From Acidobacteriota bacterium (GTDB lineage Bacteria > Acidobacteriota > Vicinamibacteria > Vicinamibacterales > UBA823), in the NCBI GenBank assembly GCA_002730525.1, contig PCAK01000027.1, positions 1 to 64,000 of the forward strand: a DNA stretch of 64,000 nt. The letters are read 5' to 3'. Below, one piece after another: positions 1 through 64,000 of the stretch (positions are counted from its first letter, which is position 1; the number at the start of each line of letters is the position of its first letter). The translations under genes were made by a program, and so were the position numbers. The notes under the pieces are model-generated. The model saw nothing but the letters and a program-made list of their open reading frames with translations. It was not told where the DNA came from and searched no databases.

Positions 1-7
1 ACCCACC

Positions 8-98
8 GGAGAGGTACCGAAGTGGTCGTAACGGGGGCGCCTCGAAAGCGTCTTGTCGGGTAACCGGCACGTGGGTTCGAATCCCACCCTCTCCGCCA
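8..98 (+). tRNA. tRNA-Ser(CGA)
   Basis: A complete class II tRNA cloverleaf can be folded: acceptor GGAGAGG pairs with CCTCTCC, the anticodon stem GGCGC/GCGTC (one G-U) holds loop CTCGAAA with anticodon CGA, there is a long variable arm, and the T-arm is GTGGG-TTCGAAT-CCCAC. The 3' CCA is encoded. It reads UCG serine codons. It sits at the window edge and is followed by AT-rich DNA. Confidence 0.95.
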
Positions 99-532
99 AT
101 TCCTAGTCCAATACAGTCCAGCTACTTCTACTAAACCGTTTATTATCAATTAACGTACAGTTGCCCATGATGGCGACGAGTGAAACAGCGGTGTTGGGCT
201 GGCTCAAAAAGAAACACATAGGTTGCGAGATCACGATTATTTCATTGAACTGGTTCGATAACTGACGCTTTCAAACGGAGCCTCGAAATCGAGTCGTCGT
301 TTCCTCGCCGTTGACCACCGAGACGCTTACCCCTTGCGCTTCGGTGGCGCCTTCCGCTGACCGTTTCCCTGCGTCTCTGTTAGTCTCTGCTGATGCCGGA
401 AGCGAACCCAATGAACGAGGGCGTTGAAGTTGGCGAACGCTGGTATGCAAATGCCTTCAGATCATTGCGCCTCACGTCGGGTTCAGCGGCGGGTCACTCA
501 AGGATGTAGCCGGACCGCACAGCCGTACGCCC
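99..532. other. AT-rich gene-free stretch 3' of tRNA-Ser
   Basis: No gene is supported here. The first 160 bases are much more AT-rich than the rest of the window and contain a short direct repeat (AGTCCA at 105-110 and 115-120) immediately after the encoded CCA of the tRNA. Such a composition break at a tRNA 3' end is typical of old integration sites, but no integrase, second att copy or transposase is visible. The remainder leads into a broken receiver-domain gene. Confidence 0.4.
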
Positions 533-898
533 CGCGCCGCCGGGGCGCTCAAGCGCCACGGATATCAGGTGATCGAGGCCGTGACACCCGATGAGGCACT
601 CGAGATGGTGGCGGACGCCCCACCGATCGACCTGGTGCTCACCGACGTGGTGATGCCTGGCTTGAGTGGCCCCGATCTACTGGCGAGGATACGTGAGCAT
701 CGCTCGGTGCGCGGCTTGCTGATGACGGGCTCTACGGAGAAGCTGATCACGACCGGTGACGGCAGCACCGACGTGCTCGAGAAGCCGTTCGAGTCGAACC
801 AGTTGCTTCGGCTCGTCAGACGAGCGCTCGAGACGGCGCCATTCGGATCCGAGTCGGTCGACCCTGCCGAGATAGTCGCCCCGCCTCCGCCCGCCTGA
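533..898 (+). pseudogene. Truncated response-regulator receiver domain
   Basis: The frame encodes the C-terminal two thirds of a CheY-like receiver domain. The segment ALKRHGYQVIEA is the typical alpha1-beta2 part, DLVLTDVVMPGLSGPDLL carries the phospho-acceptor aspartate (TDVVMP), LLMTG is the beta4 Thr/Ser region, and LEKPF carries the conserved lysine. The N-terminal acidic pair (normally VDDE) is missing: the frame upstream is open back to 428 but shows no beta1 strand. The domain ends in an APPPPA tail, as in receivers at the C-terminus of hybrid histidine kinases. The only start would be GTG 569, inside the domain. This is probably the relic of a larger sensor kinase or regulator; function is unlikely. 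Confidence 0.7.
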
Positions 899-976
899 TC
901 CCTTGCGGGTCGTCGACCAGTTGCCGTCGCTACCCGAGAGAGCGGGGGGCGGCAACGCCCGGCCTCGAGAATGTGG

Positions 977-1066
977 TGGCGGAGAGAGTGGGATTCGAAC
1001 CCACGGTAGAGTTACCCCTACACACGCTTTCCAAGCGTGCTCCTTCAACCACTCGGACATCTCTCC
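977..1066 (-). tRNA. tRNA-Ser(GGA)
   Basis: On the minus strand a full class II tRNA folds with acceptor GGAGAGA/TCTCTCC, anticodon stem around loop CTTGGAA (anticodon GGA, reading UCC and UCU), a long variable arm and T-arm GTGGG/CCCAC. Discriminator G and CCA are encoded (CCA corresponds to 977-979). It is divergent from the SRP RNA gene. A tRNA-Ser next to the SRP RNA and dnaX is also seen in Bacillus. Confidence 0.95.
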
Positions 1067-1113
1067 TGAACGTGTCGAGTGTACCATGCCCTCTCGCACG
1101 CGCGCGGCCTCGC

Positions 1114-1142
1114 TTGCTTGCCGATCCGGCGCGGGCTACACT
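1114..1142 (+). promoter_or_regulatory. Likely sigma70 promoter of the SRP RNA gene
   Basis: TTGCTT (1114-1119) and TACACT (1137-1142) are separated by 17 bases. The expected start site lies about 15-20 bases before the first paired base of the SRP RNA. Position and spacing fit a housekeeping promoter; this is a sequence match only. Confidence 0.5.
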
Positions 1143-1164
1143 GAGGGTCGCGCGGGGGTACACA

Positions 1165-1305
1165 ACGCGCCGCGGGTCGGACCGCGGCCCGGAACCTGTG
1201 CAATCTCAGCCTATGAACCGCGTCAGGGCCGGAAGGCAGCAGCGCTAAGTAGTCACTGACATGTGCCGCAGGTCCTTCCGGGTCGCGGTCGGACCCGCGG
1301 CGCGC
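1165..1305 (+). ncRNA. ffs: Signal recognition particle RNA (4.5S type)
   Basis: The RNA folds as one long hairpin: 1167-1178 pairs perfectly with 1292-1303. The apex carries the diagnostic SRP core: GTCAGG, a GCC-GGAA-GGC tetraloop (GGAA at 1231-1234) and AGCAGC on the return strand, the binding site for the M domain of Ffh. At about 140 nt it is a little longer than the E. coli RNA and lacks an Alu domain. It targets membrane and secreted proteins co-translationally with Ffh and FtsY. Its position just upstream of dnaX is conserved in many bacteria. Confidence 0.93.
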
Positions 1306-1342
1306 CGTCGCCGCGTCGCGCGCGTTCGTTCCGTCGTCAGCC

Positions 1343-3097
1343 ATGGCCTACCAAGTCATTGCCCGCAAGTGGCGCCCCCAGAAGTTCGATGACGTCGTGG
1401 GGCAGCGCGGTGTCACCCAGACGCTGCGCAACGCGATTTCGAGCGACCGCATCGCCCAGGCCTACGTGTTCGCGGGACCGCGCGGCGTCGGGAAGACCAC
1501 GACGGCGCGCATCCTGGCCCGTGCGCTGAACTGCGTCGGCGGCCCGACGCCGGAGCCGTGCGGGAAGTGCGATGCGTGCCTGGAGATCGCCGAGGGGCGC
1601 GACATCGACGTGCTCGAGCTCGACGCGGCTACGCATACCGGGATCGACAACGTGCGCGAAGTGATCATCGCCGGCCTGGCGATGGCGCCGGTGCGCGACC
1701 GCTACAAGATGTTCCTGATAGACGAGTTTCACCAGCTCTCGAAGCACTCGTTCAACGCGCTACTGAAGTCGATCGAGGAGCCTCCGCCTCACGTCGTCTT
1801 CATGATGGTGACCACCGAGCTGGCCAAGATTCCCGACACGATTCTATCCCGGTCGCAGATCTTCGAGTTCCGCACCATCGGCGCCGCGGCCATTGCCGAC
1901 CAGGTGCATACGATCACCAAGGCGGAGAAGATCACGATCGACGACGGTGCCGTAGGCCTGTTGGCGCGGGCGGCCGACGGCAGCATGCGCGATGCCCTGA
2001 GCGCGCTCGATCAGGTTATCGCGTTCGCGGGCGAGCAGATCGCGGCCGACGATGTGTCGACGGTGCTCGGTCTGGTCGGCCGCGACCTGCTGTTCGATGC
2101 GATCGAGGCCGTGGCCGACGAGCGAGCGTCCGACCTCTTCGAGCTGGCGGGTCGATTCGTCGAGGCGGGCTACGATCTGCGTCTGGTCTGCCGGGAGTTG
2201 TCCCGCGTCTGTCGCGATCTGCTCGTCCTGGCCATCGATTCCTCCCGTTTCGACGACGCCGAGGTGGCGCCCGAGGGCGATCGTGATCGACTGCGCGCCC
2301 TGGTGCCGCGCTTCTCGCGCGAGGACCTGATGCGGGCGTTCGATGTGCTCAGCCGGGCCGACGTCGAGATCAGGAATGCGTCGCAGCCGCGCTATCACCT
2401 CGAGATGGCACTGCTGCGCTGGGTCCACCTGCGCCACCTCGTCCCGTTGGCCGATCTCATCGACGGCCTGGAGTCGGGTGCACCGGTCGGGCGCGCGGGC
2501 GGCGGACCAGCCGCGCCGCCGCAGCGCCGGCCGAGTCCAGCCCGATCTGTGAAGGCCAAGACACCGACTCGAAAAGCGGCGCCGCCGGTGACTGCCGCCG
2601 CCGCGCCACAGGCCTCGCCCGCGCCGCCCGCGGCGGCGCGGGCCGAGTCGGCGCCCGCCAATCGTTCGGCCACGGCTGCGCCGGCGTCGGACGACGACGG
2701 CGGCGATCTCAAGCGTGCCTGGTTGGCGGAGGTGCAACGCGCGAAGAAGTTCTTCTACGGCACGGTGGTCGCGCAGGCCCAGCGGGTCGTCATGGACGGC
2801 GATCGGATCACGTTCACGTTCGCGCCGAATCATCGCACGCTGCAGACGCAACTCGAGCAGAATCGGCCCTGGCTGGAGAAGACCGCGTCCGAATTGGCCG
2901 AACGTAAGATTCAGGTGATCGCCGAGCAGGGCACCGCCGAAGCGCCCCCCCCCACTCCCACTCCCACTCCCGCGCCCGACGCGACGACGCCGGCGCCTGC
3001 CGACGAATCGCTGAAGGCCGAGGCGATGGACGATGCAGCCGTGCAGGCGATGCTCGACGTCTTTCCAGCCGAGATCCGGGGCGTTGAAGAGGTGTGA
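1343..3097 (+). CDS. dnaX: DNA polymerase III subunit gamma/tau
   Basis: 584-residue clamp-loader ATPase of the replisome. The N-terminal AAA+ domain has Walker A GPRGVGKT (45-52), a zinc site made of C64, C73, C76 and C79, and Walker B FLIDE (D127, E128). The sensor-1/arginine-finger region reads LSRSQ, where the family usually has SRCQ. Domains II and III follow to about residue 380. Then comes an Ala/Pro-rich linker (about 385-460), and a C-terminal tau-like region ending near residue 584 after a PT repeat. No slippery heptamer for a gamma frameshift was seen. It is followed by ybaB and recR in the usual order. Confidence 0.97.
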   Translation: MAYQVIARKWRPQKFDDVVGQRGVTQTLRNAISSDRIAQAYVFAGPRGVGKTTTARILARALNCVGGPTPEPCGKCDACLEIAEGRDIDVLELDAATHTGIDNVREVIIAGLAMAPVRDRYKMFLIDEFHQLSKHSFNALLKSIEEPPPHVVFMMVTTELAKIPDTILSRSQIFEFRTIGAAAIADQVHTITKAEKITIDDGAVGLLARAADGSMRDALSALDQVIAFAGEQIAADDVSTVLGLVGRDLLFDAIEAVADERASDLFELAGRFVEAGYDLRLVCRELSRVCRDLLVLAIDSSRFDDAEVAPEGDRDRLRALVPRFSREDLMRAFDVLSRADVEIRNASQPRYHLEMALLRWVHLRHLVPLADLIDGLESGAPVGRAGGGPAAPPQRRPSPARSVKAKTPTRKAAPPVTAAAAPQASPAPPAAARAESAPANRSATAAPASDDDGGDLKRAWLAEVQRAKKFFYGTVVAQAQRVVMDGDRITFTFAPNHRTLQTQLEQNRPWLEKTASELAERKIQVIAEQGTAEAPPPTPTPTPAPDATTPAPADESLKAEAMDDAAVQAMLDVFPAEIRGVEEV

Positions 3098-3128
3098 CCG
3101 CCAGCCGGCGGCAGTCAGGTATGAGCTC

Positions 3129-3431
3129 ATGAACATTCAGGAAATGATGAAGCAGGCGCAGCAGATGCAGGACCGCCTGCAGGAGCGCATGGCGGAGACG
3201 CGCGTCGAGGCGAGCGCCGGCGGTGGCATGGTCACCGTCGTGATGAACGGCTCCAAGCAGGTCATGTCGATCGCGATCGATCCAGAGGTCGCCTCGGGCG
3301 ACGACGTGGAGATGCTGCAGGACCTGGTCGTCGCGGCCATCAACGATGCGCATCGCAAAGTCGACGAGGAACTGGCCGGACAGATGGGTGGTCTGATGGG
3401 TGGCCTGAAGATTCCCGGACTCACCGGATGA
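3129..3431 (+). CDS. ybaB: YbaB/EbfC nucleoid-associated protein
   Basis: 100 residues, starting [14 protein letters not shown]. Proteins of this family form dimers that bind DNA and are encoded between dnaX and recR in most bacteria. Visible features are the amphipathic N-terminal helix rich in Met and Gln, the [11 protein letters not shown] strand-turn near residues 31-42, and a Gly/Met-rich tail. The ATG at 3129 was chosen because the family starts with this helix; the open frame reaches further back but only into the dnaX 3' end. The stop overlaps the recR start (ATGA), implying translational coupling. Confidence 0.93.
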
Positions 3432-4024
3432 CACAGCTGGACTCCCTCACCCAGTTGGTCGAGCAGCTCCAGCGCCTGCCGGGCATCGGCGCCAAGAGCG
3501 CTCAGCGTCTCGCATTTCACTTTCTCAAGAACCCCCGCGACGAAGTCGAGCGCCTCTGCGACGCGCTGCGAGAGGTGAAGGACAAGGTCGCGTACTGTTC
3601 CGTCTGCAGCAACATTACCGATGTCGACCCGTGCTACTACTGCACGAGTCCTAGCCGGAACCGACGGGTGATCTGTGTCGTCGAGGAGCCCCACAATGTT
3701 ACCGCCGTCGAGAAGACTCGAGAGTTCAACGGCGTCTACCATGTGCTGATGGGTGCGCTGTCACCGCTGCAAGGTGTCGGCCCGGACGACCTGAAGATCC
3801 GGGGATTACTGGAGCGCGTGGGGAACGGCGAGGTCGACGAGGTCATCCTGGCCACGAATCCGAACGTCGAGGGCGAGGCCACCGCGATCTATCTGGCCAA
3901 GCTTCTCAAGCCGCTCGGTGTCCGCGTTACCCGCATCGCCATGGGTGTGCCCGTTGGGAGCGACCTCGAGTACGCCGATGAGGTCACGATGCACAAGGCG
4001 ATGGAAGGCCGGCGGGAGGTGTAG
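3428..4024 (+). CDS. recR: Recombination mediator RecR
   Basis: 198 residues, full family length. RecR works with RecO (and RecF) to load RecA at gaps. The helix-hairpin-helix [15 protein letters not shown] lies near residues 18-32. The zinc motif follows (CSVC...CYYC, about 57-75), then the Toprim domain with VICVVEEP near residue 80 and the later TNPNVEGEA segment. The ATG overlaps the ybaB stop by four bases. Last gene of the dnaX block; the next gene is convergent. Confidence 0.96.
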
Positions 4025-4035
4025 GAAACAACCCG

Positions 4036-5784
4036 CTATTCGATCTTTCGCAGGGCGGCCCTGGTCGCGGGTGCAGCGGTCGGGGCTTCGACGAGTTCCC
4101 GTCGTAGCCGCTCCAGGTCTCCCGCCTCATCCACGTCGTGCCACGATTCGACCTGCACGACATCGATCCCCACGCGTTGCGCGGCCGACAGCGTATCGGC
4201 CAGCGCGAAGGATGTGCTCCATCGGACTCCGCTGAAGAGATCCGGCACGACATTCGGATCGGCGATCGCCAGGCCGAGCAGATAGTAGCCCCCATCGTCC
4301 GATGGGCCGATGACGGCGCTGCCCGCAGGCGCCAGGCTCGCGACAGCCTCTTCGAGTGCGCGAGTGGGTAGCGTCGGGAGGTCGGATCCGACGATGACGA
4401 TGCGGTCGAAACCGGCGCTGAGGAGGTCCTCGAACAGCGCGCGTTCCCGCGCGCCGAGGTCGGCGCCGCGTTGCGCCAGCAGCTCGTCGGGCCGCACGCC
4501 GACCGCGTCGAACCCCTCGGCGCCTCCATCGGGCGTGTAGGCCAGACGCAGTGCGACACCGTCGATCGCGCGGCAGGTGCGCACCATGTCAGCGACGAAA
4601 GCGGCGTAGAGGTCGGCGCGGACGCGCGGGTCGGGAATGGCCGAGGCCAGACGCGTCTTGATCGAGCCCGAATCGCTGGGGGAGCGCGCCATGATCGCGA
4701 TGACGGTGCGTGCGGGCTCGGCGGCCCGTTCGGACGGTGTGGCGGAGGCGTCGCCGCGGGCCGCCGACAGGCCTCGGCCCAGGACGATCGGGAGACCGAT
4801 CGCGAGCCACGACAGCATCCGGGCCTTCCGGACGATGGCCATCGTCACACCCGTCGCGGTGCCGAACTGCAGCAGGTCGGCGAACAGCCCGGTGCCCGCC
4901 TCGTCCACGCCGACGCGCAGCGGGACGAATTTGAACGCCACCATGATCATCCGATTGACCGACTCGAAGAGAAACGCGTCGAGCCACGACGGCGATGAAC
5001 CGGTGACGAGCGCCAGGACCACGTAGGTCTCGGCGAGCGCGGCAACGTGGAAGAGCGCATCCAGCAGCGCGATTGGTCCGAGGCCCGCCTTCGTGCGCGG
5101 ATAGGCCGCATGCATCCGAGCCTCGAGCCGTTGCAGCCAGCCGAGGCCGGTGCCGATCCATCCCGCGCGCCAGCGGGCCGGGAGTTTCGCGAGGGTCCGG
5201 CCGGCGAACGACAGTCGGCGCCAGAGCACCGTATGCAGCGTGAGCACGACGAGCGCCAGGCCGCCGACGACCCCGCCGCCGGCGATCCACCAACTCGTGC
5301 CCGTGCCCAGCCGGGCGACCAAGGCGATGAGGCCGGCCGCGAGTACGATCGCGACGGACAGCGAGTAGAACAGGTTTTCGACGGCCAGGGCGGCCAGCGC
5401 TCCGGACGCCGGCAGACGCCGGGTGACCAGGGCGACCTTGGCCGGTTCCGAGACGAGCAGTCCGAGCGGCGTCACGTTGCCCAGCGCGTCGCCGGCCACC
5501 GTCGCGACCAGGGCCTCCCGAAAGGTCAGACGCCCCGGGGGCTCGACGCACAGCGTCCAGGCCAGGGCGCGCATCGCGAAGCGGAAGCCCGACAGGGCCA
5601 GCACGAGCAGGAACCCCCACCCGACGCTGGCGACGCCGGCCGCGACCTCCGCGAGCCCCGCGCGGCGAACGAAGATGACGAACAGCAACGCGCCGATCGC
5701 CATCGCGAGGATCTGTCCGATCGCTCGGAGCGGCGACCCCCGGCGTGGACGAGACGGTGCCGGCTCGGCTGGCGATGAGGTCAT
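4036..5784 (-). CDS. Flippase-like membrane protein fused to a DUF2064 glycosyltransferase
   Basis: 582 residues with two parts that are normally separate proteins. Residues about 20-350 hold eight or so membrane segments of the lysylphosphatidylglycerol synthase/YbhN-like (flippase-like) family, with the family signatures ALGNVTPLG and VPLRVGVDEAGTG. Residues about 365-570 are a soluble nucleotide-diphospho-sugar transferase-fold domain of the DUF2064/TIGR04282 type: KTRLA near the N-terminus, VGSDLPTLP, and GPSDDGGYYLLGL. The fusion suggests transfer and membrane handling of a lipid- or membrane-linked product by one polypeptide; substrate unknown. No frameshift is present at the joint, which is a short Ala/Glu-rich linker. 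The gene is convergent with recR and divergent from the next gene. Confidence 0.85.
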   Translation of the reverse strand: MTSSPAEPAPSRPRRGSPLRAIGQILAMAIGALLFVIFVRRAGLAEVAAGVASVGWGFLLVLALSGFRFAMRALAWTLCVEPPGRLTFREALVATVAGDALGNVTPLGLLVSEPAKVALVTRRLPASGALAALAVENLFYSLSVAIVLAAGLIALVARLGTGTSWWIAGGGVVGGLALVVLTLHTVLWRRLSFAGRTLAKLPARWRAGWIGTGLGWLQRLEARMHAAYPRTKAGLGPIALLDALFHVAALAETYVVLALVTGSSPSWLDAFLFESVNRMIMVAFKFVPLRVGVDEAGTGLFADLLQFGTATGVTMAIVRKARMLSWLAIGLPIVLGRGLSAARGDASATPSERAAEPARTVIAIMARSPSDSGSIKTRLASAIPDPRVRADLYAAFVADMVRTCRAIDGVALRLAYTPDGGAEGFDAVGVRPDELLAQRGADLGARERALFEDLLSAGFDRIVIVGSDLPTLPTRALEEAVASLAPAGSAVIGPSDDGGYYLLGLAIADPNVVPDLFSGVRWSTSFALADTLSAAQRVGIDVVQVESWHDVDEAGDLERLRRELVEAPTAAPATRAALRKIE

Positions 5785-5858
5785 CGAAGGTCGGTCCAGC
5801 CGCTCGGTCGCGGCGGGCGGTTGCGGGTACGGACATGCCGCTTACATAATCTACGGCA

Positions 5859-6470
5859 ATGCTCCCGGCTTTGCAGCTGCCTGTCGCCATCATTCTACTT
5901 GGCGGCGGGCTGCTGGCGTGCTTTTTCGGCTACCGGCTCTTCCGTTTCGTGCTCGCGGTCTACGGGCTCGTGGCCGGAGCGGTCGTCACCCTGCAGTTCC
6001 TCGGCAGCGCCGAACCGTGGGTGCTGGTCGCCGCGGTCGTCGTGGGCGCGCTGGTTGGCGGGCTGGCGTTCATCGCCGTCTACTTCATCGGCGTCGCCAT
6101 CGTCGGCGCCGGACTCGGTGCGCTCATCGTCAACCTGGCCTGGTCACAGCGCGCGGAGGATCCGCACGTCCTGATTGTCGTGCTGTTCGCCATCGTCGGT
6201 GCGTTCGCCGCCTTGGTCCTCCAGCGCTACGTCATCATCGTGGGCACGTCGTTCGGCGGCACCTGGATGAGCGTTGTCGGCGGGCTGGCCCTGACGGGCG
6301 ATCCCGAGGCCGTCGCGGCCATCGGCACCCTGAGCGGCTGGGTGACCTACCCGCTCGACCGCGTCATCGCCCAGCGGGAGGTGCTGATCGCGTGGCTGAC
6401 GGTCGGGCTCGTGGGGGTCGTCGTCCAGTTGTGGAGGACCAGCAAGGCGCGCGGCAAGGGGAAGAAGTGA
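5859..6470 (+). CDS. DUF4203/TMEM198-like membrane protein
   Basis: 203 residues with seven predicted hydrophobic helices of small residues (Gly, Ala, Val), beginning LPVAIILLGGGLLACFFGYR, which is typical of the DUF4203 family (Gly-rich helices, a FGYR-like turn after the first). The C-terminus is a short Lys-rich cytoplasmic tail. The biochemical role of the family in bacteria is not established. A CATAAT box at 5845-5850 lies just before the ATG. The gene is monocistronic, between a divergent fusion gene and tRNA-Asn. Confidence 0.7.
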   Translation: MLPALQLPVAIILLGGGLLACFFGYRLFRFVLAVYGLVAGAVVTLQFLGSAEPWVLVAAVVVGALVGGLAFIAVYFIGVAIVGAGLGALIVNLAWSQRAEDPHVLIVVLFAIVGAFAALVLQRYVIIVGTSFGGTWMSVVGGLALTGDPEAVAAIGTLSGWVTYPLDRVIAQREVLIAWLTVGLVGVVVQLWRTSKARGKGKK

Positions 6471-6493
6471 CCGGCAGAGGGGCCAGCCGTCGA

Positions 6494-6523
6494 TTGACCC
6501 CGCCAGTGGGGTTCCGGTACCAT
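6494..6523 (+). promoter_or_regulatory. Possible promoter of tRNA-Asn
   Basis: TTGACC (6494-6499) and TACCAT (6518-6523) are spaced by 18 bases, about 65 bases upstream of the mature tRNA 5' end. Sequence match only. Confidence 0.35.
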
Positions 6524-6589
6524 TAGTGACCTCGGTGAGGTCGCAGTGAATCCGCACGTGCGAGCGGCCGCTCCGAAGCTTCGTGACGA

Positions 6590-6664
6590 TCCTCAGTAGC
6601 TCAACGGCAGAGCATCCGGCTGTTAACCGGAGGGTTGTAGGTTCGAATCCTACCTGAGGAGCCA
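6590..6664 (+). tRNA. tRNA-Asn(GTT)
   Basis: 75-nt cloverleaf with acceptor TCCTCAG/CTGAGGA, D-stem GCTC/GAGC, anticodon stem TCCGG/CCGGA with loop CTGTTAA (anticodon GTT), T-stem GTAGG/CCTAC and encoded CCA. Reads asparagine codons AAC and AAU. Confidence 0.97.
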
Positions 6665-6825
6665 ACCTTTTCAATTCTCGTTCGCCATACGGTGCAGCCC
6701 CTATTGGCCGGGCGGGTGCTGGGTGGTGGCGAACGCAAACTACTCCAACCAGCTTGATCCCTCTGGCGGTGTCAGTATTCGCTTCTAGCTGTATGAGGAG
6801 GTTCGCTTCGACGTTCGGATGGGCG
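6665..6825. other. Gene-free stretch 3' of tRNA-Asn
   Basis: No gene, repeat or RNA is recognisable. The stretch links the tRNA to a GGDEF-domain relic and, with it, makes about 300 bases without an intact gene. Confidence 0.4.
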
Positions 6826-6888
6826 GACGCCCTCGAGTTGTGCGTCATCTTTCTCGACCTCGACCACTTCAAGCAGGTCAACGACCAG
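6826..6888 (+). pseudogene. GGDEF (diguanylate cyclase) domain relic
   Basis: A short open segment encodes LCVIFLDLDHFKQVND, which is the near-consensus beta1-alpha1 motif of GGDEF domains (the DLDHFK aspartate binds metal and the asparagine contacts GTP). The following GHxxGD and GGDEF motifs are absent; the frame runs into unrelated residues and stops at 6945. No plausible start or signal domain is present upstream. This is a fragment of a former diguanylate cyclase gene and cannot be active. Confidence 0.7.
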
Positions 6889-6945
6889 CGGCGAGCCCCC
6901 GGCCTCGCAGGGCTAGAGCGGACTCGCGCCGCCCGCGGCGGTTGA

Positions 6946-6951
6946 TATAAT
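6946..6951 (+). promoter_or_regulatory. -10 box upstream of the respiratory cluster
   Basis: A perfect TATAAT, preceded by TTGA, lies 18 bases before the ATG of the pentaheme cytochrome gene. No -35 hexamer is obvious at 16-18 bases upstream. Transcription from here would leave a leader of about 12 nt. Confidence 0.5.
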
Positions 6952-6969
6952 GCCGCCGCCCGGACCGTC

Positions 6970-7485
6970 ATGTCGCGACTCCGCCTGACCCCGACCGCCC
7001 TCGTCCTCGCCGCCGCCGTCGTCTTCCTGGGCGTGCTGATCAGCGCTTGCTCGTCCGACGTCGGCGCGAGCCCCGACCAGCCGGTCGCCTTCTCTCATCT
7101 GATCCACGGCGAGAACGAGATCGACTGCGCCTACTGCCACGAATACGTCGACCGCTATGCCGTCGCCGGCATCCCGCGGGTCCAGGTCTGCATGGACTGC
7201 CACGAGTTCATGGAACCCGAGGCGCCGAGTGCGGATCTGGACCGGCTGGTCGAGTTCTCGGAGGCTGGCGAGGAGATTCCGTGGGTTCGTCTGTACGAGC
7301 TGCCCGACTACACCCACTTCAACCACCGGTGGCATATCGCCGCAGAGGTCGAGTGCCAGACCTGTCACGGTGAGATCGGCACGAGCGAGCGCGCGACGCG
7401 CCACATGGTCTACGACATGGACTGGTGCCTGACCTGCCACGAGGAGCAGGAGGCGTCGGTCGACTGTCTGACCTGCCATACATGA
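6970..7485 (+). CDS. actA: Pentaheme cytochrome c lipoprotein, ActA-like
   Basis: 171 residues. A signal peptide ends in lipobox LISAC (C27), so the mature protein is a lipid-anchored periplasmic cytochrome. Five CxxCH heme sites are visible at 53-57 (CAYCH), 74-78 (CMDCH), 129-133 (CQTCH), 153-157 (CLTCH) and 166-170 (CLTCH), with upstream histidines such as FSHLIH that can be distal ligands. This is the architecture of ActA in alternative complex III and of cytochrome c7/c3-type subunits. The stop overlaps the next start by four bases (ATGA), so it is the first gene of the cluster. It would accept electrons from the Fe-S subunits and pass them to cytochrome c or an oxidase. Confidence 0.88.
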   Translation: MSRLRLTPTALVLAAAVVFLGVLISACSSDVGASPDQPVAFSHLIHGENEIDCAYCHEYVDRYAVAGIPRVQVCMDCHEFMEPEAPSADLDRLVEFSEAGEEIPWVRLYELPDYTHFNHRWHIAAEVECQTCHGEIGTSERATRHMVYDMDWCLTCHEEQEASVDCLTCHT

Positions 7486-9707
7486 AGCGCCGAGAGTTCC
7501 TCAAGAGTTCGATCGTTGCCGGCACCGCCGGCGTGCTGCTCGATGCGTGCACGCCGCCAGGCTCGGAGCAGATCATCCCGCTCCTTATCCCGGAGGAGCA
7601 GTTCATCCCGGGCGTCGAGGAGTTCCACGCGACGACCTGTTTCGAATGCTCCGGCGGCTGCGGTCTGCTGTCGCGGAAGATCGACGGACGCCTCGTCAAG
7701 GTCGAGGGGAACCCGGCGCATCCCATCGCCCAGGGCGGCAGCTGCGCACGTGGCCAGGCGCTCCCTCAGGCGATGTATCACCCGGATCGACTGCAGTCTC
7801 CGCTCGTCCGCGAGGGCGCGCGCGGCGAGGGCCGGTGGACCGAGATCTCGTGGGACGATGCCCTCGACCGCCTGACCACCGAGCTGACCGGGTTGAGCTC
7901 CGACCCGTCCGGGCTGGCGTTCCTGACCGGCCAATTGCGCGGCCACCGATCGGCCCTCGTCGAGCGATTCGCGGCGGGCTTCGGCGGCGCCCGCCACTGG
8001 GTGCACGAGCCATTCGGCGACGCCGCCGTGCGCCGGGCCCATCTGCTGGCGGCCGGCATCGACGCCTTCCCGGCCCACGACCTCGAGCACGCCAACTACG
8101 TGGTGACATTCGGTGCGGCGCTGGTCGAGGGATCGCGCTCGCCGGTGAGGTTCGGGCGAGGCCTCGGCCATCTGCGGCGCGGTCGGCCGGGTCAGCGCGG
8201 CAAGCTGGTGGCGATCGGGCCGTATCTCTCAGTGACCGCGGCGCACGCGGACGAGTGGGTCCCGGCGCGTCCTGGCAGCGACGCGGCCCTGGCGCTCGGC
8301 CTCGCGCACATCCTCGTTCGCGACGGCCGCCATGACGAGACCTTCGTGACCGATCGTGCGACCGGCTTCGAGGCGTTCCGTGAGCGTCTACTGGCCGACT
8401 ATGCACCCGAGACGGTGGGCGAGGCGACCGGTGTGCCGGCCGAGCAGATCGAGCGGCTGGCGCACGAGATGGCCGACCATGGTCCGGCCCTCGTCGTGGC
8501 TGGCGACGCGGCCGTGACCGGACCGGACGGCCTGGCGACGGCCCTGGCCGTCGCACATCTCAACGCGCTCTTGGGCGGCTTCGGCCGGCCCGGCGGTCTC
8601 AACTTCGATCCGCCGCCGCCGTTTGCGGCGTGGCCAGCGCTCGAGGCGGCCCAGGATTCCGAGAGCGAGCCCGACAGCGCTGACAGCAATACGCCGCGAC
8701 CGCTCGTCGAGGTGCTCGTCGACCAACCCGCCGGCGTCGGCGCGCTGCTCGTCGCCGCCACGAATCCGTTCTACACGCTGCCGCCCGCGTCGGGCGTTGC
8801 CGATCTCGTCGCAGGGATTCCCTTCGTCGCGGCGTTCGGATCGTTCGCCGACGAGACGACGCGGTGGGCGGACCTTATCCTCCCCGAGCCGACGACGTTC
8901 GAGCGGTTCGACGACGACGTGCCGGCTCCCGGCGTCGGCCGGGCGATCGCGTCGCTGTCCGGACCGGTCTTCGTCCGGCCGCTGTATGACACCCGGTCGA
9001 TGCCAGACGTCCTGCTGCAGGTGGGGCAGCGGCTGGGTGACGACATGGCGGCGGCGTTGCCGTGGGAGACCTACGAAGACGCGCTGCAGGACGCGTGGGC
9101 CGGGCTGCACGACACGCAGCGCGGATCGGTCGTCGAAACGACCGCTGGGCGGTTCTGGCGTAGCGCACTCGAGTCGGGTGGCTGGTGGGATGACGCGCCA
9201 GAAGAACCCGCGCCGGTCGAGTTCGCGACGTCCGATGGCCGCTACCAGTTCGATCTGGCGCCCTTGTCGGCGACCTCTGGGGTGGTGGCGACGACGGCGG
9301 ACCGGCCGTTCATCTTGCACGTCTATCCGTCGCTGGCGTTCGGCGACGGCCGGAGCGCGCATCTGCCGTTCCTGCAGGAGTTGGCCGATCCGATGACCGG
9401 CGTCCGCTGGGGATCGGTCGTCGAATTGAGCCACATGGCGGCCGAGGAGCACGATCTGGTCGAAGGTGACGCCGTCGTGGTGGCGTCGGCGCAGGGTGAG
9501 CTGCAAGCGCGGGTGCGGGTCGTGGCCGGCCTCAGGCCGGAGGTCGTCGCGATCGGCGCCGGGCAGGGCCACACCGACTACGGCCGCTACGCGACCGATC
9601 GGGGTGCGAATCCGCTGGCGCTGCTCGCGCCACCCGATCCAGCCGACGGCGCGGAGCTGGCCCTGGTGGGCACGGCTGTCAGCCTCAGGAAGCTCTATAC
9701 GCTGTGA
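7482..9707 (+). CDS. TAT-exported molybdopterin oxidoreductase-fold subunit, ActB1-like
   Basis: 741 residues. The N-terminus KRREFLKSS is a twin-arginine signal and LLDAC near residue 21 could be a lipobox. A [4Fe-4S] motif C-x2-C-x3-C-x27-C follows (CFEC, SGGC, GGSC), then the CRG-like ARGQALPQAMYHPDRL segment, central FATGADF-equivalent region (VTFGAALVEG) and a C-terminal molybdopterin-dinucleotide-binding-like beta-barrel. The region where catalytic relatives have a Cys, Ser or Asp Mo ligand reads HWVHEPFGDAAV, resembling alternative complex III B1 domains, which carry no Mo. ATG 7482 overlaps the actA stop. In most complexes of this type the B1 and B2 parts are one fused ActB; here they are separate genes. 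Probably a structural or electron-transfer subunit; true catalysis is not excluded. Confidence 0.82.
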   Translation: MKRREFLKSSIVAGTAGVLLDACTPPGSEQIIPLLIPEEQFIPGVEEFHATTCFECSGGCGLLSRKIDGRLVKVEGNPAHPIAQGGSCARGQALPQAMYHPDRLQSPLVREGARGEGRWTEISWDDALDRLTTELTGLSSDPSGLAFLTGQLRGHRSALVERFAAGFGGARHWVHEPFGDAAVRRAHLLAAGIDAFPAHDLEHANYVVTFGAALVEGSRSPVRFGRGLGHLRRGRPGQRGKLVAIGPYLSVTAAHADEWVPARPGSDAALALGLAHILVRDGRHDETFVTDRATGFEAFRERLLADYAPETVGEATGVPAEQIERLAHEMADHGPALVVAGDAAVTGPDGLATALAVAHLNALLGGFGRPGGLNFDPPPPFAAWPALEAAQDSESEPDSADSNTPRPLVEVLVDQPAGVGALLVAATNPFYTLPPASGVADLVAGIPFVAAFGSFADETTRWADLILPEPTTFERFDDDVPAPGVGRAIASLSGPVFVRPLYDTRSMPDVLLQVGQRLGDDMAAALPWETYEDALQDAWAGLHDTQRGSVVETTAGRFWRSALESGGWWDDAPEEPAPVEFATSDGRYQFDLAPLSATSGVVATTADRPFILHVYPSLAFGDGRSAHLPFLQELADPMTGVRWGSVVELSHMAAEEHDLVEGDAVVVASAQGELQARVRVVAGLRPEVVAIGAGQGHTDYGRYATDRGANPLALLAPPDPADGAELALVGTAVSLRKLYTL

Positions 9708-9719
9708 AGGTGAGCTGAG

Positions 9720-10436
9720 ATGGCGGACTGGGGGATGGCGATCGACGTCGATCGGTGCGACGGGTGCAACGCCTGCGTCGTGGCCTGCCGCACGGAGAAC
9801 AACGTGCCGCCGGCCGGGCCCGATCAGGCCGCCATCGGCCGCACGATCGAGTGGCTCCGCGTCGAGCGCCACGTCGACGGAGAGTTCCCGAACGTTCGGG
9901 TCCGGTTCGTTCCCGTCATGTGCGTCCATTGCGACGAGGCGCCGTGCGCCGCCGTCTGCCCGGTGTCGGCGACCTACGAGACCCCCGACGGCCTGAACGC
10001 CCAGATTCACCCGCGGTGCATCGGCACGCGCGCGTGCGCGCAGGCCTGTCCCTACACGGTGCGGCATTTCAATTGGGGTGAGCCGAGCTGGGAGGCGCCG
10101 CTCGAGCAGACGATCAACCCCGACGTCGCGGTGCGCTGGAAGGGCATCATGGAGAAGTGCTCCTTCTGCGTCCAGCGGATCCGGCGCGCCGAGGACACCG
10201 CCCGCGGCGAGGAGCGCGAGGTCGCCGACGGCGAGGTGCAGCCGGCCTGCGCGCAGGCGTGCCCGGCGCAGGCGATCGTCTTCGGCGATCTGGACGATCA
10301 CGAGAGCGCGGTGTCGCAACTGGCGGAGAGCCCGCGGGCCGAGCGGCCGATGGAAGAGCTGGGCACCGGCCCGCGCGTCTTCTATCTGAAGGAGGGGGAC
10401 TGGCGTGGCAGCGTCCGACCGCGATCGAGCGATTGA
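9720..10436 (+). CDS. Four-cluster ferredoxin subunit, ActB2-like
   Basis: 238 residues with four cysteine groups: CDGCNACVVAC (13-23), CVHCDEAPCAAVC (68-80), CIGTRACAQAC (100-110) and EKCSFCVQRI followed later by CAQAC. In the third group the second cysteine is Thr103, the pattern seen in alternative complex III ActB, where one cluster is a [3Fe-4S]. NPDVAVRWKGIMEKC is also ActB-like. It conducts electrons between the NrfD subunit's quinol site and the hemes on the periplasmic side. It carries no signal of its own and probably travels with the TAT-exported B1 subunit. The start follows AAGGTGAG. Its 3' end overlaps the next gene by 32 bases. Confidence 0.9.
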   Translation: MADWGMAIDVDRCDGCNACVVACRTENNVPPAGPDQAAIGRTIEWLRVERHVDGEFPNVRVRFVPVMCVHCDEAPCAAVCPVSATYETPDGLNAQIHPRCIGTRACAQACPYTVRHFNWGEPSWEAPLEQTINPDVAVRWKGIMEKCSFCVQRIRRAEDTARGEEREVADGEVQPACAQACPAQAIVFGDLDDHESAVSQLAESPRAERPMEELGTGPRVFYLKEGDWRGSVRPRSSD

Positions 10437-11739
10437 AGATTCGCTGATCCGTCCGGTCTTCGAGACGAGCCGGACCGTCTGGATCGTCGTCGGCCTCCTG
10501 CTGGCGGTGATCGCGTTCGGCGGCTACCAGTGGGCCCGCCAGCTGGGCGAAGGCATGGTCATCGCCGGGATGAACCAGCCGGTCTACTGGGGCCTATACA
10601 TCACGAACTACGTCTTCTTCATCGGCATCAGCCACGCCGGGACGCTCATCTCGGCGATCCTCCGGCTGACCCAGGCCGATTGGCGCCGGCCGATCACGCG
10701 CGCGGCCGAGGCGATCACCGTTTTCGCGCTGCTGATGGGCTCGAGCAACGTCCTCTGGCATCTCGGTCGACCCGAGTTGATCTACGTGCCGTTGCTGTAC
10801 CCGCAGCCGCTCTCACCGCTCATCTGGGACGTCGTCTGTATCTCGCTCTACCTGATGGGCAGCATCACCTATCTGTACCTGCCACTCATCCCCGACCTGG
10901 CGATCCTGCGCGACCGTAGCCCGCGGCTGCGCTGGTTCTATCGTGCGGCGGCGCTCGGCTGGGAGGGCACGCCCGAACAGCACGCGTGGCTCGAGAAGCT
11001 GATCGGTATCATGGCCGTCGCGATCATTCCGATTGCCGTGTCGGTGCACACGGTCGTGTCGTGGGTCTTCGCGATGAACTTGATCCCGATGTGGCACTCG
11101 GCGATCTTTGGGCCCTACTTCGTCGTCGGCGCGATCTTCTCGGGAATCGCGGCGCTGCTGATCGCGATGGCGATTCTGCGCAAGACCTTCCGGCTCGAAG
11201 CCTACTTCCGGCCGATCCACTTCAACAACCTCGGGCTGTTGATGCTGACGATGGCCTGCCTCTGGTTCTACTTCACGTTCGCCGAGCACATGACCGTCTG
11301 GTACGGCAACGAGCCAGACGAGATGGCGGTGCTCAACTCGCGGCTTACGGGCCCGTTCTCGACGGTGTTCTGGTCGATGGTCGCCTGCTGCTTCGTCATC
11401 CCGCTCGGCATCCTGTCATTCCGGAGGTTGCGCACGATCGCCGGGACGGTCGTCGCGTCGTGCTTCGTCGTCGTAGGGATGTGGCTCGAGCGCTACATCA
11501 TCGTGATCAGTTCGGCGTCGTATCCGCGCTCCGAGGCGATGTGGGACGCGGGCCGCTACACGCCGTCCCTGGTCGAGATCGGCCTGACGGGCGCTCAGTT
11601 CGCGGCGTTCGCGCTGCTCTACATCGTGTTTGCCAAGCTGTTTCCGCTGGTCTCCATCTGGGAGATCAAGGAGGCTGGCGAGCAAGACGTCAAGGCTGTG
11701 ACCGATGTCCTCGACGCGCAGCGCACCGAGGAAGCGTGA
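10405..11739 (+). CDS. actC: NrfD/PsrC-type quinol-binding membrane subunit, ActC-like
   Basis: 444 residues, about ten membrane helices, polysulfide reductase NrfD family. Segments typical of ActC are VYWGLYITNYVFFIGISHAG and RPITRAAEAITVFALLMG near residues 54-115, and HTVVSWVFAM with HSAIFGPYFVVGAI further on. This subunit holds the quinol site in the membrane. GTG 10405 is preceded at a good distance by AAGGAGGGGG (10388-10397) and lies inside the 3' end of the preceding gene. The C-terminus is a short charged tail ending near EVKAVTD-like residues. Part of the same transcription unit as the upstream three genes. Confidence 0.92.
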   Translation: MAASDRDRAIEDSLIRPVFETSRTVWIVVGLLLAVIAFGGYQWARQLGEGMVIAGMNQPVYWGLYITNYVFFIGISHAGTLISAILRLTQADWRRPITRAAEAITVFALLMGSSNVLWHLGRPELIYVPLLYPQPLSPLIWDVVCISLYLMGSITYLYLPLIPDLAILRDRSPRLRWFYRAAALGWEGTPEQHAWLEKLIGIMAVAIIPIAVSVHTVVSWVFAMNLIPMWHSAIFGPYFVVGAIFSGIAALLIAMAILRKTFRLEAYFRPIHFNNLGLLMLTMACLWFYFTFAEHMTVWYGNEPDEMAVLNSRLTGPFSTVFWSMVACCFVIPLGILSFRRLRTIAGTVVASCFVVVGMWLERYIIVISSASYPRSEAMWDAGRYTPSLVEIGLTGAQFAAFALLYIVFAKLFPLVSIWEIKEAGEQDVKAVTDVLDAQRTEEA

Positions 11740-11750
11740 CGCCGCTGCCG

Positions 11751-11759
11751 TGCTAGAAT
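11751..11759 (+). promoter_or_regulatory. Extended -10 element before the monoheme cytochrome gene
   Basis: TGC-TAGAAT forms an extended -10 (TGn plus hexamer at 11754-11759), 56 bases upstream of ATG 11815. It suggests that the cytochrome gene can be transcribed separately from the four upstream genes. Confidence 0.4.
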
Positions 11760-11814
11760 TTCTGACAGCGGCCATGATGGAGAGACCGGCCGTAGGGTGG
11801 AGGCGACGACGGTG

Positions 11815-12222
11815 ATGCAAAAGTTGATGGTGGCGGCGGTGGGGGTGTTCCTCGGCTCGGTGCTCCTCACGGCGGCTCAGGACCAGGTTCAGGAAATCTG
11901 GGAGGTGCCCGAAGAGGAGCGGGCGGTAGAGAATCCGATTGCGTCCGACGATGACGTCCTGGCCGAAGGCCAGCGGCTGTACGAGCGCAACTGCCGGATG
12001 TGCCACGGTGAGACCGGCCTGGGCGACGGCCCGGCGACCGCGCGGATCAAGCCGGCACCGCGGGACATCACGACCGCCGACGCGCAGGACCGGATGACCG
12101 ACGGTGAGATGTTCTACAAGATCACGGTCGGCAAGCGTCCGATGCGCGAGTTTGAGAGCCGGCTCACCGAGGACGAGCGCTGGTCGGTCGTGCACTATCT
12201 GCGCACCTTGCGCGCCGGGTAG
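11815..12222 (+). CDS. Monoheme cytochrome c, ActE-like
   Basis: 135 residues. A signal peptide (MVAAVGVFLGSVLLTAA) is followed by a short acidic linker and one class I cytochrome c domain: CRMCH near residues 59-63, GLGDGP, and a distal methionine in the RMTDGEMFYKI or KRPM region. Such small cytochromes are part of alternative complex III (ActE) or its soluble acceptor. ATG 11815 was chosen because the signal peptide begins there; a GTG at 11797 in frame would add six residues. actD and actF homologues, usually in such clusters, are not found before or after. A strong hairpin follows. Confidence 0.8.
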   Translation: MQKLMVAAVGVFLGSVLLTAAQDQVQEIWEVPEEERAVENPIASDDDVLAEGQRLYERNCRMCHGETGLGDGPATARIKPAPRDITTADAQDRMTDGEMFYKITVGKRPMREFESRLTEDERWSVVHYLRTLRAG

Positions 12223-12244
12223 GCCGGCGCCGGCGGAGAAGTGA

Positions 12245-12270
12245 TGAGGCGGGGCCCCGGTCCCGCCTCA
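12245..12270. terminator. GC hairpin after the respiratory cluster
   Basis: A perfect 9-bp stem (TGAGGCGGG, 12245-12253, with CCCGCCTCA, 12262-12270) closes an 8-base loop 22 bases after the cytochrome stop. It has no T-run. It probably ends or protects the upstream transcript. Confidence 0.5.
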
Positions 12271-12297
12271 GTCATGTACGGCCCACGCGCGGGGCGG

Positions 12298-12303
12298 TAT
12301 AAT
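12298..12303 (+). promoter_or_regulatory. -10 box of the arsJ-like gene
   Basis: A perfect TATAAT lies 21 bases before ATG 12325, directly after the terminator-like hairpin. No clear -35 hexamer. Confidence 0.5.
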
Positions 12304-12324
12304 CCACCTCTTTCCAGCAGAGCG

Positions 12325-13548
12325 ATGCAGATGCGTGGCTACGCGGTCATCACGGTGTCCTACTGGGGCTTCACGCTGACCGACGGCGCGCTGCGAATGC
12401 TCGTCCTGCTGCACTTCCACACGCTCGGCTACACGCCGCTCGACCTCGCACTGCTGTTCCTGCTGTACGAGTTCTTCGGCGTCGTCACGAACCTCTTCGG
12501 CGGATGGATCGGCTCGCGCGTCGGCCTCCGGCGGACGCTCTTCGCCGGCTTGGCCTTGCAAGTGGTCGCGCTCGTGATGCTGTCCGGCGTCGACCCGACC
12601 TGGGTGCGGTGGCTCTCGGTCGGCTACGTGATGGCGGCGCAGGCGCTCTCGGGGATCGCAAAGGATCTGACGAAGCTCAGCTCGAAGAGCGCGGTCAAGC
12701 TGCTGGTGCCCGACGACGACGATTCGCGGTTCTTCCGCTGGGTTGCCTGGCTCACCGGCTCGAAGAACGCGCTCAAGGGACTCGGGTTCCTGATGGGCGG
12801 CGTCCTGCTCGGCTCGACCGGCTTCGCGGCGTCACTCTGGGTGATGGCGGGCGCGCTGACCCTGGCCCTGATTGGTGCCACGGCGACACTCCGCGGCGAC
12901 TTGGGCAAGTCCAAGTCGTCGGCCCCGTTCACGCAGATCCTGTCGAAGAGCTACGAGATCAACGTGCTCTCGACAGCGCGGTTCTGCCTCTTCGGCGCGC
13001 GGGATGTCTGGTTCGCGGTCGGCCTGCCGCTCTTTCTGTACGACGTCGCCGGCTGGAGCTTCACCGGCGTCGGCGGCTTCCTGTCCGTCTGGGTCGTTGG
13101 CTACGGTGCGGTTCAGGCGGCGGCGCCCAGGTTACTGCAGCGCTACGGTGGCGCGGCGTCGGCGTCGCGCCACGCGCAGACCTGGGGCTTCGCGCTGGCC
13201 GTAGTCGCCGCCGCGATCGCTGCCGCGGTCTCGGCGGGGTTCTATTCGATCGTCTCGGTCGTGGGCGGCCTGGCGCTTTTCGGCATCGTCTTCGCCGTGA
13301 ACTCGTCGGTCCACTCGTACCTGATCCTGGCCTACACCGACGCCGACCGCGTGGCGGCGAACGTCGGCTTCTACTACATGGCGAACGCGGCGGGCCGGCT
13401 CGTCGGCACGCTGCTGTCGGGCGCGCTGTACCTCGCGGGCGGGCTGTCGGCCTGCCTCTGGGGCTCGACGCTGCTCGTCCTGGCGGCTGCCGCGCTGGCG
13501 CTGGCCCTGCCGTCCGTCAGACCCGATCCGGCGATGCGGCCGGCCTAG
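12325..13548 (+). CDS. arsJ: ArsJ-like major facilitator transporter
   Basis: 407 residues, about twelve membrane helices. The N-terminal segment YWGFTLTDGALRMLVLLHFH and the loop SGIAKDLTKLSSKSAVKLLVP closely match what is known of ArsJ, the exporter of 1-arseno-3-phosphoglycerate. Elsewhere arsJ sits beside a GAPDH-type gene that makes the arsenylated substrate and often an arsR regulator. None of these is here: the neighbours are a cytochrome and an amidase. The substrate may therefore be a related phosphorylated compound, or the partner may be encoded elsewhere. ATG 12325 was chosen over upstream in-frame codons because it follows the TATAAT and starts directly at the first helix. Confidence 0.75.
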   Translation: MQMRGYAVITVSYWGFTLTDGALRMLVLLHFHTLGYTPLDLALLFLLYEFFGVVTNLFGGWIGSRVGLRRTLFAGLALQVVALVMLSGVDPTWVRWLSVGYVMAAQALSGIAKDLTKLSSKSAVKLLVPDDDDSRFFRWVAWLTGSKNALKGLGFLMGGVLLGSTGFAASLWVMAGALTLALIGATATLRGDLGKSKSSAPFTQILSKSYEINVLSTARFCLFGARDVWFAVGLPLFLYDVAGWSFTGVGGFLSVWVVGYGAVQAAAPRLLQRYGGAASASRHAQTWGFALAVVAAAIAAAVSAGFYSIVSVVGGLALFGIVFAVNSSVHSYLILAYTDADRVAANVGFYYMANAAGRLVGTLLSGALYLAGGLSACLWGSTLLVLAAAALALALPSVRPDPAMRPA

Positions 13549-13570
13549 AGGATTCGAAGGAGAAGTGGAC

Positions 13571-15310
13571 ATGTCTGATGACGTCAAGGCGCGTCGGGGA
13601 ACAATCGGACGGCGTGGGTTCTTGCGCGCGGCGCCCGCGGCACTCGCGTCGGGCCTTCTGGCGCCCCGCGTCGCGGCGCAGGAGGAGGTCACGGCGGTGC
13701 CGACGTCCGCCGTTGAGGCGGCGGAGGGGCTGACCGGTCTCGACTTCATGCCGGCCGAGCAGGAGATGATGCAGGAGAATCTCGGCCGCCGGCTCGACAA
13801 CTACGCCGAGTTGCGCGAGTTCGACGTCCCGCTCGACACCGAGCCGGCCGTTACGTTCACGCCGCATCTGCCCGGCCAGGCCCCCGAAGGCGAGGCGACC
13901 CCCGGGGCACGCCTGTTGCTCTCACCGGTCGATCCCATCACCGTGCCCGACTCGCTCGAGGACCTGGCATTCCTGCCGGTTCGAGCGCTGGCCTCGCTCG
14001 TCGAGCGGCGCGCTGTGACGTCGACCGCGCTGACCGAGATGTACCTGAACCGGCTCCGACGCCATGGTGACACGCTGCACTGCGTCGTGACGCTCACCGA
14101 CACGCTTGCCCTCGAGCAAGCGCGGCAAGCCGATGCCGAGATCGCGGCCGGCCGCTACCGTGGGCCGCTGCACGGCATCCCGTGGGGCGCGAAGGATCTC
14201 CTGGCGACGCGGGGGATACGGACGACGTGGGGAGCCAAGCCCTACGAGTACCAGGTGATCGACGCGGACGCCACCGTCGTCGAGCGGTTGACCGAGGCCG
14301 GCGCGGTCCTCGTGGCGAAGCTCTCGATGGGTGCGCTCGCCCTGGGTGGCGTCTGGTTCGGTGGCTCGACGCGGAATCCGTGGAACCTGGAGCGCAGCTC
14401 GTCGGGGTCGTCGGCCGGTCCGGGCGCCGCGACGGCGGCCGGTCTGGTCGGTTTTTCGATCGGCACCGAGACGCGTGGCTCGATCATTTCGCCGTCGGCG
14501 GCGTGCGGGGTCACCGGCTTGCGCCCGACCTACGGGCGGGTGAGCCGCTACGGTGCGATGGCACTCAGCTGGACGATGGACAAGATCGGGCCGATGTGCC
14601 GCTCGGTCGAGGACTGCGCGCTGGTCTTCAACTCGATCTACGGCCCCGACGGGCGCGACGGGACTGTCACCGGTGCGCCGTTCGACTGGACGCCAGAGCC
14701 GCAGCTGGCCGGCCTGCGGGTCGGCTACCTGCGCGAGGAGTTCGATCAGATTCCGGACGATCTGCCCGAGGACCAGCGCGCCGTGCGCGAGGCGCAGCGC
14801 GCCGCGCTGGCCGCCGCGCTCGAGACCCTGCGCGGCGCCGGTGCGAATCTCGAACCGATCGAGATGCCCGGCATGCCGAGCGACGCGATCGGGTTCGTTC
14901 TGACAACCGAGGCTGCCGCGGCGTTCGACGACCTCACGCGCAGCCGCGGGATCGATCAGTTGACGTCCCAGAGCCAGCGGTCGTGGCCGAACACCTTCCG
15001 CTCGGGGCGGTTCGTCCCGGCGGTCGAGTATCTTCGGGCGCAGCGGGCGCGGACGTTGCTCCAGCGGCAGATGGAAGCGCTGATGGCTGACTACGACCTG
15101 TTCGTCTCGCCGTCGCGGAGCGGCAGCCTCGGCATCACGAACCTGACCGGCCACCCGGCCGTCGCGCTGAAAGCCGGGTTCGCCGATGGGATGCCGGTGT
15201 CACTGATGTTCACGGGTCGACTCTACGATGAGGCGACGATCCTCAGGGCGGCGCTGGCCTACGAGCGCGCGACGCCGTGGCGCAACCAGCACCCGGACCT
15301 GGAGGGCTGA
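13571..15310 (+). CDS. TAT-exported amidase-signature hydrolase
   Basis: 579 residues. The N-terminus has a twin-arginine motif, GRRGFLRA, and an Ala-rich signal to about residue 37. The amidase signature domain (about 115-570) keeps the Ser-Ser-Lys triad elements: lysine in WGAKDLLAT, serine in SSGSSAGPG, and serine in GTETRGSIISPS. The enzyme hydrolyses an amide bond in the periplasm; substrate unknown (the family includes aryl-amidases and GatA-like proteins, but GatA is not exported). AAGGAG at 13558-13563 precedes ATG 13571. No obvious operon partner; the RidA-like gene downstream has its own -10 box. The distance from arsJ is 22 bases, so co-transcription with it is possible. Confidence 0.9.
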   Translation: MSDDVKARRGTIGRRGFLRAAPAALASGLLAPRVAAQEEVTAVPTSAVEAAEGLTGLDFMPAEQEMMQENLGRRLDNYAELREFDVPLDTEPAVTFTPHLPGQAPEGEATPGARLLLSPVDPITVPDSLEDLAFLPVRALASLVERRAVTSTALTEMYLNRLRRHGDTLHCVVTLTDTLALEQARQADAEIAAGRYRGPLHGIPWGAKDLLATRGIRTTWGAKPYEYQVIDADATVVERLTEAGAVLVAKLSMGALALGGVWFGGSTRNPWNLERSSSGSSAGPGAATAAGLVGFSIGTETRGSIISPSAACGVTGLRPTYGRVSRYGAMALSWTMDKIGPMCRSVEDCALVFNSIYGPDGRDGTVTGAPFDWTPEPQLAGLRVGYLREEFDQIPDDLPEDQRAVREAQRAALAAALETLRGAGANLEPIEMPGMPSDAIGFVLTTEAAAAFDDLTRSRGIDQLTSQSQRSWPNTFRSGRFVPAVEYLRAQRARTLLQRQMEALMADYDLFVSPSRSGSLGITNLTGHPAVALKAGFADGMPVSLMFTGRLYDEATILRAALAYERATPWRNQHPDLEG

Positions 15311-15384
15311 GGGCGTCGGCGCAGCCGAAGCCCCGGCAGGATTGAGACCCTTCCCTGCAAACCGGTCACCGCAGGATGTGGGGC

Positions 15385-15398
15385 AGGGCTTCAGCCCT
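15385..15398. repeat. GGGCTTCAGCCC-type intergenic palindrome
   Basis: AGGGCT-TC-AGCCCT is a perfect 6-bp stem with a 2-base loop. The same kind of element with flanking CAGG/CCTGC sequence recurs after 24061. It lies in the 225-base gap between the amidase and the RidA-like gene, which otherwise holds only a -10 box. Confidence 0.55.
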
Positions 15399-15465
15399 TC
15401 CATGAGAGAGCCAGCCGGTGTCAAGGCCGCCGGGCTGCGTCATTCCCCTAGGTTCTCCAGTCCAG

Positions 15466-15471
15466 TAGAAT
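15466..15471 (+). promoter_or_regulatory. -10 box before the triple-RidA gene
   Basis: TAGAAT 65 bases upstream of ATG 15536, with no clear -35. Sequence match only. Confidence 0.3.
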
Positions 15472-15535
15472 AACCCTCCGCGGCACGCGTAGCGGCCGGG
15501 TCTGGTCGGCGCACCCGCATCTGAAAGGGATACCC

Positions 15536-16726
15536 ATGCGCATCAGGAACTCAATGGTCGTCGGTATCGGTGTCTGCCTCCTCGCCTTGTTCGTGGTCGG
15601 CAGCGTGTCGGCCCAGGGCAAGCGGGCCATCCGGCGCCCGGGCCAGTCGCCGAACGGTTTTCTCAGCCCCGCGGTCGCGGCCGGGGATTTCATCTATCTG
15701 TCAGGCAGCCTGTCCGGCGGCGACGACATCGACACGCAGACCCGCGGCGTCCTCGACAACCTCGGGGAGGTGCTCGAGCTGGCCGGTGTCGGCTACGACC
15801 GCGTGGCCTCCGCCACCGTCTACCTGACCGACGCGGCCAATTTCCAGGGGATGAACGGCGTCTTCCGCGAGTACTTTGCAACCGACCCGCCGGTGCGCAC
15901 GACCGTCCGTACCGACCTGGCGCGCGAGGGCGCACTGGTCGAGATCTCGTTGATCGCGATCCGAAACGGCGCCGAGCGCACCGTTCTCCGGCCCGACGGC
16001 TGGCCAGACACCGCGCCGTACAGCTACGGGATCAAGTCGGGCGACACGGTCTTTCTCCCTGGACTGCTCGGCCGGAACTACGCCGACGGCTCGAGCGCGG
16101 AGGGCGGTATTCAGGGTGAGACCCGCGCCATCTTCGAGAACGCGCGACAGATTCTCGCCCTGGCCGACATGACGTTGAACGACGTCGTGCAGTCGCGGGT
16201 CTTCATCACCGATACGGCGCTGTTCCGCGACATGAATACCGCCTACAGTGAGCACTTCTCGGAGATTCCGCCGGCGCGCGCAACGGTGCGAGCCGATCTG
16301 ATGGGGCCGGGGCTCAACCTCGAGATCACGATGGTCGCCGTGGCCGGCGAGAAGGAGCGGATCACCCGTCCGAACGCCGACGGCACGCCCGGCCGGCTGA
16401 GCCCGACCCTGAGCCATGCCGTGCGGGTCGGCGATCGGCTGTATCTCTCGGGAATGCTCGGCGTGAACGACGAAACGCGCAACAGCACCGAGGCCCAGTC
16501 GCGACAGACCCTGGCGACGATCGGCCGAACACTCGAAGTGGCCGGGTTCGGCGTCGAGGATCTGGTCGAAGGGATCGTCTATCTCACCGACATGAGTGAG
16601 TGGGCCGAAATGAACACTGCTTACCGCGAGGTGATCACCGTCGATGCCCCGACGCGCGCGGCGATCGGTACCGGCCTGATGAGTGGTGACGGGCGAGTCG
16701 AGATCATGTTCACGGCCGTGAGGTAG
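15536..16726 (+). CDS. Exported protein of three tandem RidA domains
   Basis: 396 residues. A signal peptide (about 1-26, ending VSAQG) is followed by three tandem RidA/YjgF-like domains at roughly 35-147, 160-275 and 290-396. Each repeats the family landmarks: a GDFIYLSG/GDTVFLPG/GDRLYLSG strand, a VYLTD/VFITD/VYLTD turn, an FREMN-like helix (MNxxYxE), and a PxRxTVxxDL or PTRAAIGTGL motif. Ordinary RidA is a cytoplasmic 130-residue trimer that deaminates enamines. This protein would be a covalent pseudo-trimer in the periplasm, and the conserved arginine is present in PVRTTV, PARATV and PTRAAI. Activity is uncertain. It is followed at 11 bases by yjbQ. Confidence 0.85.
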   Translation: MRIRNSMVVGIGVCLLALFVVGSVSAQGKRAIRRPGQSPNGFLSPAVAAGDFIYLSGSLSGGDDIDTQTRGVLDNLGEVLELAGVGYDRVASATVYLTDAANFQGMNGVFREYFATDPPVRTTVRTDLAREGALVEISLIAIRNGAERTVLRPDGWPDTAPYSYGIKSGDTVFLPGLLGRNYADGSSAEGGIQGETRAIFENARQILALADMTLNDVVQSRVFITDTALFRDMNTAYSEHFSEIPPARATVRADLMGPGLNLEITMVAVAGEKERITRPNADGTPGRLSPTLSHAVRVGDRLYLSGMLGVNDETRNSTEAQSRQTLATIGRTLEVAGFGVEDLVEGIVYLTDMSEWAEMNTAYREVITVDAPTRAAIGTGLMSGDGRVEIMFTAVR

Positions 16727-16737
16727 CCGGAACGCGA

Positions 16738-17154
16738 ATGGTCGTCACGGTCCGGCACCACCTGGAGACCGCCGGGCAGGGCGACGCGCACGATCTGACA
16801 CCGGCGGTGGCGTCCGCGCTGGCCGAGTCCGGCCTCGCGAATGGCACGGCGACGGTCTGCGTCGTCGGCTCGACCGCGGCGGTGACGACGCTGGAATTCG
16901 AGTCCGGCGTCATCGCCGACGTCGCCCGGGCCTGCGAGCAGATCGCGCCGAGGGACGGCGAGTACCAGCATCACCTGAGGTGGGGCGACGACAACGGGTC
17001 GAGCCACGTTCGGGCGGCGATGCTCGGGCCGTCGGTGACGATTCCCGTCGTCGACCGCGCCCTCACGCTGGGCACCTGGCAACAGTTGACGCTCGTCGAA
17101 CTCGACACGCGGCCTCGGTCACGCGAGGTCGTCATCCAGCTCGTCGGAGACTGA
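16738..17154 (+). CDS. yjbQ: YjbQ family protein (UPF0047)
   Basis: 138 residues, the usual size of the UPF0047 family. Visible landmarks are the N-terminal DLTPAV helix start, GTATVCVVGSTAAVTTLE, the HHLRWGDDNGSSHVRAAMLGPS loop with its metal-binding-type histidines, and a C-terminal QQLTLVELDTRPRSREV. Members have weak thiamine-phosphate-synthase activity in vitro; the true role is not settled. It sits between the RidA-like gene and fdhD with 10-11 base gaps, so the three may be co-transcribed. Confidence 0.9.
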   Translation: MVVTVRHHLETAGQGDAHDLTPAVASALAESGLANGTATVCVVGSTAAVTTLEFESGVIADVARACEQIAPRDGEYQHHLRWGDDNGSSHVRAAMLGPSVTIPVVDRALTLGTWQQLTLVELDTRPRSREVVIQLVGD

Positions 17155-17164
17155 GCCGGCCCTC

Positions 17165-17974
17165 ATGTCCGAGACATCGCGCGCGGTCGAGGTCACCCGG
17201 GTCCGCGGCGGCGTCCGCGTCGTCGAGCACGACCACGCCGCGACCGAGGAGCCGATGGAGGTCCGGATCCACGGCGAGGCGTTCGCTGTCATCATGCGGA
17301 CGCCCGGCCGCGATCACGATCTTGCCGCCGGGTTCCTCCTGTCGGAGCAGATCGTTCGAGGCCCTGACGAAATCGACGTCATCCGCCATTGCACCAATCC
17401 CGACACCCCGGAGCTCAAGAACATCGTCGACGTGACGCTCCACGGTGAGCCGCCGGCCGATCGGATCCGGGAGCGGCGACAGGTCGTGACCAGTTCATCG
17501 TGTGGGCTCTGCGGCCGGGTTACGCTCGACTCGCTGGAGGTCAAGGCCCCGGCGATAGACGGCGGAGAGCAGGTGACGGGCGAGGCGGTGCTCGAGTGGC
17601 CCAACCGCCTCCGCTTCGCGCAGGCGGCCTTCGATCGGACCGGCGGCATGCACGCTGCCGGACTGTTCGACGCGACGGATGTCCTGCTCGACGTAGCGGA
17701 GGACGTCGGGCGACACAGCGCGGTCGACAAGGTCGTCGGTCGGATGCTGCTGCTCGAACGCCTGCCACTCACCGCCTACGGCCTGGCCGTCTCGGGCCGG
17801 GCGTCGTTCGAGATCATCCAGAAGGCGCTTCTGGCCGGCATCCCCATCGTCGCCGCCGTCTCGGCGCCGTCAACGCTCGCGATCGAACTGGCCGAGGAAT
17901 CCGGGATCACGCTGCTCGGTTTCGTCCGTGACGGCGGGTACAACATCTACTCCCACGCCAAACGAATCACGTAG
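17165..17974 (+). CDS. fdhD: Formate dehydrogenase sulfurtransferase FdhD
   Basis: 269 residues. FdhD moves sulfur from IscS to the molybdenum bis-MGD cofactor before it is inserted into formate dehydrogenase. The C-x2-C pair (C113, C116 in SSCGLCG) is the sulfur-transfer site; GGMHAA and EDVGRHSAVDK are the cofactor-binding motifs (most relatives have HN where this has HS). No formate dehydrogenase gene lies in the window; the only molybdopterin-fold protein nearby, at 7482-9707, looks Mo-free. The target is therefore probably encoded elsewhere. Ends convergent with the CBS gene. Confidence 0.95.
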   Translation: MSETSRAVEVTRVRGGVRVVEHDHAATEEPMEVRIHGEAFAVIMRTPGRDHDLAAGFLLSEQIVRGPDEIDVIRHCTNPDTPELKNIVDVTLHGEPPADRIRERRQVVTSSSCGLCGRVTLDSLEVKAPAIDGGEQVTGEAVLEWPNRLRFAQAAFDRTGGMHAAGLFDATDVLLDVAEDVGRHSAVDKVVGRMLLLERLPLTAYGLAVSGRASFEIIQKALLAGIPIVAAVSAPSTLAIELAEESGITLLGFVRDGGYNIYSHAKRIT

Positions 17975-18036
17975 CGCGCGCGGGATGCGGACGACGGGTT
18001 CCCAAGTCTTGTCTGGTTCTGCAGGTGTGGGCAACG

Positions 18037-18531
18037 CTACCGATCCTTCGCCCGCCGCATCGCGGAATCGACGCCGAGGCTTTCGTCGGTATCTGTCGTC
18101 AGGTGGTGGTCCTCCGTCCCGTAGAGGAACGAGTTATCCTCCATCGACTCGATGACGGCGAGGACGTCGCGCCGGGAGACTTGCCCGAGCAGCCGGCCGT
18201 CACTGTCGGTGACCGGCAGGCGGCGGTAGTGGTTCTGGACGAAGCGGGTGATCAGATCGTAGACGCTCGTCGACGGAGCGACCGCGTCGACCTTGCCGGT
18301 CATGTAGTTCGAAACCTTGCCGCCCGGCACGCCGTCGTAGGCGACGGCGGTCAACACCTTCAGGCAGTCCTTCTCCGAGAGAACGCCGACGACGGCGCCG
18401 GCCTCGTGCACGACCGGCGCGCCGGAAATCTTCTTCTTCAAGAGAACGCGCATCGCCGCGTAGATGTCGTCGTCGGGCGAGAGTGTCACGACCCGCTTGG
18501 TCATGATGTCGGCTGCGGTGCGGTTCGGCAT
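18037..18531 (-). CDS. Tandem CBS-domain protein
   Basis: 164 residues made of two CBS motifs (ADIMTKRVVTLSPDDDIYAA at 7-26 and SNYMTGKVDAVAPSTSVYDL near 78-97), each ending in a typical GAVVGVLSEKD or GRLLGQVSRRD strand. Such stand-alone proteins bind adenine nucleotides or related ligands and regulate other proteins; the partner is not indicated by the neighbours. ATG 18531 is preceded by GGAGG. The C-terminal 25 residues are an unstructured charged tail (HHLTTDTDES). Function beyond ligand binding is unknown. Confidence 0.85.
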   Translation of the reverse strand: MPNRTAADIMTKRVVTLSPDDDIYAAMRVLLKKKISGAPVVHEAGAVVGVLSEKDCLKVLTAVAYDGVPGGKVSNYMTGKVDAVAPSTSVYDLITRFVQNHYRRLPVTDSDGRLLGQVSRRDVLAVIESMEDNSFLYGTEDHHLTTDTDESLGVDSAMRRAKDR

Positions 18532-18691
18532 GGGAGGGCCTCCTTGCAAACGTCAGGGCTTGATCAGCCCCGCAAGAGTCCGTACGCCGAGGGTCGGATC
18601 CGGCTCGTGACCGATGGTAGCAGAGGCGGACGCCGATCCCGCACATCGTGAAACAAGGCACAAGCGACGGCTGGGCGCGGCGAGCTGGTTC

Positions 18692-19462
18692 CTAGTCGTC
18701 GCCTGGAACCCGTGCTCTTCCGGTCATCGGGACGAACTGGACCGGGATCGTCTGCTCCTCGGTGACGGCGGCCGCGGTCTTCGTGATCACGGTCATCACC
18801 TGGAAGTCCCGCCCGACTGGCAGGACCAGCCTTGCGCCGACGGCGAGCTGGTCGACGAGCGGCTGCGGGACGTGGTCGGGCGCGGCGGTCACCATGATGC
18901 CGTCGAACGGCCCGTGCTCGGGCCAGCCGATGTAGCCGTCGCCCGCCTTCGCCGTGACGTTGTCGAAACCGAGTGTCGCCAGATCAGCTGCGGCGCGCGT
19001 GGCCAGTTCCTCGACGATCTCGATCGTGTAGACCTCTGCGGCGACCTCCGAGAGGACCGCCGCCTGGTAGCCCGAGCCGGTGCCGATCTCGAGGACTCTG
19101 GTTGGCGCATCGGGCGGCAGGTCCAGCAGCTGCGTCATGTAGGCGACGATGTAGGGCTGCGAGATCGTCTGCTCGTAACCGATTGGCAGCGGGTGATCGT
19201 TGTAGGCCATCTCCCGGACCGCCTCGGGGACCAGCAGATGCCGCGGCACCCGCCGCATCGCGTCGAGGACCACCGGGTTGGTGATGTCTCGACCGCGGAG
19301 CTGCGTCTCGACCATTCGTTCCCGCTGGGCCGCCCAATCGGGCTGTGTGTTGGCGCCCGGAGGCGACGTGGCGGTGCCGGAGGACCCGCCGGCGGCGCAG
19401 GCCAGGCCGGTCAAGAAGAGGAGGGACGCGAGGGCGAGGAAGCGCGGAGTCTCGTTTGGCAT
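18692..19462 (-). CDS. pcm: Lipoprotein-type protein-L-isoaspartate O-methyltransferase
   Basis: 256 residues. The methyltransferase part (about 45-250) has the PCMT signatures RHLLVPE, AYNDHPLPIGYEQTISQPYI and the SAM-binding motif VLEIGTGSGYQAAVL, then GDGYIGWPEHGPFDGIMVTAA. Unlike the usual cytoplasmic Pcm it begins with a signal peptide and lipobox (LTGLAC, C22) followed by a Gly/Ser/Pro linker, so it would sit in the periplasm, where SAM is not expected. ATG 19462 was chosen because the signal peptide begins there; the open frame continues upstream without a better start. Repair of damaged aspartyl residues in exported proteins is an inference. Confidence 0.88.
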   Translation of the reverse strand: MPNETPRFLALASLLFLTGLACAAGGSSGTATSPPGANTQPDWAAQRERMVETQLRGRDITNPVVLDAMRRVPRHLLVPEAVREMAYNDHPLPIGYEQTISQPYIVAYMTQLLDLPPDAPTRVLEIGTGSGYQAAVLSEVAAEVYTIEIVEELATRAAADLATLGFDNVTAKAGDGYIGWPEHGPFDGIMVTAAPDHVPQPLVDQLAVGARLVLPVGRDFQVMTVITKTAAAVTEEQTIPVQFVPMTGRARVPGDD

Positions 19463-19528
19463 CTTCGACACGGTCGAGCCTCGCTGACGTCGCTCGGGTA
19501 TTCTACGCGGGAGCGAGCCCGACCTCCA

Positions 19529-19617
19529 TGCTGTTCCTCTTCGCAGCCGTCGACGCAACTTCGCTGCTGGTGCCGGCGTTTCGGGAGCGCGGCTTCGAGC
19601 TGAGGACGATCTGCTGA
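19529..19617 (+). CDS. Possible 29-residue leader peptide upstream of pcs
   Basis: A short open frame, starting MLFLFAAVDATSLLVPAF, ends at TGA 19615-19617, which overlaps the pcs ATG at 19617 as TGATG. Such an overlap allows re-initiation of pcs translation. No clear Shine-Dalgarno precedes the ATG and no homologue is recognised. It could be a chance frame. Confidence 0.25.
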
Positions 19618-20336
19618 TGTCTAATGGTTCGGATTCGCGGGCGACAGCCGCGGCGGCGTGGGCGGTGCATCTCTACACCGCCGCCACCGGCGTCATCGCG
19701 CTCCTGGCGCTCCGCGCGTTTATCGACGGTGACCCGCGCACCGGCTTCCTCTGGCTCTGGCTCGCCGTCGCGATCGATTCGACCGACGGCGCGCTCGCGC
19801 GGTGGGTTCGGGTCAAGGAGCGGACGCCGCGATTCGACGGGACGCTCCTCGACAATCTCGTCGACTACCTGACGTTCGTCTTCGTTCCGGCGTGGGTCGT
19901 CTCACTCGAAGCTGTCGTGCCGGCGGAATGGGGGATGCCGCTGGCCGTCGGGATGCTGCTGGCGTCTGCCTATGGCTTCAGCCACAAGGACGCGAAGACC
20001 GACGACCATTTCTTCAGCGGATTTCCTTCGTACTGGAACATCGTCGCGTTCTACCTCTACACGCTCGGGATGCCGGCCACCGTCAACGGGGTCATGGTGG
20101 GCGGCTTGGTGGTCCTTGTCCTCGTGCCGGTCGGCTTCGTCTATCCGTCGCGGACGCCGACCCTGCGCGGCCTGACGCTCTTCGGCGGCACGATCTGGGC
20201 GGTCGCCATGCTCGTCGCCGCGTGGACGTTCGATGGGGGAGTGAGCCAGGTCGCGCGGTGGTCGATGGCGTATCCGATCTATTACATCGGGTTGTCGGTG
20301 GTGTTGAACGCCAGGCGGGGTGTCGGCGACAACTAG
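19617..20336 (+). CDS. pcs: Phosphatidylcholine synthase
   Basis: 239 residues, eight membrane helices. Pcs condenses CDP-diacylglycerol with choline to phosphatidylcholine in the inner membrane. The CDP-alcohol phosphotransferase motif is present as DGALAR (about residue 48) followed by FDGTLLDNLVDY, giving the D-G-x2-A-R-x(n)-G-x3-D-x3-D pattern. HFFSGFPSYWNIVAFYLY near residue 135 is typical of Pcs rather than of PgsA or PssA. ATG overlaps the stop of a small upstream frame. Divergent from pcm. Confidence 0.9.
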   Translation: MSNGSDSRATAAAAWAVHLYTAATGVIALLALRAFIDGDPRTGFLWLWLAVAIDSTDGALARWVRVKERTPRFDGTLLDNLVDYLTFVFVPAWVVSLEAVVPAEWGMPLAVGMLLASAYGFSHKDAKTDDHFFSGFPSYWNIVAFYLYTLGMPATVNGVMVGGLVVLVLVPVGFVYPSRTPTLRGLTLFGGTIWAVAMLVAAWTFDGGVSQVARWSMAYPIYYIGLSVVLNARRGVGDN

Positions 20337-20360
20337 GACCTCGCCCTTCGGGCTCGTCCA

Positions 20361-20381
20361 GGCAGCCCTAAAGGGACTGCC
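20361..20381. terminator. Hairpin between convergent pcs and PDZ remnant
   Basis: GGCAG-CCCT-AA-AGGG-A-CTGCC folds with a 9-bp stem and one bulge. A smaller GCCC-TTC-GGGC hairpin precedes it at 20343-20353. There is no T-run. Confidence 0.4.
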
Positions 20382-20735
20382 CTACGGTATCCCGAGCCAG
20401 GCCTCGACTCGCTCTTCTTGGAGGAAATGCGCGTTCGGGTCGACCTCGAGCTGCCAGGCGTCGTCCGGTGCCTCACCGAGCGTCGCGGCAATCCTTCGCA
20501 ACATCCCGCGGCGCGAGACGAGGACTGAGACCTCGTCGCCCGGCGCGTACTGCCGCAGCCGTGTATTCCACTCGCCCGCACCGACGCGGAAGTCGTCGAC
20601 CGCGACGACCTCGTCCTCGACGTTGAAGCCGGCGTCGTAGGCCGGCGTCTCCCGCCCGGGCCAGCCGTACTGGAGGACGCCCAGGACGCTGTAGGTCCAG
20701 CGCCAGGTGGGGAGGCGACCGTGGCGGCGGGGCAT
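20382..20735 (-). pseudogene. PDZ-only remnant of an M61 glycyl aminopeptidase
   Basis: 117 residues. The sequence matches the C-terminal PDZ region of M61 peptidases: SPAYxAGL-like PAYDAGFNVEDEVVAVDDFR, then LRQYAPGDEVSVLVSRRGMLR, a DDAWQLEVDP segment and terminal WLGIP. The catalytic HExxH domain that should precede it (about 450 residues) is absent: upstream lies the divergent hydrolase gene. An ATG at 20735 would allow translation of just this domain. Most likely a decayed gene; expression as a free PDZ protein is possible. Confidence 0.7.
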
Positions 20736-20786
20736 CGGTGATTCTCTACGCGTGGGAGACAGGGTAGGGTAGGAGCCTGGCGTCCG

Positions 20787-21635
20787 ATGGCCAAGAGTGC
20801 AGTCATGACACCGTGGTGGCGGACGCCGATCCGGATCGGTGCGACGGCGGCTGCCGTCTGGCTGCTGCTGGTGGGCGGACTGATGCTCTTCGAGCGCCAC
20901 CTCATTTATTTTCCGATCGGCCCCCTCGCGGCCGAGCCGCGCGACTACGGCCTCGACGCCGAAGAACTGCGGCTGCGGGCCAGCGACGGCGTCGAACTGC
21001 ACGGTTGGCACTTTCGTGAAAACGGCGATCGGGTGCTCGTCTGGTTCCACGGCAACGCGGGGAACATCAGCCACCGGCTCGACAACGCCCAGCGGCTCGT
21101 CCGACGTTTCGGCCTCGACATCATCCTCGTCGACTATCGCGGCTACGGCCTGAGCGACGGCACGCCAGACGAGGCGGGGCTCTACCTGGACGGCCTGGCG
21201 ATGTACCAGGCTGCGCTCGACGCCGGGTTCGCTAGCGGGCAGGTCGTCGTCTTCGGCCGCTCGATCGGTGCGGCGGTCGCGCTCGACGTGGCGGTGAAGC
21301 GACCGGTCGGCGCACTCGTCCTCGAATCGCCGTTTCTCTCGCTGCCCGAGCTGGCCCGTCGGCACTATCCGTTCGTGCCGGCCGCGCTCGTCAGGACGCA
21401 GTTCGATAGCCGACGGAAGATCGCTCGGGTGTCGGCGCCGATGCTCGTCCTGCACGGCGACCGCGACGATATCGTTCCGATCGCACATGGCCGGACACTC
21501 TTCGACCTGGCGCCCGAGCCGAAGCGGTTCCACACGATCCACGGTGCCGGTCACAACGACACCTATGACGTCGGTGGAGACGACTACTGGGAGGCGTGGC
21601 GGGTCTTCCTGGAAGGGCTGAAGGTGGAAGGCTAA
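20787..21635 (+). CDS. Membrane-anchored alpha/beta hydrolase (BEM46/YfhR-like)
   Basis: 282 residues. One N-terminal helix (about 16-34) anchors the protein; HLIYFP after it is typical of this family. The alpha/beta hydrolase fold shows the oxyanion motif FHGNAGN, nucleophile S159 in GRSIG, acid D225 in LHGDRDD and H256 in GAGHND. Family members hydrolyse esters or amides; no substrate is known. Convergent with glk. Confidence 0.9.
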   Translation: MAKSAVMTPWWRTPIRIGATAAAVWLLLVGGLMLFERHLIYFPIGPLAAEPRDYGLDAEELRLRASDGVELHGWHFRENGDRVLVWFHGNAGNISHRLDNAQRLVRRFGLDIILVDYRGYGLSDGTPDEAGLYLDGLAMYQAALDAGFASGQVVVFGRSIGAAVALDVAVKRPVGALVLESPFLSLPELARRHYPFVPAALVRTQFDSRRKIARVSAPMLVLHGDRDDIVPIAHGRTLFDLAPEPKRFHTIHGAGHNDTYDVGGDDYWEAWRVFLEGLKVEG

Positions 21636-21665
21636 CGGAGAAGACGGGAGACCCGTGCGGGGGCT

Positions 21666-21680
21666 CGGGGCGAAGCCCCG
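21666..21680. terminator. Hairpin between convergent hydrolase and glk
   Basis: Perfect 6-bp stem CGGGGC-GAA-GCCCCG with a 3-base loop and no T-run, a few bases from the glk stop. Confidence 0.4.
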
Positions 21681-21682
21681 AC

Positions 21683-22651
21683 CTAAAGAAGTTCGGCCGC
21701 ATGCACGGCGGCGCCGAGTAGGCCGGGCTGCGGGTGGAGGATGACCGCCACCGGTACTGCGGCCAGCAGGTCGGTCATCGGCGGCTTGTTCCGGAACGCC
21801 TCGAGGAAGCCGCCAGACTCGAGGGCCGGCAGGATCTGGGGCGCGATGCCGCCGCCGACATAGATGCCGCCGGTTGCCGTCGACCTGAGCGCGAGGTTCC
21901 CGGCTTCGGCACCGTAGGCCGACACGAACATCTCGAGGGCCTCGACGCACGCGCGGCAGTCGCCGGCGAGCGCCGAGGTCGTGATCTGCGCGGGCACGTC
22001 GTCTGGATTCTCGGCGGTTCCGGCGACGCAGGGTTCGTCGTGGACGAAGCAGTACAGGTTGACGAGCCCAGATCCCGAGAGGACGTCCTCCAGCCGCACC
22101 CGTCCCAAACTCTCGGACAGGTCGCGGACGAAGTCGAGTTCTCGCGGGGTTCGGGCCGCGAAGTCGGCATGGCCGGCTTCGGAGGCCGCCGGGACGAAGT
22201 GTCCGTCCTGATTGTGGAGCAAGGCCTCCCCCAAGCCGGTGCCGGCGGCAATCAGCGCGGCGCTCCCCGACCCGAGCGGTTCACCTTCCTGCAGGGTGGC
22301 CAGTTCGTCCTGGCCGAGGGCCGAGACCGAGTACGCCATGGCCTCGAGGTCGTTCAGTAGGGCGATCCGGGCGATGCCGAACCGCGAACCGATCTCGGCG
22401 GCCTCGATCGTCCAGGGCACGTTCGTCAGCCGCGCCGTGCCTTCGAGCACGGGCCCGGCCACGCCGAAACAGGCGCTTTCGATCGGGCCGGTCTCGTTCG
22501 ACGGCGCGAGGAACTCGTCGAGCATGGCGGCCATGCCGTCATGGTCGAGAGAGGCGAACCGCGCGGTGCGGATCGGGAGCGGTCGATCCGGCTCTCGGCG
22601 GAACAGGCCGAGGCGTGTCGTGGTGCCGCCGACGTCGGCAGCGAGTAGCAT
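21683..22651 (-). CDS. glk: Glucokinase
   Basis: 322 residues of the Glk (PF02685) family, an actin-like ATPase that makes glucose 6-phosphate. LLAADVGGTTTRLGLF (2-17) is the phosphate-1 motif; ALLNDLEAMAYS carries the catalytic aspartate; AAGTGLGEALL is the phosphate-2/adenosine region; the EAGHADFA motif holds the sugar-binding glutamate and histidine; GGIYVGGGIAPQ is the C-terminal nucleotide site. ATG 22651 follows GAGGAG. It belongs to no visible operon; the next gene is divergent. Confidence 0.95.
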   Translation of the reverse strand: MLLAADVGGTTTRLGLFRREPDRPLPIRTARFASLDHDGMAAMLDEFLAPSNETGPIESACFGVAGPVLEGTARLTNVPWTIEAAEIGSRFGIARIALLNDLEAMAYSVSALGQDELATLQEGEPLGSGSAALIAAGTGLGEALLHNQDGHFVPAASEAGHADFAARTPRELDFVRDLSESLGRVRLEDVLSGSGLVNLYCFVHDEPCVAGTAENPDDVPAQITTSALAGDCRACVEALEMFVSAYGAEAGNLALRSTATGGIYVGGGIAPQILPALESGGFLEAFRNKPPMTDLLAAVPVAVILHPQPGLLGAAVHAAELL

Positions 22652-22876
22652 CACGTCGTTTCTCCTCGCGCTGCGGCATCTCGGCCGCGGCACACGGGGT
22701 CCTGTGTCGCATTGTGGTCGGATGCTGCTTGACTTTACAACCGTTCTCGTTCATCTTTCCCTCCGAACAACGGTCTTACGCACTGATCTGGAGCGCCAGT
22801 ATCCGATCCTGATGCGTCGTCTGCTTCACCGTTTCGCCACGTCACGCCTTCGACACACCTCGGTGGGGATCTCTCG

Positions 22877-24061
22877 GTGACACCATCGTCCTCACCCGCC
22901 GGCCGGCTCGACTCGGCGCTCTCGTTCGCCAATCAGGTCGTCGTGTTCAGTGGCCGCCTCGCGTCGCTCGGCCGCAAGGACGCGTTCTCGCTCGTCCAGC
23001 GGCTGGGCGGCGAAGCCGCCGACGAGGTGAGTTCGCGCACGACGATGCTCGTGATCGGTGCCGACGGGGCGGGTCGAGGAGCGAGCCGGTTGGCGATCGC
23101 GGATGCCTCGGCTCCCGGCGACAAGAGTCGCAAGCTGCAGCGGGCCGAGCAGGTCAACGCTAGAACACCGGGACAGGTCCACATCGTCAGCGAAGCAGAC
23201 TTCTGCGATCTGGGCGGGCTCCCCGCCCCAGAGGCGCCGGGGCACGAGTTGTACAGCGTGCGGGAGATCCGCGAACTGTATCCAGCGGTCCGCGACGATC
23301 ACCTGCGCTACCTGGAGAAGTGGCGCCTGATCCGGGTCGTGGCGAGGACCAACGCCAGCCGCTACTTCGAGTTTCCCGACCTGGCGGTCATCAAGCAGGT
23401 GCGCGCCGAACTGGATGAGGGCCGACCGTTTCGTGCGATCGTCCGGACCCTCGTCTCGCAGCGGGAAGGGCAACTCGCGTTCGACTTCCAGCCTGGCCGC
23501 AGCAGCCCCGCACATCCCGCCAAGGTCGTGGCGCTGCAGGTGCAGCCGAAACCTCGAACGGCCGACCTCGGGCAGGTGCAGCCGCCGCCGATGGACTGCC
23601 AGTCGAACCTGGCCGCGCGCTACTTCAGCGAGGGCGCGGGGCTGGACGAGGGCGACGTGGTCCAGCAGGAGCAGGCGATCGGCGCCTATCGACAGGCGCT
23701 GGTGCTCGATCCGACGCTGGTGCCGGCGCTGGTGAACCTAGCGAACCTGCACTACGCCCGCGACGAACTGGTCGAGGCGCAGGCGCTCTACGAGCGTGCG
23801 ATCAATCTCGAGCCGGAATGCTTCGAGGCCTACTTCAATCTCGGCAACATCCAGCACGATCTCGGCCGGTTCGGCGATGCGCGCGAGTGCTATCAGGCGG
23901 CGGTTCAGCTGAATCCCGGACACGCCGATACGCATTTCTACCTTGCCGTGACGCTGGAGAAGCTGGGCCGTTCGCAGGATGCGCGGCCGCACTGGCGGGC
24001 GTATCAGGAGCTGGCGCCGGAGGGGGAGTGGGTGGCGCTGGCGAAGGAATTCTCTGAGTAG
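22877..24061 (+). CDS. BRCT-MerR-like HTH-TPR fusion protein
   Basis: 394 residues with three kinds of module in one chain. Residues 20-112 read as a BRCT domain (VVVFSGRLASLGRKDAFSLV, then TTMLVIG), as at the C-terminus of NAD-dependent DNA ligase. Residues 125-195 resemble a MerR-type winged helix (LYSVREIRELYPAVRDDHLR, WRLIRVV, FPDLAVIKQV). A Pro-rich linker leads to at least three TPRs (about 242-385), for example PTLVPALVNLANLHYARDEL. GTG 22877 begins shortly before the BRCT domain; no ATG is available upstream in frame. The domains imply a DNA-bound scaffold responding to strand breaks or partner proteins; no such role is proven. It ends two bases before a strong hairpin. Confidence 0.75.
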   Translation: MTPSSSPAGRLDSALSFANQVVVFSGRLASLGRKDAFSLVQRLGGEAADEVSSRTTMLVIGADGAGRGASRLAIADASAPGDKSRKLQRAEQVNARTPGQVHIVSEADFCDLGGLPAPEAPGHELYSVREIRELYPAVRDDHLRYLEKWRLIRVVARTNASRYFEFPDLAVIKQVRAELDEGRPFRAIVRTLVSQREGQLAFDFQPGRSSPAHPAKVVALQVQPKPRTADLGQVQPPPMDCQSNLAARYFSEGAGLDEGDVVQQEQAIGAYRQALVLDPTLVPALVNLANLHYARDELVEAQALYERAINLEPECFEAYFNLGNIQHDLGRFGDARECYQAAVQLNPGHADTHFYLAVTLEKLGRSQDARPHWRAYQELAPEGEWVALAKEFSE

Positions 24062-24062
24062 G

Positions 24063-24080
24063 GCGGGGCTTTAGCCCCGC
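24063..24080. terminator. Hairpin between convergent BRCT fusion and Cys-rich gene
   Basis: GCGGGGCT-TT-AGCCCCGC is a perfect 8-bp stem. The flank (GGCGAAGCCCTTCACCCCTGCC) repeats the pattern seen at 15385. Confidence 0.5.
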
Positions 24081-24105
24081 CTGGGCGAGCCGAAGGCGAA
24101 GCCCT

Positions 24106-24417
24106 TCACCCCTGCCAATCCTGGTCGGGCCGCTTTCGCGGCGCCCGCCGCGCCTTGAAGAACTTGCAGTCCGGGCACCAGGCTTCGGGGTTGAAGCCAC
24201 TCGTACCGGCGAACGGCTGCACGTCGCGGTGCGCGCAGTAGCTGACGCTGCCGCCATCGGGCGTCGTATGCCACCGACAGCTGCGAAACCGCTCAGCCGC
24301 TGGCGAGAGGGCAGTTGGTGGCGTGTCCCCGGGTGCCGCGTCGGTCGCCGCCGCCGCGCCGGAACCCTCGGGCGTGGGCGCGGGCGCGTCCGTCTCGGTG
24401 CGTGGATCGTCGCTCAT
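24106..24417 (-). CDS. Small Cys/His protein, probable zinc-binding
   Basis: 103 residues. The first half is acidic and Ala/Pro/Thr-rich and probably disordered. The second half holds a compact pattern, CRWH...YCAH...WCPDCKFFK (C47, H50, then C and H 11-14 residues on, then C-x2-C), which could bind one zinc or iron. It lies 44 bases downstream of infA on the same strand and may be its operon partner. No function is recognised. Confidence 0.6.
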   Translation of the reverse strand: MSDDPRTETDAPAPTPEGSGAAAATDAAPGDTPPTALSPAAERFRSCRWHTTPDGGSVSYCAHRDVQPFAGTSGFNPEAWCPDCKFFKARRAPRKRPDQDWQG

Positions 24418-24461
24418 CCGTTCGATGTCAGCCAGCGGTATTCGAGGGCTCGGGAAACGGA

Positions 24462-24680
24462 CTAGCGTGCGCGGAAGGTAATGATGCCGCGTGCCGGATC
24501 GTAGGGTGACACACCGACGGTCACCCGGTCGCCCGGCACGACCTTGATGCGGAAGCGGCGCATGCGGCCGCTGAGCTGTGCCAGCACTTCGTGTCCCGGG
24601 TCGCACTCCACACGATAGAGGCCGCCGCTGTGCACCGCGACGACCGTCCCTTGAACATCGATCAGATCTTCTTTGCTCAA
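24462..24680 (-). CDS. infA: Translation initiation factor IF-1
   Basis: 72 residues, full length. S1-like OB fold: MSKEDLIDVQGTVVAV, then YRVECDPGHEVLAQLSGRMR and RIKVVPGDRVTVGVSPYDP. IF-1 binds the ribosomal A site during initiation. Position outside a ribosomal protein operon is common in this type of genome. Confidence 0.97.
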   Translation of the reverse strand: MSKEDLIDVQGTVVAVHSGGLYRVECDPGHEVLAQLSGRMRRFRIKVVPGDRVTVGVSPYDPARGIITFRAR

Positions 24681-24740
24681 AAATGCGTTCCTTCCAACGA
24701 ATAGTCTCCCACAAGCTGACGCTCCCGTGCAACGAGGGCT

Positions 24741-27260
24741 TCAGCGCAGCGCGCGCACGGCGGCCTCGACCTGGCCTGCCAGGTCCGCGTAGTCGTCGCC
24801 CTCCAGCACGAGCGGCGCGCCGAAAGCGACGCGCACCCGGCCCGGGCGGGCCATCCGCGCGCTTGGCGGCAGCACCGTGTTCGCGCCGAAGATCTGGACC
24901 GGCACGACCGGCACCTCGAGCCGCGCGGCGATCATCCCGACACCCGGCTGGAAGGCTTCGATCTCATCGGGCGCGTCCCGACGGCCCTCCGGAAAGATCA
25001 ACGGACAGTAGCCGTCGCTGACGAGGTCGCCGATGTAGCGGAGGGTCTGGCGTGTGCCTGCCTCGCGCTGGGGCAGTGGAAACGCGTTGAAGAAGAGCGC
25101 GGCCAGGTAGTAGTTGAGGCTGCTCGTGAATCGCGCCCGGCGTCCGTGGTTCGCCGGGAAGAAATGCGCTTTGAAGAACTCCTTGGCCATCGCCGGAGCG
25201 ACCTGGTAGCGCCAGCGTCTGGGCAGCGCGGAGAGAATTGCCGGCGTGTCGAGGTGGCTCTGGTGGTTGGCGGCGAAGATGACCGGACCAGGCAGCCCCT
25301 CGAGGTGCTCCCGGCCACTCACCTCGAGCCAGATGAACAGCCGACCGATCGGCAGGATCCACGTCGGCAGGCTCACCCGACGGATGAGGCGCGCCAGGCC
25401 CCGCCGGTTCCACGATGGGAAGTCGAACTGCGGGGCGCTCGGCGCCGACGGCAGGCGCGTGCCGGCGCCGCCGACCAGGCCGCGCAGATCAGCGACCGTG
25501 ACCGCGGCCGCGAAGGCCATTTCATCCACCGTCGCGTCGAAGCGCTGCTCGAGGGCCATCATCAGTTCCATCCGTTCGAGTGAGCTGAGGCCGAGTTCGT
25601 CGATGGTGGTTGCGGCCGTCACGGCCCGCCCCTCGGCGAACGTGGCCACGACGTCCTCCACGGTCGCATTGGCCGCGGCGCGCGGCGTGGACAGCCCGTC
25701 TGTCCCGGCCGAGACCCACTGGCGGATCTCCCGGCGCTTCAGCTTGCGGGTCCCGTCGGTCCGGGGGAGCGCGTCGTCCGGCCAAACCGAGACACCGCGG
25801 ATCTTCTGATGGTCCTCGAGTTGTGCGTTGACGCGGCGGATGACGTCGTCACGCTCGGCACCGTCGTTCAGCACCAGCACGGCATGCACCCGTTCCTGGG
25901 CGCCGGTGGCCACCCCGATCACGGCCGATTCCTCGACGCCGGGGTCCTGGTTGAGGACCCGTTCGATGTCGTCGGGGAAAACGTTCAGGCCCTCGGGCGT
26001 GACGATGACCTCCTTCTTGCGGCCGCGGATCGACAGCCGCCCGTCGGCGTCCAGGGCACCGATGTCGCCGGTATGGAACCAACCGTCCGTGAACGATGCC
26101 GCGGTCTCGTCAGGCGCGCCGTAGTAGCCCGAGGTCACGTTGTCGCCACGTACCAGAATCTCGCCGTCGTCTCCGAGCTTCAGTTCGACGCCGGCGATCG
26201 GCCGGCCGACCGATCCGCGCCGGGACCGGAACGGGTGATTGAGCGTCACGATCGGTGCGGTCTCGGTCAGGCCGTAGCCCTGAATCACCAGGAAGCCCAG
26301 GCGCGACCAGAAGGCCTCCAGTTCGGGATCGAGCGGTGCCGCGCCGACCACGAAGCTCCAAAACTTCCATCCGAACATCCGGTGCACCGCGCGGTAGCGC
26401 CACCAACGCTGGGGAATGCTGAGCCGGGGGCCGTCGGTCATCGCCTCGGCGGCCTCGGGCGCGCTCCTGACGACGTGCTCCTTCAGGACCTCGAGGATCT
26501 TCGGCACGCACGTCAGCACCGACACCCGGCGTGACCGCACCAGGCGGGCGATCTCGACGGGGTTGTAGCCCCGCATGAAGACGACGGTGCCGTGAAGCAT
26601 CGGCGGGATGAAGGTGGCCATCGCCTGGCCGAACATATGGCTGAGCGGCAGCAGGTTCAGGAACCGCACGGGCGAGAACGGCCAAGCGTAGCGACGATAG
26701 CGCCGAATCTCCCGCTCCACGGGCACGATGTTCGCGAGCACGTTGCCGTGGGTGATCACGACGCCCTTCGGATCGGCGGTGGCGCCCGACGTGAAGATGA
26801 CTTCGGCGACGTCCTGCCCGCCGGCTGTCGCGCGCTGGGGTGGAATGGTTGCGGCCGGCGCGGTGTCGGCCGACAACTCCGCGAGCCGCCAGACCGGCAC
26901 GCCGCCCGTCTCCGGCCGGGGCACCTCTTCGCCGATCAGCACCGCCTTGGCGTCGACGATCCCTTGGACCGACCGCAAGAGATCAGCCGAAGCGCGGTAG
27001 TCGATCGGCACGACGACGACGCCTTCCAGCAGGCATCCCCAGAAGGCGACCAACCACTCGGCGCGATTCTCACCCCAGACGATGACCTTGTCCGTTGCGC
27101 CGACGCCTTCCCGACGCAACCGCGCCGCGAACGCGCGGGCGAGGGCAGCGATCTGCTCATAGCTGAACGTCCAGTGGCGCAGACCGTCGTCGTACGCGAC
27201 GAATTCCGCGCTCGAGCCTTCGAGCTCGGAGAAGAAATCGAGTAACGAATCCCGCCGCAT
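24741..27260 (-). CDS. AMP-ligase, acyl carrier and acyltransferase in one protein
   Basis: 839 residues in three domains. Residues 1-510 are a long-chain acyl-AMP ligase: P-loop-like FTSGATADPKGVVITH, GYGLTETAP and WFHTGDIG motifs. Residues about 530-605 are an acyl carrier domain with the phosphopantetheine serine in ELGLSSLERMELM. Residues about 640-839 are a PlsC-type acyltransferase with the NHQSHLD (HX4D) motif and FPEGRR. The protein probably activates a fatty acid, holds it on its own carrier domain and transfers it to a lipid acceptor without free acyl-ACP. A -10 box lies directly against the ATG. Confidence 0.9.
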   Translation of the reverse strand: MRRDSLLDFFSELEGSSAEFVAYDDGLRHWTFSYEQIAALARAFAARLRREGVGATDKVIVWGENRAEWLVAFWGCLLEGVVVVPIDYRASADLLRSVQGIVDAKAVLIGEEVPRPETGGVPVWRLAELSADTAPAATIPPQRATAGGQDVAEVIFTSGATADPKGVVITHGNVLANIVPVEREIRRYRRYAWPFSPVRFLNLLPLSHMFGQAMATFIPPMLHGTVVFMRGYNPVEIARLVRSRRVSVLTCVPKILEVLKEHVVRSAPEAAEAMTDGPRLSIPQRWWRYRAVHRMFGWKFWSFVVGAAPLDPELEAFWSRLGFLVIQGYGLTETAPIVTLNHPFRSRRGSVGRPIAGVELKLGDDGEILVRGDNVTSGYYGAPDETAASFTDGWFHTGDIGALDADGRLSIRGRKKEVIVTPEGLNVFPDDIERVLNQDPGVEESAVIGVATGAQERVHAVLVLNDGAERDDVIRRVNAQLEDHQKIRGVSVWPDDALPRTDGTRKLKRREIRQWVSAGTDGLSTPRAAANATVEDVVATFAEGRAVTAATTIDELGLSSLERMELMMALEQRFDATVDEMAFAAAVTVADLRGLVGGAGTRLPSAPSAPQFDFPSWNRRGLARLIRRVSLPTWILPIGRLFIWLEVSGREHLEGLPGPVIFAANHQSHLDTPAILSALPRRWRYQVAPAMAKEFFKAHFFPANHGRRARFTSSLNYYLAALFFNAFPLPQREAGTRQTLRYIGDLVSDGYCPLIFPEGRRDAPDEIEAFQPGVGMIAARLEVPVVPVQIFGANTVLPPSARMARPGRVRVAFGAPLVLEGDDYADLAGQVEAAVRALR

Positions 27261-27266
27261 GGCTGC

Positions 27267-27272
27267 ATTATG
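27267..27272 (-). promoter_or_regulatory. -10 box abutting the acyl-ligase start (leaderless)
   Basis: CATAAT on the minus strand ends 6 bases before ATG 27260. Transcription would begin at or next to the start codon. No Shine-Dalgarno is present. Pattern match only. Confidence 0.35.
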
Positions 27273-27295
27273 ATGTAAGACTCGACCGATCGATC

Positions 27296-27673
27296 ATGAC
27301 CATCCCCGCGGCGTTGGTGGCGCCGGCCGATCGACTCGACGGCGTGCCGGCGGGCGAGGCCCCAGAACCCGAGGGTCTCTCGCGGCGCCACCTGCTGCGG
27401 CTGCTGACCGATCGCCGGGTGACGACCCTCGACGCCAGCGTGTTGTCCGCGCTGGCGACCATGGACGGGGCCACCGTGGTGGACGCGGCCGGCCGGTTGC
27501 TGGCGGTGGGGGCGATTCTGATGCATCCGCGGCCGGCGGCCAGTGGCGGTGTGGTCGTCGAGGGGGCCCGGACGACCGCGGCCATCCAGGCCTCGCAGTT
27601 CGGCCCGGTGCTGAAGGTGAGTGAGGACGGCGTCCTGTCGTTCTACGACGACCAGATGATCTGGGAGATCTGA
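27296..27673 (+). CDS. Stand-alone DisA_N/DAC-like domain protein
   Basis: 125 residues. The C-terminal 75 residues resemble a diadenylate-cyclase (DisA_N) fold: DGATVVDAAGRLLAVGAIL (DGA at 57-59), then GARTTAA (90-96) in the place of the catalytic GTRHR, then KVSEDGVLSFY (107-117). In active enzymes the RHR histidine and arginine bind ATP; here the site reads RTT. The domain is therefore probably a nucleotide sensor or structural relic rather than a c-di-AMP synthase. No transmembrane or DNA-binding part is present. It is followed after two bases by the TPR membrane protein. Confidence 0.65.
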   Translation: MTIPAALVAPADRLDGVPAGEAPEPEGLSRRHLLRLLTDRRVTTLDASVLSALATMDGATVVDAAGRLLAVGAILMHPRPAASGGVVVEGARTTAAIQASQFGPVLKVSEDGVLSFYDDQMIWEI

Positions 27674-27675
27674 AC

Positions 27676-28434
27676 GTGACGATGTTCGTGTACGCCGTCC
27701 TGATCGCCTTCCAGATCTGGGCCATCGTCGACTGTCTGCGCCAGCGGACACGGCTGCTCTGGGTGATGGCGGTGTTGCTGTTCGGGCCGTTCGGGGCGCT
27801 CGCCTACGTCGTGAGTGAGCTGCTGCGCGGACGCCGGTTCGGGCAGGCGCCGTCCGAGGCGCCGGTCGAGAGCGATCCCCGGATTGCCGAGTTCGAGGGG
27901 TTGCTGGCCGCGAACCCCGCGCCGGCGCTGTTCATCGAACTGGGCGATCTGCACGCGCAGCGAGGCGACCACCGGTCGGCGGCCGAGGCGTACGGCCGGT
28001 CGCTCGAGACCGATCCCGACAGCCTGTACGCGCGCTACCACCTCGGGCTCGAGTTCAAGGCCCAGGGCCGGAACACCGAGGCGGTCGAGGAGTTGAAGCA
28101 GGTCTTCGCCGCCGATCCGAAGTACGACTATCGCGCGGCCGCGGAGGCGCTCGCCGACGTCCTGCTCGCCGCCGGGCGGGACCGCGAGGCGCTCGACCAG
28201 TATGCCTCGGTCGCCGGCGCCTCCTCCCGGGCGCGCCCGAAGTTCTACTGGGGATGGCTGGTCGACAAGGCGGGCGACGCGGCCGCGGCCGCGCGGATCA
28301 TGCAAGAGATCGTCGATGAGGAAGAGTCGGTGCCCGACTACCTACGCTCGGGCGAGTCCCCGTGGATCGACCGCGCCCGCCGCTACCTCGACGGATGGCC
28401 CTCCGAGACCCTGCTCGCTCCCCAATCGAAGTGA
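27676..28434 (+). CDS. Two-helix membrane protein with TPRs
   Basis: 252 residues. Two hydrophobic helices (about 4-48) with the motif FGPFGALAYVV match the PLDc_N-type N-terminal anchor of bacterial membrane proteins. The rest (60-245) is a run of TPR motifs, for example ALFIELGDLHAQRGDHRSAAEAY and LYARYHLGLEFKAQGR. It is a cytoplasmic scaffold held at the membrane. The GTG at 27676 or the ATG at 27682 may start; both follow the upstream stop closely, so the pair is probably co-translated. Confidence 0.75.
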   Translation: MTMFVYAVLIAFQIWAIVDCLRQRTRLLWVMAVLLFGPFGALAYVVSELLRGRRFGQAPSEAPVESDPRIAEFEGLLAANPAPALFIELGDLHAQRGDHRSAAEAYGRSLETDPDSLYARYHLGLEFKAQGRNTEAVEELKQVFAADPKYDYRAAAEALADVLLAAGRDREALDQYASVAGASSRARPKFYWGWLVDKAGDAAAAARIMQEIVDEEESVPDYLRSGESPWIDRARRYLDGWPSETLLAPQSK

Positions 28435-28447
28435 GCGGAACGGGCAT

Positions 28448-28467
28448 CGCGGGTCTGAAGACCCGCG
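28448..28467. terminator. Hairpin between convergent TPR and porin-like genes
   Basis: CGCGGGTC-TGAA-GACCCGCG: perfect 8-bp stem, 4-base loop, no T-run. This is the GGGTCTGAAGACCC type of intergenic palindrome. Confidence 0.5.
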
Positions 28468-28482
28468 CCACGGGATCAGAAG

Positions 28483-29157
28483 TTACTTGAAGGACACGCC
28501 GACGCTGAAGACCATCAGCGTCATGCGCGGCAGCGGCGGCTCCGTCTCGGTGCCCGGCTGCGGGCTGATCGCATAGAACCGCAGGTCGAGCGCGAAGGCG
28601 AGGTGATCCTTCGCGAACCAGCGTCCGCCGCCGCCATAGTTGATTGTCGAGAATCGCCGATCGTCGCGCTCGTCCTCCACGGGTCCGACGCTGAAGATCG
28701 ACGAGCCGAGGCCGCCGCTGATGTAGCTCCACCCGGTGACGCCACCGAAATTGAACGACAGCTGCGGTGCGATGGTGGCAAACGTCGTGCGGATGACTAG
28801 CAGGTCGAGGATCTCTTCGAGGTCCTCGTCCACCGGCGTGACCTCCACTTCCGGTGCCTTCTCGCCCCGCGAGACCATCGCCTGGACTCCCACGCCAAAA
28901 GTGATCGCCTTCCAGCTGATCGGGTAGACGTGGATGCCGACGTCGAGGCCGAGCCCCCGCGACGACAGTTGCAGCGGCGACAGGTTGCGACCGAGCGCGA
29001 CCTCCTCGTTCTGGCCGTAGATCGGGATGGCGCCGCGCACGTCCACGGCGAACTTCGCTACGCCGACCGGGTCCTGCGCATCGGCGTCAGTGACTCCGAA
29101 CGTGAACAGTGCCGCGAGAGTGCTGTAGAGGAAAATGGCGTGACGACCCGCGCGCAT
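28483..29157 (-). CDS. Outer-membrane beta-barrel protein
   Basis: 224 residues. Signal peptide about 1-27 (AALFTFGVTDADAQ), then alternating hydrophobic/polar strands such as GLGLDVGIHVYPISWKAITF, SYISGGLGSSIFSVG and MTLMVFSVGVSFK at the C-terminus, giving about eight strands. The family is not recognised and no binding role is visible. Convergent with the TPR gene. Confidence 0.65.
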   Translation of the reverse strand: MRAGRHAIFLYSTLAALFTFGVTDADAQDPVGVAKFAVDVRGAIPIYGQNEEVALGRNLSPLQLSSRGLGLDVGIHVYPISWKAITFGVGVQAMVSRGEKAPEVEVTPVDEDLEEILDLLVIRTTFATIAPQLSFNFGGVTGWSYISGGLGSSIFSVGPVEDERDDRRFSTINYGGGGRWFAKDHLAFALDLRFYAISPQPGTETEPPLPRMTLMVFSVGVSFK

Positions 29158-29187
29158 GCCCCAGTATACAAGCGGGCGCGGACGGCT

Positions 29188-29373
29188 TCAGTCGCCGTAT
29201 GCGGCGACCATCCAGCGTTGGTTGGCCGGCAAGACGGCACGGAGCGCCGCGACCGAGGGTCGAGCGCCGATCCTAGCCGGGGGCGAGTGGTCGCGGGCCG
29301 GGGTGTCAGGCTTGGTGGCGCCGGTCTGAGTCGGTCGCCGCGTGAGGCTGGACGTGCGCTTGGAAACTGGCAT
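29188..29373 (-). CDS. Possible small basic protein
   Basis: 61 residues, rich in Ser, Thr, Arg, Pro and Ala, starting MPVSKRTSSLTRRPT. GGAGAAA ends six bases before ATG 29373, an unusually good ribosome site for a short frame. No domain is recognised. The composition could equally arise by chance in GC-rich DNA. Confidence 0.3.
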   Translation of the reverse strand: MPVSKRTSSLTRRPTQTGATKPDTPARDHSPPARIGARPSVAALRAVLPANQRWMVAAYGD

Positions 29374-29433
29374 TCCGGTTTCTCCCCCCGTAACTCTTCG
29401 TATCGACCGCCGCGAGGCGGACTTTAGAGCGGC

Positions 29434-29439
29434 TATACT
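29434..29439 (+). promoter_or_regulatory. -10 box before the threonine dehydratase gene
   Basis: TATACT lies 50 bases before ATG 29490. No convincing -35. The rest of the 29374-29489 gap holds nothing recognised. Confidence 0.35.
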
Positions 29440-29489
29440 GACGCGCGAGCGGCAGCTGGCCCGACCCTGCTCGGCGGGAGTCTGAGACG

Positions 29490-30446
29490 ATGAACATGGT
29501 CACCCTGGACGCGATCGACAAGGCCGCCGAGCGGATTGCCGGCGTGGCGCGCCGGACGCCGCTGATGGAAGTCGCGCCGCTGACGGGCGAACCGCCCATC
29601 TGGGTCAAGTGCGAGAACCTCCAGGCGGCCGGTGCCTTCAAGATCCGTGGCGCCTACAACACCGTGGCTCAACTGGACGAGGCCGCGCGGGGGCGAGGCG
29701 TCATCACCTACTCGTCGGGTAACCACGCGCAGGCGGTGGCCCTGGCCGCCCGCACGCTCGGCGCGCAGGCGACTGTCGTCATGCCGACGACGGCGCCGCG
29801 CATCAAGATCGACGGTGCGCGGGAACTCGGGGCGGAGGTCTTGTTCGAGGGCACGACGTCGCAAGAGCGCCGGGTTCGGGCAGAGGCCGAGGCCGAGTCG
29901 CGCGAGCTGACGCTCGTGCAGCCGTTCGACCACGAATGGATCGTCGCCGGCCAGGGTACGGTCGGCCGAGAGATTCTTGAACAGCGCCCCGATCTGGCGA
30001 CCGTGGTCGTGCCCATCGGCGGCGGTGGGCTCGTCGCCGGTGTCTCGGCCGCGGTCAAGCAGACCAACCCCAACGTCCGTGTCATCGGAGTGGAACCGGT
30101 CGGGGCCGCCAAGATGACGGCCTCACTCGACGCCGGGCGACCCGTCACACTCGACCGGGTGGCGAGCGTCGCCGACGGGCTGCTGCCGGTGCGGCCGGGC
30201 GACCTGACGTTCGCCCATGTGCAGCAGTTCGTCGACGAGGTCGTGACCGTCGAGGACCGGGCGATTGCCGAGGCCGTCGTCTGGCTCCACCGGCGCGCGA
30301 AGCTGGTGGTCGAGCCGAGCGGAGCTGCGTCGGTCGCGGCGGTGCGGCAGCTGGGCGCCGGTGTCCGCCGGCCGGTCGTGGCGATCCTGAGCGGCGGCAA
30401 CATGGCGCCGGACACGCTCGCCGCGTGCGTGGCGCTGGCCGGCTAG
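29490..30446 (+). CDS. Threonine/serine dehydratase (PLP type)
   Basis: 318 residues of fold-type II PLP enzyme. The PLP lysine is in GAFKIRGAYN (about residue 52), the substrate loop is SSGNHAQA, and the phosphate loop is PIGGGGLVAG. The absence of an ACT regulatory domain marks the short form (TdcB or serine racemase-like) rather than biosynthetic IlvA. It deaminates threonine to 2-oxobutanoate or serine to pyruvate. The stop overlaps the convergent CCA-enzyme stop by four bases. Confidence 0.92.
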   Translation: MNMVTLDAIDKAAERIAGVARRTPLMEVAPLTGEPPIWVKCENLQAAGAFKIRGAYNTVAQLDEAARGRGVITYSSGNHAQAVALAARTLGAQATVVMPTTAPRIKIDGARELGAEVLFEGTTSQERRVRAEAEAESRELTLVQPFDHEWIVAGQGTVGREILEQRPDLATVVVPIGGGGLVAGVSAAVKQTNPNVRVIGVEPVGAAKMTASLDAGRPVTLDRVASVADGLLPVRPGDLTFAHVQQFVDEVVTVEDRAIAEAVVWLHRRAKLVVEPSGAASVAAVRQLGAGVRRPVVAILSGGNMAPDTLAACVALAG

Positions 30447-31819
30447 TCCTCCGGCTTCGGCACGCGCCGTGCCTCGGCCAGGGCGATCGCCTCGTCGAGA
30501 TTGCCGGCCTGCCCGTCGAGCTGGAGTTCGTAGACCGCCTTGAGCGCCTCGCCGAGCATCGGTCCGGGCGTCCACCCGCGCGCGACCAGATGCCGGCCCT
30601 TCAGCAGCGCCTCGGGCGGCGCGTGTTCCACCCCCAGAGCCCGGGCCCGCTCGATGAACCAGTCCATTGCCGAGCAGTCGAACTCCCCGGTGCGCCCGCG
30701 ACAATCCGCTGCCGCCAGTCGCGCCAGCAGTTCGAGGTCGACCTTGCGGGCCAGCCGTCGAAACGCGCCGTCCCCGACGCCGTCGCGCGCACGCTGCCAC
30801 ATCCCCGGCTTCAGATGATGTGCGACGAGTCCGAGGACCTGCTGGCGTACGTCGAAGCCGTCCATCGTGTGAACGTTGAGCCGATCGAGGAGCGCCGTCG
30901 CCGGCGGCACACCGGCCGCCTCGTGGTCGAGCGACCGGATCCGGCCGTCGAGGAACTTCGTCGTGGCGGGTTTTCCGAGGTCGTGGCAGACGGCCCCGAG
31001 CATGATGGCCACCTGCGCCGGATGGGCCAGATCGTCGATGCGTTGGCGCGCCTCGTCGACGACCAGCAGCGTGTGCGTCCACACGTCGCCCTCCGGATGC
31101 CATTCGGGCTCCTGCGGGCAGTCGACGAGCGGGACCAGCTCCGGCAGCAGACGTGCGACGACGCCGAGCGAGTGCGCCAGCGCCAGCCCGAGTGCCGGCC
31201 GGGGCGCCAGCAGGAGGAGTTTCTCGAGTTCGCCCCAGATCCGCTCGGCGGGCAGGTCGTCGAGCGGCAGGTCGGCGCACAGACGAGCCGTCTGGGCCTC
31301 GAGTTCGAATTCGAAGCGCGCGGCGAACTGCACTGCCCGCAGGACGCGGAGGCTGTCGTCGCCGAAGGTCTCCGGGTCGACGGCGCGCAGGACACCGCGT
31401 TCGAGGTCGGCGCGGCCACCGTGCGGGTCGACGTACTCCTCGGTCAGTGGGTTCCAGCCGATGGCGTTGATCGTGAAGTCGCGTCGCCGGAACGCCTGGT
31501 CGTAGGGGAGGTCGGGATCGCCGCCGACGGTGAAGCCTCGATGCCCCCGACCGCTCTTCGACTCGAGGCGCGGGAGCGCGACATCGATCGCGCCGACCTT
31601 GTACACCGTGAAGCTCTCCCCGACCGCGTTGACCGAGCCAAACTGCTCAAGCTGTGCCCGGAGTGTTTCGGCCGGCACCCCGTAGACCTCGAGGTCGATA
31701 TCCTTCGAGGGATGCCCCCGCAGCCGGTCGCGCACCCAGCCGCCGACGATGAGCGCGTGGCCGCCTGCGGCCTCGATCGCGCGGGCGATCGGCAGGGCGA
31801 TGTCGGGATCTGACGTCAT
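30443..31819 (-). CDS. cca: CCA tRNA nucleotidyltransferase
   Basis: 458 residues. N-terminal nucleotidyltransferase (pol beta-like) domain: GGWVRDRLRG and DIDLEVYG (the metal-binding DxD), then RRDFTINAIGW. The central region and the HD domain (HDLGKPATTKF, residues about 295-305) follow, as in cca/HD fusion proteins. Since all three tRNA genes here encode CCA, the enzyme acts mainly in repair of tRNA ends. It could also be a poly(A) polymerase of the same family. ATG 31819 overlaps the stop of the upstream gene. Confidence 0.88.
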   Translation of the reverse strand: MTSDPDIALPIARAIEAAGGHALIVGGWVRDRLRGHPSKDIDLEVYGVPAETLRAQLEQFGSVNAVGESFTVYKVGAIDVALPRLESKSGRGHRGFTVGGDPDLPYDQAFRRRDFTINAIGWNPLTEEYVDPHGGRADLERGVLRAVDPETFGDDSLRVLRAVQFAARFEFELEAQTARLCADLPLDDLPAERIWGELEKLLLLAPRPALGLALAHSLGVVARLLPELVPLVDCPQEPEWHPEGDVWTHTLLVVDEARQRIDDLAHPAQVAIMLGAVCHDLGKPATTKFLDGRIRSLDHEAAGVPPATALLDRLNVHTMDGFDVRQQVLGLVAHHLKPGMWQRARDGVGDGAFRRLARKVDLELLARLAAADCRGRTGEFDCSAMDWFIERARALGVEHAPPEALLKGRHLVARGWTPGPMLGEALKAVYELQLDGQAGNLDEAIALAEARRVPKPED

Positions 31820-32583
31820 GGCGAGCAGGTGGCCGGCCGGGCCAGCCGAAAACCGTAGTCGGTGTAGCGGTAGGTCGGGTCGAGCCTGCTCCGGGCGGCG
31901 ACCCGGCTCACGGTCGTGGCGTGCCGCCACGCGCCGCCGCGGGACGCGCGCCGCACACCCGTCACCGGCCCGGTCGGGTTCAACGCGGGCGACCGCCCGT
32001 AGAAATCGGCGGCATGCCAGTCGGTGCACCACTCGTGGATGTTGGCGCCGATGCCGTACAGGCCGAAGTCGCTGGGCTCGCCCAGCGTGACGGGCCACGG
32101 TCCGTCGAGCGGACCCCGACCTTCGTTCGGTACCCAGCTGGGCACAGTGTCGCCGTCCGGATAGCGCGGCCGGTGCCGCGTCCCCGTGCCGCGCGCTCCC
32201 ACTGGGCTTCGCTCGGCAAGTGGACGGTCGATCCGGCGGCCGACCGCCAGGCGCAGTACGCCACGGCGTCGTCCCAGCTGACGCCCACCACCGGTTGGTC
32301 CGGTCGGGAGAGTTCGGGCGCCCCCCCACTCGCGGGGATGCGGATGTTCGGTGGCGCTGAGAAACTCGGCGTAGGCCTCGCGCGTGACCGGCGCGATCGC
32401 CATCTCGAAGGCGTCGACCCAGACGTGGTGCACTGGTCGCTCGTCGGCCTGGCCGTCAGCGCTGCCCATCGCGATCCAGCCAGCCGGGATGAGCGCGAAC
32501 CCGCGAGGGGCGGCTCCCACGTCGGCGCCCGACGCCGATCGGTCACCGCTCGGGCCGTCGAGCCGGGGAGGCGTCACGACCAT
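31816..32583 (-). pseudogene. Frameshifted formylglycine-generating enzyme (SUMF1)-like gene
   Basis: The two ends and the middle of a FGE-sulfatase domain lie in different frames. One frame carries MGSADGQADERPVHHVWVDA and AIAPVTREAYAEFL at the N-terminus, then YGIGANIHEWCTDWH and RYTDYGFRLARP at the C-terminus. The middle, VGVSWDDAVAYCAWRSA and LPSEAQWERAARG, is in another frame. The first shift lies at a C-run near 32320-32328 and the second near 32176-32190. Either sequencing errors in homopolymers or two real mutations explain this. The reading if corrected is a 255-residue soluble protein with no signal peptide. Confidence 0.8.
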
Positions 32584-32590
32584 GACGGGG

Positions 32591-33718
32591 TCAGTGCGTG
32601 GAGTGCTCGGTGCGCGGCGTCAGGAGGTGCTGGATCGAGCGAGCGTAGTAGCGGAGGACGAATCGATCGCGGACCCGGCAGCGCGTGCCGTCGACGACGA
32701 GGATGCCGCGCTCGACCATCGTCTCGAGCGCCTCGCTCAGAGCCTGCTCACCGCTGTCCACGGCGAGGTTGGCGTTGGCGCTACGCAGGATCTCGATGAA
32801 CCCGTCGATCCGGTCCGTCAATTCCTTCATCTCGATCGACGCGCGGATCGCCGCGGCCACGAGCGCGGTCGGCAAGACCTTGTGCAGCTTGCCGATGCGA
32901 TCTCCGATGTGCCGGGCCAGGGCCATCACCTCGCGGCGCGACTCGGGGTCGAAGTTCTGGAGTGCAACCGGGGTTCCGAACGTGACGAATGCCCGCGACT
33001 GGTAGCCGACGCCGTGGCGAACCATCTCGGCCAGTTCCCTCGCGAAGGGTCGCTGGCGGCGCTTCACGCCCTGATGCGCCAGCACCTGATCTTCGAGGAC
33101 CAGATCGTAGGCGACCGCTATCGGCAGGATCGTCAGGTCGTCTCGGCCCGCCTGGAGCGCGGCGTGCAGCAGCCCGGTCTTCGGCGGCTTCATCGCGCCG
33201 TTGTACGAGCGGCCCCCCTCGAGATACACCAGAAAATCATGGCGCTTCAGCAGTTCGGCGACGTAGGCCTTGAGCGTCACGAAATACGCCGGATCTTTCG
33301 TGTTCCGCCGGATCGGGATGGCGCCGGTCACATGCCGGTGCAGCAGGCCCAGCGCCCCACCGAACAGATTGATACCCGCGGCGATGATCGGCGGTCGGAT
33401 GCCGTTGTCGTCGAGGATGACCGGTTCGATTAGATAGTCGAGGTGGCTCTTATGATTCGACGCGTAGATGACCCGTCCCTTGGCTGTGGCGGCCTGAGCG
33501 TTGTCGACGCCCTCGGGGACGTTCGTGATCTTCCGCAGGATCGGGTAGAGCGGATGCTTCAGTGCGCGGTAGAACGGATAGCGCTGGGTGGTGCGGAGTT
33601 CTTCGATGTAGGCGTGAACCCGTTCGCGTGCTTCCAGGTCGTTCTCGCCGTCGCCGCCCCGCAGATATCGGGCGACTTCGTCATGCGCCAGAACGGCCTG
33701 GGTGATGTCATCGAGCAT
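32591..33718 (-). CDS. PlsB-like glycerol-phosphate acyltransferase
   Basis: 375 residues. The acyltransferase core has NHKSHLDYL (the HX4D catalytic motif, about 88-96) and EGGRSYNGAMKPPKTG (about 168-183), with GAIPIRRN between them. Length is well below that of E. coli PlsB (807), so it is a short relative. It probably acylates glycerol 3-phosphate or a similar lipid precursor at the membrane. Eight bases separate it from the frameshifted gene downstream. Confidence 0.8.
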   Translation of the reverse strand: MLDDITQAVLAHDEVARYLRGGDGENDLEARERVHAYIEELRTTQRYPFYRALKHPLYPILRKITNVPEGVDNAQAATAKGRVIYASNHKSHLDYLIEPVILDDNGIRPPIIAAGINLFGGALGLLHRHVTGAIPIRRNTKDPAYFVTLKAYVAELLKRHDFLVYLEGGRSYNGAMKPPKTGLLHAALQAGRDDLTILPIAVAYDLVLEDQVLAHQGVKRRQRPFARELAEMVRHGVGYQSRAFVTFGTPVALQNFDPESRREVMALARHIGDRIGKLHKVLPTALVAAAIRASIEMKELTDRIDGFIEILRSANANLAVDSGEQALSEALETMVERGILVVDGTRCRVRDRFVLRYYARSIQHLLTPRTEHSTH

Positions 33719-33781
33719 GACGTTGCGACTATACCATGTGTTTTCAAGCAGATGCCGTGATTCGGCGCGGAACCGGCGGCC
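33719..33781. other. Short gap 5' of the PlsB-like gene
   Basis: Nothing recognised. Together with the adjoining remnant and the tkt leader it makes about 350 bases without an intact gene. Confidence 0.3.
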
Positions 33782-33981
33782 TCACATTCCGCGGCGCGCT
33801 TCCCAGCACATCAGGACGAGTGCGCCCAGGACACTGGTGGCCAGCAGCGCACTCGACAATGCGTGCAGCCGTCCGAACTGGCCGCGCCGCCCACGGCCGC
33901 CATGCTGATGAGGCAGGCCAGCGGGAGACCGGCCACGACGTACGACGCGACGTGATAGCGCTTCAGCGTCTCCCCGAGGAC
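33782..33981 (-). pseudogene. Frameshifted two-helix membrane-protein remnant
   Basis: One frame reads YHVASYVVAGLPLACLISMA and a second, shifted by one base near GGCGGCGCGG, reads GQFGRLHALSSALLATSVLG and ALVLMCWEARRG before a stop. Together they would make a two-helix membrane segment. No start codon precedes the first helix. Family not recognised; the reading is tentative. Confidence 0.35.
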
Positions 33982-34039
33982 ACGGCCGGCGGGCCCCGTT
34001 CGGCGGGCGGCGGCGACCGATCCGCGCCGGACGCTATGG

Positions 34040-34045
34040 TAGACT
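34040..34045 (+). promoter_or_regulatory. -10 box of transketolase
   Basis: TAGACT 21 bases before the TTG start 34067; GGAGGTGAG stands between. No -35 seen. Confidence 0.35.
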
Positions 34046-34066
34046 CCTCGGGCTCGGAGGTGAGTA

Positions 34067-35938
34067 TTGGCGGCCGATAGATCGTCCCTCGTTCCCGCAC
34101 TTCGTAACATCGCCACCCGCCTTCGGATCGATTCGATTCGCGCGACGTCCGCCGCGGGCAGCGGCCATCCGACGAGTTGCTGCTCGGCCGCGGATGTTGT
34201 CGCGGCGCTCTTCTTCGCGGAGATGCGATTCGATCCGGCAAATCCGCAGTATCCGCACAACGATCGCTTCGTGCTGTCGAAGGGCCATGCGGCGCCGCTG
34301 CTCTATGCGGCCTGGGCGCAGGCCGGTACGGTGCCCGTCGATGATCTCGTCAAGCTGCGCCAGATCGGCTCGGATCTCGAGGGACATCCGACCCCGCGGC
34401 TGCCGTTCGTCGATGTGGCGACCGGTTCGCTGGGGCAAGGCATCTGCGCGGCCGTCGGAATCGCCTTGAACGCGCGCCGGCTGCAGTCGGCCTATCGCAC
34501 CTACGTGTTGCTCGGCGACGGCGAGTCGGCCGAAGGTTCAGTCTGGGAGGCGGCGCAGGTCGCCGAGCACTACGGGTTGGACAACCTCTGCGCCATCACC
34601 GACGTCAACGCGCTCGGTCAGAGCCGTGCGACGCAGTGGGGGCATGCGCTCGAGGAGTTCCAGCGCCGGTGGGAAGCGTTCGGCTGGCAGGCGCTCGTCG
34701 TGGACGGGCACGATCTCGAGGCTATCCTCTCGGCGCTCGATCAGGCCCGGGCCACGACCGGACGCCCGACGATGATCCTCGCCCGGACGCTCAAGGGCAA
34801 GGGCGTGTCGCTGTTCGAGGGCAAGGACGCGTGGCACGGCAAGGCGCTGAAATCGGGCGCGGAGATGGATGGGGCGATTGCGGAATTGAAAGGCCAGCTC
34901 GTCGCGGGCGCCGAGGCTCCGCCGATTCCGGCGCCCGGCGAAGGTCCGATCGAACCTTCGACCCCGCCCGATGTGAGCAAGATGCCAGAGCCCGGCTACG
35001 CCCTGGGCGACAAGGTCGCCACCCGCGCCGCTTACGGCACCGCGCTGGCGGCGCTTGGCGCGATCGACCAGCGGATCGTCGCGCTGGACGCCGACGTCGG
35101 TAACTCGACCTTCAGCCAGACGTTCGAACAGGCGCACGGCGACCGGTTCTATCAGACGTTCATCGCCGAGCAGGTCATGGTCGGCGCGGCCATGGGCCTG
35201 GCCGCTCGGGGCGCGGTGCCGTTTCCCTCGACGTTTGCCTGCTTCCTGTCGCGTGCGTACGACTTCATCCGGATGGCCGGCATCAGCAACCTCAACCTGA
35301 AGCTCGCCGGCTCGCACGCCGGGGTGTCGATCGGTGAGGACGGGCCGTCGCAGATGGCCCTCGAGGATCTGGCGATGATGCGCGCCGTGCCCAACTGCGC
35401 GGTGCTGTATCCGTGCGACGCGGTCAGTGCGGAACGCCTCGTCGCGGCCGCCGCGGCGCATCAAGGCATGGTCTACATCCGGACCTCGCGCCCGAAGACC
35501 GAGGTGGTGTACCAGCCGTCCGAGACGTTCGAGATCGGCGGGTCGAAGACCCTCCGGGAGAGCGCGAGCGACGCGGCGACCGTCGTCGCTGCCGGCGTGA
35601 CTGTCTACGAGGCGTTGAAGGCGGCCGACGTGCTGGCCAAGGACGGCATTGCGGTCGGCGTCATCGATGCGTACTCGCTCGCGCCGATCGATGCGGCGAC
35701 GCTCATTCAGGCTGGCAAGCGCTGCGGCAACGCGCTCATCACCGTCGAGGATCACTACATCAGCGGCGGGCTCGGTGACGCGGTGAGCGCGGCGGTCGGG
35801 ACGAGTGGCATCGACGTGCATCGACTGGCCGTGCCCGAGATCCCTCGGAGCGGCAAGCCTGACGAGTTGCTGGAGCGGTACGGCATTTCCGCGAACCGGA
35901 TCGTCGCGGCGGTGCAGCGGACCGTGGTGGTGGCCTGA
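34067..35938 (+). CDS. tkt: Transketolase
   Basis: 623 residues. TPP enzyme of the pentose-phosphate and Calvin-type pathways. Landmarks: SGHPTSCCSAADV, KGHAAPLLYAAW, GDGESAEGSVWEAA (TPP motif), TLKGKGVSLFEG, then DADVGNST and the C-terminal segment GGLGDAVSAAVG. Length and style (623 residues, GDGE with SAEGS) match the animal-type transketolases. The start is TTG 34067, judged from the excellent GGAGGTGAG upstream and the conserved protein start; no ATG or GTG is nearer. Convergent with the giant transporter gene. Confidence 0.95.
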   Translation: MAADRSSLVPALRNIATRLRIDSIRATSAAGSGHPTSCCSAADVVAALFFAEMRFDPANPQYPHNDRFVLSKGHAAPLLYAAWAQAGTVPVDDLVKLRQIGSDLEGHPTPRLPFVDVATGSLGQGICAAVGIALNARRLQSAYRTYVLLGDGESAEGSVWEAAQVAEHYGLDNLCAITDVNALGQSRATQWGHALEEFQRRWEAFGWQALVVDGHDLEAILSALDQARATTGRPTMILARTLKGKGVSLFEGKDAWHGKALKSGAEMDGAIAELKGQLVAGAEAPPIPAPGEGPIEPSTPPDVSKMPEPGYALGDKVATRAAYGTALAALGAIDQRIVALDADVGNSTFSQTFEQAHGDRFYQTFIAEQVMVGAAMGLAARGAVPFPSTFACFLSRAYDFIRMAGISNLNLKLAGSHAGVSIGEDGPSQMALEDLAMMRAVPNCAVLYPCDAVSAERLVAAAAAHQGMVYIRTSRPKTEVVYQPSETFEIGGSKTLRESASDAATVVAAGVTVYEALKAADVLAKDGIAVGVIDAYSLAPIDAATLIQAGKRCGNALITVEDHYISGGLGDAVSAAVGTSGIDVHRLAVPEIPRSGKPDELLERYGISANRIVAAVQRTVVVA

Positions 35939-35944
35939 CGGTGG

Positions 35945-35964
35945 CGCGGGACCCCAGTCCCGCG
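35945..35964. terminator. Hairpin between convergent tkt and transporter gene
   Basis: CGCGGGA and TCCCGCG (7-bp perfect stem) close a 6-base loop. No T-run. Confidence 0.4.
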
Positions 35965-35977
35965 ATGCTTCTTCCGG

Positions 35978-38900
35978 TCACGCGCCGAAGAGCGCCCCGA
36001 AGAACTGGCGGAGCAACGCCGGGCGGTGCGCCAGCAGGTCGAACAGGTCGTCATGGCCGATGTGCAGCGCCATGCCGTCGCTGAGCGCCACGGCGTGCCG
36101 GCCGATTGATACGCCGGCCAGTGTTTCGAACACCCCGATCGCGTCGCCCGGCTTGGCGACGACCGGCTCGCCCGACTTCGTGCCGCTCGGCGCGTCGAGT
36201 GACAGTTCCCCGGACAGCACGACGCAGAGCGCGGGAGGGTCGGCTTCTTCGGCCAGGGTCTGGCCCTTGGCCAGCGGCACCTCGTGCACGATCGACGCGA
36301 GGTAGAGCATCTCTTCCGCCGACACCCGAGCGAACATCGGAATCCGTCCCAGGACGAGGACGCGCTGCACCGGCGTGAGCCCGCCGGCCGCCAGGCGCGC
36401 GATTTCGTCGCCGTGCGCCCCCTTGGACATCAACCGCGCCCCGGCCGACGCCGACTCTTCGGTCATCAGCCGGGCCAGCAGCGACACCTCGTCACCGGCC
36501 GCGCCTGGCAGGACCAGCCGCTCCCCGTTGGCGCTGCGGCCGACGAGCACCTGGAACAGCCCCTCCACGAGGTGAATGTTGTCGGCCAGCAGCGAGCAGA
36601 GCTGGTCGCTATCGAGCGAGAGCGTGACCGCCGACCCCTCGGCCCGGTACGTCCGGTGCACCGGACGCCCTTGCAGCACCTCCTCGAGCGCCAGGGCTCT
36701 CGGCGCCGTCAGGAACGAAGGGGCTAACGGGTCGCCGTCGTCCGAGTCGGCCGCCGTGGCCACGCCGCCCGCCAAAACCGCCACGGTCCCGTCGAGCAGG
36801 ACCTGCAAGCTGTCTGGCACGACGCCGGCCTGGAAGATGACCTGGCCTGCGCCGTGCTTGACCTGCCGGCTCGCGGAAACGACGCCGAACAGTTCCTCGA
36901 CCGGCACGGCCGCCAGCACCGAGGTCTCGCGGAGGCGCGCCACGAGTTCGACCGCCGGCAGCGGTTTCTGCCAGAGCGACCGGCGGCGGTCACCGGGCAG
37001 GCTCTGCGCCGCCAGGGCCCACGAGGCGGCCTCGAAGACGAACCAGTCGTCCGGGCGCCGGTGGGCGAGCACGTGCTCGAGATCCGGCGCCAGGGACCAC
37101 TGCTTGCGCTTCTCCACGAGGCTGATGGCGCAGGCCGACACGATCTCGTCGTCGTGGTTGATCAGATGCAATAGCGTCTCTTCCTCGTCGCGCGGCCGTG
37201 TTTTCAGCAGCACGTTGCCCCGACGTACCTCCTCGTCGAGCGGCAGCTCGTCGAGGATCGGCATCAAGAACTTGCGCAAATTGGCCGAGAGCAGGTTCTC
37301 CAGGTACTCGAACGCCGACGCACGCGCGCGGGAGTGGCCATGTTCGATCGCCCAGCGCGCTGACGACACGTCTTTGCTGGGGTAGATGAGTCCCAGCATC
37401 CGGTAAATCCGGTCCACCGATCGACGCCGCTTGTCGGCGAGGGCGTGCGCGAGCAGCGTGGTGTTGTCGATCTGCGCTCGAACGAAGAGGTTGTGGTACA
37501 GCGTCAGGTTTTCGAAGTAGCCGCGGGCCTCATTGAGGAGCATCGCTTCGACCGGCTCGCGCCGGATGTCGTACTCCGGATGATCTCGCCGGAGCTTCCC
37601 CAGTGCAGCGGCAAGCTTGAACCGCAGCAGTCCATCGGGTTCGTGAGCCTCGAGGCGGTCCACCAGGATGTTCATGGCGGCCTGACCGGGAATTCGAGCG
37701 ATCGTGGCGGGAAGATGGCGGCGTACCCAGAGGTTCTCGTCGGGGTCGGCCAGGCAGGACGCGAGCGCGTCGAGGACGGCGTCGCCCTGCTCGACCAGTA
37801 CCGCACGCGCGTTGCTCTTGAGATCGCGGTGGCCCAGCAGCGAAATGAGCGTCGGGACGAACAGGACGTCGGAGGTGCCGAGGGCGCGGACACTGCGCAT
37901 CGCCTCTGCCGCGACACCCGGGTCCGGGTCGTACAGCAGCGGAATCAGCAACTGTTCACACCGCCGGTGGCCGACGTGGCGGATGGCGATGGCGACTTCC
38001 CGCCGGACGTCCGCTGACGTGGCGCGCGTATCGGCGGCCAGTCGTGACAGCGCGTCTTCACCGGCCTTGACATCGTCCGGCTCGTCGCCGGCGGCGAGCA
38101 CGATGCCCGCCGTCGCGACCATGCGCGGATCCGCGTCGTCGAGCAAGGGGCGGACCAGCGCGGCGCTGTCGGCGTTGCGGATCTTCGCGATGGCCCTGAC
38201 CGCCGCGACGCGCACCTCGGGGCTCGTGTCCGCGAGCAGCCGCTCGATGGACGGGACCCATTTCTGGGCGATGTCCGACCGGACGTCCCCCAGCGTCTTC
38301 AGCGCCCGAGCCCGCACCGCGGCCGAATCGTGGTGGAGGAGCAGCGGTGTCACGAGATTCCGCTTGTCGAGCGATTCGAGCACTTCGATCGCGTACAGCA
38401 CACGTTGCCCATCAGGGTGGGCGAGCTCCTCGACGAGCGTCTCCACCGTGGACAGATCGGCCACACCCAGTCGCAGCTGCGTCGGCTCCACCTCGCGTCG
38501 CTCGAGGCTTCTGCGGAAGGCGGCCAGGTAGCCCCGGCGCGCCCGTACCGACATGACCAACCAGACGACCATCATTCCCAGGCTGGCGTAGCTCAGTTGC
38601 TGCCAGTCGAGCGCGAGCCCCCAGGGCTGGACGAGGACCAGCAGCAGAAGCGCGGCGACGGCCTTCGCGCCGCGGTCGACCGTCACGTCCACGAAAGTCT
38701 TGGCGCGCAGCTTGACGTCGGCGGGCAACGGCAGAAAGAGAATCTCGCGCGTCGTCTTGTCGACCGTGTAGCGCAGCGACTGATCGAGGATTCGGGCCAT
38801 CGCCGGCGCCCACAGCGCCGCGTTGAACAGCATCACCATGGCGGTCGCTCCCAGCCCGGCTGGCAGGATCATCAAGGCGAAACCGATCCCCAGGAACCGA

Positions 38901-39784
38901 TGGATCCGGCTGGTCAGCCAGACCTGCACGAAGAGCCCGATGCCCGACATGTAGAGGCCGACGAGGCCCAGAAACGCCGTGATCGCGTCGACGTCGTCAC
39001 GGCCGCTCGTGGCTTCGGCCGCCATGTTGAGCTGCTGGTCGACGATGGCCGCGCCGACCGCCGCGAGACTGATGATGATGGCGATGATTTGCAGATGGCT
39101 GGAGCGCCGCAGGAGCGCGACGGACTCCTGGGTGCCGATCGCCTCCTTGGGCTTCTCCGGGCCCGTGTCCGCAGGCACCTCCAGCTGTTCGCGGGTCACG
39201 ATCAGCACGACGACGCCCGCGGCGAGCGCCAGCACGACTGCGCTCAGCAACAGCAGGTTCGTGGTGCCGATCGTGGCCGCCTGCACGGCCACGGCGCTCC
39301 CGGCCATGCCGCCGAGCGGCGCGCCGCCCCCGATGAAGCCGAAGAGCCGCTTCGCCTGGCGTGCGTCGTAGAGCACGTTGGCCATCGTCCAGAACTGGCT
39401 AATGAGCAGGACGCCGAGAATCTGGCCCCAGACGTAGAACGCAATGGACACCCACGCCTGCTCGGTCTGGAACCCCACCCAGAACAGTGCGAGCACCACG
39501 ATCATGATCAGCTGAATGATCGGCAGCCCCCAACGCCGCGGCAGCCGCTTCATGAGCCAGGCGTAGCCGGTCATGATGATGCCGATGATCAGCCCCGACG
39601 CCAGCAGCACGTAGGGGAGGTTGTCGGCACCGAGGTCGCGGATGAAGGCGGACCGCGTGATCGGCTTGACCGCGTTGTAGGCGGTCATCACCAGGAAGGA
39701 GTAGGCGAACATCAGCAGCGCGGTCGAGGCTTCGCCGTCGCGGAGCTGGGCGATCGGCGAGAGCAGGCGTCGGAGGATGGCCAT
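35978..39784 (-). CDS. Nucleotide-transporter-like membrane domain fused to HEAT repeats and cNMP-binding domains
   Basis: 1268 residues. Residues about 1-430 hold ten to twelve membrane helices of the ATP/ADP-translocase (NTT, Tlc) superfamily type: ITRSAFIRDLG, NVLYDARQAKRLFGFIGGGA and SLRYTVDKTTREILFLP near residue 330, the last a typical NTT-like motif. Residues about 450-900 are HEAT repeats, for example RVAAVRAIAKIRNADSAALV. Two cyclic-nucleotide-binding-type beta domains follow (about 930-1060 and 1130-1260), for example LAGQTL-like LAKGQTLAEEADPPALCVV. The PEL-like Arg of the cAMP site is not clear in either. Energy-coupling and ligand are unknown. ATG 39784 follows the last upstream stop; nadE is 11 bases upstream on the same strand. 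Confidence 0.82.
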   Translation of the reverse strand: MAILRRLLSPIAQLRDGEASTALLMFAYSFLVMTAYNAVKPITRSAFIRDLGADNLPYVLLASGLIIGIIMTGYAWLMKRLPRRWGLPIIQLIMIVVLALFWVGFQTEQAWVSIAFYVWGQILGVLLISQFWTMANVLYDARQAKRLFGFIGGGAPLGGMAGSAVAVQAATIGTTNLLLLSAVVLALAAGVVVLIVTREQLEVPADTGPEKPKEAIGTQESVALLRRSSHLQIIAIIISLAAVGAAIVDQQLNMAAEATSGRDDVDAITAFLGLVGLYMSGIGLFVQVWLTSRIHRFLGIGFALMILPAGLGATAMVMLFNAALWAPAMARILDQSLRYTVDKTTREILFLPLPADVKLRAKTFVDVTVDRGAKAVAALLLLVLVQPWGLALDWQQLSYASLGMMVVWLVMSVRARRGYLAAFRRSLERREVEPTQLRLGVADLSTVETLVEELAHPDGQRVLYAIEVLESLDKRNLVTPLLLHHDSAAVRARALKTLGDVRSDIAQKWVPSIERLLADTSPEVRVAAVRAIAKIRNADSAALVRPLLDDADPRMVATAGIVLAAGDEPDDVKAGEDALSRLAADTRATSADVRREVAIAIRHVGHRRCEQLLIPLLYDPDPGVAAEAMRSVRALGTSDVLFVPTLISLLGHRDLKSNARAVLVEQGDAVLDALASCLADPDENLWVRRHLPATIARIPGQAAMNILVDRLEAHEPDGLLRFKLAAALGKLRRDHPEYDIRREPVEAMLLNEARGYFENLTLYHNLFVRAQIDNTTLLAHALADKRRRSVDRIYRMLGLIYPSKDVSSARWAIEHGHSRARASAFEYLENLLSANLRKFLMPILDELPLDEEVRRGNVLLKTRPRDEEETLLHLINHDDEIVSACAISLVEKRKQWSLAPDLEHVLAHRRPDDWFVFEAASWALAAQSLPGDRRRSLWQKPLPAVELVARLRETSVLAAVPVEELFGVVSASRQVKHGAGQVIFQAGVVPDSLQVLLDGTVAVLAGGVATAADSDDGDPLAPSFLTAPRALALEEVLQGRPVHRTYRAEGSAVTLSLDSDQLCSLLADNIHLVEGLFQVLVGRSANGERLVLPGAAGDEVSLLARLMTEESASAGARLMSKGAHGDEIARLAAGGLTPVQRVLVLGRIPMFARVSAEEMLYLASIVHEVPLAKGQTLAEEADPPALCVVLSGELSLDAPSGTKSGEPVVAKPGDAIGVFETLAGVSIGRHAVALSDGMALHIGHDDLFDLLAHRPALLRQFFGALFGA

Positions 39785-39795
39785 CGGGTGGATGC

Positions 39796-40560
39796 TCAGG
39801 CGGGCTCGACCGGTGGCCTGGGGGGCAGTTCGCGTTTGTGTTCGCTCAATCGGGTCAACCGTTCGATACGCAGGGCCAACTCCGGCGACACACCGCAGGG
39901 GCCGTCGCGAAGGTACGATTCGAGCGCGGCGTACGAGAAGCCCATTTCGGCCTCGTCGGTCTGGCCGACCCACAGCCCGGCGCTAGGCGCCTTGTCGATG
40001 ATCGGCCGGGGGACATCCAGCTCCTCGGCCAGCTCGCGCACCTCGTCCTTGAGCAGGTTGCCGATGGGGAGCAGGTCGACACCGCCGTCGCCGTGCTTCG
40101 TGTAGTACCCGATCGCCAGTTCGCTGCGATTGCCGGTGCCCACGACGAGGTAGTTCAGCGAATTCGCGATGAAGTACAGCGAGGTCATGCGCAGCCGAGG
40201 CTTCACGTTGGCGAGCGCAAGGCGATGCGTCTCATCGCTGGTCGCCTGGCCGGTGTCCGGCAGGGTACTCAGTTCAGTGTTGAGCTCGGCCGTGAGCGTG
40301 TCGTAGGGAGCGTCGAGACGAATAGTGATCGTCCGCAGATCGAAGTGCGTGGCAACCAGCCGTGCGTCGGCGGCATCCTGCGGGCCACTGTGACAGGGCA
40401 GCAGCACGCCGACGACCGAATCGGGCAGCGCGAGCTGACACAGGCGGGCCACGACCGCCGAGTCGATGCCTCCGCTCAGGCCCACCGCGAGGCCGTCGGC
40501 ACGGGTGGCGCTGACGTGCCGACGGATCCAGGTTGTCAGGGAGTCGACGAGCGAAGCCAT
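39796..40560 (-). CDS. nadE: NH3-dependent NAD+ synthetase
   Basis: 254 residues. Ammonia-type NAD synthetase: P-loop SGGIDS (29-34), then RLRMTSLYFIANSLNYLVVG and TGNRSELAIGYYTKHGDGGVD around the adenylate-binding pocket. No glutaminase domain, so it uses ammonia. Makes NAD from deamido-NAD; nadD is encoded in the window at 59314-60000. Starts at ATG 40560. Confidence 0.95.
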   Translation of the reverse strand: MASLVDSLTTWIRRHVSATRADGLAVGLSGGIDSAVVARLCQLALPDSVVGVLLPCHSGPQDAADARLVATHFDLRTITIRLDAPYDTLTAELNTELSTLPDTGQATSDETHRLALANVKPRLRMTSLYFIANSLNYLVVGTGNRSELAIGYYTKHGDGGVDLLPIGNLLKDEVRELAEELDVPRPIIDKAPSAGLWVGQTDEAEMGFSYAALESYLRDGPCGVSPELALRIERLTRLSEHKRELPPRPPVEPA

Positions 40561-40570
40561 CGAACCTTGA

Positions 40571-41593
40571 CTATACGCCGCTGGTTGGCGCACCCGCAAT
40601 GGCTTCGACCGCGGGTGATTCGGGCGGGGTGAAGCTCGGCGCCGCCGTGTAGCCGGCGTGGGCCAGCTCGCCCTGGAAGAGCGCGGTCTGGGTGGCGAGG
40701 AAGAGCAGCTTGACCCAGAGGCGAGCGAGCACGTAGGCCTGGCCGATGAGGAACGCGAACCACATCTCGGCGCCTGCGCCGCCCGCGCCGGGTGCGATGG
40801 CCGCATACACGGCGACGATGACGACGAAGACGGCGCTGTTCAGCAGGTAGAGTCGGCTCGTTCCGGCGAGGTGCCGCCAGACGAATCGGAAACCCGCGAC
40901 GGTCGCGCCGATCATGCTGCGTCGGTCCTCGACGACGGCGCGGATCTTGGCGTAGTCGAGGACGATATTGCAGAAGAGCACGACGACGCCGAACGCGACA
41001 TAGAGGAGCACACGCAGCAAAAACCCCGTGCGCTCGACGGTCAGGTCACGAATGAGCCAGGCGTAGAGTCCGCCGAAGAGCCAGCCGTGGAGGGCCCCGA
41101 ACAACAGGCCGTAGACGAGCCACGAGATGACGCCGAGTCGGAGGAAGCGAAAGAAAAACGTGCCGCAGGCCGCAAAGAACGCCGGCCCGCGAATCGGCCG
41201 GTTGCGCGCGTAGCGGTCGAGGATGCCACCGACGAGAAACGCCCAGGCGAGCAGGTAGGCCGCGGCCGCACTCACCAGGATTGCAGCTTGCGGCCGATTG
41301 TCGAGGACGGCGCTCAGATTGTCGAGCACGACGGCGAAGCCGATGACCGATGGCGAGAAGGTCTGACCGATGCCGTCGGCCTGCGAGAGAAACTCGTCCC
41401 ACCAGTCAGCGTTGACGCCGCTCGCGACGGTATCGGCAGCCAGACTGTCGCCCAGGTGCGCCCGGATCGAGTCGCGCAGGGCGAGGCCGAGCGGCAGTGC
41501 CAGCAGCAGTGTCAGCGTGAACACACCGGCCAGGATGGCAGGCGCCGATCGCACCCGCCGCGCGCCGTCTCGAAACGCCACCGTCATGAGCAT
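40571..41593 (-). CDS. Six-helix membrane protein, function unknown
   Basis: 340 residues, six or seven helices (for example AILAGVFTLTLLLALPLGLAL, LLRVLLYVAFGVVVLFCN). The sequence is similar in style to membrane domains that flank glycerophosphodiester phosphodiesterases or envelope assembly genes, but the family is not recognised. ATG 41593 or 41587. Ten bases separate it from nadE; the M1 peptidase gene is 8 bases upstream. The three leftward genes, and the transporter, may form one operon. Confidence 0.7.
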   Translation of the reverse strand: MLMTVAFRDGARRVRSAPAILAGVFTLTLLLALPLGLALRDSIRAHLGDSLAADTVASGVNADWWDEFLSQADGIGQTFSPSVIGFAVVLDNLSAVLDNRPQAAILVSAAAAYLLAWAFLVGGILDRYARNRPIRGPAFFAACGTFFFRFLRLGVISWLVYGLLFGALHGWLFGGLYAWLIRDLTVERTGFLLRVLLYVAFGVVVLFCNIVLDYAKIRAVVEDRRSMIGATVAGFRFVWRHLAGTSRLYLLNSAVFVVIVAVYAAIAPGAGGAGAEMWFAFLIGQAYVLARLWVKLLFLATQTALFQGELAHAGYTAAPSFTPPESPAVEAIAGAPTSGV

Positions 41594-41601
41594 GGGTTGG
41601 G

Positions 41602-43686
41602 TCAGACGAAGAACGCGTAGGTCAGCATCAAGTCCTGCAGCCAGACCATCCACTTCAGCATCCACTTGGTCGACGCCTCGTCCGACCTGGGTGCTCTCGT
41701 CTTGCTGTTGTTCGTGTAGTTGACGTCGAGGAGCAGCACGCGATCCGGGTCGACTTCCACGCGCTCGGCCGGGGCAGCCCGGTCGAACGTGAACTGCTGC
41801 CAGCGTGCCTGGCCATCCCACCGGACGCGCACCTCCTCGCCGTCGGTGAACGTGACGGCGACGTCAACCGGGAACACCGCTTCGCCATAGCGGCGCACGA
41901 TCACGTCGGTCCGGAAGCGGGCGCCATCGCCGCGCCGGTCGTCGAACCGGAGGCCGTCATCGTCGTCGAAGAACCCTCGGCCTGCCACCGGGCGGGTCGT
42001 CAGTTGCTGCACGGCGTAGTCGAAGACGTTCGAGCTGCGGTGGACCTGGTCGAAGAACCACGTCAGGTCGGTGCCGGTCACCTCGTTGGCCACCGAGAAG
42101 AAATCTTCCGGCGATGGATGCGCGAACGTCGACCGAGCGAACATCGTCGACATGATGCGCTGCAGCGTCTCCCACCCCAGGTGCCGCTCTAGCGTGTGGA
42201 GCCACAGTGCGGTCTTGTTGTACGAGATGGCGCCGCCGGTGCCGGGCCAGTATTCATAGGTGGGCGTCGACTGGGTATCCGACCGCGCCGCCGCTCGGTA
42301 CCCCGACAGTCGGTTGCCGTCGATGGCGCGCGAGCGGGGGATGTCGCGGTGGACGTAAGGAACGAAGCCGCCGAAGAATCGCTGGGCCAGATAGTTGGGT
42401 GAGAACGCGGTGTCGACGACCCTCGCCGTGGCGAACGTGTTGAACCCTTCGTCCATCCAGGCGTGCTCGAACTCGTTGTTGCCGACCAGGCCGTACCAGA
42501 ACTGATGCCCGGCTTCGTGCACGGTGACGCCCTCGGGTTGCGTGACGCCGTCGGGCGCCAGCCATCGCGTGCCGGCCGTGAAGAGGGTCGGATACTCCAT
42601 CCCGCCGGCCCCGCTCCGCCACGCCGGGTCGACGATCGTGATGTGGCCGTACGGGTAGGGCCCGAACCACTCGCCGTAGAACTGGAGCGTGGCCCGCGTT
42701 GCTGCAAAGTGGCGCTCGGCCTGGCCCGCGTGCTCAGGCTGCAGCAGTAGGCGCATCTCGACCGACGGCAGCGTGTCGTGTTCGAAGGTGGCGGTCCGCA
42801 CCAGCAGGTCCGGGCTCGTCGTCCAGGCGAAGTCGTGCACATCTTCCTGGAGATACCGGTGCGTGGTCGTGCCGTCGTCGTGTTCCTCGAGGCCGCGGCG
42901 GGTGCCGGTGGCGCCGACGACCCAGTCGCTGGGCACGGTCAGACGCACGTCGTACACGCCATAGTCGGCGTAGAACTCCGTGCCGGCATGGAACTGGTGG
43001 CAGTTCCAGCCCGAACCTTCGAGCACGCCGATCTTCGGAAACCACTGGGCCAGGAAGAAGAAGTCGCCCAACGCGCCGGTGCGCGAGAACGTCCGAGGGA
43101 CCTTCGCGGTCCACTCGATTTCGACCTCGATCGTTTCGCCGGGGTCGACGCGTCGCGGCAGCGGAACGGCGAGAACGGTTTCATCGTCGGCGTTGCCGTC
43201 GTCCGGGGCGATGTGCCGGACACGATCGGTCAGGTCGACCGCGGGCGTCTGATCGGTGGCCGGCAGCCCCATCCGCGTGACGGTCGTCCAGCCCCAGTCG
43301 CCCGACGGCCGCGCCGCCAGCGCCGTGCCCCGGGCGAGCAATTGCTCGCGCATCCAGGTCGACCGCGTGTTCTTCCACGCGTTGTAGTACAGGTGGAATC
43401 GGAGCTCTGATGCGGGGCGCGACGAAATGTTTTGCCAGGTCAGGACCAACTGCCCGTCGAGCGTACGTGTCTCCGGGTCGAGCGTGACGTCGATCGAGTA
43501 GTTGGCGTTCCTCTGTGACTGCGACGCCGTGGGCTGGCGCGCCGGCTGTGCAGACGAGGCGGCGGGACCCGCATCGGCCGCGTCGGGCGACACCGCCATC
43601 GGTTGGCAGGCCGCGACGCTGCCAAGCACCACGCCCGTGATGCCAATGATGCCGATGTTGATGAGCGTCGATGCCTTGCCGTTCAT
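41602..43686 (-). CDS. M1-family aminopeptidase lipoprotein
   Basis: 694 residues. Signal peptide with lipobox SVAAC (C27) and a Ser/Gln/Ala-rich linker. The catalytic domain (about 70-590) has GGMEYP in place of GAMEN and the zinc motif HEAGHQFW with the third ligand in NNEFEHAWMDEGFN. A C-terminal beta domain (about 590-680) ends near a hydrophobic tail, LQDLMLTYAFFV. It is anchored at the periplasmic or outer-membrane face and trims peptides. The start at ATG 43686 begins the signal peptide. Confidence 0.9.
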   Translation of the reverse strand: MNGKASTLINIGIIGITGVVLGSVAACQPMAVSPDAADAGPAASSAQPARQPTASQSQRNANYSIDVTLDPETRTLDGQLVLTWQNISSRPASELRFHLYYNAWKNTRSTWMREQLLARGTALAARPSGDWGWTTVTRMGLPATDQTPAVDLTDRVRHIAPDDGNADDETVLAVPLPRRVDPGETIEVEIEWTAKVPRTFSRTGALGDFFFLAQWFPKIGVLEGSGWNCHQFHAGTEFYADYGVYDVRLTVPSDWVVGATGTRRGLEEHDDGTTTHRYLQEDVHDFAWTTSPDLLVRTATFEHDTLPSVEMRLLLQPEHAGQAERHFAATRATLQFYGEWFGPYPYGHITIVDPAWRSGAGGMEYPTLFTAGTRWLAPDGVTQPEGVTVHEAGHQFWYGLVGNNEFEHAWMDEGFNTFATARVVDTAFSPNYLAQRFFGGFVPYVHRDIPRSRAIDGNRLSGYRAAARSDTQSTPTYEYWPGTGGAISYNKTALWLHTLERHLGWETLQRIMSTMFARSTFAHPSPEDFFSVANEVTGTDLTWFFDQVHRSSNVFDYAVQQLTTRPVAGRGFFDDDDGLRFDDRRGDGARFRTDVIVRRYGEAVFPVDVAVTFTDGEEVRVRWDGQARWQQFTFDRAAPAERVEVDPDRVLLLDVNYTNNSKTRAPRSDEASTKWMLKWMVWLQDLMLTYAFFV

Positions 43687-43785
43687 CGTGGTTCCCCGCC
43701 CCGGTACGCGCCGCGCCGGAACGCGGATCGTATCATCAATCATCGGCCGGCCGCCGCTCCGTACGGCCGCGCGGAGCCGTCCGAG

Positions 43786-43791
43786 TATAAT
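43786..43791 (+). promoter_or_regulatory. -10 box of the DapB-like gene
   Basis: A perfect TATAAT, 55 bases before ATG 43846, which follows GAGGTGAGGAG (43829-43839). No -35 seen. Confidence 0.5.
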
Positions 43792-43845
43792 TCTTGATCG
43801 CTCTGGCGACAGCGCCCCTGGCAACGTGAGAGGTGAGGAGACGAC

Positions 43846-44847
43846 ATGGCTATTCGGGTAGTGCACTTCGGGTTGGGACCGATCGGCAACGCGGTCGTGC
43901 GCCAGGTGGCGTCGCGTCCAGGTTTCAAGGTGGTTGGCGCAATCGACATCGATCCGGACAAGGTGGGTCGTGACGTCGGGCTCGTCGCGGGAGTGAAGCG
44001 GCGTCTCGGCGCCAAGGTCTCGGCAGACGCAGCGGCCACCCTGCGGCGCAGCAAGCCTGACGTGGTCGTTCTGTGCACCAGTTCCTCCCTGCGCGGGATT
44101 ACTCCGCAGATCGAAACGATCTTGCGCGCCAGAGTTCCGATCGTGTCCACAACCGAGGAGTTGTCGTATCCCGTCGGCTCGAACGTCCGCTGGGCGCGGA
44201 AGATCGATCGGCTCGCGAAGCGCGCCAAGGCCGCGGTGCTGGGCACCGGTGTGAATCCCGGCTTCACGATGGATGCCCTGCCGATCACGCTGACCGGCGT
44301 GTGCGAGCGGGTCGACCGGATCGAGGTGGACCGCATTCAAGATGCGCGCACCCGCCGCCTGCCGTTTCAGCAGAAGATCGGCTCTGGCCTGACGCGCGCA
44401 CAGTTTCGGAAGAAGGTTGCGGAGGGGACGGTCCGACACGTCGGCCTGGCCGAATCGGTGACGATGGTCGCCGATGCGATGGGATGGAAGCTCGATCGGA
44501 TCGTGGACCGCATCAAGCCCAAGGTGGCCAGCCGACGCGTGTCGAGCCGTTTCCTCTCGGTAGCGGCGGGTCAGGTCTGCGGTCTCGTGCAGGATGGCAT
44601 CGGGTATCGGAACGGGAAGGCCATTGTCAGGCTGCACATGGAGGCCTACCTGGGCGCGCCCGAATCGTACGATGCCGTGCGGGTCGCGGGATCGCCGGCT
44701 CTCTCGATGAAGATCGCGGGCGGCGTACACGGTGATATCGCGACCGCCTCGATTACCGTGAACTCGATTCCGAAGGTGCTGGCCGCGCCGCCTGGCCTGC
44801 ACACGATGAGGGACCTGCCGATTCCGTCGTTCGCGCCGGGCCGGTGA
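43846..44847 (+). CDS. DapB-like NAD(P)-dependent dehydrogenase
   Basis: 333 residues. Rossmann nucleotide site FGLGPIGNAVVRQVASRP, then DIDPDKVGRDVG; the central segment STTEELSYP and the GTGVNPGFTMDALPI loop resemble 2,4-diaminopentanoate dehydrogenase and other dihydrodipicolinate reductase relatives. It acts on an amino or imino acid substrate, not necessarily in lysine synthesis. True DapB has a different substrate motif (KKGRHG-like), not seen here. ATG 43846 is preceded by a strong ribosome site. Confidence 0.8.
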   Translation: MAIRVVHFGLGPIGNAVVRQVASRPGFKVVGAIDIDPDKVGRDVGLVAGVKRRLGAKVSADAAATLRRSKPDVVVLCTSSSLRGITPQIETILRARVPIVSTTEELSYPVGSNVRWARKIDRLAKRAKAAVLGTGVNPGFTMDALPITLTGVCERVDRIEVDRIQDARTRRLPFQQKIGSGLTRAQFRKKVAEGTVRHVGLAESVTMVADAMGWKLDRIVDRIKPKVASRRVSSRFLSVAAGQVCGLVQDGIGYRNGKAIVRLHMEAYLGAPESYDAVRVAGSPALSMKIAGGVHGDIATASITVNSIPKVLAAPPGLHTMRDLPIPSFAPGR

Positions 44848-44854
44848 GAGATCG

Positions 44855-45600
44855 TCAGGCGATCGCCGCCCCGCTCAGGCCGAGCCGGCGCCGCTTGAGG
44901 AAGAGGCCTTTCCGCGAAATCTTTAACGTTCGTGCCGCTTTTTCGACGCGTCCGCCCGAGGTGGTGAGGGTGCGGCTGATGATCGCCCGCTCGAGTTCGC
45001 TCACCGCGTGGTTCAACGGCTGGTCCAGGTCCACGGCGATCTGCGCGCCATCGGCGGGGGCGTTAGCCGTGGGGGTGGCGGGCACCGTCCGGCGAGCGGC
45101 GCGAATCTCCGGCGACAGGTCGCTCGAAAGCAGCACCGCGTCGGTCTCGGTCAGGCTGACCAGGCGGCGAACTTCATTCGTCAACTGGCGCACGTTCCCC
45201 GGCCACGGATAGAGCAGCAGGTACTCGAGGGTCTCATCTGCGAGCTGCAGCCGACCCTTCCCCTCTTCCAGGGCGAAGCGCTGCAGCGCCTGCTGGAGCA
45301 ACGGTGGGATCTCTTCTCGTCGCTCGCGCAGCGGGGGGATCCGTAGCCGAACGACGTGAAGCCGGTAGTACAAGTCTTCGCGGAAGCGCCCCTCGCTCAC
45401 CAGTTGCTCGATCGGGGCGTTCGTCGCGGCGATCACCCGCACGTCGACCTTGACCGGTTGTGATTCGCCCAGCGGATGCACTTCGCCGGTTTCCAGGAAG
45501 CGCAGCAGCTTCGGCTGCACGTCCAGGGCCAGTTCGCCGACCTCGTCGAGGAGCAGTGTGCCGCCGGCCACTGCCTCTGCTTTGGTGCGTGCCCGACGGG
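44855..45600 (-). pseudogene. 5'-truncated NtrC-type sigma54 activator
   Basis: About 245 residues remain, from the Walker B region onward: GGTLLLDEVGELALDVQ, then VIAATNAPIEQLVSEGRF, RLHVVRLRIPPLRERREEIP, WPGNVRQL, and a C-terminal Fis-like helix-turn-helix (KAARTLKISRKGLFLKRRR). Walker A, the GAFTGA loop and the regulatory domain are missing: the frame runs into unrelated DNA near 45600. It cannot hydrolyse ATP or contact sigma54, though it could still bind DNA. Confidence 0.88.
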
Positions 45601-45605
45601 TGCGA

Positions 45606-45957
45606 ATCGGCGGTAGGCCTCTTTCAGCTACGCACGCTCGAGCCGGGCGCGTTCGCCACGGCCGAGTTGGGCTTCGCCATGGGACCGGCGTTCTGGGGCA
45701 CGGGACTGTTCCAGGAGGCCGCCGCGCAGGTGATCGACTTCGCGTTCGATGTCGTTGGTGTCCGCCGTCTGGAGGCCCGCGCGGCGAGTCCGAACGGGCG
45801 GGGCAACAGCGCACTTCGCAAGCTGGGTGCCGTCGAGGAAGGCGTGCTGCGGCGCTCGTTCCTCAAGGATGGTCAGTTCATGGACCAGATTCTCTGGGCC
45901 ATCCTCGATGTCGAGTGGCGCCGAGCTCACGAATACGCGGCCAGCTCGCTGCACTGA
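45606..45957 (+). pseudogene. 5'-truncated GNAT acetyltransferase
   Basis: About 115 residues, beginning in mid-domain at AVGLFQLRTLEPGAFATAEL and continuing through the acetyl-CoA loop region GPAFWGTGLFQEAAAQVI and RRLEARAASPNGRGNSALRK to the end. The N-terminal 60-70 residues are absent. The upstream frame is the antisense of the NtrC-type gene. The junction lies within about ten bases of where that gene is cut. Confidence 0.85.
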
Positions 45958-46111
45958 TCTCGACCGACGTCGCCGCGATCGACGATGACCTCGCCCCCAC
46001 GAGGCTCAGGCCGCTCGCTCGATTGACATCCCCTCGGGCTGTCGCTACATTCGAGAGTCGACCCGCGGCAAATTGACCGCATCACTCCGACTCAGCGGCT
46101 CCGAGGATTCC

Positions 46112-47014
46112 ATGACCCTGCACGGCGTGCTCGCTCCGATTCCGACCCCGTTTCGCAACGAGGCGATCGACCTCGACGCTCTGGCTTCCAACGTCACTCG
46201 CTGGATGGACGGCGAGTTGACCGGCATCGTCGTACTGGGTACGAACGGTGAGGCGGCCCACCTCGACGATGACGAAGCGGATCGCGTCGTCGCTCGGACC
46301 CGAGAGGCGATGCCCGCCGGGCGGACGCTCGTGGCCGGCACGGCGCGGGAGTCGACGCGGGCCACGATTGCGGCCACCCGCCGCGCCGGCGGACTGGGCG
46401 TCGACGCGGTCCTCGTGCGGACGCCGTCGTTCTTCAAGGCGCTCGTGACGCCGGATGGGCTCATCGACCATTTTCGGGCGGTGGCCGATGCGTCGCCCGT
46501 TCCGGTGCTGCTCTATAACTTTCCGCAGGTCACGGGCGTCAACTTGAGCGCCGATCTCGTCGCTCGGCTGGCCGAGCATCCAAATATCACTGGCATCAAG
46601 GAGTCGAGTGGCAACGTCCTGCAGGTCAGCCAGCTGGTGCTTGCCACGGACGCCGAGTTTCAGGTCGTCGTCGGCTCGGCCCAGACCTTCTACGCGAGCC
46701 TTTGCGTCGGCGCAGTCGGCGGCGTGCTCGCGCTGGCCTGCGTGCAGCCCGCGTTGTGTGGTCGACTCCGGCAGTTGGTCGTCGATAAACGGTTCGACGA
46801 GGCGCTGGAGCTGCAGCAGCAGCTCATTCCGATTGCGGAACTGGTGACGACCCGCTACGGTGTGCCGGGCCTCAAGGCCGCGATGGATCTGGTGGGGCTG
46901 TCAGGCGGCGAGCCGCGGCTGCCGCTCAGGCCTTGCGCCGCGGACGCCGTCGATGAGATTCGGGGGGCGCTCGCCGCGCTTCCGGCGCCTTCGGAAGTCG
47001 CTCACTCGCTCTGA
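46112..47014 (+). CDS. Dihydrodipicolinate synthase family lyase (DapA-like)
   Basis: 300 residues of DapA/NAL family aldolase. LGTNGEAAHLDDDE is the GTTGE-like substrate loop; the Schiff-base lysine is in TGIKESSGN (about residue 165) and the tyrosine in LLYNFP. True DapA has a GTTGES motif; this has GTNGEA, like the KDG aldolase or N-acetylneuraminate lyase branches. The pyruvate-condensing substrate is not determined. ATG 46112 is assigned by the usual N-terminus. Confidence 0.85.
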   Translation: MTLHGVLAPIPTPFRNEAIDLDALASNVTRWMDGELTGIVVLGTNGEAAHLDDDEADRVVARTREAMPAGRTLVAGTARESTRATIAATRRAGGLGVDAVLVRTPSFFKALVTPDGLIDHFRAVADASPVPVLLYNFPQVTGVNLSADLVARLAEHPNITGIKESSGNVLQVSQLVLATDAEFQVVVGSAQTFYASLCVGAVGGVLALACVQPALCGRLRQLVVDKRFDEALELQQQLIPIAELVTTRYGVPGLKAAMDLVGLSGGEPRLPLRPCAADAVDEIRGALAALPAPSEVAHSL

Positions 47015-47034
47015 CGGGGCGCCGGAGACGCCGG

Positions 47035-47619
47035 TCACCGACGCTCTGCGATGCGCTTGGCACCCACGAAGCGCTGGCGCCAGTAGCTGCCGTCCAACCG
47101 CTCGGTTCGAACCCATCCGCGGGAACTTGGCGCGTGGACGAACTGCCCGTTGCCCACCGCGATCCCGACGTGAGACGGACCCGACCCCACCGTCGAGAAG
47201 AACACCAGATCGCCGGCCTCGACATCCGCTAGGTCCACAGGATCACCGACCTCGAACTGCTGCGCCGTGAGGCGCGGCATCGCGATGCCGTGCTGGTCGA
47301 AGACGTAGAGCACAAGACCGCTGCAGTCGAATCCCGACGGGTTCGTGCCGCCGAAGCGATACGGCGTGCCCTGGAATGCGAGGGCCGTCTGGACGAGGTT
47401 GCCGGCCAGCGTGGGTGAGGCTGGTGCCAGCGGGGCGGCGCTCGGCGGCGCGGCGACCGGCGGTGCCGCAGCGGGTGGCGCGGCGACCGGCGGCGCCGTG
47501 GTTACCGGTGGAGCCGGCCCACCCGGACGAGGAAACGGTTCGGGTCTCGGAGGTCCGCCGGCCGTGGCGCAGCCCGACGCGAGCGCCGCAACGATGATCA
47601 AGCGATTCAGAGGTTTCAT
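47035..47619 (-). CDS. NlpC/P60 lipoprotein peptidase
   Basis: 194 residues. Lipobox ALASGC (C17), then a 50-residue Pro/Ala linker with repeated APPVAAPP units, then the NlpC/P60 domain with catalytic cysteine in FDCSGL (about residue 93), histidine in PSHVGI and the third residue in the HAPSS strand. Cuts peptidoglycan peptides in the periplasm, anchored to the outer or inner membrane. Confidence 0.9.
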   Translation of the reverse strand: MKPLNRLIIVAALASGCATAGGPPRPEPFPRPGGPAPPVTTAPPVAAPPAAAPPVAAPPSAAPLAPASPTLAGNLVQTALAFQGTPYRFGGTNPSGFDCSGLVLYVFDQHGIAMPRLTAQQFEVGDPVDLADVEAGDLVFFSTVGSGPSHVGIAVGNGQFVHAPSSRGWVRTERLDGSYWRQRFVGAKRIAERR

Positions 47620-47720
47620 CCGACGCTGTCCAGCCTATCGGTCCGAGCCATCCGTGTCGACACGTTCGGGTCGATGCCCCTAAGCAATTGATTGACAGTA
47701 TGTTACGCCGAGCCGTCGTC

Positions 47721-47750
47721 TTGACACTGTCGCGCGCGACAGCACAAAAT
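47721..47750 (+). promoter_or_regulatory. Likely promoter of the HNH gene
   Basis: TTGACA (47721-47726) and CAAAAT (47745-47750), spacing 18. The predicted start site is within a few bases of ATG 47760, so the message would have almost no leader. Another TTGACA is at 47692. Confidence 0.4.
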
Positions 47751-47759
47751 GAGATCGCC

Positions 47760-48293
47760 ATGGAGCAGACGCTCCTCCTGAACGCGACGTACGAGCCGTT
47801 GAAGGTCGTGCACTGGCAGAAGGCGATCACGCTGATGTGCCAGGGCAAGGTCGAGGTGATCTCGGAGTACGAGCGGGAGATTCGGTCCGTTACGCTCAGC
47901 TTTAAGCTCCCGTCGGTCATCCGCTTGCTGCGCTACATCCGGATCAAGTGGCGCTTCGATGCGGTGCCGTTCTCCCGCGCCAACATCTACGCGCGCGACG
48001 AGCACACCTGTCAGTACTGTGCGGACACGCCTCCGACGACGGACCTGACCTTCGATCACGTCGTGCCGGTCGCCCAGGGCGGCCGGAAGGATTGGGAGAA
48101 CATCGTCACGTGCTGCATCACGTGCAATCGGAAGAAGGGCGGACGTACGCCGGCCGAGGCGCGGATGCGTCTGATCCGCCATCCGCGACGGCCGCACCGT
48201 GCCCCCGCCGTGCGTGTCACGGTGGGTCTGCGGGACGCCCCGGACAGTTGGCGGGACTATCTCTACTGGAACGTCGAGCTCGACGAATCGTGA
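47760..48293 (+). CDS. HNH endonuclease
   Basis: 177 residues. HNH nuclease with zinc cysteines: CQYC (about 82-85), the catalytic DHVVPVAQGG (about 101-110) with conserved His and Asn in NIVTCCITCNRKKGG. This short form, starting TLLLNATYEPLKVVHWQKAI, is widespread as a stand-alone gene of unknown target (probable DNA nuclease). ATG 47760 is used because the conserved start begins there. Solitary, not next to a restriction system. Confidence 0.9.
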   Translation: MEQTLLLNATYEPLKVVHWQKAITLMCQGKVEVISEYEREIRSVTLSFKLPSVIRLLRYIRIKWRFDAVPFSRANIYARDEHTCQYCADTPPTTDLTFDHVVPVAQGGRKDWENIVTCCITCNRKKGGRTPAEARMRLIRHPRRPHRAPAVRVTVGLRDAPDSWRDYLYWNVELDES

Positions 48294-48346
48294 TCGGCAG
48301 TTCGCGCGCCTCGTCCGCCACGTGAGCGCTCCGCTCTGACGCCGTC

Positions 48347-49354
48347 ATGGCTGGCGCCTCGCCCTGTTCGCATCTGTCCGCGGTACGCCCGGCCTGGGCG
48401 ATTTCCGGCGGACGCCTGACGATCGAAGGCCACGGGTTCGATCTTAAGGCCCTGCCCGCCGTACGCATCGGCGATCGTCCCGCCCGCATCGTCTTCGCGT
48501 CGGCCCGGGAACTCACCGTGCTGGTCCCGGACGGCGTAGCGGCCGGCCGCGCCCGGATCCAGGTGGAGCCGGCGGCCGCCGACGCGCTGGAGGTCGACCT
48601 GGGCGCGCCCATCGCCACGGGGCTGCACCAGGTGGACAGCCCGGTCCTGGATCGCGCCGGCAATCTGTACGTCACCTACAGTGGAAGCCGCGGCGAGCAG
48701 GTGCCCGTCGCCATCTTCCGGGTCGGCGTCGACGGCAGTCGAGAGCCGTTCGCCTCCGGCATCTCGAACCCGACCTCGATGGCCTTCGACGCGTCAGGTG
48801 ATCTCTTCGTCAGTAGCCGCTTCGAAGGCAAGGTCTATCGTGTCTCGCCGCAGGGCCAGGTCGACGTCGCCGTGTCCGAGCTTGGCGTGGCCAGCGGCAT
48901 CGCCTTCGATGCGGACGGGGCGCTGTTCGTCGGCGACCGATCGGGCACGATCTTCCGCGTCGACGGGGCGGGGCATACGGCCGCGCACGCGTCGCTCCCG
49001 GCGAGCATCGCCGCCTACCACCTGGCGGCGGGTCCCGATGGCGCCCTCTACGTGACCGCGCCGACCCTGTCGTCGTCGGACGCGCTGTACCGCGTCGATG
49101 CGGCCGGCGCCGTCGAGGTGATGCAGGTCGGGTTCGGGCGGCCGCAGGGCCTGGCGTTCGATCCGCACGGCACGCTGCACGTGGTCGACGCCCTGGCCGG
49201 CGCCGCCGGCCTGTACGCGGTCACGAGAAATGCCCCGGCGAGGCTGGTCCTGGCGGCCCCGGCGCTCATCGGGGTGGCCTTCGGCGCCGACGGTGCCGTC
49301 GTCGTGGCGTCGAACGACACGGCGTATCGCCTCATGCCGCCAGCCGGGCGGTAG
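48347..49354 (+). CDS. IPT/TIG plus NHL-type beta-propeller protein
   Basis: 335 residues. About 20-90 is an IPT/TIG-like immunoglobulin domain (GRLTIEGHGFDL). The rest is a six-bladed NHL/SMP-30-like propeller: SMAFDASGDLFVSSRFEG, GIAFDADGALFVGDRSG, GLAFDPHGTLHVVDALAG. No signal peptide or catalytic residues are visible. Probably a binding protein; location uncertain. Confidence 0.8.
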   Translation: MAGASPCSHLSAVRPAWAISGGRLTIEGHGFDLKALPAVRIGDRPARIVFASARELTVLVPDGVAAGRARIQVEPAAADALEVDLGAPIATGLHQVDSPVLDRAGNLYVTYSGSRGEQVPVAIFRVGVDGSREPFASGISNPTSMAFDASGDLFVSSRFEGKVYRVSPQGQVDVAVSELGVASGIAFDADGALFVGDRSGTIFRVDGAGHTAAHASLPASIAAYHLAAGPDGALYVTAPTLSSSDALYRVDAAGAVEVMQVGFGRPQGLAFDPHGTLHVVDALAGAAGLYAVTRNAPARLVLAAPALIGVAFGADGAVVVASNDTAYRLMPPAGR

Positions 49355-49459
49355 CCCCCAGCTCCGACAGGTCCGTCTCCGTGCCAAGGCTCGTCCCGGG
49401 TGTTTGTGCCCGCCCGTGATAGGATGACGGGTTCAGGGTCACCAAGAACTCGCGACTGT

Positions 49460-52318
49460 ATGGCTCACGACTGGATTGCGGTGCGCGGCGCGCGCGTTCA
49501 CAACCTTCGGGATATCGAGGTCGACATCCCGCGGAATCGACTCGTGGTCATCACCGGGCTGTCGGGCTCGGGCAAGTCGTCGCTCGCATTCGATACGGTC
49601 TACGCGGAGGGGCAGCGCCGCTATGTCGAGTCGCTCTCCGCGTACGCGCGGCAATTTCTCGAGCAGATGGAGAAGCCAGACGTCGACCTGATCGACGGGC
49701 TGTCACCTGCGATCTCCATCGAACAGAAGACCACCGGCGCCAATCCACGTTCCACTGTCGGGACGGTCACCGAGATCTACGACTACCTCCGATTGCTCTT
49801 CGCCAACGTTGGCGTGCCGCATTGCTCCGAGTGTGGGCGAAAAATCGCGTCGCAGTCGGTCGAGCGCATCGTCGACCTCGTGATGCTCGATCCGTCCGGT
49901 GAGCGGGTGAACGTGCTGGCCCCGATCGTGCGTGGACGGAAAGGCGAGTTCAAGAAGGAGCTGGCAGCGCTGCGGTCGAAGGGTTTCACCCGGGTGCGCG
50001 TCGACGGCGAGTTATGTGCGCTGGAAGACGAGATCAAGATCGACCGGCGGCGGAACCATACGATCGAGGTCGTCGTCGACCGCCTGATCGCGAAGCCGGG
50101 CACGGAGCGCCGCCTGGGTGATTCGATCGAGATCGCGCTCGATCTCGCCGATGACACGGTCATCATCAACACCTACGGCGGCGGCGACCGCCTGTTCTCG
50201 CGCCGACTCGCCTGCCCGCACTGCGGGATCAGCATGCCGGAGATGACGCCGCGGGCGTTCTCCTTCAACTCGCCGCATGGTGCCTGCCGCGATTGCCAGG
50301 GCCTGGGCCTCGTGCACGACTTCGACCCGGCCCGCATCGTGCCGGACCCTGCGCGCACGCTGGGTGACGGTGCCATCGCGCCGTGGGAGCGGGGCGACAA
50401 GAAACTGGTCAAGGCCGCGCTGACCGACCTGCAGCGCCGCTACGAGATTCCGCTCGACGTGCCGTTTGGCAAGCTGCCCCGGAAGCTGCGCAACGTCGTG
50501 ATGTACGGCGCCAATGGCGCGCGCAACGGCGGGCGGCCCGGACGGTCACCGGCGCGCAAGACCGCGCGGGCAAAGCCGGGCTTCGAAGGTGTCGTGCCGA
50601 ACATGCGGCGGCGGTACGCGGAGGGGCGCTGGGCCGATCAGGAACGCCTCGAGCCCTATCGCGCGCTGCGGCCTTGCGCATCGTGCGAGGGAGACCGCCT
50701 TCGACCGCAAAGCCGCGCCGTGACGGTCAAGGATGCGACGATCGCAGAGTATGTGGGTCTGCCGATCAGCGACGCGCTGCTGCGGTTCGAGGCGATGGAA
50801 CTCACCGAGCGCGAGGCGCAGATCGCGGGCCGGGTCGTCTGGGAGATCCGCGACCGGCTGCGCTTCTTGCACGACGTCGGGGTGGGGTATCTCACGCTCG
50901 GCCGCAGCGCGGCGACACTGTCGGGCGGCGAGGGTCAACGGATCCGGCTTGCCACGCAGATCGGGGCCAACTTGACCGGCGTGCTCTACGTGCTCGATGA
51001 ACCGTCGATCGGGTTACACCAGCGGGACAACCGCCTGCTGCTGTCCACGCTGGCGCGGCTGCGGGACCTTGGCAACACGGTGATCGTCGTCGAGCACGAC
51101 GAGGAGACCATACGCGCGGCCGACTACGTGATCGATCTCGGTCCGGGCGCCGGGGAGCACGGCGGGCGGGTCGTGTTTCAGGGCCCCCCTGCCGATCTCC
51201 TCGGCGACGGCGCGAAGGAGTCGCTGACGGGCATGTATCTGCGCGGCGAGCGGGAGATTTCGACGCCGCCCAAGCGGCGCTCGGGGCGGCGGCAAGCGCT
51301 GAAGATCCGCGGTGCGCGCGCGAACAACTTGAAGAAGATTGACGTCAGGATCCCGCTCGGGGTCTTCACCGCGATCACGGGTGTCAGCGGCTCAGGGAAA
51401 TCGACGCTGGTCAACGAGATCTTGTACCGCGCGCTGGCCAGGACGCTCTATCGCGCCGCCGATGAGCCGGGGGCCCACGATGACATCGACCACGCCGATC
51501 TGGTGGACAAGGTGATCCAGATCGACCAGTCCCCGATCGGGCGGACACCCCGGTCGAACCCGGCGACCTACACGGGTGTGTTCACGTTCATCCGCGAACT
51601 GTTCGCGATGCTGCCCGAGGCGAGGGCGCGGGGCTTCCGCCCAGGCCGATTCTCGTTCAACGTCAAGGGCGGTCGGTGTGAGACGTGCCAGGGCGACGGC
51701 GTCATCGCCATCGAGATGCACTTTCTGCCGAACGTCTACGTGACGTGCGAGCGCTGCAAAGGGCGTCGGTACAACCGCGAGACGCTGGAGATCAAGTATC
51801 GCGGTAAGTCGATTGCCGAGGTCTTGGACTTGACCGTCGACCAGGCCACGCCGCTGCTCGAGAACTTTCCCCCGATTGCGAGCAAGCTGAAGACCTTGCA
51901 GGACGTGGGGCTCGGGTACATCAAACTCGGCCAGTCGGCCACGACGCTGAGCGGCGGCGAAGCGCAGCGAGTGAAGTTGGCCAAGGAGCTGTCACGCCGC
52001 GGCACCGGTCGCACCCTGTACATCCTGGACGAGCCGACGACCGGTCTGCACTTCGAGGACACCCGGAAGCTGCTCGACGTCCTGAACAAGCTGGTGGACC
52101 AAGGCAATACCGTGGTGCTGATCGAGCACAACCTCGATGTCATCAAGTCGGCCGATCATGTCATCGACCTCGGCCCGGAGGGCGGGGAGGCCGGCGGCCG
52201 GGTCGTCGCCGAGGGCACTCCCGAGGAAGTAGCCGCCCATGGGTCGTCGTTCACGGCTGGTTTTCTGAGCCTCATACTCAATCGGCACGCCGATCCAGGG
52301 GCCGCGAAGCGCGACTGA
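49460..52318 (+). CDS. uvrA: Excinuclease ABC subunit A
   Basis: 952 residues, full-length UvrA. Two ABC ATPase halves: Walker [10 protein letters not shown] (33-41) and GVSGSGKST in the second half; signatures LSGGEGQR and LSGGEAQR; zinc fingers CPHC...CRDC and CETC...CERC. UvrA recognises damaged DNA and loads UvrB for nucleotide excision repair. ATG 49460 is the conserved start; the frame opens further upstream. A GTG-less upstream extension to 49400 is not needed. Followed by a terminator. Confidence 0.97.
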
Positions 52319-52338
52319 CACCGCGGCCCAACTTCCGT

Positions 52339-52363
52339 GTGTGGTTGGGAAGCCACACTTTTT
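52339..52363 (+). terminator. Rho-independent terminator of uvrA
   Basis: GTGTGG (52339-52344) pairs with CCACAC (52353-52358), followed by TTTTT (52359-52363). This is the only hairpin in the window with a proper T-run. Confidence 0.7.
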
Positions 52364-52547
52364 CGTAATTCTACCGTGGTTTCACAGCCACATTCTCGGA
52401 TTTGCACGGGGAGTCATATTTCGGTCGAAAGATATAAGTCTTCTGTAATGAATGTGATACAGTCTGCTACCGAATTCGCTGTTTGTGGGCATCAGTCTTG
52501 CTCAATGTCCGTCCGGACATGAGTACCGCAGTACCGCCCGCGAAACG
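52364..52547. promoter_or_regulatory. AT-rich leader of lpxC with palindrome
   Basis: A gap markedly lower in GC than its surroundings. It holds a weak second hairpin (GTGG-TTTCACAG-CCAC) just after the terminator, a possible extended -10 (TGTGATACA near 52453), and the 16-base palindrome ATGTCCGTCCGGACAT at 52505-52520 (7-bp arms), which could be an operator. No start codon other than ATG 52548 is in frame. Confidence 0.4.
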
Positions 52548-53453
52548 ATGAACGGTCAGAACACGCTACGTCACGCCGTGACTTGCGCCGGAATCGGTCT
52601 CCACTCCGGTAACAAGGTCTCCCTCTCCCTGAAGCCCGCGCTGCCTGACTCCGGCATCCGGTTCCGTCGGGCCGATCTCGGTGGTTCGGAGATTCCGGCC
52701 AGTGTGACTCACCTGGCGGGGATCCGGTATGCGACCGGGCTCGAGGCAGATGCGGCATCGGTCGAGACCGTCGAGCATCTGCTGGCCACGCTCGTCAGCA
52801 TGGGCGTGGACAACGTCGTCATCGAGCTCAACCATCCGGAAGTACCGATCATGGATGGGAGCGCGGCGCCGTTCGTCTATCTCGTGCAGGAAGCCGGCAT
52901 CAAGCGTCAGGCGACGGCGCGACGTTTCCTGAAGATCACGCGTCCCATCTCGCTGTCACGCGGTGACAAGCAGATGTCGCTCTATCCGTCGGATCACTTC
53001 AAGATCACGTACAGCATCAGCTTCGATCATCCGCTCTTGCGACACCAGTCGCGGACGATTCGGGTGACCGAGGAGAGTTTCGTCGACGAGATCGCGCCCG
53101 CGCGCACCTTCGGCTTCCTGAAGGAGGTCGAAATGCTGCGCCGGCAGGGCCTCGCGCTCGGCGGCTCGCTCGACAACGCGATCGTGCTGAGTGAAGCCGG
53201 CGTGCTGAATAACTCGCTTCGGTTCGAGGACGAGTTCGTGCGCCACAAGATCCTCGACGCCATCGGTGACCTCTCGCTGATCGGCTACCCGGTCATCGGC
53301 CACCTCGTCGCCCACCGTGGCGGCCACGGCTTGCACACGGCGTTCGCGGCCAAGGTCGTTGAGGACGTCGATGCGTGGGAGATCGTCGAGTCGCCGGTCG
53401 GTGCGCCGGCGGACGCGCCGGTGGGTCTGCCGGCCAAGCCGGTCGCCAACTGA
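52548..53453 (+). CDS. lpxC: UDP-3-O-acyl-N-acetylglucosamine deacetylase
   Basis: 301 residues. Committed step of lipid A synthesis; zinc enzyme. Zinc and catalytic residues are in VEHLLATL (His), HKILDAIGDLSL (His and Asp) and GHGLH (catalytic His). GLHSG near the N-terminus is typical. Presence of lpxC shows a lipopolysaccharide-bearing outer membrane. It stands alone here rather than in a cell-division cluster. Start at ATG 52548 with GAAACG before it. Confidence 0.97.
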   Translation: MNGQNTLRHAVTCAGIGLHSGNKVSLSLKPALPDSGIRFRRADLGGSEIPASVTHLAGIRYATGLEADAASVETVEHLLATLVSMGVDNVVIELNHPEVPIMDGSAAPFVYLVQEAGIKRQATARRFLKITRPISLSRGDKQMSLYPSDHFKITYSISFDHPLLRHQSRTIRVTEESFVDEIAPARTFGFLKEVEMLRRQGLALGGSLDNAIVLSEAGVLNNSLRFEDEFVRHKILDAIGDLSLIGYPVIGHLVAHRGGHGLHTAFAAKVVEDVDAWEIVESPVGAPADAPVGLPAKPVAN

Positions 53454-53475
53454 GCGGCGGTCGTTCTCTTCTTCC

Positions 53476-54834
53476 CTAGGACACGAGTAGCGGGGCGGAC
53501 ACGGTCGGGGAGCCGCACGCCTCGAACCAATCGATCCCCTCGCTCACCAGATCGAACTTCAGTGCGTACCGGGCCGGCTCGCTCGGGGCGACGATCTCGA
53601 TCGGCACGTCGAGGCTCGCGCCCGGGTCGAGTGCCGAGGGTAGCCACGCCCGGGCGTAGTCGCGGTTGACCACCAGCCCGCCGTCGTCGCACAGCTGCGC
53701 GCCCAGGCGCACGAGCCGGCGGCCGTAGCTCGCCTGCGCCGCGAACGCGCGGGTCGACAGATTCGATACGCGTGTGTCTATCTGCAGCGGATGCGTGCAC
53801 CGAGCCGCCAGCGGCTGCCCCGCCAGCCGGCGCACGTCGATGCGTACTCTGGGCATGGCGCCGGGGATGGCATTCCCGAGATTGTTGTCGTCCCAGATCT
53901 CTCGTCGAATCGCCTCGTACTCGGGCGTTCCGGGCGCAAACCGCCGTGAAAACGCGGTCTCGGGATGATCTGTGGTTTCCCAGCAGAGCCGATCGACGCC
54001 GATCTCCTCGGCCAGGGATCGGGCCCGATCCATCTCCTGGTCGCTGTCGTTCCAGCGGAACAGGATGTACCGCCAGTTGATGAACGGCACGTCACGACCG
54101 GCCCGACGCTTCGCCTCCGCCAGTTGACGCATGTTGTCGACGGCGGCGGCCAGATCGCCCCGCTGTCGATAACGCGCGTAGGTGTCCTGGGTCGCGCCAT
54201 CGATCGAAAAGGTAACCTCGTCGATGCCGGACTGCGCGAGCCGCGACACGGCGTCGCCCCGGAACGCCAGGCCATTCGTGCTCGTGTAGAGGTAAATGTG
54301 CGGAAATCGCTCCTTGATGTACTCGCACATCTCCACCGCGTGCCTGTGCAGAAATGTCTCGCTGTAGTTGAAGAGATCGATCCGGACGAGCGACGCTCCA
54401 ACCTCGTCGACCACGCGCCGGAACAGGTCGTAGTCGAGCATGCCGGCCTGGCGGGTGCGGGTGATCCCGGTCTCGGGCGCGCAGCAGGCCTCGAAACACG
54501 ACAGATTGTACGCGGCGGTGCATTCGGCGTACAGCCGCGTCGGCAGCGCGCCGCCGTCCACCGGCCGCGCCATAGGCGCCTCGCCCTCTTCGAGTGGCTG
54601 CTTGAGGGGACAGTCGCCGCAGAAGCTGGATCCACCGTGGTTGAGGTCGGCTCGCAGCCGATGCATCACGCCGCCGTTCCAGATTGTTCCGAGCGGGTCC
54701 GTCCGCGCGTCGCCCAGGATGCGCTTGCCGTATGGGTCGACGCACCCGCACGTGACACGGCCGTCGCACAGCAGCACCAGCGTGCTCCAGGGCCAGGTGC
54801 AGCGGAAACGGGTGGCCAGATGGTTGAGTGACAT
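53476..54834 (-). CDS. Radical SAM protein with N-terminal cysteine domain and C-terminal beta-sandwich
   Basis: 452 residues. An N-terminal SPASM-like section has C12, C23, C29, C31, C72 and C75 (CTWPWSTLVLLCDG, FCGDC). The radical SAM barrel follows with cysteines C105, C113, C117 and C118 (ECTAAYNLSCFEACCAPE) instead of plain CxxxCxxC. RLAQSGIDEVTFSIDGATQD is a typical barrel strand. The last 100 residues form a beta-sandwich with LVSEGIDWFEACGSP, as in polysaccharide-associated enzymes. Substrate not known. It is the fourth gene of a leftward operon with an ECF sigma factor and a STAS protein. Confidence 0.75.
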   Translation of the reverse strand: MSLNHLATRFRCTWPWSTLVLLCDGRVTCGCVDPYGKRILGDARTDPLGTIWNGGVMHRLRADLNHGGSSFCGDCPLKQPLEEGEAPMARPVDGGALPTRLYAECTAAYNLSCFEACCAPETGITRTRQAGMLDYDLFRRVVDEVGASLVRIDLFNYSETFLHRHAVEMCEYIKERFPHIYLYTSTNGLAFRGDAVSRLAQSGIDEVTFSIDGATQDTYARYRQRGDLAAAVDNMRQLAEAKRRAGRDVPFINWRYILFRWNDSDQEMDRARSLAEEIGVDRLCWETTDHPETAFSRRFAPGTPEYEAIRREIWDDNNLGNAIPGAMPRVRIDVRRLAGQPLAARCTHPLQIDTRVSNLSTRAFAAQASYGRRLVRLGAQLCDDGGLVVNRDYARAWLPSALDPGASLDVPIEIVAPSEPARYALKFDLVSEGIDWFEACGSPTVSAPLLVS

Positions 54835-54870
54835 GGGCGAGACGCGGCGCGGCCAGCGCGCGCGTGCCGT

Positions 54871-55137
54871 CTAGTTGCCGGTCAGCTTGCGCATGTACGC
54901 GCCGAGCTTCTCATTCTCGTAGGTGACCGTGTTCAGAAACAGGCTCTCGACCAGATAGGCGCGCCGATCCTCCTCGTTCATCTGCCCGACGAGGTGCTGG
55001 ATCTCCTGCATCATCTGCTCGAACGAGCGATCGAGGCCGTGCTGGCCGGTCAACTCCTTGTACAGCGTTTCCATGACCGCCAGCAGGTCACCGTCCAGCG
55101 CGAGCGTCGCGCCCGTCGTCGTCTTGATGGTGCGCAT
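54871..55137 (-). CDS. 88-residue conserved-looking unknown protein
   Basis: Small, mostly helical acidic protein (MRTIKTTTGATLALDGDL, then LDRSFEQMMQEIQHLVGQMN and LFLNTVTYENEKLGAYM). No domain recognised; length and helices suggest a coiled or four-helix regulator. It starts one base after the STAS stop (ATG 55137). An anti-sigma role is possible by context only. Confidence 0.55.
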   Translation of the reverse strand: MRTIKTTTGATLALDGDLLAVMETLYKELTGQHGLDRSFEQMMQEIQHLVGQMNEEDRRAYLVESLFLNTVTYENEKLGAYMRKLTGN

Positions 55138-55138
55138 G

Positions 55139-55480
55139 TCAGGCTCCGAAGCTCTTCACGGCGCTGGGCTCATCGGGATGCACTTCGATGAAGTTCTGGG
55201 CGCCTGTCATCGTCAGCATCGTCTCGACGCGCTTCTGGACGCCCGCCAGCTTGAGTGTGCCTCCGGCCGCGGCCGATTGCCGGTACAGGTCCATCAGGCA
55301 TCCGATCGAGGCGCTGTCGACGTACGACACGGTGGAGAGATCGACGATCAGCTTGCGCTGGCCGCCTTCGATGAGTCCCGCGACGGCCGCGGCGAACTCG
55401 GACAGCAAGGGGTACATCAGCCGGGACTCACCCACGCGAACCACGGCGATGTCGCTTTGGTGCTCGGTCGTCAGGTTCAT
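55139..55480 (-). CDS. STAS-domain anti-sigma factor antagonist
   Basis: 113 residues. STAS fold with the phosphorylatable serine in DSASIGCLMDL (about residue 58) after VDLSTVSYV. In partner-switch systems, unphosphorylated STAS binds an anti-sigma kinase and frees the sigma factor. No anti-sigma kinase (HATPase) is in the operon. The gene begins five bases after the sigma factor stop. Confidence 0.9.
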   Translation of the reverse strand: MNLTTEHQSDIAVVRVGESRLMYPLLSEFAAAVAGLIEGGQRKLIVDLSTVSYVDSASIGCLMDLYRQSAAAGGTLKLAGVQKRVETMLTMTGAQNFIEVHPDEPSAVKSFGA

Positions 55481-55485
55481 GACGT

Positions 55486-56124
55486 TTACTCCGGTTCCGA
55501 TGGTTGCGCCGCGGCGGCGCGCTGCTCCACAGCAGCGTCGTCCTCGGCGCGCAGGCGAAGAATCTGGCGGGCCAGCTCATGTCGCCCACGATTGATCCGC
55601 GACTTGACCGTTCCCTCCGGGAGCGACAGCCGCTCCGCAATCTCGTGATACGACAACTCCTGAATATCCCGCAGCAGGACCGCCGTGCGCAAGGTCTCGG
55701 GGAGCGTGGCCAGGGCTCGCTGCAGGAAGGCCCGCCGGTCGGTCCGTTCCAGTGCCGTCAGCGGATTGATGCCGCCCGATGCCAGCGACATCTCGCCCGC
55801 GTCGACGCTTCGGTCGACGCTCTCCCGTTCCTTGCGGACACTACGGTAGTGGTCGATGCACAGGTTGCGGCTGACGCTGATCAGCCAGGTCTGGAAGTTC
55901 GCGCGTCGATCGAACGTCTTGAGCGCCTTGAAGATCTTGAGGAAGACGTCCTGCGTGAGATCTTCGGCTTCGTCGTGACGCCCGACGAACTTGTACGCGA
56001 TGTTGAAGACCTTGCGCCGGTGGCGCTGCACGATCTCGTCCCACGCCACCTCGTCACCCTGTAGGCAGCGCTCGATCAGGTTGTCTGGTGTTGCCGAGTG
56101 AGGGGGAGCTGGGTTCGCCGGCAT
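55486..56124 (-). CDS. ECF-type RNA polymerase sigma factor
   Basis: 212 residues. Region 2: EDLTQDVFLKIFKALKTFD with FQTWLISVSRNLCIDHYR (-10 recognition); region 4: LPETLRTAVLLRDIQELSYH and IAERLSLPEGTVKSRINRGR (-35 recognition helix). Linker of about 30 residues (Ser/Gly) between. Class resembles RpoE relatives. No membrane-bound anti-sigma gene follows; a STAS protein does. The gene is divergent from lysA. Confidence 0.93.
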   Translation of the reverse strand: MPANPAPPHSATPDNLIERCLQGDEVAWDEIVQRHRRKVFNIAYKFVGRHDEAEDLTQDVFLKIFKALKTFDRRANFQTWLISVSRNLCIDHYRSVRKERESVDRSVDAGEMSLASGGINPLTALERTDRRAFLQRALATLPETLRTAVLLRDIQELSYHEIAERLSLPEGTVKSRINRGRHELARQILRLRAEDDAAVEQRAAAAQPSEPE

Positions 56125-56237
56125 GCGTTCGGGCAGTCAGGAGGCGGGAACGCGCGCATCATAGCAGAGCGATTTTTCGGGTGTCAACGCGAGCCGCGAG
56201 CGTCGAGCGCGGCCAAGTGCGCGTGGCGTTTCCGATT

Positions 56238-56243
56238 TACAAT
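56238..56243 (+). promoter_or_regulatory. -10 box of lysA
   Basis: TACAAT 74 bases upstream of the GTG start. No -35 apparent. Confidence 0.3.
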
Positions 56244-56316
56244 GCTGCCGGCTCGTCGCCGTGCGCGGCGGCGAGGGTGGGGTGTTTCACGGCCGAGGAG
56301 GGCGCGGCAGTTCACT

Positions 56317-57564
56317 GTGACCGAGACGGGGTTTCACGATTCGGAGGAGGGCCTGGCGTGCGACGGCGTGCCGATCGCACGCGTCGCCGACGCCGAAGGG
56401 ACGCCGATCTACGTCTACGCGGCGAGCGTCATCAGAGACCGATTTCGCGCGTTCGACGACGCGTTCGGCGCCCATCCACACGCGGTGCACTACGCGCTCA
56501 AGGCGAACTCGACGCTCGCGGTGCTGCGCTTGCTCCAGACCCTGGGCGCGGGCGCCGATGCCAACTCTGGCGGGGAGATCGACGTGGCCCGGCGCGCCGG
56601 TTTCCTGCCGTCCCAGATCGTCTTCACGGGCGTCGGCAAGCGGCCAGACGAGTTGGCCAAGGCCGTTTCGCTGGGCCTCAAGGCGATCAACGCCGAATCG
56701 GCGGGGGAGTTGGCGCGGATCGACGCCATCGCCGTTGCCGAGGGGAAGCAGGCGAACGTCGCGCTACGGGTCAATCCCGACATCGAGGCGATGAGCCACC
56801 CGCACATCTCCACGGGCGCCCACCGGAACAAGTTTGGCGTGGCGCTCGGCGAGGCCGCTGCGATCTGTCGCGAGGCCGCCATGCGGCGCGGCCTCCGATT
56901 CGCCGCCCTGCATGTGCACATTGGCTCGCAAATCGAGCAGGTCGCCCCACTCCGCCAGGCGGCACGGGCGGTCGTCGAGGTGGCGCGCGCCCTGGCGGCG
57001 GATGGGATAGCGCTCGACTATGTCGACATGGGCGGGGGTGTCGGCATCGCGTACGACGATACCGGGGGGCTCGACCTGGCCGAATATGCCTCGGCGCTCC
57101 TGGCGGAGGTGGCGCCGTCGGGCCTGCCGCTCGTGCTCGAACCCGGGCGGTTCGTCGTGGGGCCGGCTGGTGTGCTCCTCTCACGGGTGGTCGACGTGAA
57201 GACGCACCCTGGTGGCCGCACCTTCGTCGTGCTGGATGCCGGGATGACGGAGTGTCTGCGGTCGGCGCTCTACGGAGCCCGGCACCGCATCGTGCCGGTC
57301 ACGGCGCGTGTGGGGACGGCGAGCGGTGTTGACGTCGTCGGTCCGGTGTGTGAGAGCAGCGACTCGTTCGGGTCGGACCACCAGCTTCCACCCTTGGCGG
57401 TCGACGATCTCGTCGCGATCCTCGATACTGGCGCCTACGGCGCGACGATGGCCTCGAACTACAATCGGCGTCCAATGCCGGCTGAAGCGCTCGTGGACGG
57501 CGGCGCATGGACTCTCATCCGTCGGCGACAGACCATCGACGCGATGCTCGCGCAGGAGTCGTAG
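56317..57564 (+). CDS. lysA: Diaminopimelate decarboxylase
   Basis: 415 residues. PLP enzyme, alanine racemase-like fold III. PLP lysine in YALKANS (about residue 59), HVHIGSQ, GGGVGIAYDD, EPGRFVVG and CESSDSF with DTGAYG near the C-terminus. Converts meso-DAP to lysine. GTG 56317 gives the standard N-terminus (VTETGFHDSEEG); the frame runs further upstream but not with a credible protein start. Not in an operon with dapA or dapB; the neighbour is tmk, 28 bases downstream. Confidence 0.95.
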   Translation: MTETGFHDSEEGLACDGVPIARVADAEGTPIYVYAASVIRDRFRAFDDAFGAHPHAVHYALKANSTLAVLRLLQTLGAGADANSGGEIDVARRAGFLPSQIVFTGVGKRPDELAKAVSLGLKAINAESAGELARIDAIAVAEGKQANVALRVNPDIEAMSHPHISTGAHRNKFGVALGEAAAICREAAMRRGLRFAALHVHIGSQIEQVAPLRQAARAVVEVARALAADGIALDYVDMGGGVGIAYDDTGGLDLAEYASALLAEVAPSGLPLVLEPGRFVVGPAGVLLSRVVDVKTHPGGRTFVVLDAGMTECLRSALYGARHRIVPVTARVGTASGVDVVGPVCESSDSFGSDHQLPPLAVDDLVAILDTGAYGATMASNYNRRPMPAEALVDGGAWTLIRRRQTIDAMLAQES

Positions 57565-57592
57565 GCCGGGTCGCGCGCCAGAGACAGAACAG

Positions 57593-58186
57593 ATGCCAGG
57601 AAAGCTCATAGCCTTCGAAGGCTTGGACCAGAGTGGAAAGGAGACCCAGGCGCAGCAGCTTCGCGATCACCTGCGCCAGCAGGGGCACCGCGCTCGCGTG
57701 GAGTCTTTTCCCGGCTACGGTACGTCGATCGGAGAGGAGATCGCGCGCGCGCTCCAGGGCGAGCGGGACTACGCCCCCGAAGTGATGCAGTTGCTCTACG
57801 TGGCCAACCGATTCGAGCGGCGAGCCGATCTTGACCGCTGGCTGGCGGGGGGATTGATCGTGCTGTGCGACCGCTACCTGGCGTCGAGCATTGCCTACGG
57901 TGAGGCGCAGGATCTCGACCCGGTCTGGTTGGCCGAGCTGCAGCGCCATCTGCCGCAGCCCGACCTCACGGTCCTGCTGGACATTTCGCCCGAGACCGCT
58001 GCCAGCCGGAAGGTCGCGGACCGCGACCGGTACGAGCGCGACCTGGCCATGCTCGGACGGGTCCGGACGAGCTATCTGCGGCAAGCGGCCGATGCCCGGT
58101 GGATCACGGTTGATGCCGATCAGTCGAAAGCCGCAGTCACCGAGGCCGTCATCGCGGCCGCCACGCCACGACTTTCGCTGCCGTAA
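57593..58186 (+). CDS. tmk: Thymidylate kinase
   Basis: 197 residues. dTMP kinase. P-loop reads EGLDQSGKETQAQ, where the residue after the lysine is Glu rather than Ser or Thr. DRYLASSIAYGE is the DRx loop, and RYERD the lid. Start ATG 57593. The 3' end overlaps the comF gene, on the other strand, by 38 bases. Confidence 0.9.
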   Translation: MPGKLIAFEGLDQSGKETQAQQLRDHLRQQGHRARVESFPGYGTSIGEEIARALQGERDYAPEVMQLLYVANRFERRADLDRWLAGGLIVLCDRYLASSIAYGEAQDLDPVWLAELQRHLPQPDLTVLLDISPETAASRKVADRDRYERDLAMLGRVRTSYLRQAADARWITVDADQSKAAVTEAVIAAATPRLSLP

Positions 58187-58892
58187 GCGCCAGGACCCGG
58201 CTCGCACCCTCCGCCTTCAGCACCCGCGCGCAGGCATCGAGCGTTGCGCCGGTCGTGCACACGTCATCGACGAGCACGATCGTGCGTCCACTGAGAGCGG
58301 CGCGTGTGGGTCCCCGGCACCACCAGGCTCGGCTCGCCGGCACGAAGGCACCGCGGACGTTGGCATGGCGCCGGGCGGAGGGAAGTGTGACCTGGGCCTG
58401 GGTCCAGACCCGCCGGCGCAGGGCGTGGACGACCGGCAGACCCAGATGCGCGGCCAGTTCGGCGGCCTGGTTGAAGCCGCGGCGGTGCTGTCGGCTCCAG
58501 TGCAGTGGGACCGGCACGGCCAGATCCGCCTGCGACAGGAGGTCCTCGGTATGCCGCCGGACGAGGGAGGCCAGTGGCCGGGCGAGCGATCGGCGGCTGT
58601 CGTACTTGAACGCGTGCACGATCGCGCGGAGAGCGCCCTCGTACGGTCCGACCGCTCGCCCGCCGTCGAGCGGCCGCGGGACACGCCGACATCGGGCACA
58701 CCGCTCGGCGCCGCGGCTGACCGCGCGCCACGACGGCAGCGGGTCCCCGCACTGTTGGCAGAGCGGTGGTTTGAAGATGGCGACCGCCGCCCAGCACCCC
58801 CGGCAGACGGTGCCGCGGGTCGGCTCGGGCAGCAGGCGATCGCAGGCCGCGCAGCGAGATGCGATCAGCGCAGCCACCAGGGCGTCGGCCAT
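58149..58892 (-). CDS. comF: ComF family phosphoribosyltransferase-like protein
   Basis: 247 residues. N-terminal zinc finger cysteines (CAACDRLL, CRGC, CQQC, CARC); C-terminal PRTase domain with the PRPP loop VLVDDVCTTGATLDAC. In competent bacteria ComF helps take up single-stranded DNA; dprA is 4 kb away. Start ATG 58892. Overlaps tmk tail to tail. Confidence 0.92.
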   Translation of the reverse strand: MADALVAALIASRCAACDRLLPEPTRGTVCRGCWAAVAIFKPPLCQQCGDPLPSWRAVSRGAERCARCRRVPRPLDGGRAVGPYEGALRAIVHAFKYDSRRSLARPLASLVRRHTEDLLSQADLAVPVPLHWSRQHRRGFNQAAELAAHLGLPVVHALRRRVWTQAQVTLPSARRHANVRGAFVPASRAWWCRGPTRAALSGRTIVLVDDVCTTGATLDACARVLKAEGASRVLALTAAKVVAWRPR

Positions 58893-58930
58893 CCGGCGCC
58901 CGGCGATCAGTCGAGGGTGGACGTCTGTTG

Positions 58931-59317
58931 CTAGGCTGGCTCCGCGCTGCTCACGTCGAGCCGTTCGGCCTCGCCCCAGAGGCGCTCCAACTCGTAGAAG
59001 TCTCGGACCTCCGGCGTGAACACGTGGACGACGAAGTCGAAGAAATCGAGCAGAATCCATTCGGCACGTCCCGCGCCCTCGACGACGGTCGGCCTGGCGC
59101 CATGCCGCCTGAGTCGTTCCTCGATACTCTCCGCGATCGCCTTGACCTGCCGCGGGTGCTGCCCCGAGCAAATCACGAAGAAGTCGGTGAACGCCGTCCC
59201 GGACCTCAGATCGAGGACGACCACATCCATCGCCTTCTTGTCCTGGGCGGCGAGCACGCTGGCGCGGATCGCTTCAGGGAGTGCGGACAGTTCCTCCGTT
59301 TGCTCCATGTCTCTCAT
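58931..59317 (-). CDS. rsfS: Ribosomal silencing factor RsfS
   Basis: 128 residues. Binds L14 of the 50S subunit and prevents subunit joining under starvation. Signature DFFVICSGQHPRQVKAIAES and AEWILLDFFDFVVHVF near the C-terminus. The start at 59317 overlaps the nadD stop as ATGA. Confidence 0.95.
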   Translation of the reverse strand: MRDMEQTEELSALPEAIRASVLAAQDKKAMDVVVLDLRSGTAFTDFFVICSGQHPRQVKAIAESIEERLRRHGARPTVVEGAGRAEWILLDFFDFVVHVFTPEVRDFYELERLWGEAERLDVSSAEPA

Positions 59318-60000
59318 GCAAGCTGTCTGCCGGGCGGAGCCGGCGTGTACAGATGATGTTCCCGAATGTATCGTGCGACGCTTTCGGGTACCAGGTCGTC
59401 GATGTCGTCGCCGGCCCACAGGCGGTGTCGGATGGCACTCGAAGCGACGTCGGGCGTGTCCGCCTCGAGTGGGAAGATCGCGGTGCGCCCGCCGTCGGGC
59501 GCGTGTGGGTCGATGCCGAGCGCGGCCTCGCGGAAGCGATTCGCGACGTCGGGCAGTGCCCGACGCAGCGCCTGCAGGTCGTGGCCCGGTCGCGACACGA
59601 CGACGAAGTGCGCCTGGTCGAGCAAGGCGGGGTAGCCGCGCCACGTGGCAATTTCTGCGAAGGCATCGGCACCCGTGATGAAGAACAATTGCGTCGCCAG
59701 TTCACCGGCGTCGAGCATCCGCTGCAGTGTCTCGGTCGTGTAGGCCGGCGACGGATCGGCCAGCTCCAGGTCCGAGGCGACCAAGCCCGGACGTGCGTCG
59801 ACCGCCAAGGTCACCATGGCGAACCGGTCCGCGGGCGGGGCGACAGGCGCGGCACGCCGGTGTGGGGGCACCCGAGCCGGCACCAGCAGCACATGGTCGA
59901 GGTCGAAGGCCTGCTGGACGGCCTCGGCTACGGCCACGTGACCGCGGTGCACCGGGTCGAACGTGCCGCCGAGCAGGCCGGTTCGCTGGTGGATGGTCAT
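59314..60000 (-). CDS. nadD: Nicotinate-nucleotide adenylyltransferase
   Basis: 228 residues. Adenylates nicotinate mononucleotide, before nadE in NAD synthesis. GGTFDPVHRGHV is the nucleotidyltransferase motif, PPHR the second, and SSAIRHRL the third (ISSTxIR type). Start ATG 60000 overlaps the obgE stop by four bases. Confidence 0.96.
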   Translation of the reverse strand: MTIHQRTGLLGGTFDPVHRGHVAVAEAVQQAFDLDHVLLVPARVPPHRRAAPVAPPADRFAMVTLAVDARPGLVASDLELADPSPAYTTETLQRMLDAGELATQLFFITGADAFAEIATWRGYPALLDQAHFVVVSRPGHDLQALRRALPDVANRFREAALGIDPHAPDGGRTAIFPLEADTPDVASSAIRHRLWAGDDIDDLVPESVARYIREHHLYTPAPPGRQLA

Positions 60001-61052
60001 TCGCCTGCCGCCGCCGCGCCTGACGGCGCAGCATGGGAAACGACCCGCCACATCGCCTCGAGAAGCGGACGCAGTCCTTCGCCGGTGACCGCCGAGATCG
60101 GGTAGACCGTCACGTCGCGGGCCGTCAGCGCGACACGCAGCCGCTCGAGTCTCGCTGGCTCATCGAGCGCGTCGATCTTGTTTGCGGCGACCAGCTGTGG
60201 CCGCTGGTCGAGCGGCCCCGCGGGATCCTCCGCCCCCACCGGATACAGGGCGAGTTCGCGGCGGATGGTGTCGTAGTCGTCGAGCGGGTCGCGTCCGGAG
60301 GCCGACGACACGTCCACGAGGTGCACGAGCACCTTGGTCCGTTCGAGGTGGCTGAGGAACTGGTGTCCCAGGCCGTGGCCCGAGTGGGCGCCCCCGAGGA
60401 GGCCTGGCACGTCGGCCACGACGAAGCTGCGGTCATCCGACAAGCTGACGACGCCGAGGTTGGGTGAGAGCGTCGTGAAGGGGTAGTTGGCAATCTTCGG
60501 CCGCGCGGCCGAGATCCGAGCGATCAGCGTGGACTTGCCGACGTTGGGGAACCCGACCAGCCCGACGTCGGCCAGCAGCTTCAGTTTCAGCTGGAGTTGC
60601 CGGTCGTCACCCTCGAGTCCAGGTTCGGTGCGGCGCGGTGCTCGATTTGTCGAGGTGGCGAACTGCGCGTTGCCGCGCCCGCCCAGCCCGCCCCGGGCCA
60701 CGACGACGCGTTGACCGGCTTCGGTGAGATCGGCCAGTTCGACCGGGCCGTCCTCGGTCAACTCCGAGACGATCGTGCCGGTGGGAACCTCGAGTTCGAT
60801 GTCATCGCCACGGCGTCCGCTGCGGTTCGCCCCCTCACCATGCGCGCCGCGCTTGGCCCGAAACTCAGGGTGGAATCGGTAGTGGACGAGCGTGTTGACG
60901 TGCTGGCTGGCAACGACGTAGATGGAGCCGCCACGGCCACCGTCGCCGCCATCCGGCCCTCCGCGTGGGATGAATTTCTCGCGACGGAAACTGAGACAAC
61001 CCCGACCGCCGTGGCCGGCGGTGACGTGAATGTCGACTTCGTCGACGAACAT
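59997..61052 (-). CDS. obgE: GTPase ObgE/CgtA
   Basis: 351 residues. N-terminal glycine-rich Obg fold (residues 1-158), then the G domain with G1 GFPNVGKST (about 165-173), G2 in YPFTT, G3 DVPGLLGG, G4 NKID and G5 SAV. Essential 50S-assembly and stringent-response GTPase. The G3 loop reads VPGLLGGAHSGHGLG where relatives usually have IEGA. Follows rpmA by 41 bases. Confidence 0.97.
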   Translation of the reverse strand: MFVDEVDIHVTAGHGGRGCLSFRREKFIPRGGPDGGDGGRGGSIYVVASQHVNTLVHYRFHPEFRAKRGAHGEGANRSGRRGDDIELEVPTGTIVSELTEDGPVELADLTEAGQRVVVARGGLGGRGNAQFATSTNRAPRRTEPGLEGDDRQLQLKLKLLADVGLVGFPNVGKSTLIARISAARPKIANYPFTTLSPNLGVVSLSDDRSFVVADVPGLLGGAHSGHGLGHQFLSHLERTKVLVHLVDVSSASGRDPLDDYDTIRRELALYPVGAEDPAGPLDQRPQLVAANKIDALDEPARLERLRVALTARDVTVYPISAVTGEGLRPLLEAMWRVVSHAAPSGAAAAGE

Positions 61053-61093
61053 GAAGGCGTTCGCGCGCCCCTGCGTGGGTGCGACCGCGCGGT

Positions 61094-61354
61094 TTAGCTC
61101 TCGAGGGGCAGCACGCTGATGACGCGGCCGCGCGCGCCATGATCTTCGAACCGCACCCGGCCGGCGGCTTTGGCGAACAGCGTGTCGTCCTTGCCGAGGC
61201 CGACATTGAGGCCGGGACGGAACCGTCGTCCGCGCTGGCGGACGAGAATCGCCCCGCCGCTCACGAGGTTGCCGTCGAACCTCTTGACGCCCAGGCGCTG
61301 CGCGTTGCTGTCACGCCCGTTCCGAGAACTTCCTTGTCCCTTTTTATGTGCCAT
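61094..61354 (-). CDS. rpmA: Large ribosomal subunit protein bL27
   Basis: 86 residues. [20 protein letters not shown] start and [21 protein letters not shown] core are typical. The N-terminus reaches the peptidyl-transferase centre. Part of the rplU-rpmA-obgE operon, 30 bases after rplU. Confidence 0.98.
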
Positions 61355-61384
61355 GGCTCGCGCTCTCGAGGATGCCGATCACCG

Positions 61385-61699
61385 CTAGACGCGGATGTCC
61401 TTGACCCGAACCCGCGTCAGCGTACTGCGGTGACCGAGCGTGCGCCGCATGCCCTTGCGACGCTTCTTTCGAAACACCCGAATCTTCGGTCCGCGGACCT
61501 CGCCGTCGACGACGCCGACCACCGACGCGTCGGCGACATAGGGTGACCCGGCGACGATTTCACCGCCGTCCTTGGCGACCAGCAGCACGCGATCGAAGCT
61601 GACTTCCTGGCCAGCCTCCTCGCCGATACGATCGACCGTGACGAGCGCGCCTGGGGTGACTCGCACCTGACGCCCGCCGCTCTGTATGATTGCGTACAC
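61385..61699 (-). CDS. rplU: Large ribosomal subunit protein bL21
   Basis: 104 residues: YAIIQSGGRQVRVTPG, VLLVAKDGG, IRVFRKKRRKGMRRTLGHRS. The start is GTG 61699, from the conserved first residue (usually MYAIIE) and GAGGAG upstream; the longer frame to 61759 would add a non-conserved N-terminus. Operon leader; the next upstream gene, a lipoprotein, is 128 bases away. Confidence 0.96.
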   Translation of the reverse strand: MYAIIQSGGRQVRVTPGALVTVDRIGEEAGQEVSFDRVLLVAKDGGEIVAGSPYVADASVVGVVDGEVRGPKIRVFRKKRRKGMRRTLGHRSTLTRVRVKDIRV

Positions 61700-61827
61700 C
61701 GTCAACGCTCCTCGCTGGTCGCTCACCGGCCCCTCGGGACCTTCGGTGAGCACCCGCAACTTCTTAGACTACCATCCCCGGCGTCCATTTCGCAATTTCC
61801 GTGGCGGGGGCTCCGCCGCACGGGGGG

Positions 61828-62589
61828 CTAGCGCAGCAGGACACGCGTGCCGCGGATGGTCTGCGTGCTCAGGGCGCTGAGGAACGTGGGCAACAACCGG
61901 TCCATCAGCTCGAAATAGGAGGAGAGCGCCGGTGTGTTCTGCTCCGCCTCGTACAGAATCTCTTCCCGGTGCGACTCGGTGTAGAGCGTCGCGCCCGTGC
62001 GGCCGTCGATGAAGATGAACTTCGGACTTAGCACGTAGCCGGTCCGCTCGCGGTAGGCCCGCGTCGGCACGACTCGCCGCCGGCCGAACGAATCGTAGGA
62101 TTCTTGCTCTTGCGTCACGAACCCCTCACGCGAATGCGGCACGAACAGGACCGTGCCCGTCACGATCAACGGGTCCTGATGCTCCTCGCCGAGTTGGCGC
62201 CAGAACCCGATGTCCGCGAAGACGCGCTCGTAGGCTTCCAGCTGCTGCTCCTCGGTGATGGCGGTCGGCTCGGTGAGCGGCACGGCATCCCCGAAGCCGT
62301 CGCCGAGGCCGTCTTCCATCACCAGGTCGGCGAGCGCCAGCGCGTCGGTCTCGATCACCTGCAGGTCCGACCGGTTCCTGAGTTGACTTCTGAGCAGCCG
62401 CGCCGTTTCGATGTTGGCGTCCACGTCCTGGCTGCCACCGGCCACGAACCCCGCGATGAGGATCCGATTGAACGATGAGACGTCCAGCTTCGGCTGGAGC
62501 GGAGTCTCTATCGAGACTTCCTGGTACGGCCCGGCGCAAGCTGCCAGGCCGAGCAGGACGGTGGCAAGACTAGCGACTCGTGCGCTCAT
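61828..62589 (-). CDS. Lipoprotein of unknown function
   Basis: 253 residues. Lipobox GLAAC (C18). The mature part has SFNRILIAGFVAGGSQDVDANIETARLLRSQL and EELLYEAEQNT-like helices; it resembles lipoproteins that go with envelope or secretion systems (a GNA1162-like or CsgG-like fold is possible but not clear). Overlaps the TPR gene by 20 bases, so co-translated. Confidence 0.65.
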   Translation of the reverse strand: MSARVASLATVLLGLAACAGPYQEVSIETPLQPKLDVSSFNRILIAGFVAGGSQDVDANIETARLLRSQLRNRSDLQVIETDALALADLVMEDGLGDGFGDAVPLTEPTAITEEQQLEAYERVFADIGFWRQLGEEHQDPLIVTGTVLFVPHSREGFVTQEQESYDSFGRRRVVPTRAYRERTGYVLSPKFIFIDGRTGATLYTESHREEILYEAEQNTPALSSYFELMDRLLPTFLSALSTQTIRGTRVLLR

Positions 62590-62917
62590 TGATTTCTCTG
62601 AACAGGTCGAAATTCTGCTGGATCGTCGTGTTGTTGGGTTCGATTTCGAGGGCGCGCTCGTACGCCTCTCTCGCGCCGGCGAAATCGCCAGAGTGCTCGT
62701 GGGCGATCGCGAGATTGTTCCAGGCGGCGGCGTAGCTCGGGTCGATTTCAACGGCGCGCTGCCAGCGGTACGCGGCTTCCCGCCACAGACCGCGCTGCGC
62801 GACCTGAATACCGAACTCGACCTGTTGCTTGGCGTCCGATCGGAGGTCGACCGTGGCGACCGCTGGTGTGGTCGCGAGGGCCAACACGAGCCCCATTCCC
62901 AGCGTCACATTCCGCAT
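62570..62917 (-). CDS. Small exported TPR protein
   Basis: 115 residues. Signal peptide (MRNVTLGMGLVLALATTPAVA), then two TPRs: GLWREAAYRWQRAVEIDPSY and GDFAGAREAYERALEIEPNN. Periplasmic scaffold, partner of the downstream lipoprotein by overlap. Confidence 0.8.
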   Translation of the reverse strand: MRNVTLGMGLVLALATTPAVATVDLRSDAKQQVEFGIQVAQRGLWREAAYRWQRAVEIDPSYAAAWNNLAIAHEHSGDFAGAREAYERALEIEPNNTTIQQNFDLFREINERTSR

Positions 62918-63022
62918 GAACCAACCAGAGATTTAACTATAGCTACGGGCGCTCAAACAGTGCAAGCGGTTTCAAGCGGTCCCAGCGGCCCCGCGGCACG
63001 CAGTTTGCGAGGAGATCTCGCC

Positions 63023-64000
63023 ATGACACTGCGGGACACCGTGGCGCTGGCCCTGCTCCGTGGGTTCCCGGGGCAAGCGTTGCCCGAGGCGTTGCGACTC
63101 GTGACGGGCGCCCGCCCGACAGGGTCGTGCCGGTCGCTGACGCAGCTTGTCGTTCGGCTGGGTCTCCGTCTGCCAGGCGGGTGCATCCGCGACGCGCGCG
63201 AGCGCGCGGACGAGTCGCTGGCGCGGGCCGAGGAGCAAGGTGTGCGCCCGATCACCTGGACTGATCGGGCGTATCCGCCGTGCCTGGCCGCCATCGCCGA
63301 TCCTCCGCCGGTGCTCTGGCTGCGAGGCCACCCCGACGTCCTGAATACGCCGTCTGTGGCCATCGTCGGCTCACGGACCGCGTCTCGCTACGCACGGGAT
63401 GTGGCCGAGCAGTTGGGATCCGATCTGGCGGGTCGAGGCGTCACAGTGGTGAGCGGCCTGGCGCGGGGCGTCGACTCCGCCGCGCACCGCGGAGCGCTGG
63501 ACGGTGGGCGGACGGTCGCGGTGCTGGGGTCGAGCGTCGAGATCGTCTATCCCCCCGAGCACGCCGATCTGGCCGAGGCCATCGCCGCCAAGGGCGGCGC
63601 GGTCGTGTCGGAGTTTCCACCCGAGACTCCGCCGCGGCCGGCCCACTTTCCCCAGCGCAACCGGATCATCAGCGGTTTGTTGCGGGCGGTCGTGGTGGTC
63701 GAGGCGTCCGACCGCAGCGGCTCGCTCATCACCGCCCGACTCGCACTGGATCAGGGCCGCGAGGTGATGGCGATCCCGGGCAGTGTCCTCGGCGGGCGAA
63801 ACCGGGGCTCGCACTCTTTATTGAAGGATGGGGCAAAGGTTGTTGAGCGTGCGGACGATATCTTGGAGGAGATAGGTCTGTTGGGTGGCAACACGCCTGT
63901 ACGCGCCGATGCGCCGCCGGTTCCTCCGGACGCGCTGCTGGCGTGCCTGTCCGACGGTGAAGCGTGCGATCTGGATGATCTGACCGAGCGTTCCGGGCTC
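63023..64000 (+). CDS. dprA: DNA processing protein DprA (3' end beyond window)
   Basis: At least 326 residues before the window ends; no stop is reached. Loads RecA on incoming single strands during transformation. Central Rossmann-like domain: AIVGSRTASRYA, VVSGLARGVDSAAHRGAL, TVAVLGSSVEIVYPPEHA, and FPQRNRIISGL. GGAGAT at 63011-63016 precedes ATG 63023. Because comF is also present, natural competence is plausible. Confidence 0.96.
   Translation, partial: MTLRDTVALALLRGFPGQALPEALRLVTGARPTGSCRSLTQLVVRLGLRLPGGCIRDARERADESLARAEEQGVRPITWTDRAYPPCLAAIADPPPVLWLRGHPDVLNTPSVAIVGSRTASRYARDVAEQLGSDLAGRGVTVVSGLARGVDSAAHRGALDGGRTVAVLGSSVEIVYPPEHADLAEAIAAKGGAVVSEFPPETPPRPAHFPQRNRIISGLLRAVVVVEASDRSGSLITARLALDQGREVMAIPGSVLGGRNRGSHSLLKDGAKVVERADDILEEIGLLGGNTPVRADAPPVPPDALLACLSDGEACDLDDLTERSGL

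Follow-up and report, generated by a model that had tools for sequence, protein, structure and literature searches.

The window analyzed here, the first 64,000 nt of contig PCAK01000027.1 from an uncultured Acidobacteriota bacterium (UBA823; assembly GCA_002730525.1), carries a five-gene cluster that, judged from sequence, probably encodes a minimal, Mo-free complex of ActA, B1, B2, ActC, and ActE related to alternative complex III (ACIII) and mediating quinol:cytochrome c electron transfer. We place the probability of this reading at about 0.7.

Gene content and host context

The cluster spans positions 6970–12222 as five tightly packed plus-strand genes, all with open frames, encoding in order a pentaheme lipoprotein, a TAT-dependent molybdopterin-fold protein (B1), a four-cluster protein (B2), an ActC-type NrfD protein, and a monoheme cytochrome c. 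Because the identical order with open frames recurs in eight relatives, which together with the window genome constitute the nine-genome family (block present in 9/9; only four genomes at least 90% complete), the arrangement is more than chance. ACIII subunits are the top solved-structure matches of A, B2, and ActC, and with the gene calls these matches bear out the ACIII-like order with split ActB described in an earlier note on this DNA. The features are as follows.

6970..7485, + strand: ActA-like pentaheme cytochrome c lipoprotein, 171 aa (five CxxCH, Cytochrome_C7, ActA match, lipobox)
7482..9707, + strand: ActB1-like molybdopterin-fold protein, 741 aa, TAT signal RRxFLK, probably Mo-free (Pfam domains, AlphaFold2 model)
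7638..7745, + strand: FS0 motif Cys53-Cys56-Cys60-Cys88 in B1 (alignment)
8013..8015, + strand: Gly178 of B1, aligned with the Mo-ligating Cys of PsrA/ArrA (local-pair alignment)
9720..10436, + strand: ActB2-like Fe-S protein, 238 aa (match to ActB C-terminal domain)
10017..10049, + strand: FeS1 site of B2, Thr103 replacing Cys, predicted [3Fe-4S] (Cys count and alignment)
10405..11739, + strand: ActC-like NrfD-family membrane subunit, 444 aa, start codon uncertain (NrfD Pfam, ActC match)
11065..11067, + strand: Val221 of ActC, in place of the quinone-pocket Asp253 of R. marinus ActC (alignment)
11797..12222, + strand: ActE-like monoheme cytochrome c, 141 aa, alternative ATG at 11815 (one CxxCH, Cytochrome_CBB3, tblastn)

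The host genome encodes an aa3-type oxidase and a nitrate reductase as possible electron drains, and no oxidase gene was identified among the cluster neighbors scanned. It also encodes a Rieske/cytochrome b complex, which rules out the cluster as the sole complex III of the cell and leaves no obvious need for another quinol:cytochrome c enzyme. A neighboring ArsJ gene hinted at a working arsenic enzyme, a reading that was likewise rejected, as tblastn found ArsJ only in the same genus (L048) and not at the seven other family loci.

Subunits and predicted cofactors

B1 scored above the Pfam cut-offs for Molybdop_Fe4S4, Molybdopterin, and Molydop_binding, and its AlphaFold2 model (pLDDT 88.6, pTM 0.89) matched ArrA (Z 38.3), PsrA (37.0), and ActB (36.6) among the Foldseek top chains listed. 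Local-pair alignment puts the ligand Cys of PsrA, ArrA, and four catalytic-like relatives on Gly178 of the window protein; B1 is therefore very probably Mo-free, in line with the missing Mo ligand suspected in the earlier note. Cys occupies this column in 5/101 rows (L076, L089, L090, L092, and L114, the last beside an indel). We dropped a supposed lack of Mo cofactor in the genome as an argument for a Mo-free B1, given the nitrate reductase genes.

The Cys at positions 53, 56, 60, and 88 of B1 form the C-x2-C-x3-C-x27-C motif of the FS0 cluster, as the earlier note had read it. All four are kept in 94 of the 101 aligned sequences, including the fused ActB of complete actABCDEF clusters, so they are probably under selection. 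They are invariant in the 71-row alignment A2, which comprises the window and 70 of 80 loci and excludes FS0-less or partial sequences (L109, L114, L119, L130, L136, and L137), four fragments, and the L048–L067 rows. The view that known ACIII B1 domains lack this motif holds for ACIII of solved structure but fails for the wider group: besides the 94/101 count, the cited part of Kato et al. 2015 (PMC4643136) describes split actB1 with CX2CX3CX27C in iron oxidizers. FS0 retention was accordingly rejected as an exceptional trait of this cluster.

The best solved match of B2 is the C-terminal domain of ActB (6f0k_B, 234 bits), followed by ArrB (133.5) and PsrB (115). B2 contains 15 Cys, with Thr103 replacing one FeS1 Cys; most Act types share this Thr with the window, and catalytic-like rows have Cys at the aligned position. 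B2 is thus predicted to carry a [3Fe-4S] FeS1 and three [4Fe-4S] clusters. For the membrane subunit (NrfD Pfam, 123 bits), the best solved match is ActC (6f0k_C, 238 bits), and no PsrC match appeared among solved structures at E ≤ 1. All 14 listed positions of its cytoplasmic half-channel are identical to R. marinus ActC, as are five of six in the periplasmic half-channel (Y323 being Thr). The position of Asp253 is Val in 9/9 family members; elsewhere it is Asp in 52/55 split, 28/28 fused, and 9/9 classical sequences. ActA has five CxxCH motifs at residues 53, 74, 129, 153, and 166, a lipobox (ISAC) recognized by eye, a Cytochrome_C7 score of 44.9 bits, and ActA 8k9e_A as its best solved match (115 bits). 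ActE bears one CxxCH (Cytochrome_CBB3, 47.8 bits) and was detected by tblastn in 8/8 family relatives.

Absence of ActD and ActF

The cited part of Sousa 2018 (PMC5928083) describes ActD and ActF as conserved across species. Searched genome-wide, ActD (PF11821) was found in 0/9 family genomes vs 49/51 other genomes, and an ActF profile search of all nine family genomes returned only the cluster's own ActC, extending to the whole family the absence of actD and actF that the earlier note had claimed. Since the Pfam NrfD model misses 4/4 ActF controls, a search with it is no test of ActF. ActD adjoins ActC in 47/48 other split-type loci, a count that sets aside as "short" those with <1.2 kb beyond ActC (6 split, 1 fused, and 2 of low NrfD score) and tallies five loci of low NrfD score separately. 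Given that so few family genomes reach 90% completeness, a single absence could be an assembly gap, but nine concordant absences are unlikely to be gaps.

Phylogenetic position

Trees of B1, ActC, and a concatenate place the nine-genome family beside all other Act complexes, within which fused ActB is nested, with FS0-less solved-type ActB further inside. B1 is separated from the catalytic rows and falls inside no catalytic family; it sits between Arr/Psr-type catalytic proteins and other Act complexes, agreeing with the intermediate position first proposed for it. The root depends on few, long outgroup rows, and true QrcB sequences are absent from the trees. The B1 tree contains 47/66 rows, with L042, L045, PsrA, L067, L126, L060, L059, L066, L100, L145, L105, L125, L140, L134, L097, L108, L188, L136, and L079 omitted for length or redundancy; the other two contain 47 and 39 rows, and the concatenated tree was built under the simpler LG+G4 model. 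In an AU test on B1, holding the window together with classical ACIII gave p = 3e-5. The cited part of Wells et al. 2023 (PMC10100899) places ActB adjoining ArrA and does not put the losses in order.

Secondary loss of ActD and ActF in this family, as opposed to their never having been gained, is compatible with the ACIII-type reading and has nearly an even chance: a clade of the family with L050 and L051 is not rejected (AU p = 0.085), one change is required either way, and the family stem is longish (0.37–0.63 across the three trees), but 3/3 trees place the family outside every ActD-bearing clade, and the adjoining outgroup lacks ActA, ActD, and ActF. We tentatively offer, at somewhat short of even odds, the reading that, of the Act complexes that survive, this family branched off first and was never equipped with ActD or ActF, that it and its relatives preserve the order of assembly, and that it represents a core ACIII that has five Fe-S clusters and does not pump. 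An Arr/Psr-like Mo enzyme would first have lost its Mo ligand and acquired a [3Fe-4S] FeS1 along with the pentaheme and the monoheme cytochrome. ActD, then ActF, and then the B1–B2 fusion would have followed, with FS0 lost last and, in some Chloroflexota, separately.

Comparison with known systems

Split ActB1/ActB2 also occur in the ACIII of Nitrospirales (actAB1B2CDE) and iron oxidizers (actAB1B2CDEF), a kind to which L091, L075, and L142 belong. The iron-oxidizer ActB1 shares the motif of the window B1, and the Nitrospirales complex likewise lacks ActF, according to the cited part of PMC12342949; these two traits are therefore not new. Split-ActB ACIII keep ActD, whereas the window family has it in 0/9 genomes and Val for the quinone-pocket Asp. 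Unusual here are the genome-wide absence of both ActD and ActF and this Val in 9/9 family genomes; the additional ActD absence and the tree position go beyond the published work found.

Classical ACIII of solved structure (6f0k Rhodothermus, 6btm Flavobacterium, 6lod Roseiflexus, and 8k9e Chloroflexus) share with the window the ActA, B2, and ActC sequences, an ActE-type cytochrome, a [3Fe-4S] FeS1 (predicted in the window), and a Mo-free B1 (by sequence in the window). Unlike the window, they have fused ActB, no FS0 Cys, and both ActD and ActF, and they form a distant clade. ArrAB and PsrABC resemble the window in B1 fold and FS0 motif but differ in that Cys ligates their Mo and their B subunit holds four [4Fe-4S] clusters (PMC8076601 Table 1), where the window has Gly178 and the FeS1 Thr103; that table lists no multiheme subunit for them, whereas the window encodes a pentaheme ActA.

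Proposed electron transfer

We infer cofactor content, quinone type, direction of electron flow, and coupling as follows. Electrons would be exchanged between periplasmic cytochrome c and a quinone pool that is probably menaquinol, with a quinol site at the periplasmic face of ActC. They would enter the FeS1 of B2 and pass through the five ActA hemes to ActE. B1 would bind no molybdenum and perform no substrate chemistry; it probably keeps one [4Fe-4S] cluster (FS0), which would extend the side branch FeS2–FeS4 into B1. With ActD and ActF missing, the proposed conformational coupling of ACIII cannot operate unchanged, and energy conservation, if any, would depend on ActC alone, whose half-channel residues are nearly all kept. 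The ACIII-type reading is favored by the solved ACIII matches, the Act-type FeS1, the lack of a Mo ligand with FS0 kept, the half-channel residues, the block kept in 9/9 genomes, and the electron drains; against it stand the Rieske/cytochrome b complex of the host, the best named-family match of B and B2 to Qrc (below cut-off), the missing ActD and ActF, the lost Asp253, and the lack of an identified oxidase among the neighbors scanned.

The Qrc match bears on direction. Like the window, QrcABCD of sulfate reducers combines a multiheme cytochrome c, a Mo-free B, a four-cluster C, and one NrfD-type subunit, and Qrc has four subunits and no ActD (cited part of PMC13059093). Reverse flow of this kind, with ActE/ActA accepting electrons from periplasmic cytochromes and ActC reducing menaquinone, would fit a cell that has a bc-type complex for the forward direction, and the best NCBIfam matches are indeed QrcB for B (329.5 bits), QrcC for B2 (255.4), and QrcA for A (80.2). 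All three fall below the curated cut-offs (440, 400, and 180, respectively), however, and the QrcB cut-off is reached in 0/297 Acidobacteriota genomes. QrcA is hexaheme (cited part of PMC8076601) vs five CxxCH in the window, QrcB is described in the cited part of PMC13059093 as lacking redox cofactors vs the FS0 motif of B1, and the NrfD subunit is ActC-like. Scores below the cut-offs led us to reject Qrc membership, and we consider reverse flow unlikely, at perhaps one chance in four.

That B1 is a true Mo/W enzyme whose metal has an unusual or non-protein ligand, such as Asp179 directly after Gly178, is very improbable: its predicted fold most resembles ArrA and PsrA among the chains listed, and nitrate reductase and other Mo-family genes suggest that the host makes Mo cofactor, but positions 178 and 179 both vary within the family, B2 has an Act-type FeS1, ActA is pentaheme, and the trees set B1 apart from catalytic rows.

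In the debate over whether and how ACIII pumps protons, ActD was put forward as its coupling element (cited part of PMC5928083). A natural ActA/B/C/E complex without ActD and ActF is a direct test object for energy conservation in ACIII, and a B1 that is Mo-free yet FS0-bearing bears on the conversion of a molybdoenzyme into a respiratory electron wire. The early place of the family in the trees may show the order in which ACIII gained its membrane parts and lost its metal centers.

Composition of the cluster and its neighbors

The earlier note's observation of a five-gene cluster resembling alternative complex III (ACIII) was confirmed. The cluster and its neighbors in the window are as follows:

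4036–5784 (− strand): LPG-synthase-like membrane domain fused to a glycosyltransferase domain of family TIGR04282 (143.7 bits against a cut-off of 134)
5859–6467: TM198-family membrane protein gene, upstream of the five genes; tblastn recovered it at 8/8 family loci
6970–12222 (+ strand): the five cluster genes
12241–13545: ArsJ-type transporter for organoarsenical efflux (559.8 bits against a cut-off of 400), flanked by the cytochrome gene and an amidase

The cluster encodes these proteins:

A: ActA-like lipoprotein, 171 aa, five CxxCH motifs
B1: ActB1-like, TAT-exported molybdopterin-fold protein, 741 aa
B2: ActB2-like Fe–S protein, 238 aa
ActC: NrfD-family membrane protein, 444 aa
E: ActE-like monoheme cytochrome c, 141 aa

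Eight relatives share this gene order and constitute, with the window, a family of nine genomes. The TM198-family gene is possibly linked to the cluster. Because the only one of the eight family loci tested that carries ArsJ is from the same genus, the ArsJ gene looks like an insertion, outside the complex.

Against solved structures, the NrfD-family protein matched ActC at 217–238 bits, followed by ActF at ≤60, with no PsrC match at E ≤ 1. B2 matched the C-terminal half of ActB (187–234 bits) ahead of ArrB (133.5) and PsrB (115), and the pentaheme protein matched ActA (88–115 bits). B1 is less derived, matching PsrA (190 bits), ArrA (164) and ActB (≤97). The top NCBIfam names all fell under their cut-offs (QrcB 329.5 of 440, QrcC 255.4 of 400, QrcA 80.2 of 180), and none of the 297 Acidobacteriota genomes searched reached the QrcB cut-off.

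Metal sites in B1 and B2

In a local-pair alignment, Gly178 of B1 lines up with a Cys in PsrA, in ArrA and in four relatives (L076, L089, L090 and L092), the residue established as the Mo ligand in these families. No conserved substitute ligand was found, the positions flanking Gly178 varying freely within the family. When B1 was aligned with 100 relatives (L048–L147), this column held Cys in a clear SIC motif at the same four loci; L114 also has a Cys there, but adjoining an indel. The four are Methylomirabilota and archaeal B1/B2/NrfD groups, at which no pentaheme gene was found, and they appear to be catalytic-like and the nearest relatives of the Act complexes. The window's genome also encodes another Mo-family group (at 8094–12325 of locus L042), with a PhsA-like Mo protein on one strand and Fe–S and NrfD proteins on the opposite one.

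The four-Cys Fe–S site of B1 (FS0, C53-x2-C56-x3-C60-x27-C88) is complete in 94/101 rows of the B1 alignment. The earlier reading as ACIII-like, Mo-free and FS0-bearing stands, but FS0 is not distinctive: most members of a large, already known group have it, and a split ActB1 with CX2CX3CX27C is already in print (Kato et al. 2015, PMC4643136). Five Act loci from Chloroflexota, which carry two ActC-like genes (L109, L114, L119, L136 and L137), have no Cys in these columns, L130 retains two, and L121 is a fragment. The AlphaFold2 model of B1, built without cofactors (mean pLDDT 88.6, pTM 0.89), matches ArrA (Z 38.3, rmsd 2.3 over 667 residues), PsrA (Z 37.0, 2.8 over 654) and Roseiflexus ActB (Z 36.6, 2.5 over 597) about equally.

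At the FeS1 cluster site of B2, Thr replaces the Cys of catalytic-like proteins in the window and most Act-type loci. Cys occurs in L076, L089, L090, L092, L108, L121 and L042, Val or Ser stands there in five rows, and eight rows did not show the pattern. B2 has 15 Cys, which fits a set of one [3Fe-4S] and three [4Fe-4S] clusters; Calisto and Pereira 2021 (PMC8076601, Table 1) list a single [3Fe-4S] in ActB and QrcC, and four [4Fe-4S] in PsrB and ArrB. The Thr is a second marker in agreement with the Mo-site result in B1.

Missing subunits and the quinone pocket

A, B1, B2 and ActC are present at 9/9 family loci, and E in the window and 8/8 relatives. ActD (Pfam PF11821) was found in none of the nine family genomes, four of which are at least 90% complete (the window's is 3.3 Mb and 99.2% complete), and in 49 of 51 further genomes, every one of them from the same order, 48 of the 49 reaching the Pfam cut-off. 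An ActF profile built from 14 sequences matched only the cluster's own ActC in 9/9 family genomes and found a match, mostly strong, in 29/31 others. ActD adjoins ActC in 47/48 loci with separate B1 and B2 (split) that have enough sequence, and in 24/26 with a single ActB (fused); the one split exception is L108, where ActA, ActE and ActF are missing too. ActD and ActF, which are counted among six conserved subunits, were both looked for and are absent, so the complex is classed as an ACIII-type variant and not as ACIII proper.

In ActC, 14/14 listed positions of the cytoplasmic half-channel are as in R. marinus, and the periplasmic half-channel has Thr at R. marinus Y323. In the quinone pocket, Tyr replaces Phe89, and Val replaces Asp253 in 9/9 family members; Asp253 is Asp in 52/55 split, 28/28 fused and 9/9 classical proteins (those with ActB of the FS0-less, solved-structure type).

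Variant gene sets have been described. PMC12342949 reports actABCDE clusters that have a split B and lack ActF/ActG in 47 Nitrospirales genomes, and refers to Refojo et al. 2013 for other phyla; ActB is stated to be either fused or separate (PMC9386147), and some species to have only ActC (PMC3543383). No published complex lacking both ActD and ActF was found in searches limited to open-licence papers. Singer et al. 2011 (PMC3179512) report high expression under iron oxidation of a Mariprofundus PV-1 molybdopterin oxidoreductase Fe4S4-region protein; L142 is from that genome and may or may not be the same gene.

Branching order

Trees of B1 (quick, 66 rows; careful, 47 rows), ActC (47 rows) and a B1+B2+ActC concatenate (39 rows, simpler model) were rooted on the catalytic-like rows, and the backbone was much the same for B1, ActC and the concatenate. 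The careful tree and the concatenated one both have the window's family branching first, then ActD-bearing split Acidobacteriota, split forms of other phyla and FS0-bearing fused ActB, with classical ActB nested within the last; L082, a fused Nitrospirota locus, falls outside the fused group. The family is sister to the rest with bootstrap/SH-aLRT values of 96/92 (B1), 90/96 (ActC) and 100/99 (concatenate).

A single clade of the family and classical ActB was rejected (p 3.2e-5; second test p <1e-60), as was one of all FS0-less rows (p 6.5e-4), so that two changes are needed; FS0 loss in the Chloroflexota loci (L109 and L114 sampled) is separate on the tree from that in classical ActB. Grouping the family with all split Acidobacteriota was rejected weakly (p 0.027). 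The quick B1 tree leaves the base unresolved among the family, L052 and L050/L051, and a clade of the family with L050 and L051 was not rejected (p 0.085). The outermost position is thus favored but not secured, and the absence of ActD and ActF may be either primitive or a secondary loss.

In Chloroflexota, L108 (7809–12306) has a B1 with four FS0 Cys and no Cys Mo ligand, and a Cys-type FeS1. In the concatenated tree it sits immediately outside the Act complexes as a whole, and it could represent a still earlier stage.

Proposed function

By homology to ACIII, quinol would bind at the periplasmic pocket of ActC, and electrons would enter at FeS1 and leave via ActA to ActE. FS0 would be a fifth Fe–S cluster, lengthening the FeS2–FeS4 side branch into B1, and the coupling through ActD and ActF would be missing. 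Electrons could flow in either direction; the same genome has a Rieske/cytochrome b complex accompanied by a large multiheme protein, an aa3-type oxidase and what are presumably nitrate reductase genes, named from their translations. Away from the cluster, contig C20 has a 452-aa open frame with 8 CxxCH motifs, a multiheme cytochrome (at 9766–11124 of locus L047). Qrc, with one NrfD-type subunit, is described as still electrogenic without pumping (PMC6303296, PMC13059093). What makes the complex interesting is that the whole family lacks ActD and ActF, that its quinone pocket is altered and that it takes an outer place in the tree.

Follow-up and report, generated by a model that had tools for sequence, protein, structure and literature searches.

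The gene at positions 22877 to 24061 of a 64,000-nucleotide stretch from an Acidobacteriota bacterium (contig PCAK01000027.1, order Vicinamibacterales; the whole stretch is referred to here as the window) raises the question of what a protein might do that carries a BRCT domain, a MerR-type helix-turn-helix and an array of tetratricopeptide repeats (TPRs). The initial annotation of this locus called the combination unfamiliar, and we found no description of it in the open-licence literature, nor one of BRCT with MerR, of MerR with TPR or of a link between MerR proteins and NHEJ. A survey of bacterial NHEJ (PMC7719229) leaves MerR and TPR unmentioned.

Architecture of the protein

The protein runs from an N-terminal BRCT domain through a MerR-type winged helix-turn-helix and a GQLAFDF element to 3-4 TPRs. 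The features of the gene are as follows.

22877..24061, plus strand: BRCT-MerR-TPR gene, 394 aa, GTG start
22925..23218, plus strand: BRCT domain, residues ~17-114; pocket S25, G26, R33, K86
23069-23125, plus strand: long BRCT loop, an insertion of about 20 residues (residues about 65-83)
23249..23461, plus strand: MerR-type winged helix-turn-helix, residues 125-195
23468..23488, plus strand: GQLAFDF element, residues 198-204
23489..23611, plus strand: linker, low-confidence in the model and probably flexible, residues 205-245, with conserved PAKVVAL
23612..24058, plus strand: TPR array closed by a capping C-terminal helix, residues 246-394

When the single protein was compared with Pfam, TPR_2 was matched above the cut-off by tandem 34-residue repeats in three stretches (1.9e-23). 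BRCT (PF00533, 0.0046 at residues 17-77) and MerR_1 (0.0044 at residues 140-192) stayed under their gathering cut-offs, so that the window sequence alone is no proof of either domain. Their identity was settled by the Pfam matches among 45 aligned family members, of which 25 matched BRCT (best 3.5e-10), 22 matched MerR_1 (best 4.3e-7) and all 45 matched TPRs. The three domains that the initial annotation had proposed were thereby confirmed, and the boundaries it had drawn for them were all correct. AlphaFold2 predicted an H-H-E-H-H order for the MerR region with a pLDDT of about 80, and for the TPR region a model with a pLDDT of about 88 whose structural matches were TPR superhelices. Structure prediction, which had been suggested as a check on the first two domains, bore out the MerR region but gave no confident fold for the BRCT. 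The model of the latter, made from an eight-sequence alignment, has the correct element order (b1-a1-b2-b3-a2-b4-a3) at a mean pLDDT of only 57, and Foldseek returned no significant match for it in the PDB; both results are attributable to the shallow alignment. No MerR-type dimerisation coiled coil or effector domain was recognised with Pfam or AlphaFold2, and the helix-turn-helix is followed by a short linker and then the TPR array. All domains of the protein are under purifying selection, with dN/dS values against the nearest relative of 0.04-0.09 for the BRCT, 0.04 for the MerR region and 0.01 for the TPR region. Homologues of the gene were present in 56 of the 60 relatives examined, and we conclude that BRCT-MerR-TPR is a real, conserved and unusual architecture.

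By profile comparison, the BRCT of this family is closest to the RFC1/LigA class. Its best match among PDB sequences was the human RFC1 BRCT (2k6g/2k7f, 2.9e-10), followed by LigA (2owo, 6.9e-10). With hhalign, the family profile also aligned to the BRCT of the window genome's own LigA over 74 columns (98.0%, 1.7e-13), and an unrelated control pair, glucokinase and the MerR profile, reached 0.3%. In the RFC1 pocket, Thr166, Gly167, Arg174 and Lys209 bind the 5' phosphate of DNA (PMC9359705), and the equivalent residues in the window protein are S25, G26, R33 and K86. Among relatives the Gly is invariant, 12 of 22 carry T or S in first place, and most retain the Lys; several members of the order retain the BRCT but lack the helix that bears the pocket Lys. 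Judged by this pocket, the BRCT most likely adds recognition of a 5' phosphate or a DNA end. The RFC1-type pocket, taken together with the occurrence of relatives in ku operons (see below), points towards DNA ends.

The GQLAFDF element drew our attention because it resembles clamp-binding motifs. The consensus for binding to the sliding clamp is QLxLF or QxxLxF. Across the 45 relatives the G and Q are invariant and the L nearly so; most members read QLx(F/L)DF, one family (L077, L079, L080) has QLxLF, and one relative outside the order (L160) reads exactly QLSLF. The protein might accordingly be a replication-clamp adaptor in which GQLxFDF/GQLxLF ties the DNA contacts of the MerR and BRCT domains to the beta clamp, and the unstructured state of the segment in the AlphaFold2 model would agree with this. 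However, a structural role appears as likely, since the motif ends a putative beta-rich segment in the Ku-linked relatives (WxxxSGQLLLDF) and in the window family precedes what may be a strand paired with it, PAKVVAL. Moreover, the DinB tails of the same genomes, which were checked for a clamp-type motif, end in LPFD rather than in a GQLxFDF type and lend no support to the sliding-clamp reading. We regard a clamp adaptor as very unlikely.

Neighbourhood and promoter

The gene is monocistronic, as the initial annotation had stated: a glucokinase gene (glk) lies divergently upstream of it, and infA and a small Cys-rich ORF are convergent on its downstream side. The GTG start given in that annotation is also kept in the nearest relatives. 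The flanking features are listed below.

21683..22693, minus strand: divergent glucokinase (PF02685), start probably 22651
22729..22757, plus strand: conserved promoter-like element TTGACW-N17-CATCTT, whose spacer contains a conserved TTCTC
24106..24417, minus strand: convergent small Cys-rich ORF, about 103 aa, CRW...C.HRDV...AWCPDC.FFK, putative zinc binding

Glucokinase is the divergent neighbour in 36 of the 48 fetched loci, and the small Cys-rich ORF, which has no Pfam match, is present in 34 of them. Across the loci of the order, infA and an acyl-synthetase/acyltransferase gene are often found downstream. A few kb further downstream in the window (27676-28434, plus strand), a second TPR protein is encoded, with a phospholipase-D-nuclease N-terminal (PLDc_N) motif.

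The promoter element, which recurs in more than one family, was clear in 10 of the 36 intergenic regions between glk and the gene, compared with none in shuffled sequences, and weaker forms were seen in several more. The copy in the window has no second exact match in the genome. In relatives from which glk is gone, the element stays upstream of the BRCT-MerR-TPR gene, to which it belongs. Its spacer is 17 bp long, and it is not clearly palindromic. In some relatives (e.g. L064) it lies 9 bases before the start codon, which suggests a leaderless mRNA. As an alternative, the conserved intergenic element might encode a leader peptide read from the glk strand (ATG..GAG..GTCAA, reversed). We rejected this candidate since the match covers no more than about 10 codons and the element stays with the BRCT-MerR-TPR gene in the absence of glk.

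MerR regulators bind conserved promoter spacers, which classically measure 19-20 bp. The gene is probably autoregulated through its own promoter, and the whole protein might be an ordinary local transcription factor, with the MerR domain on its own (perhaps also the glk) promoter, the TPRs recruiting or sensing a partner and the BRCT serving as a protein contact. The frequency of the divergent glucokinase, a conserved promoter with a conserved spacer and a single exact genomic match, and the predicted MerR-type fold all fit such a regulator. By analogy, the HTH-TPR regulators of the RRNPPA group and yeast Rap1 would work comparably, and the Rap1 BRCT and Gcr1 have been tied to glycolytic genes (PMC10386641). 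Nevertheless, the block of glk, the gene, infA and the acyl synthetase is syntenic as a whole, which may make the link to glk a passive one, and the promoter stays with the BRCT-MerR-TPR gene where glk has gone. The 17-bp spacer and the lack of a clear palindrome also depart from the classical MerR pattern, and a local role leaves the ku operons of the relatives unexplained. A local regulator is possible, then, albeit somewhat improbable.

Ku-linked relatives and history of the BRCT

To describe the distribution of the family we used 396 Acidobacteriota genomes, 42 of which belong to the window's order. The gene was present in 39 of these 42 as a single copy, and a single-sequence search of all 396 genomes found essentially no family member outside the order. 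A profile of the MerR-to-GQL region reached other classes weakly (1e-8 to 1e-3). The family's nearest relatives outside the order are represented by 19 fetched loci, which encode MerR-TPR proteins that have no BRCT, most of them with a similar GQ-x-L/F-x-F after the helix-turn-helix. In 15 of these 19 Acidobacteriota loci the gene directly before the MerR-TPR gene, in the same orientation, encodes Ku, which caps the ends of broken DNA, and LigD is encoded nearby in 8; Pfam matches were examined on one example each (Ku 1.4e-42, LigD_N 1.6e-39). In two related Acidobacteriota loci (L147, L157) the pair is followed by a gene that, judged by eye, encodes a DtxR/MntR-like regulator.

When one Ku-linked MerR-TPR protein was compared with plasmids by tblastn, its N-terminal part matched 33 Burkholderiales records. 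In the plasmid regions inspected, Ku is followed by MerR-TPR in 15 of 15, with a 4-bp overlap in 7 and ligD often nearby; the hosts are Paraburkholderia, Caballeronia, Burkholderia, Cupriavidus and Variovorax. These proteins are annotated as 'tetratricopeptide repeat protein' or 'MerR family transcriptional regulator'.

The MerR region of the window family aligned to that of the Ku-linked proteins in hhalign with 97.6% and 3.4e-12, a value to be read against the general likeness of MerR domains. Searching in reverse ranked the window family best in 21 of 38 genomes of the order, though not in the window's own genome, and within the window's own family it was mostly not ranked first. Descent of the window family from Ku-linked MerR-TPR proteins is likely rather than proven, with no more than moderate support from these comparisons. 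Neither Ku nor LigD was found near the BRCT-MerR-TPR gene in any fetched locus of the order, and none of 30 Ku loci in the order has a MerR-TPR gene beside it. The window genome itself has no Ku and no LigD. A sister species of the same genus has both Ku and LigD_N, so that NHEJ varies even between species within a genus.

The N-terminal BRCT region is kept in 27 of 46 members from the order and missing in 19. Since it is absent from the outgroup relatives, it was probably gained once and then lost repeatedly, a direction that the tree leaves unfixed. The best tree requires nine changes of state, at least four of which are forced by well-supported branches. Being missing or degenerate in many members of the order, the domain is evidently dispensable, and its presence showed no significant association with that of Ku (Fisher p 0.12-0.54). 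One could read this pattern as that of a decaying add-on with no essential role, the MerR-TPR core doing the work, and both the repeated state changes and the truncation of the domain in several further members speak for it. Against this, dN/dS of the BRCT region in the window's family is 0.04-0.11, a purifying selection comparable to that on MerR, and this family has retained the pocket positions as well as E..FC, a motif in the last strand/helix. We find the reading of a decaying BRCT distinctly doubtful.

Proposed function and comparison with known systems

The reading that we put forward, tentatively, is that of a DNA-binding TPR adaptor or regulator of DNA-end or DNA-damage metabolism whose gene moved out of the ku operon and acquired a BRCT of the RFC1/LigA class within the order. 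It builds on the observed domains, single-copy conservation, selection and promoter conservation, and on the Ku linkage of the relatives. From these we infer the binding activities, the descent from Ku-linked proteins and the function in the window genome. The MerR-type winged helix would hold double-stranded DNA and the groove of the TPRs an extended peptide of a partner, with the GQLxFDF segment and the flexible linker connecting the two parts. The MerR-TPR core is of the same kind as the proteins co-expressed with Ku in other bacteria, so that its ancestral role probably lay within end joining or in overseeing it. In the window's order, the gene would have left ku and settled beside glucokinase under its own, probably self-regulated promoter, and the N-terminal BRCT gained there could partly stand in for Ku. 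The joint role that the initial annotation had suggested (recognition of DNA breaks or phosphates, DNA binding and a platform for proteins) fits both an RFC1/LigA-class BRCT and relatives in ku operons. Two observations count against a DNA-end reading: Ku and LigD are both absent from the window genome, and the BRCT does not follow the presence of Ku. The data agree with end sensing that needs no Ku and also with plain regulation of two promoters, the gene's own and that of glk.

Bacterial end joining has been described as a two-protein system of Ku and LigD (e.g. PMC5124664). A bolder proposal, which we consider unlikely, is that MerR-TPR is an unrecognised third end-joining component, expressed together with Ku in two or more phyla, and that its BRCT-fused form is a Ku-independent sensor of DNA ends, linking the recognition of breaks to DNA binding and to the recruitment of partners even where Ku and LigD have been lost. 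It is the Ku linkage of the BRCT-less relatives that raises the interest of the family. A third gene consistently placed after ku, both in Acidobacteriota and on Burkholderiales plasmids, would be a new end-joining part to test.

Of the known systems, the MerR-TPR proteins of ku operons (e.g. WP_114158406.1, ABO59781.1) share with the window family the MerR-type helix-turn-helix, GQ-x-L/F-x-F, the C-terminal TPRs and a similar core length. They differ in having no BRCT, in lying directly downstream of Ku, often with an overlap, and in an extra segment between the helix-turn-helix and GQ. The single BRCTs of RFC1 and LigA are the closest sequence matches and have the T/S-G, R and K pocket positions in common with the window BRCT, whereas the latter is N-terminal to a MerR helix-turn-helix and TPRs instead of part of a clamp loader or ligase, carries the ~20-residue loop and is degenerate in some lineages. 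MerR regulators (PF13411) resemble the window gene in the winged helix-turn-helix, the divergent gene and the spacer-conserved promoter; in place of a recognised coiled-coil dimerisation helix or ligand domain, however, the window protein has a TPR array, and its promoter spacer is 17 bp. The RRNPPA regulators (PlcR/ComR/Rgg) likewise have a DNA-binding helix-turn-helix followed by a TPR array, a likeness of architecture, but theirs is XRE-type, and they occur in Firmicutes and respond to peptide pheromones. Yeast Rap1, finally, is a eukaryotic protein with a Myb-type DNA-binding domain, yet it too binds specific DNA sequences and has a BRCT at its N terminus; by this analogy, the BRCT-fused form would be a bacterial example of the pairing of BRCT and DNA binding that is familiar from Rap1 and from repair in eukaryotes.
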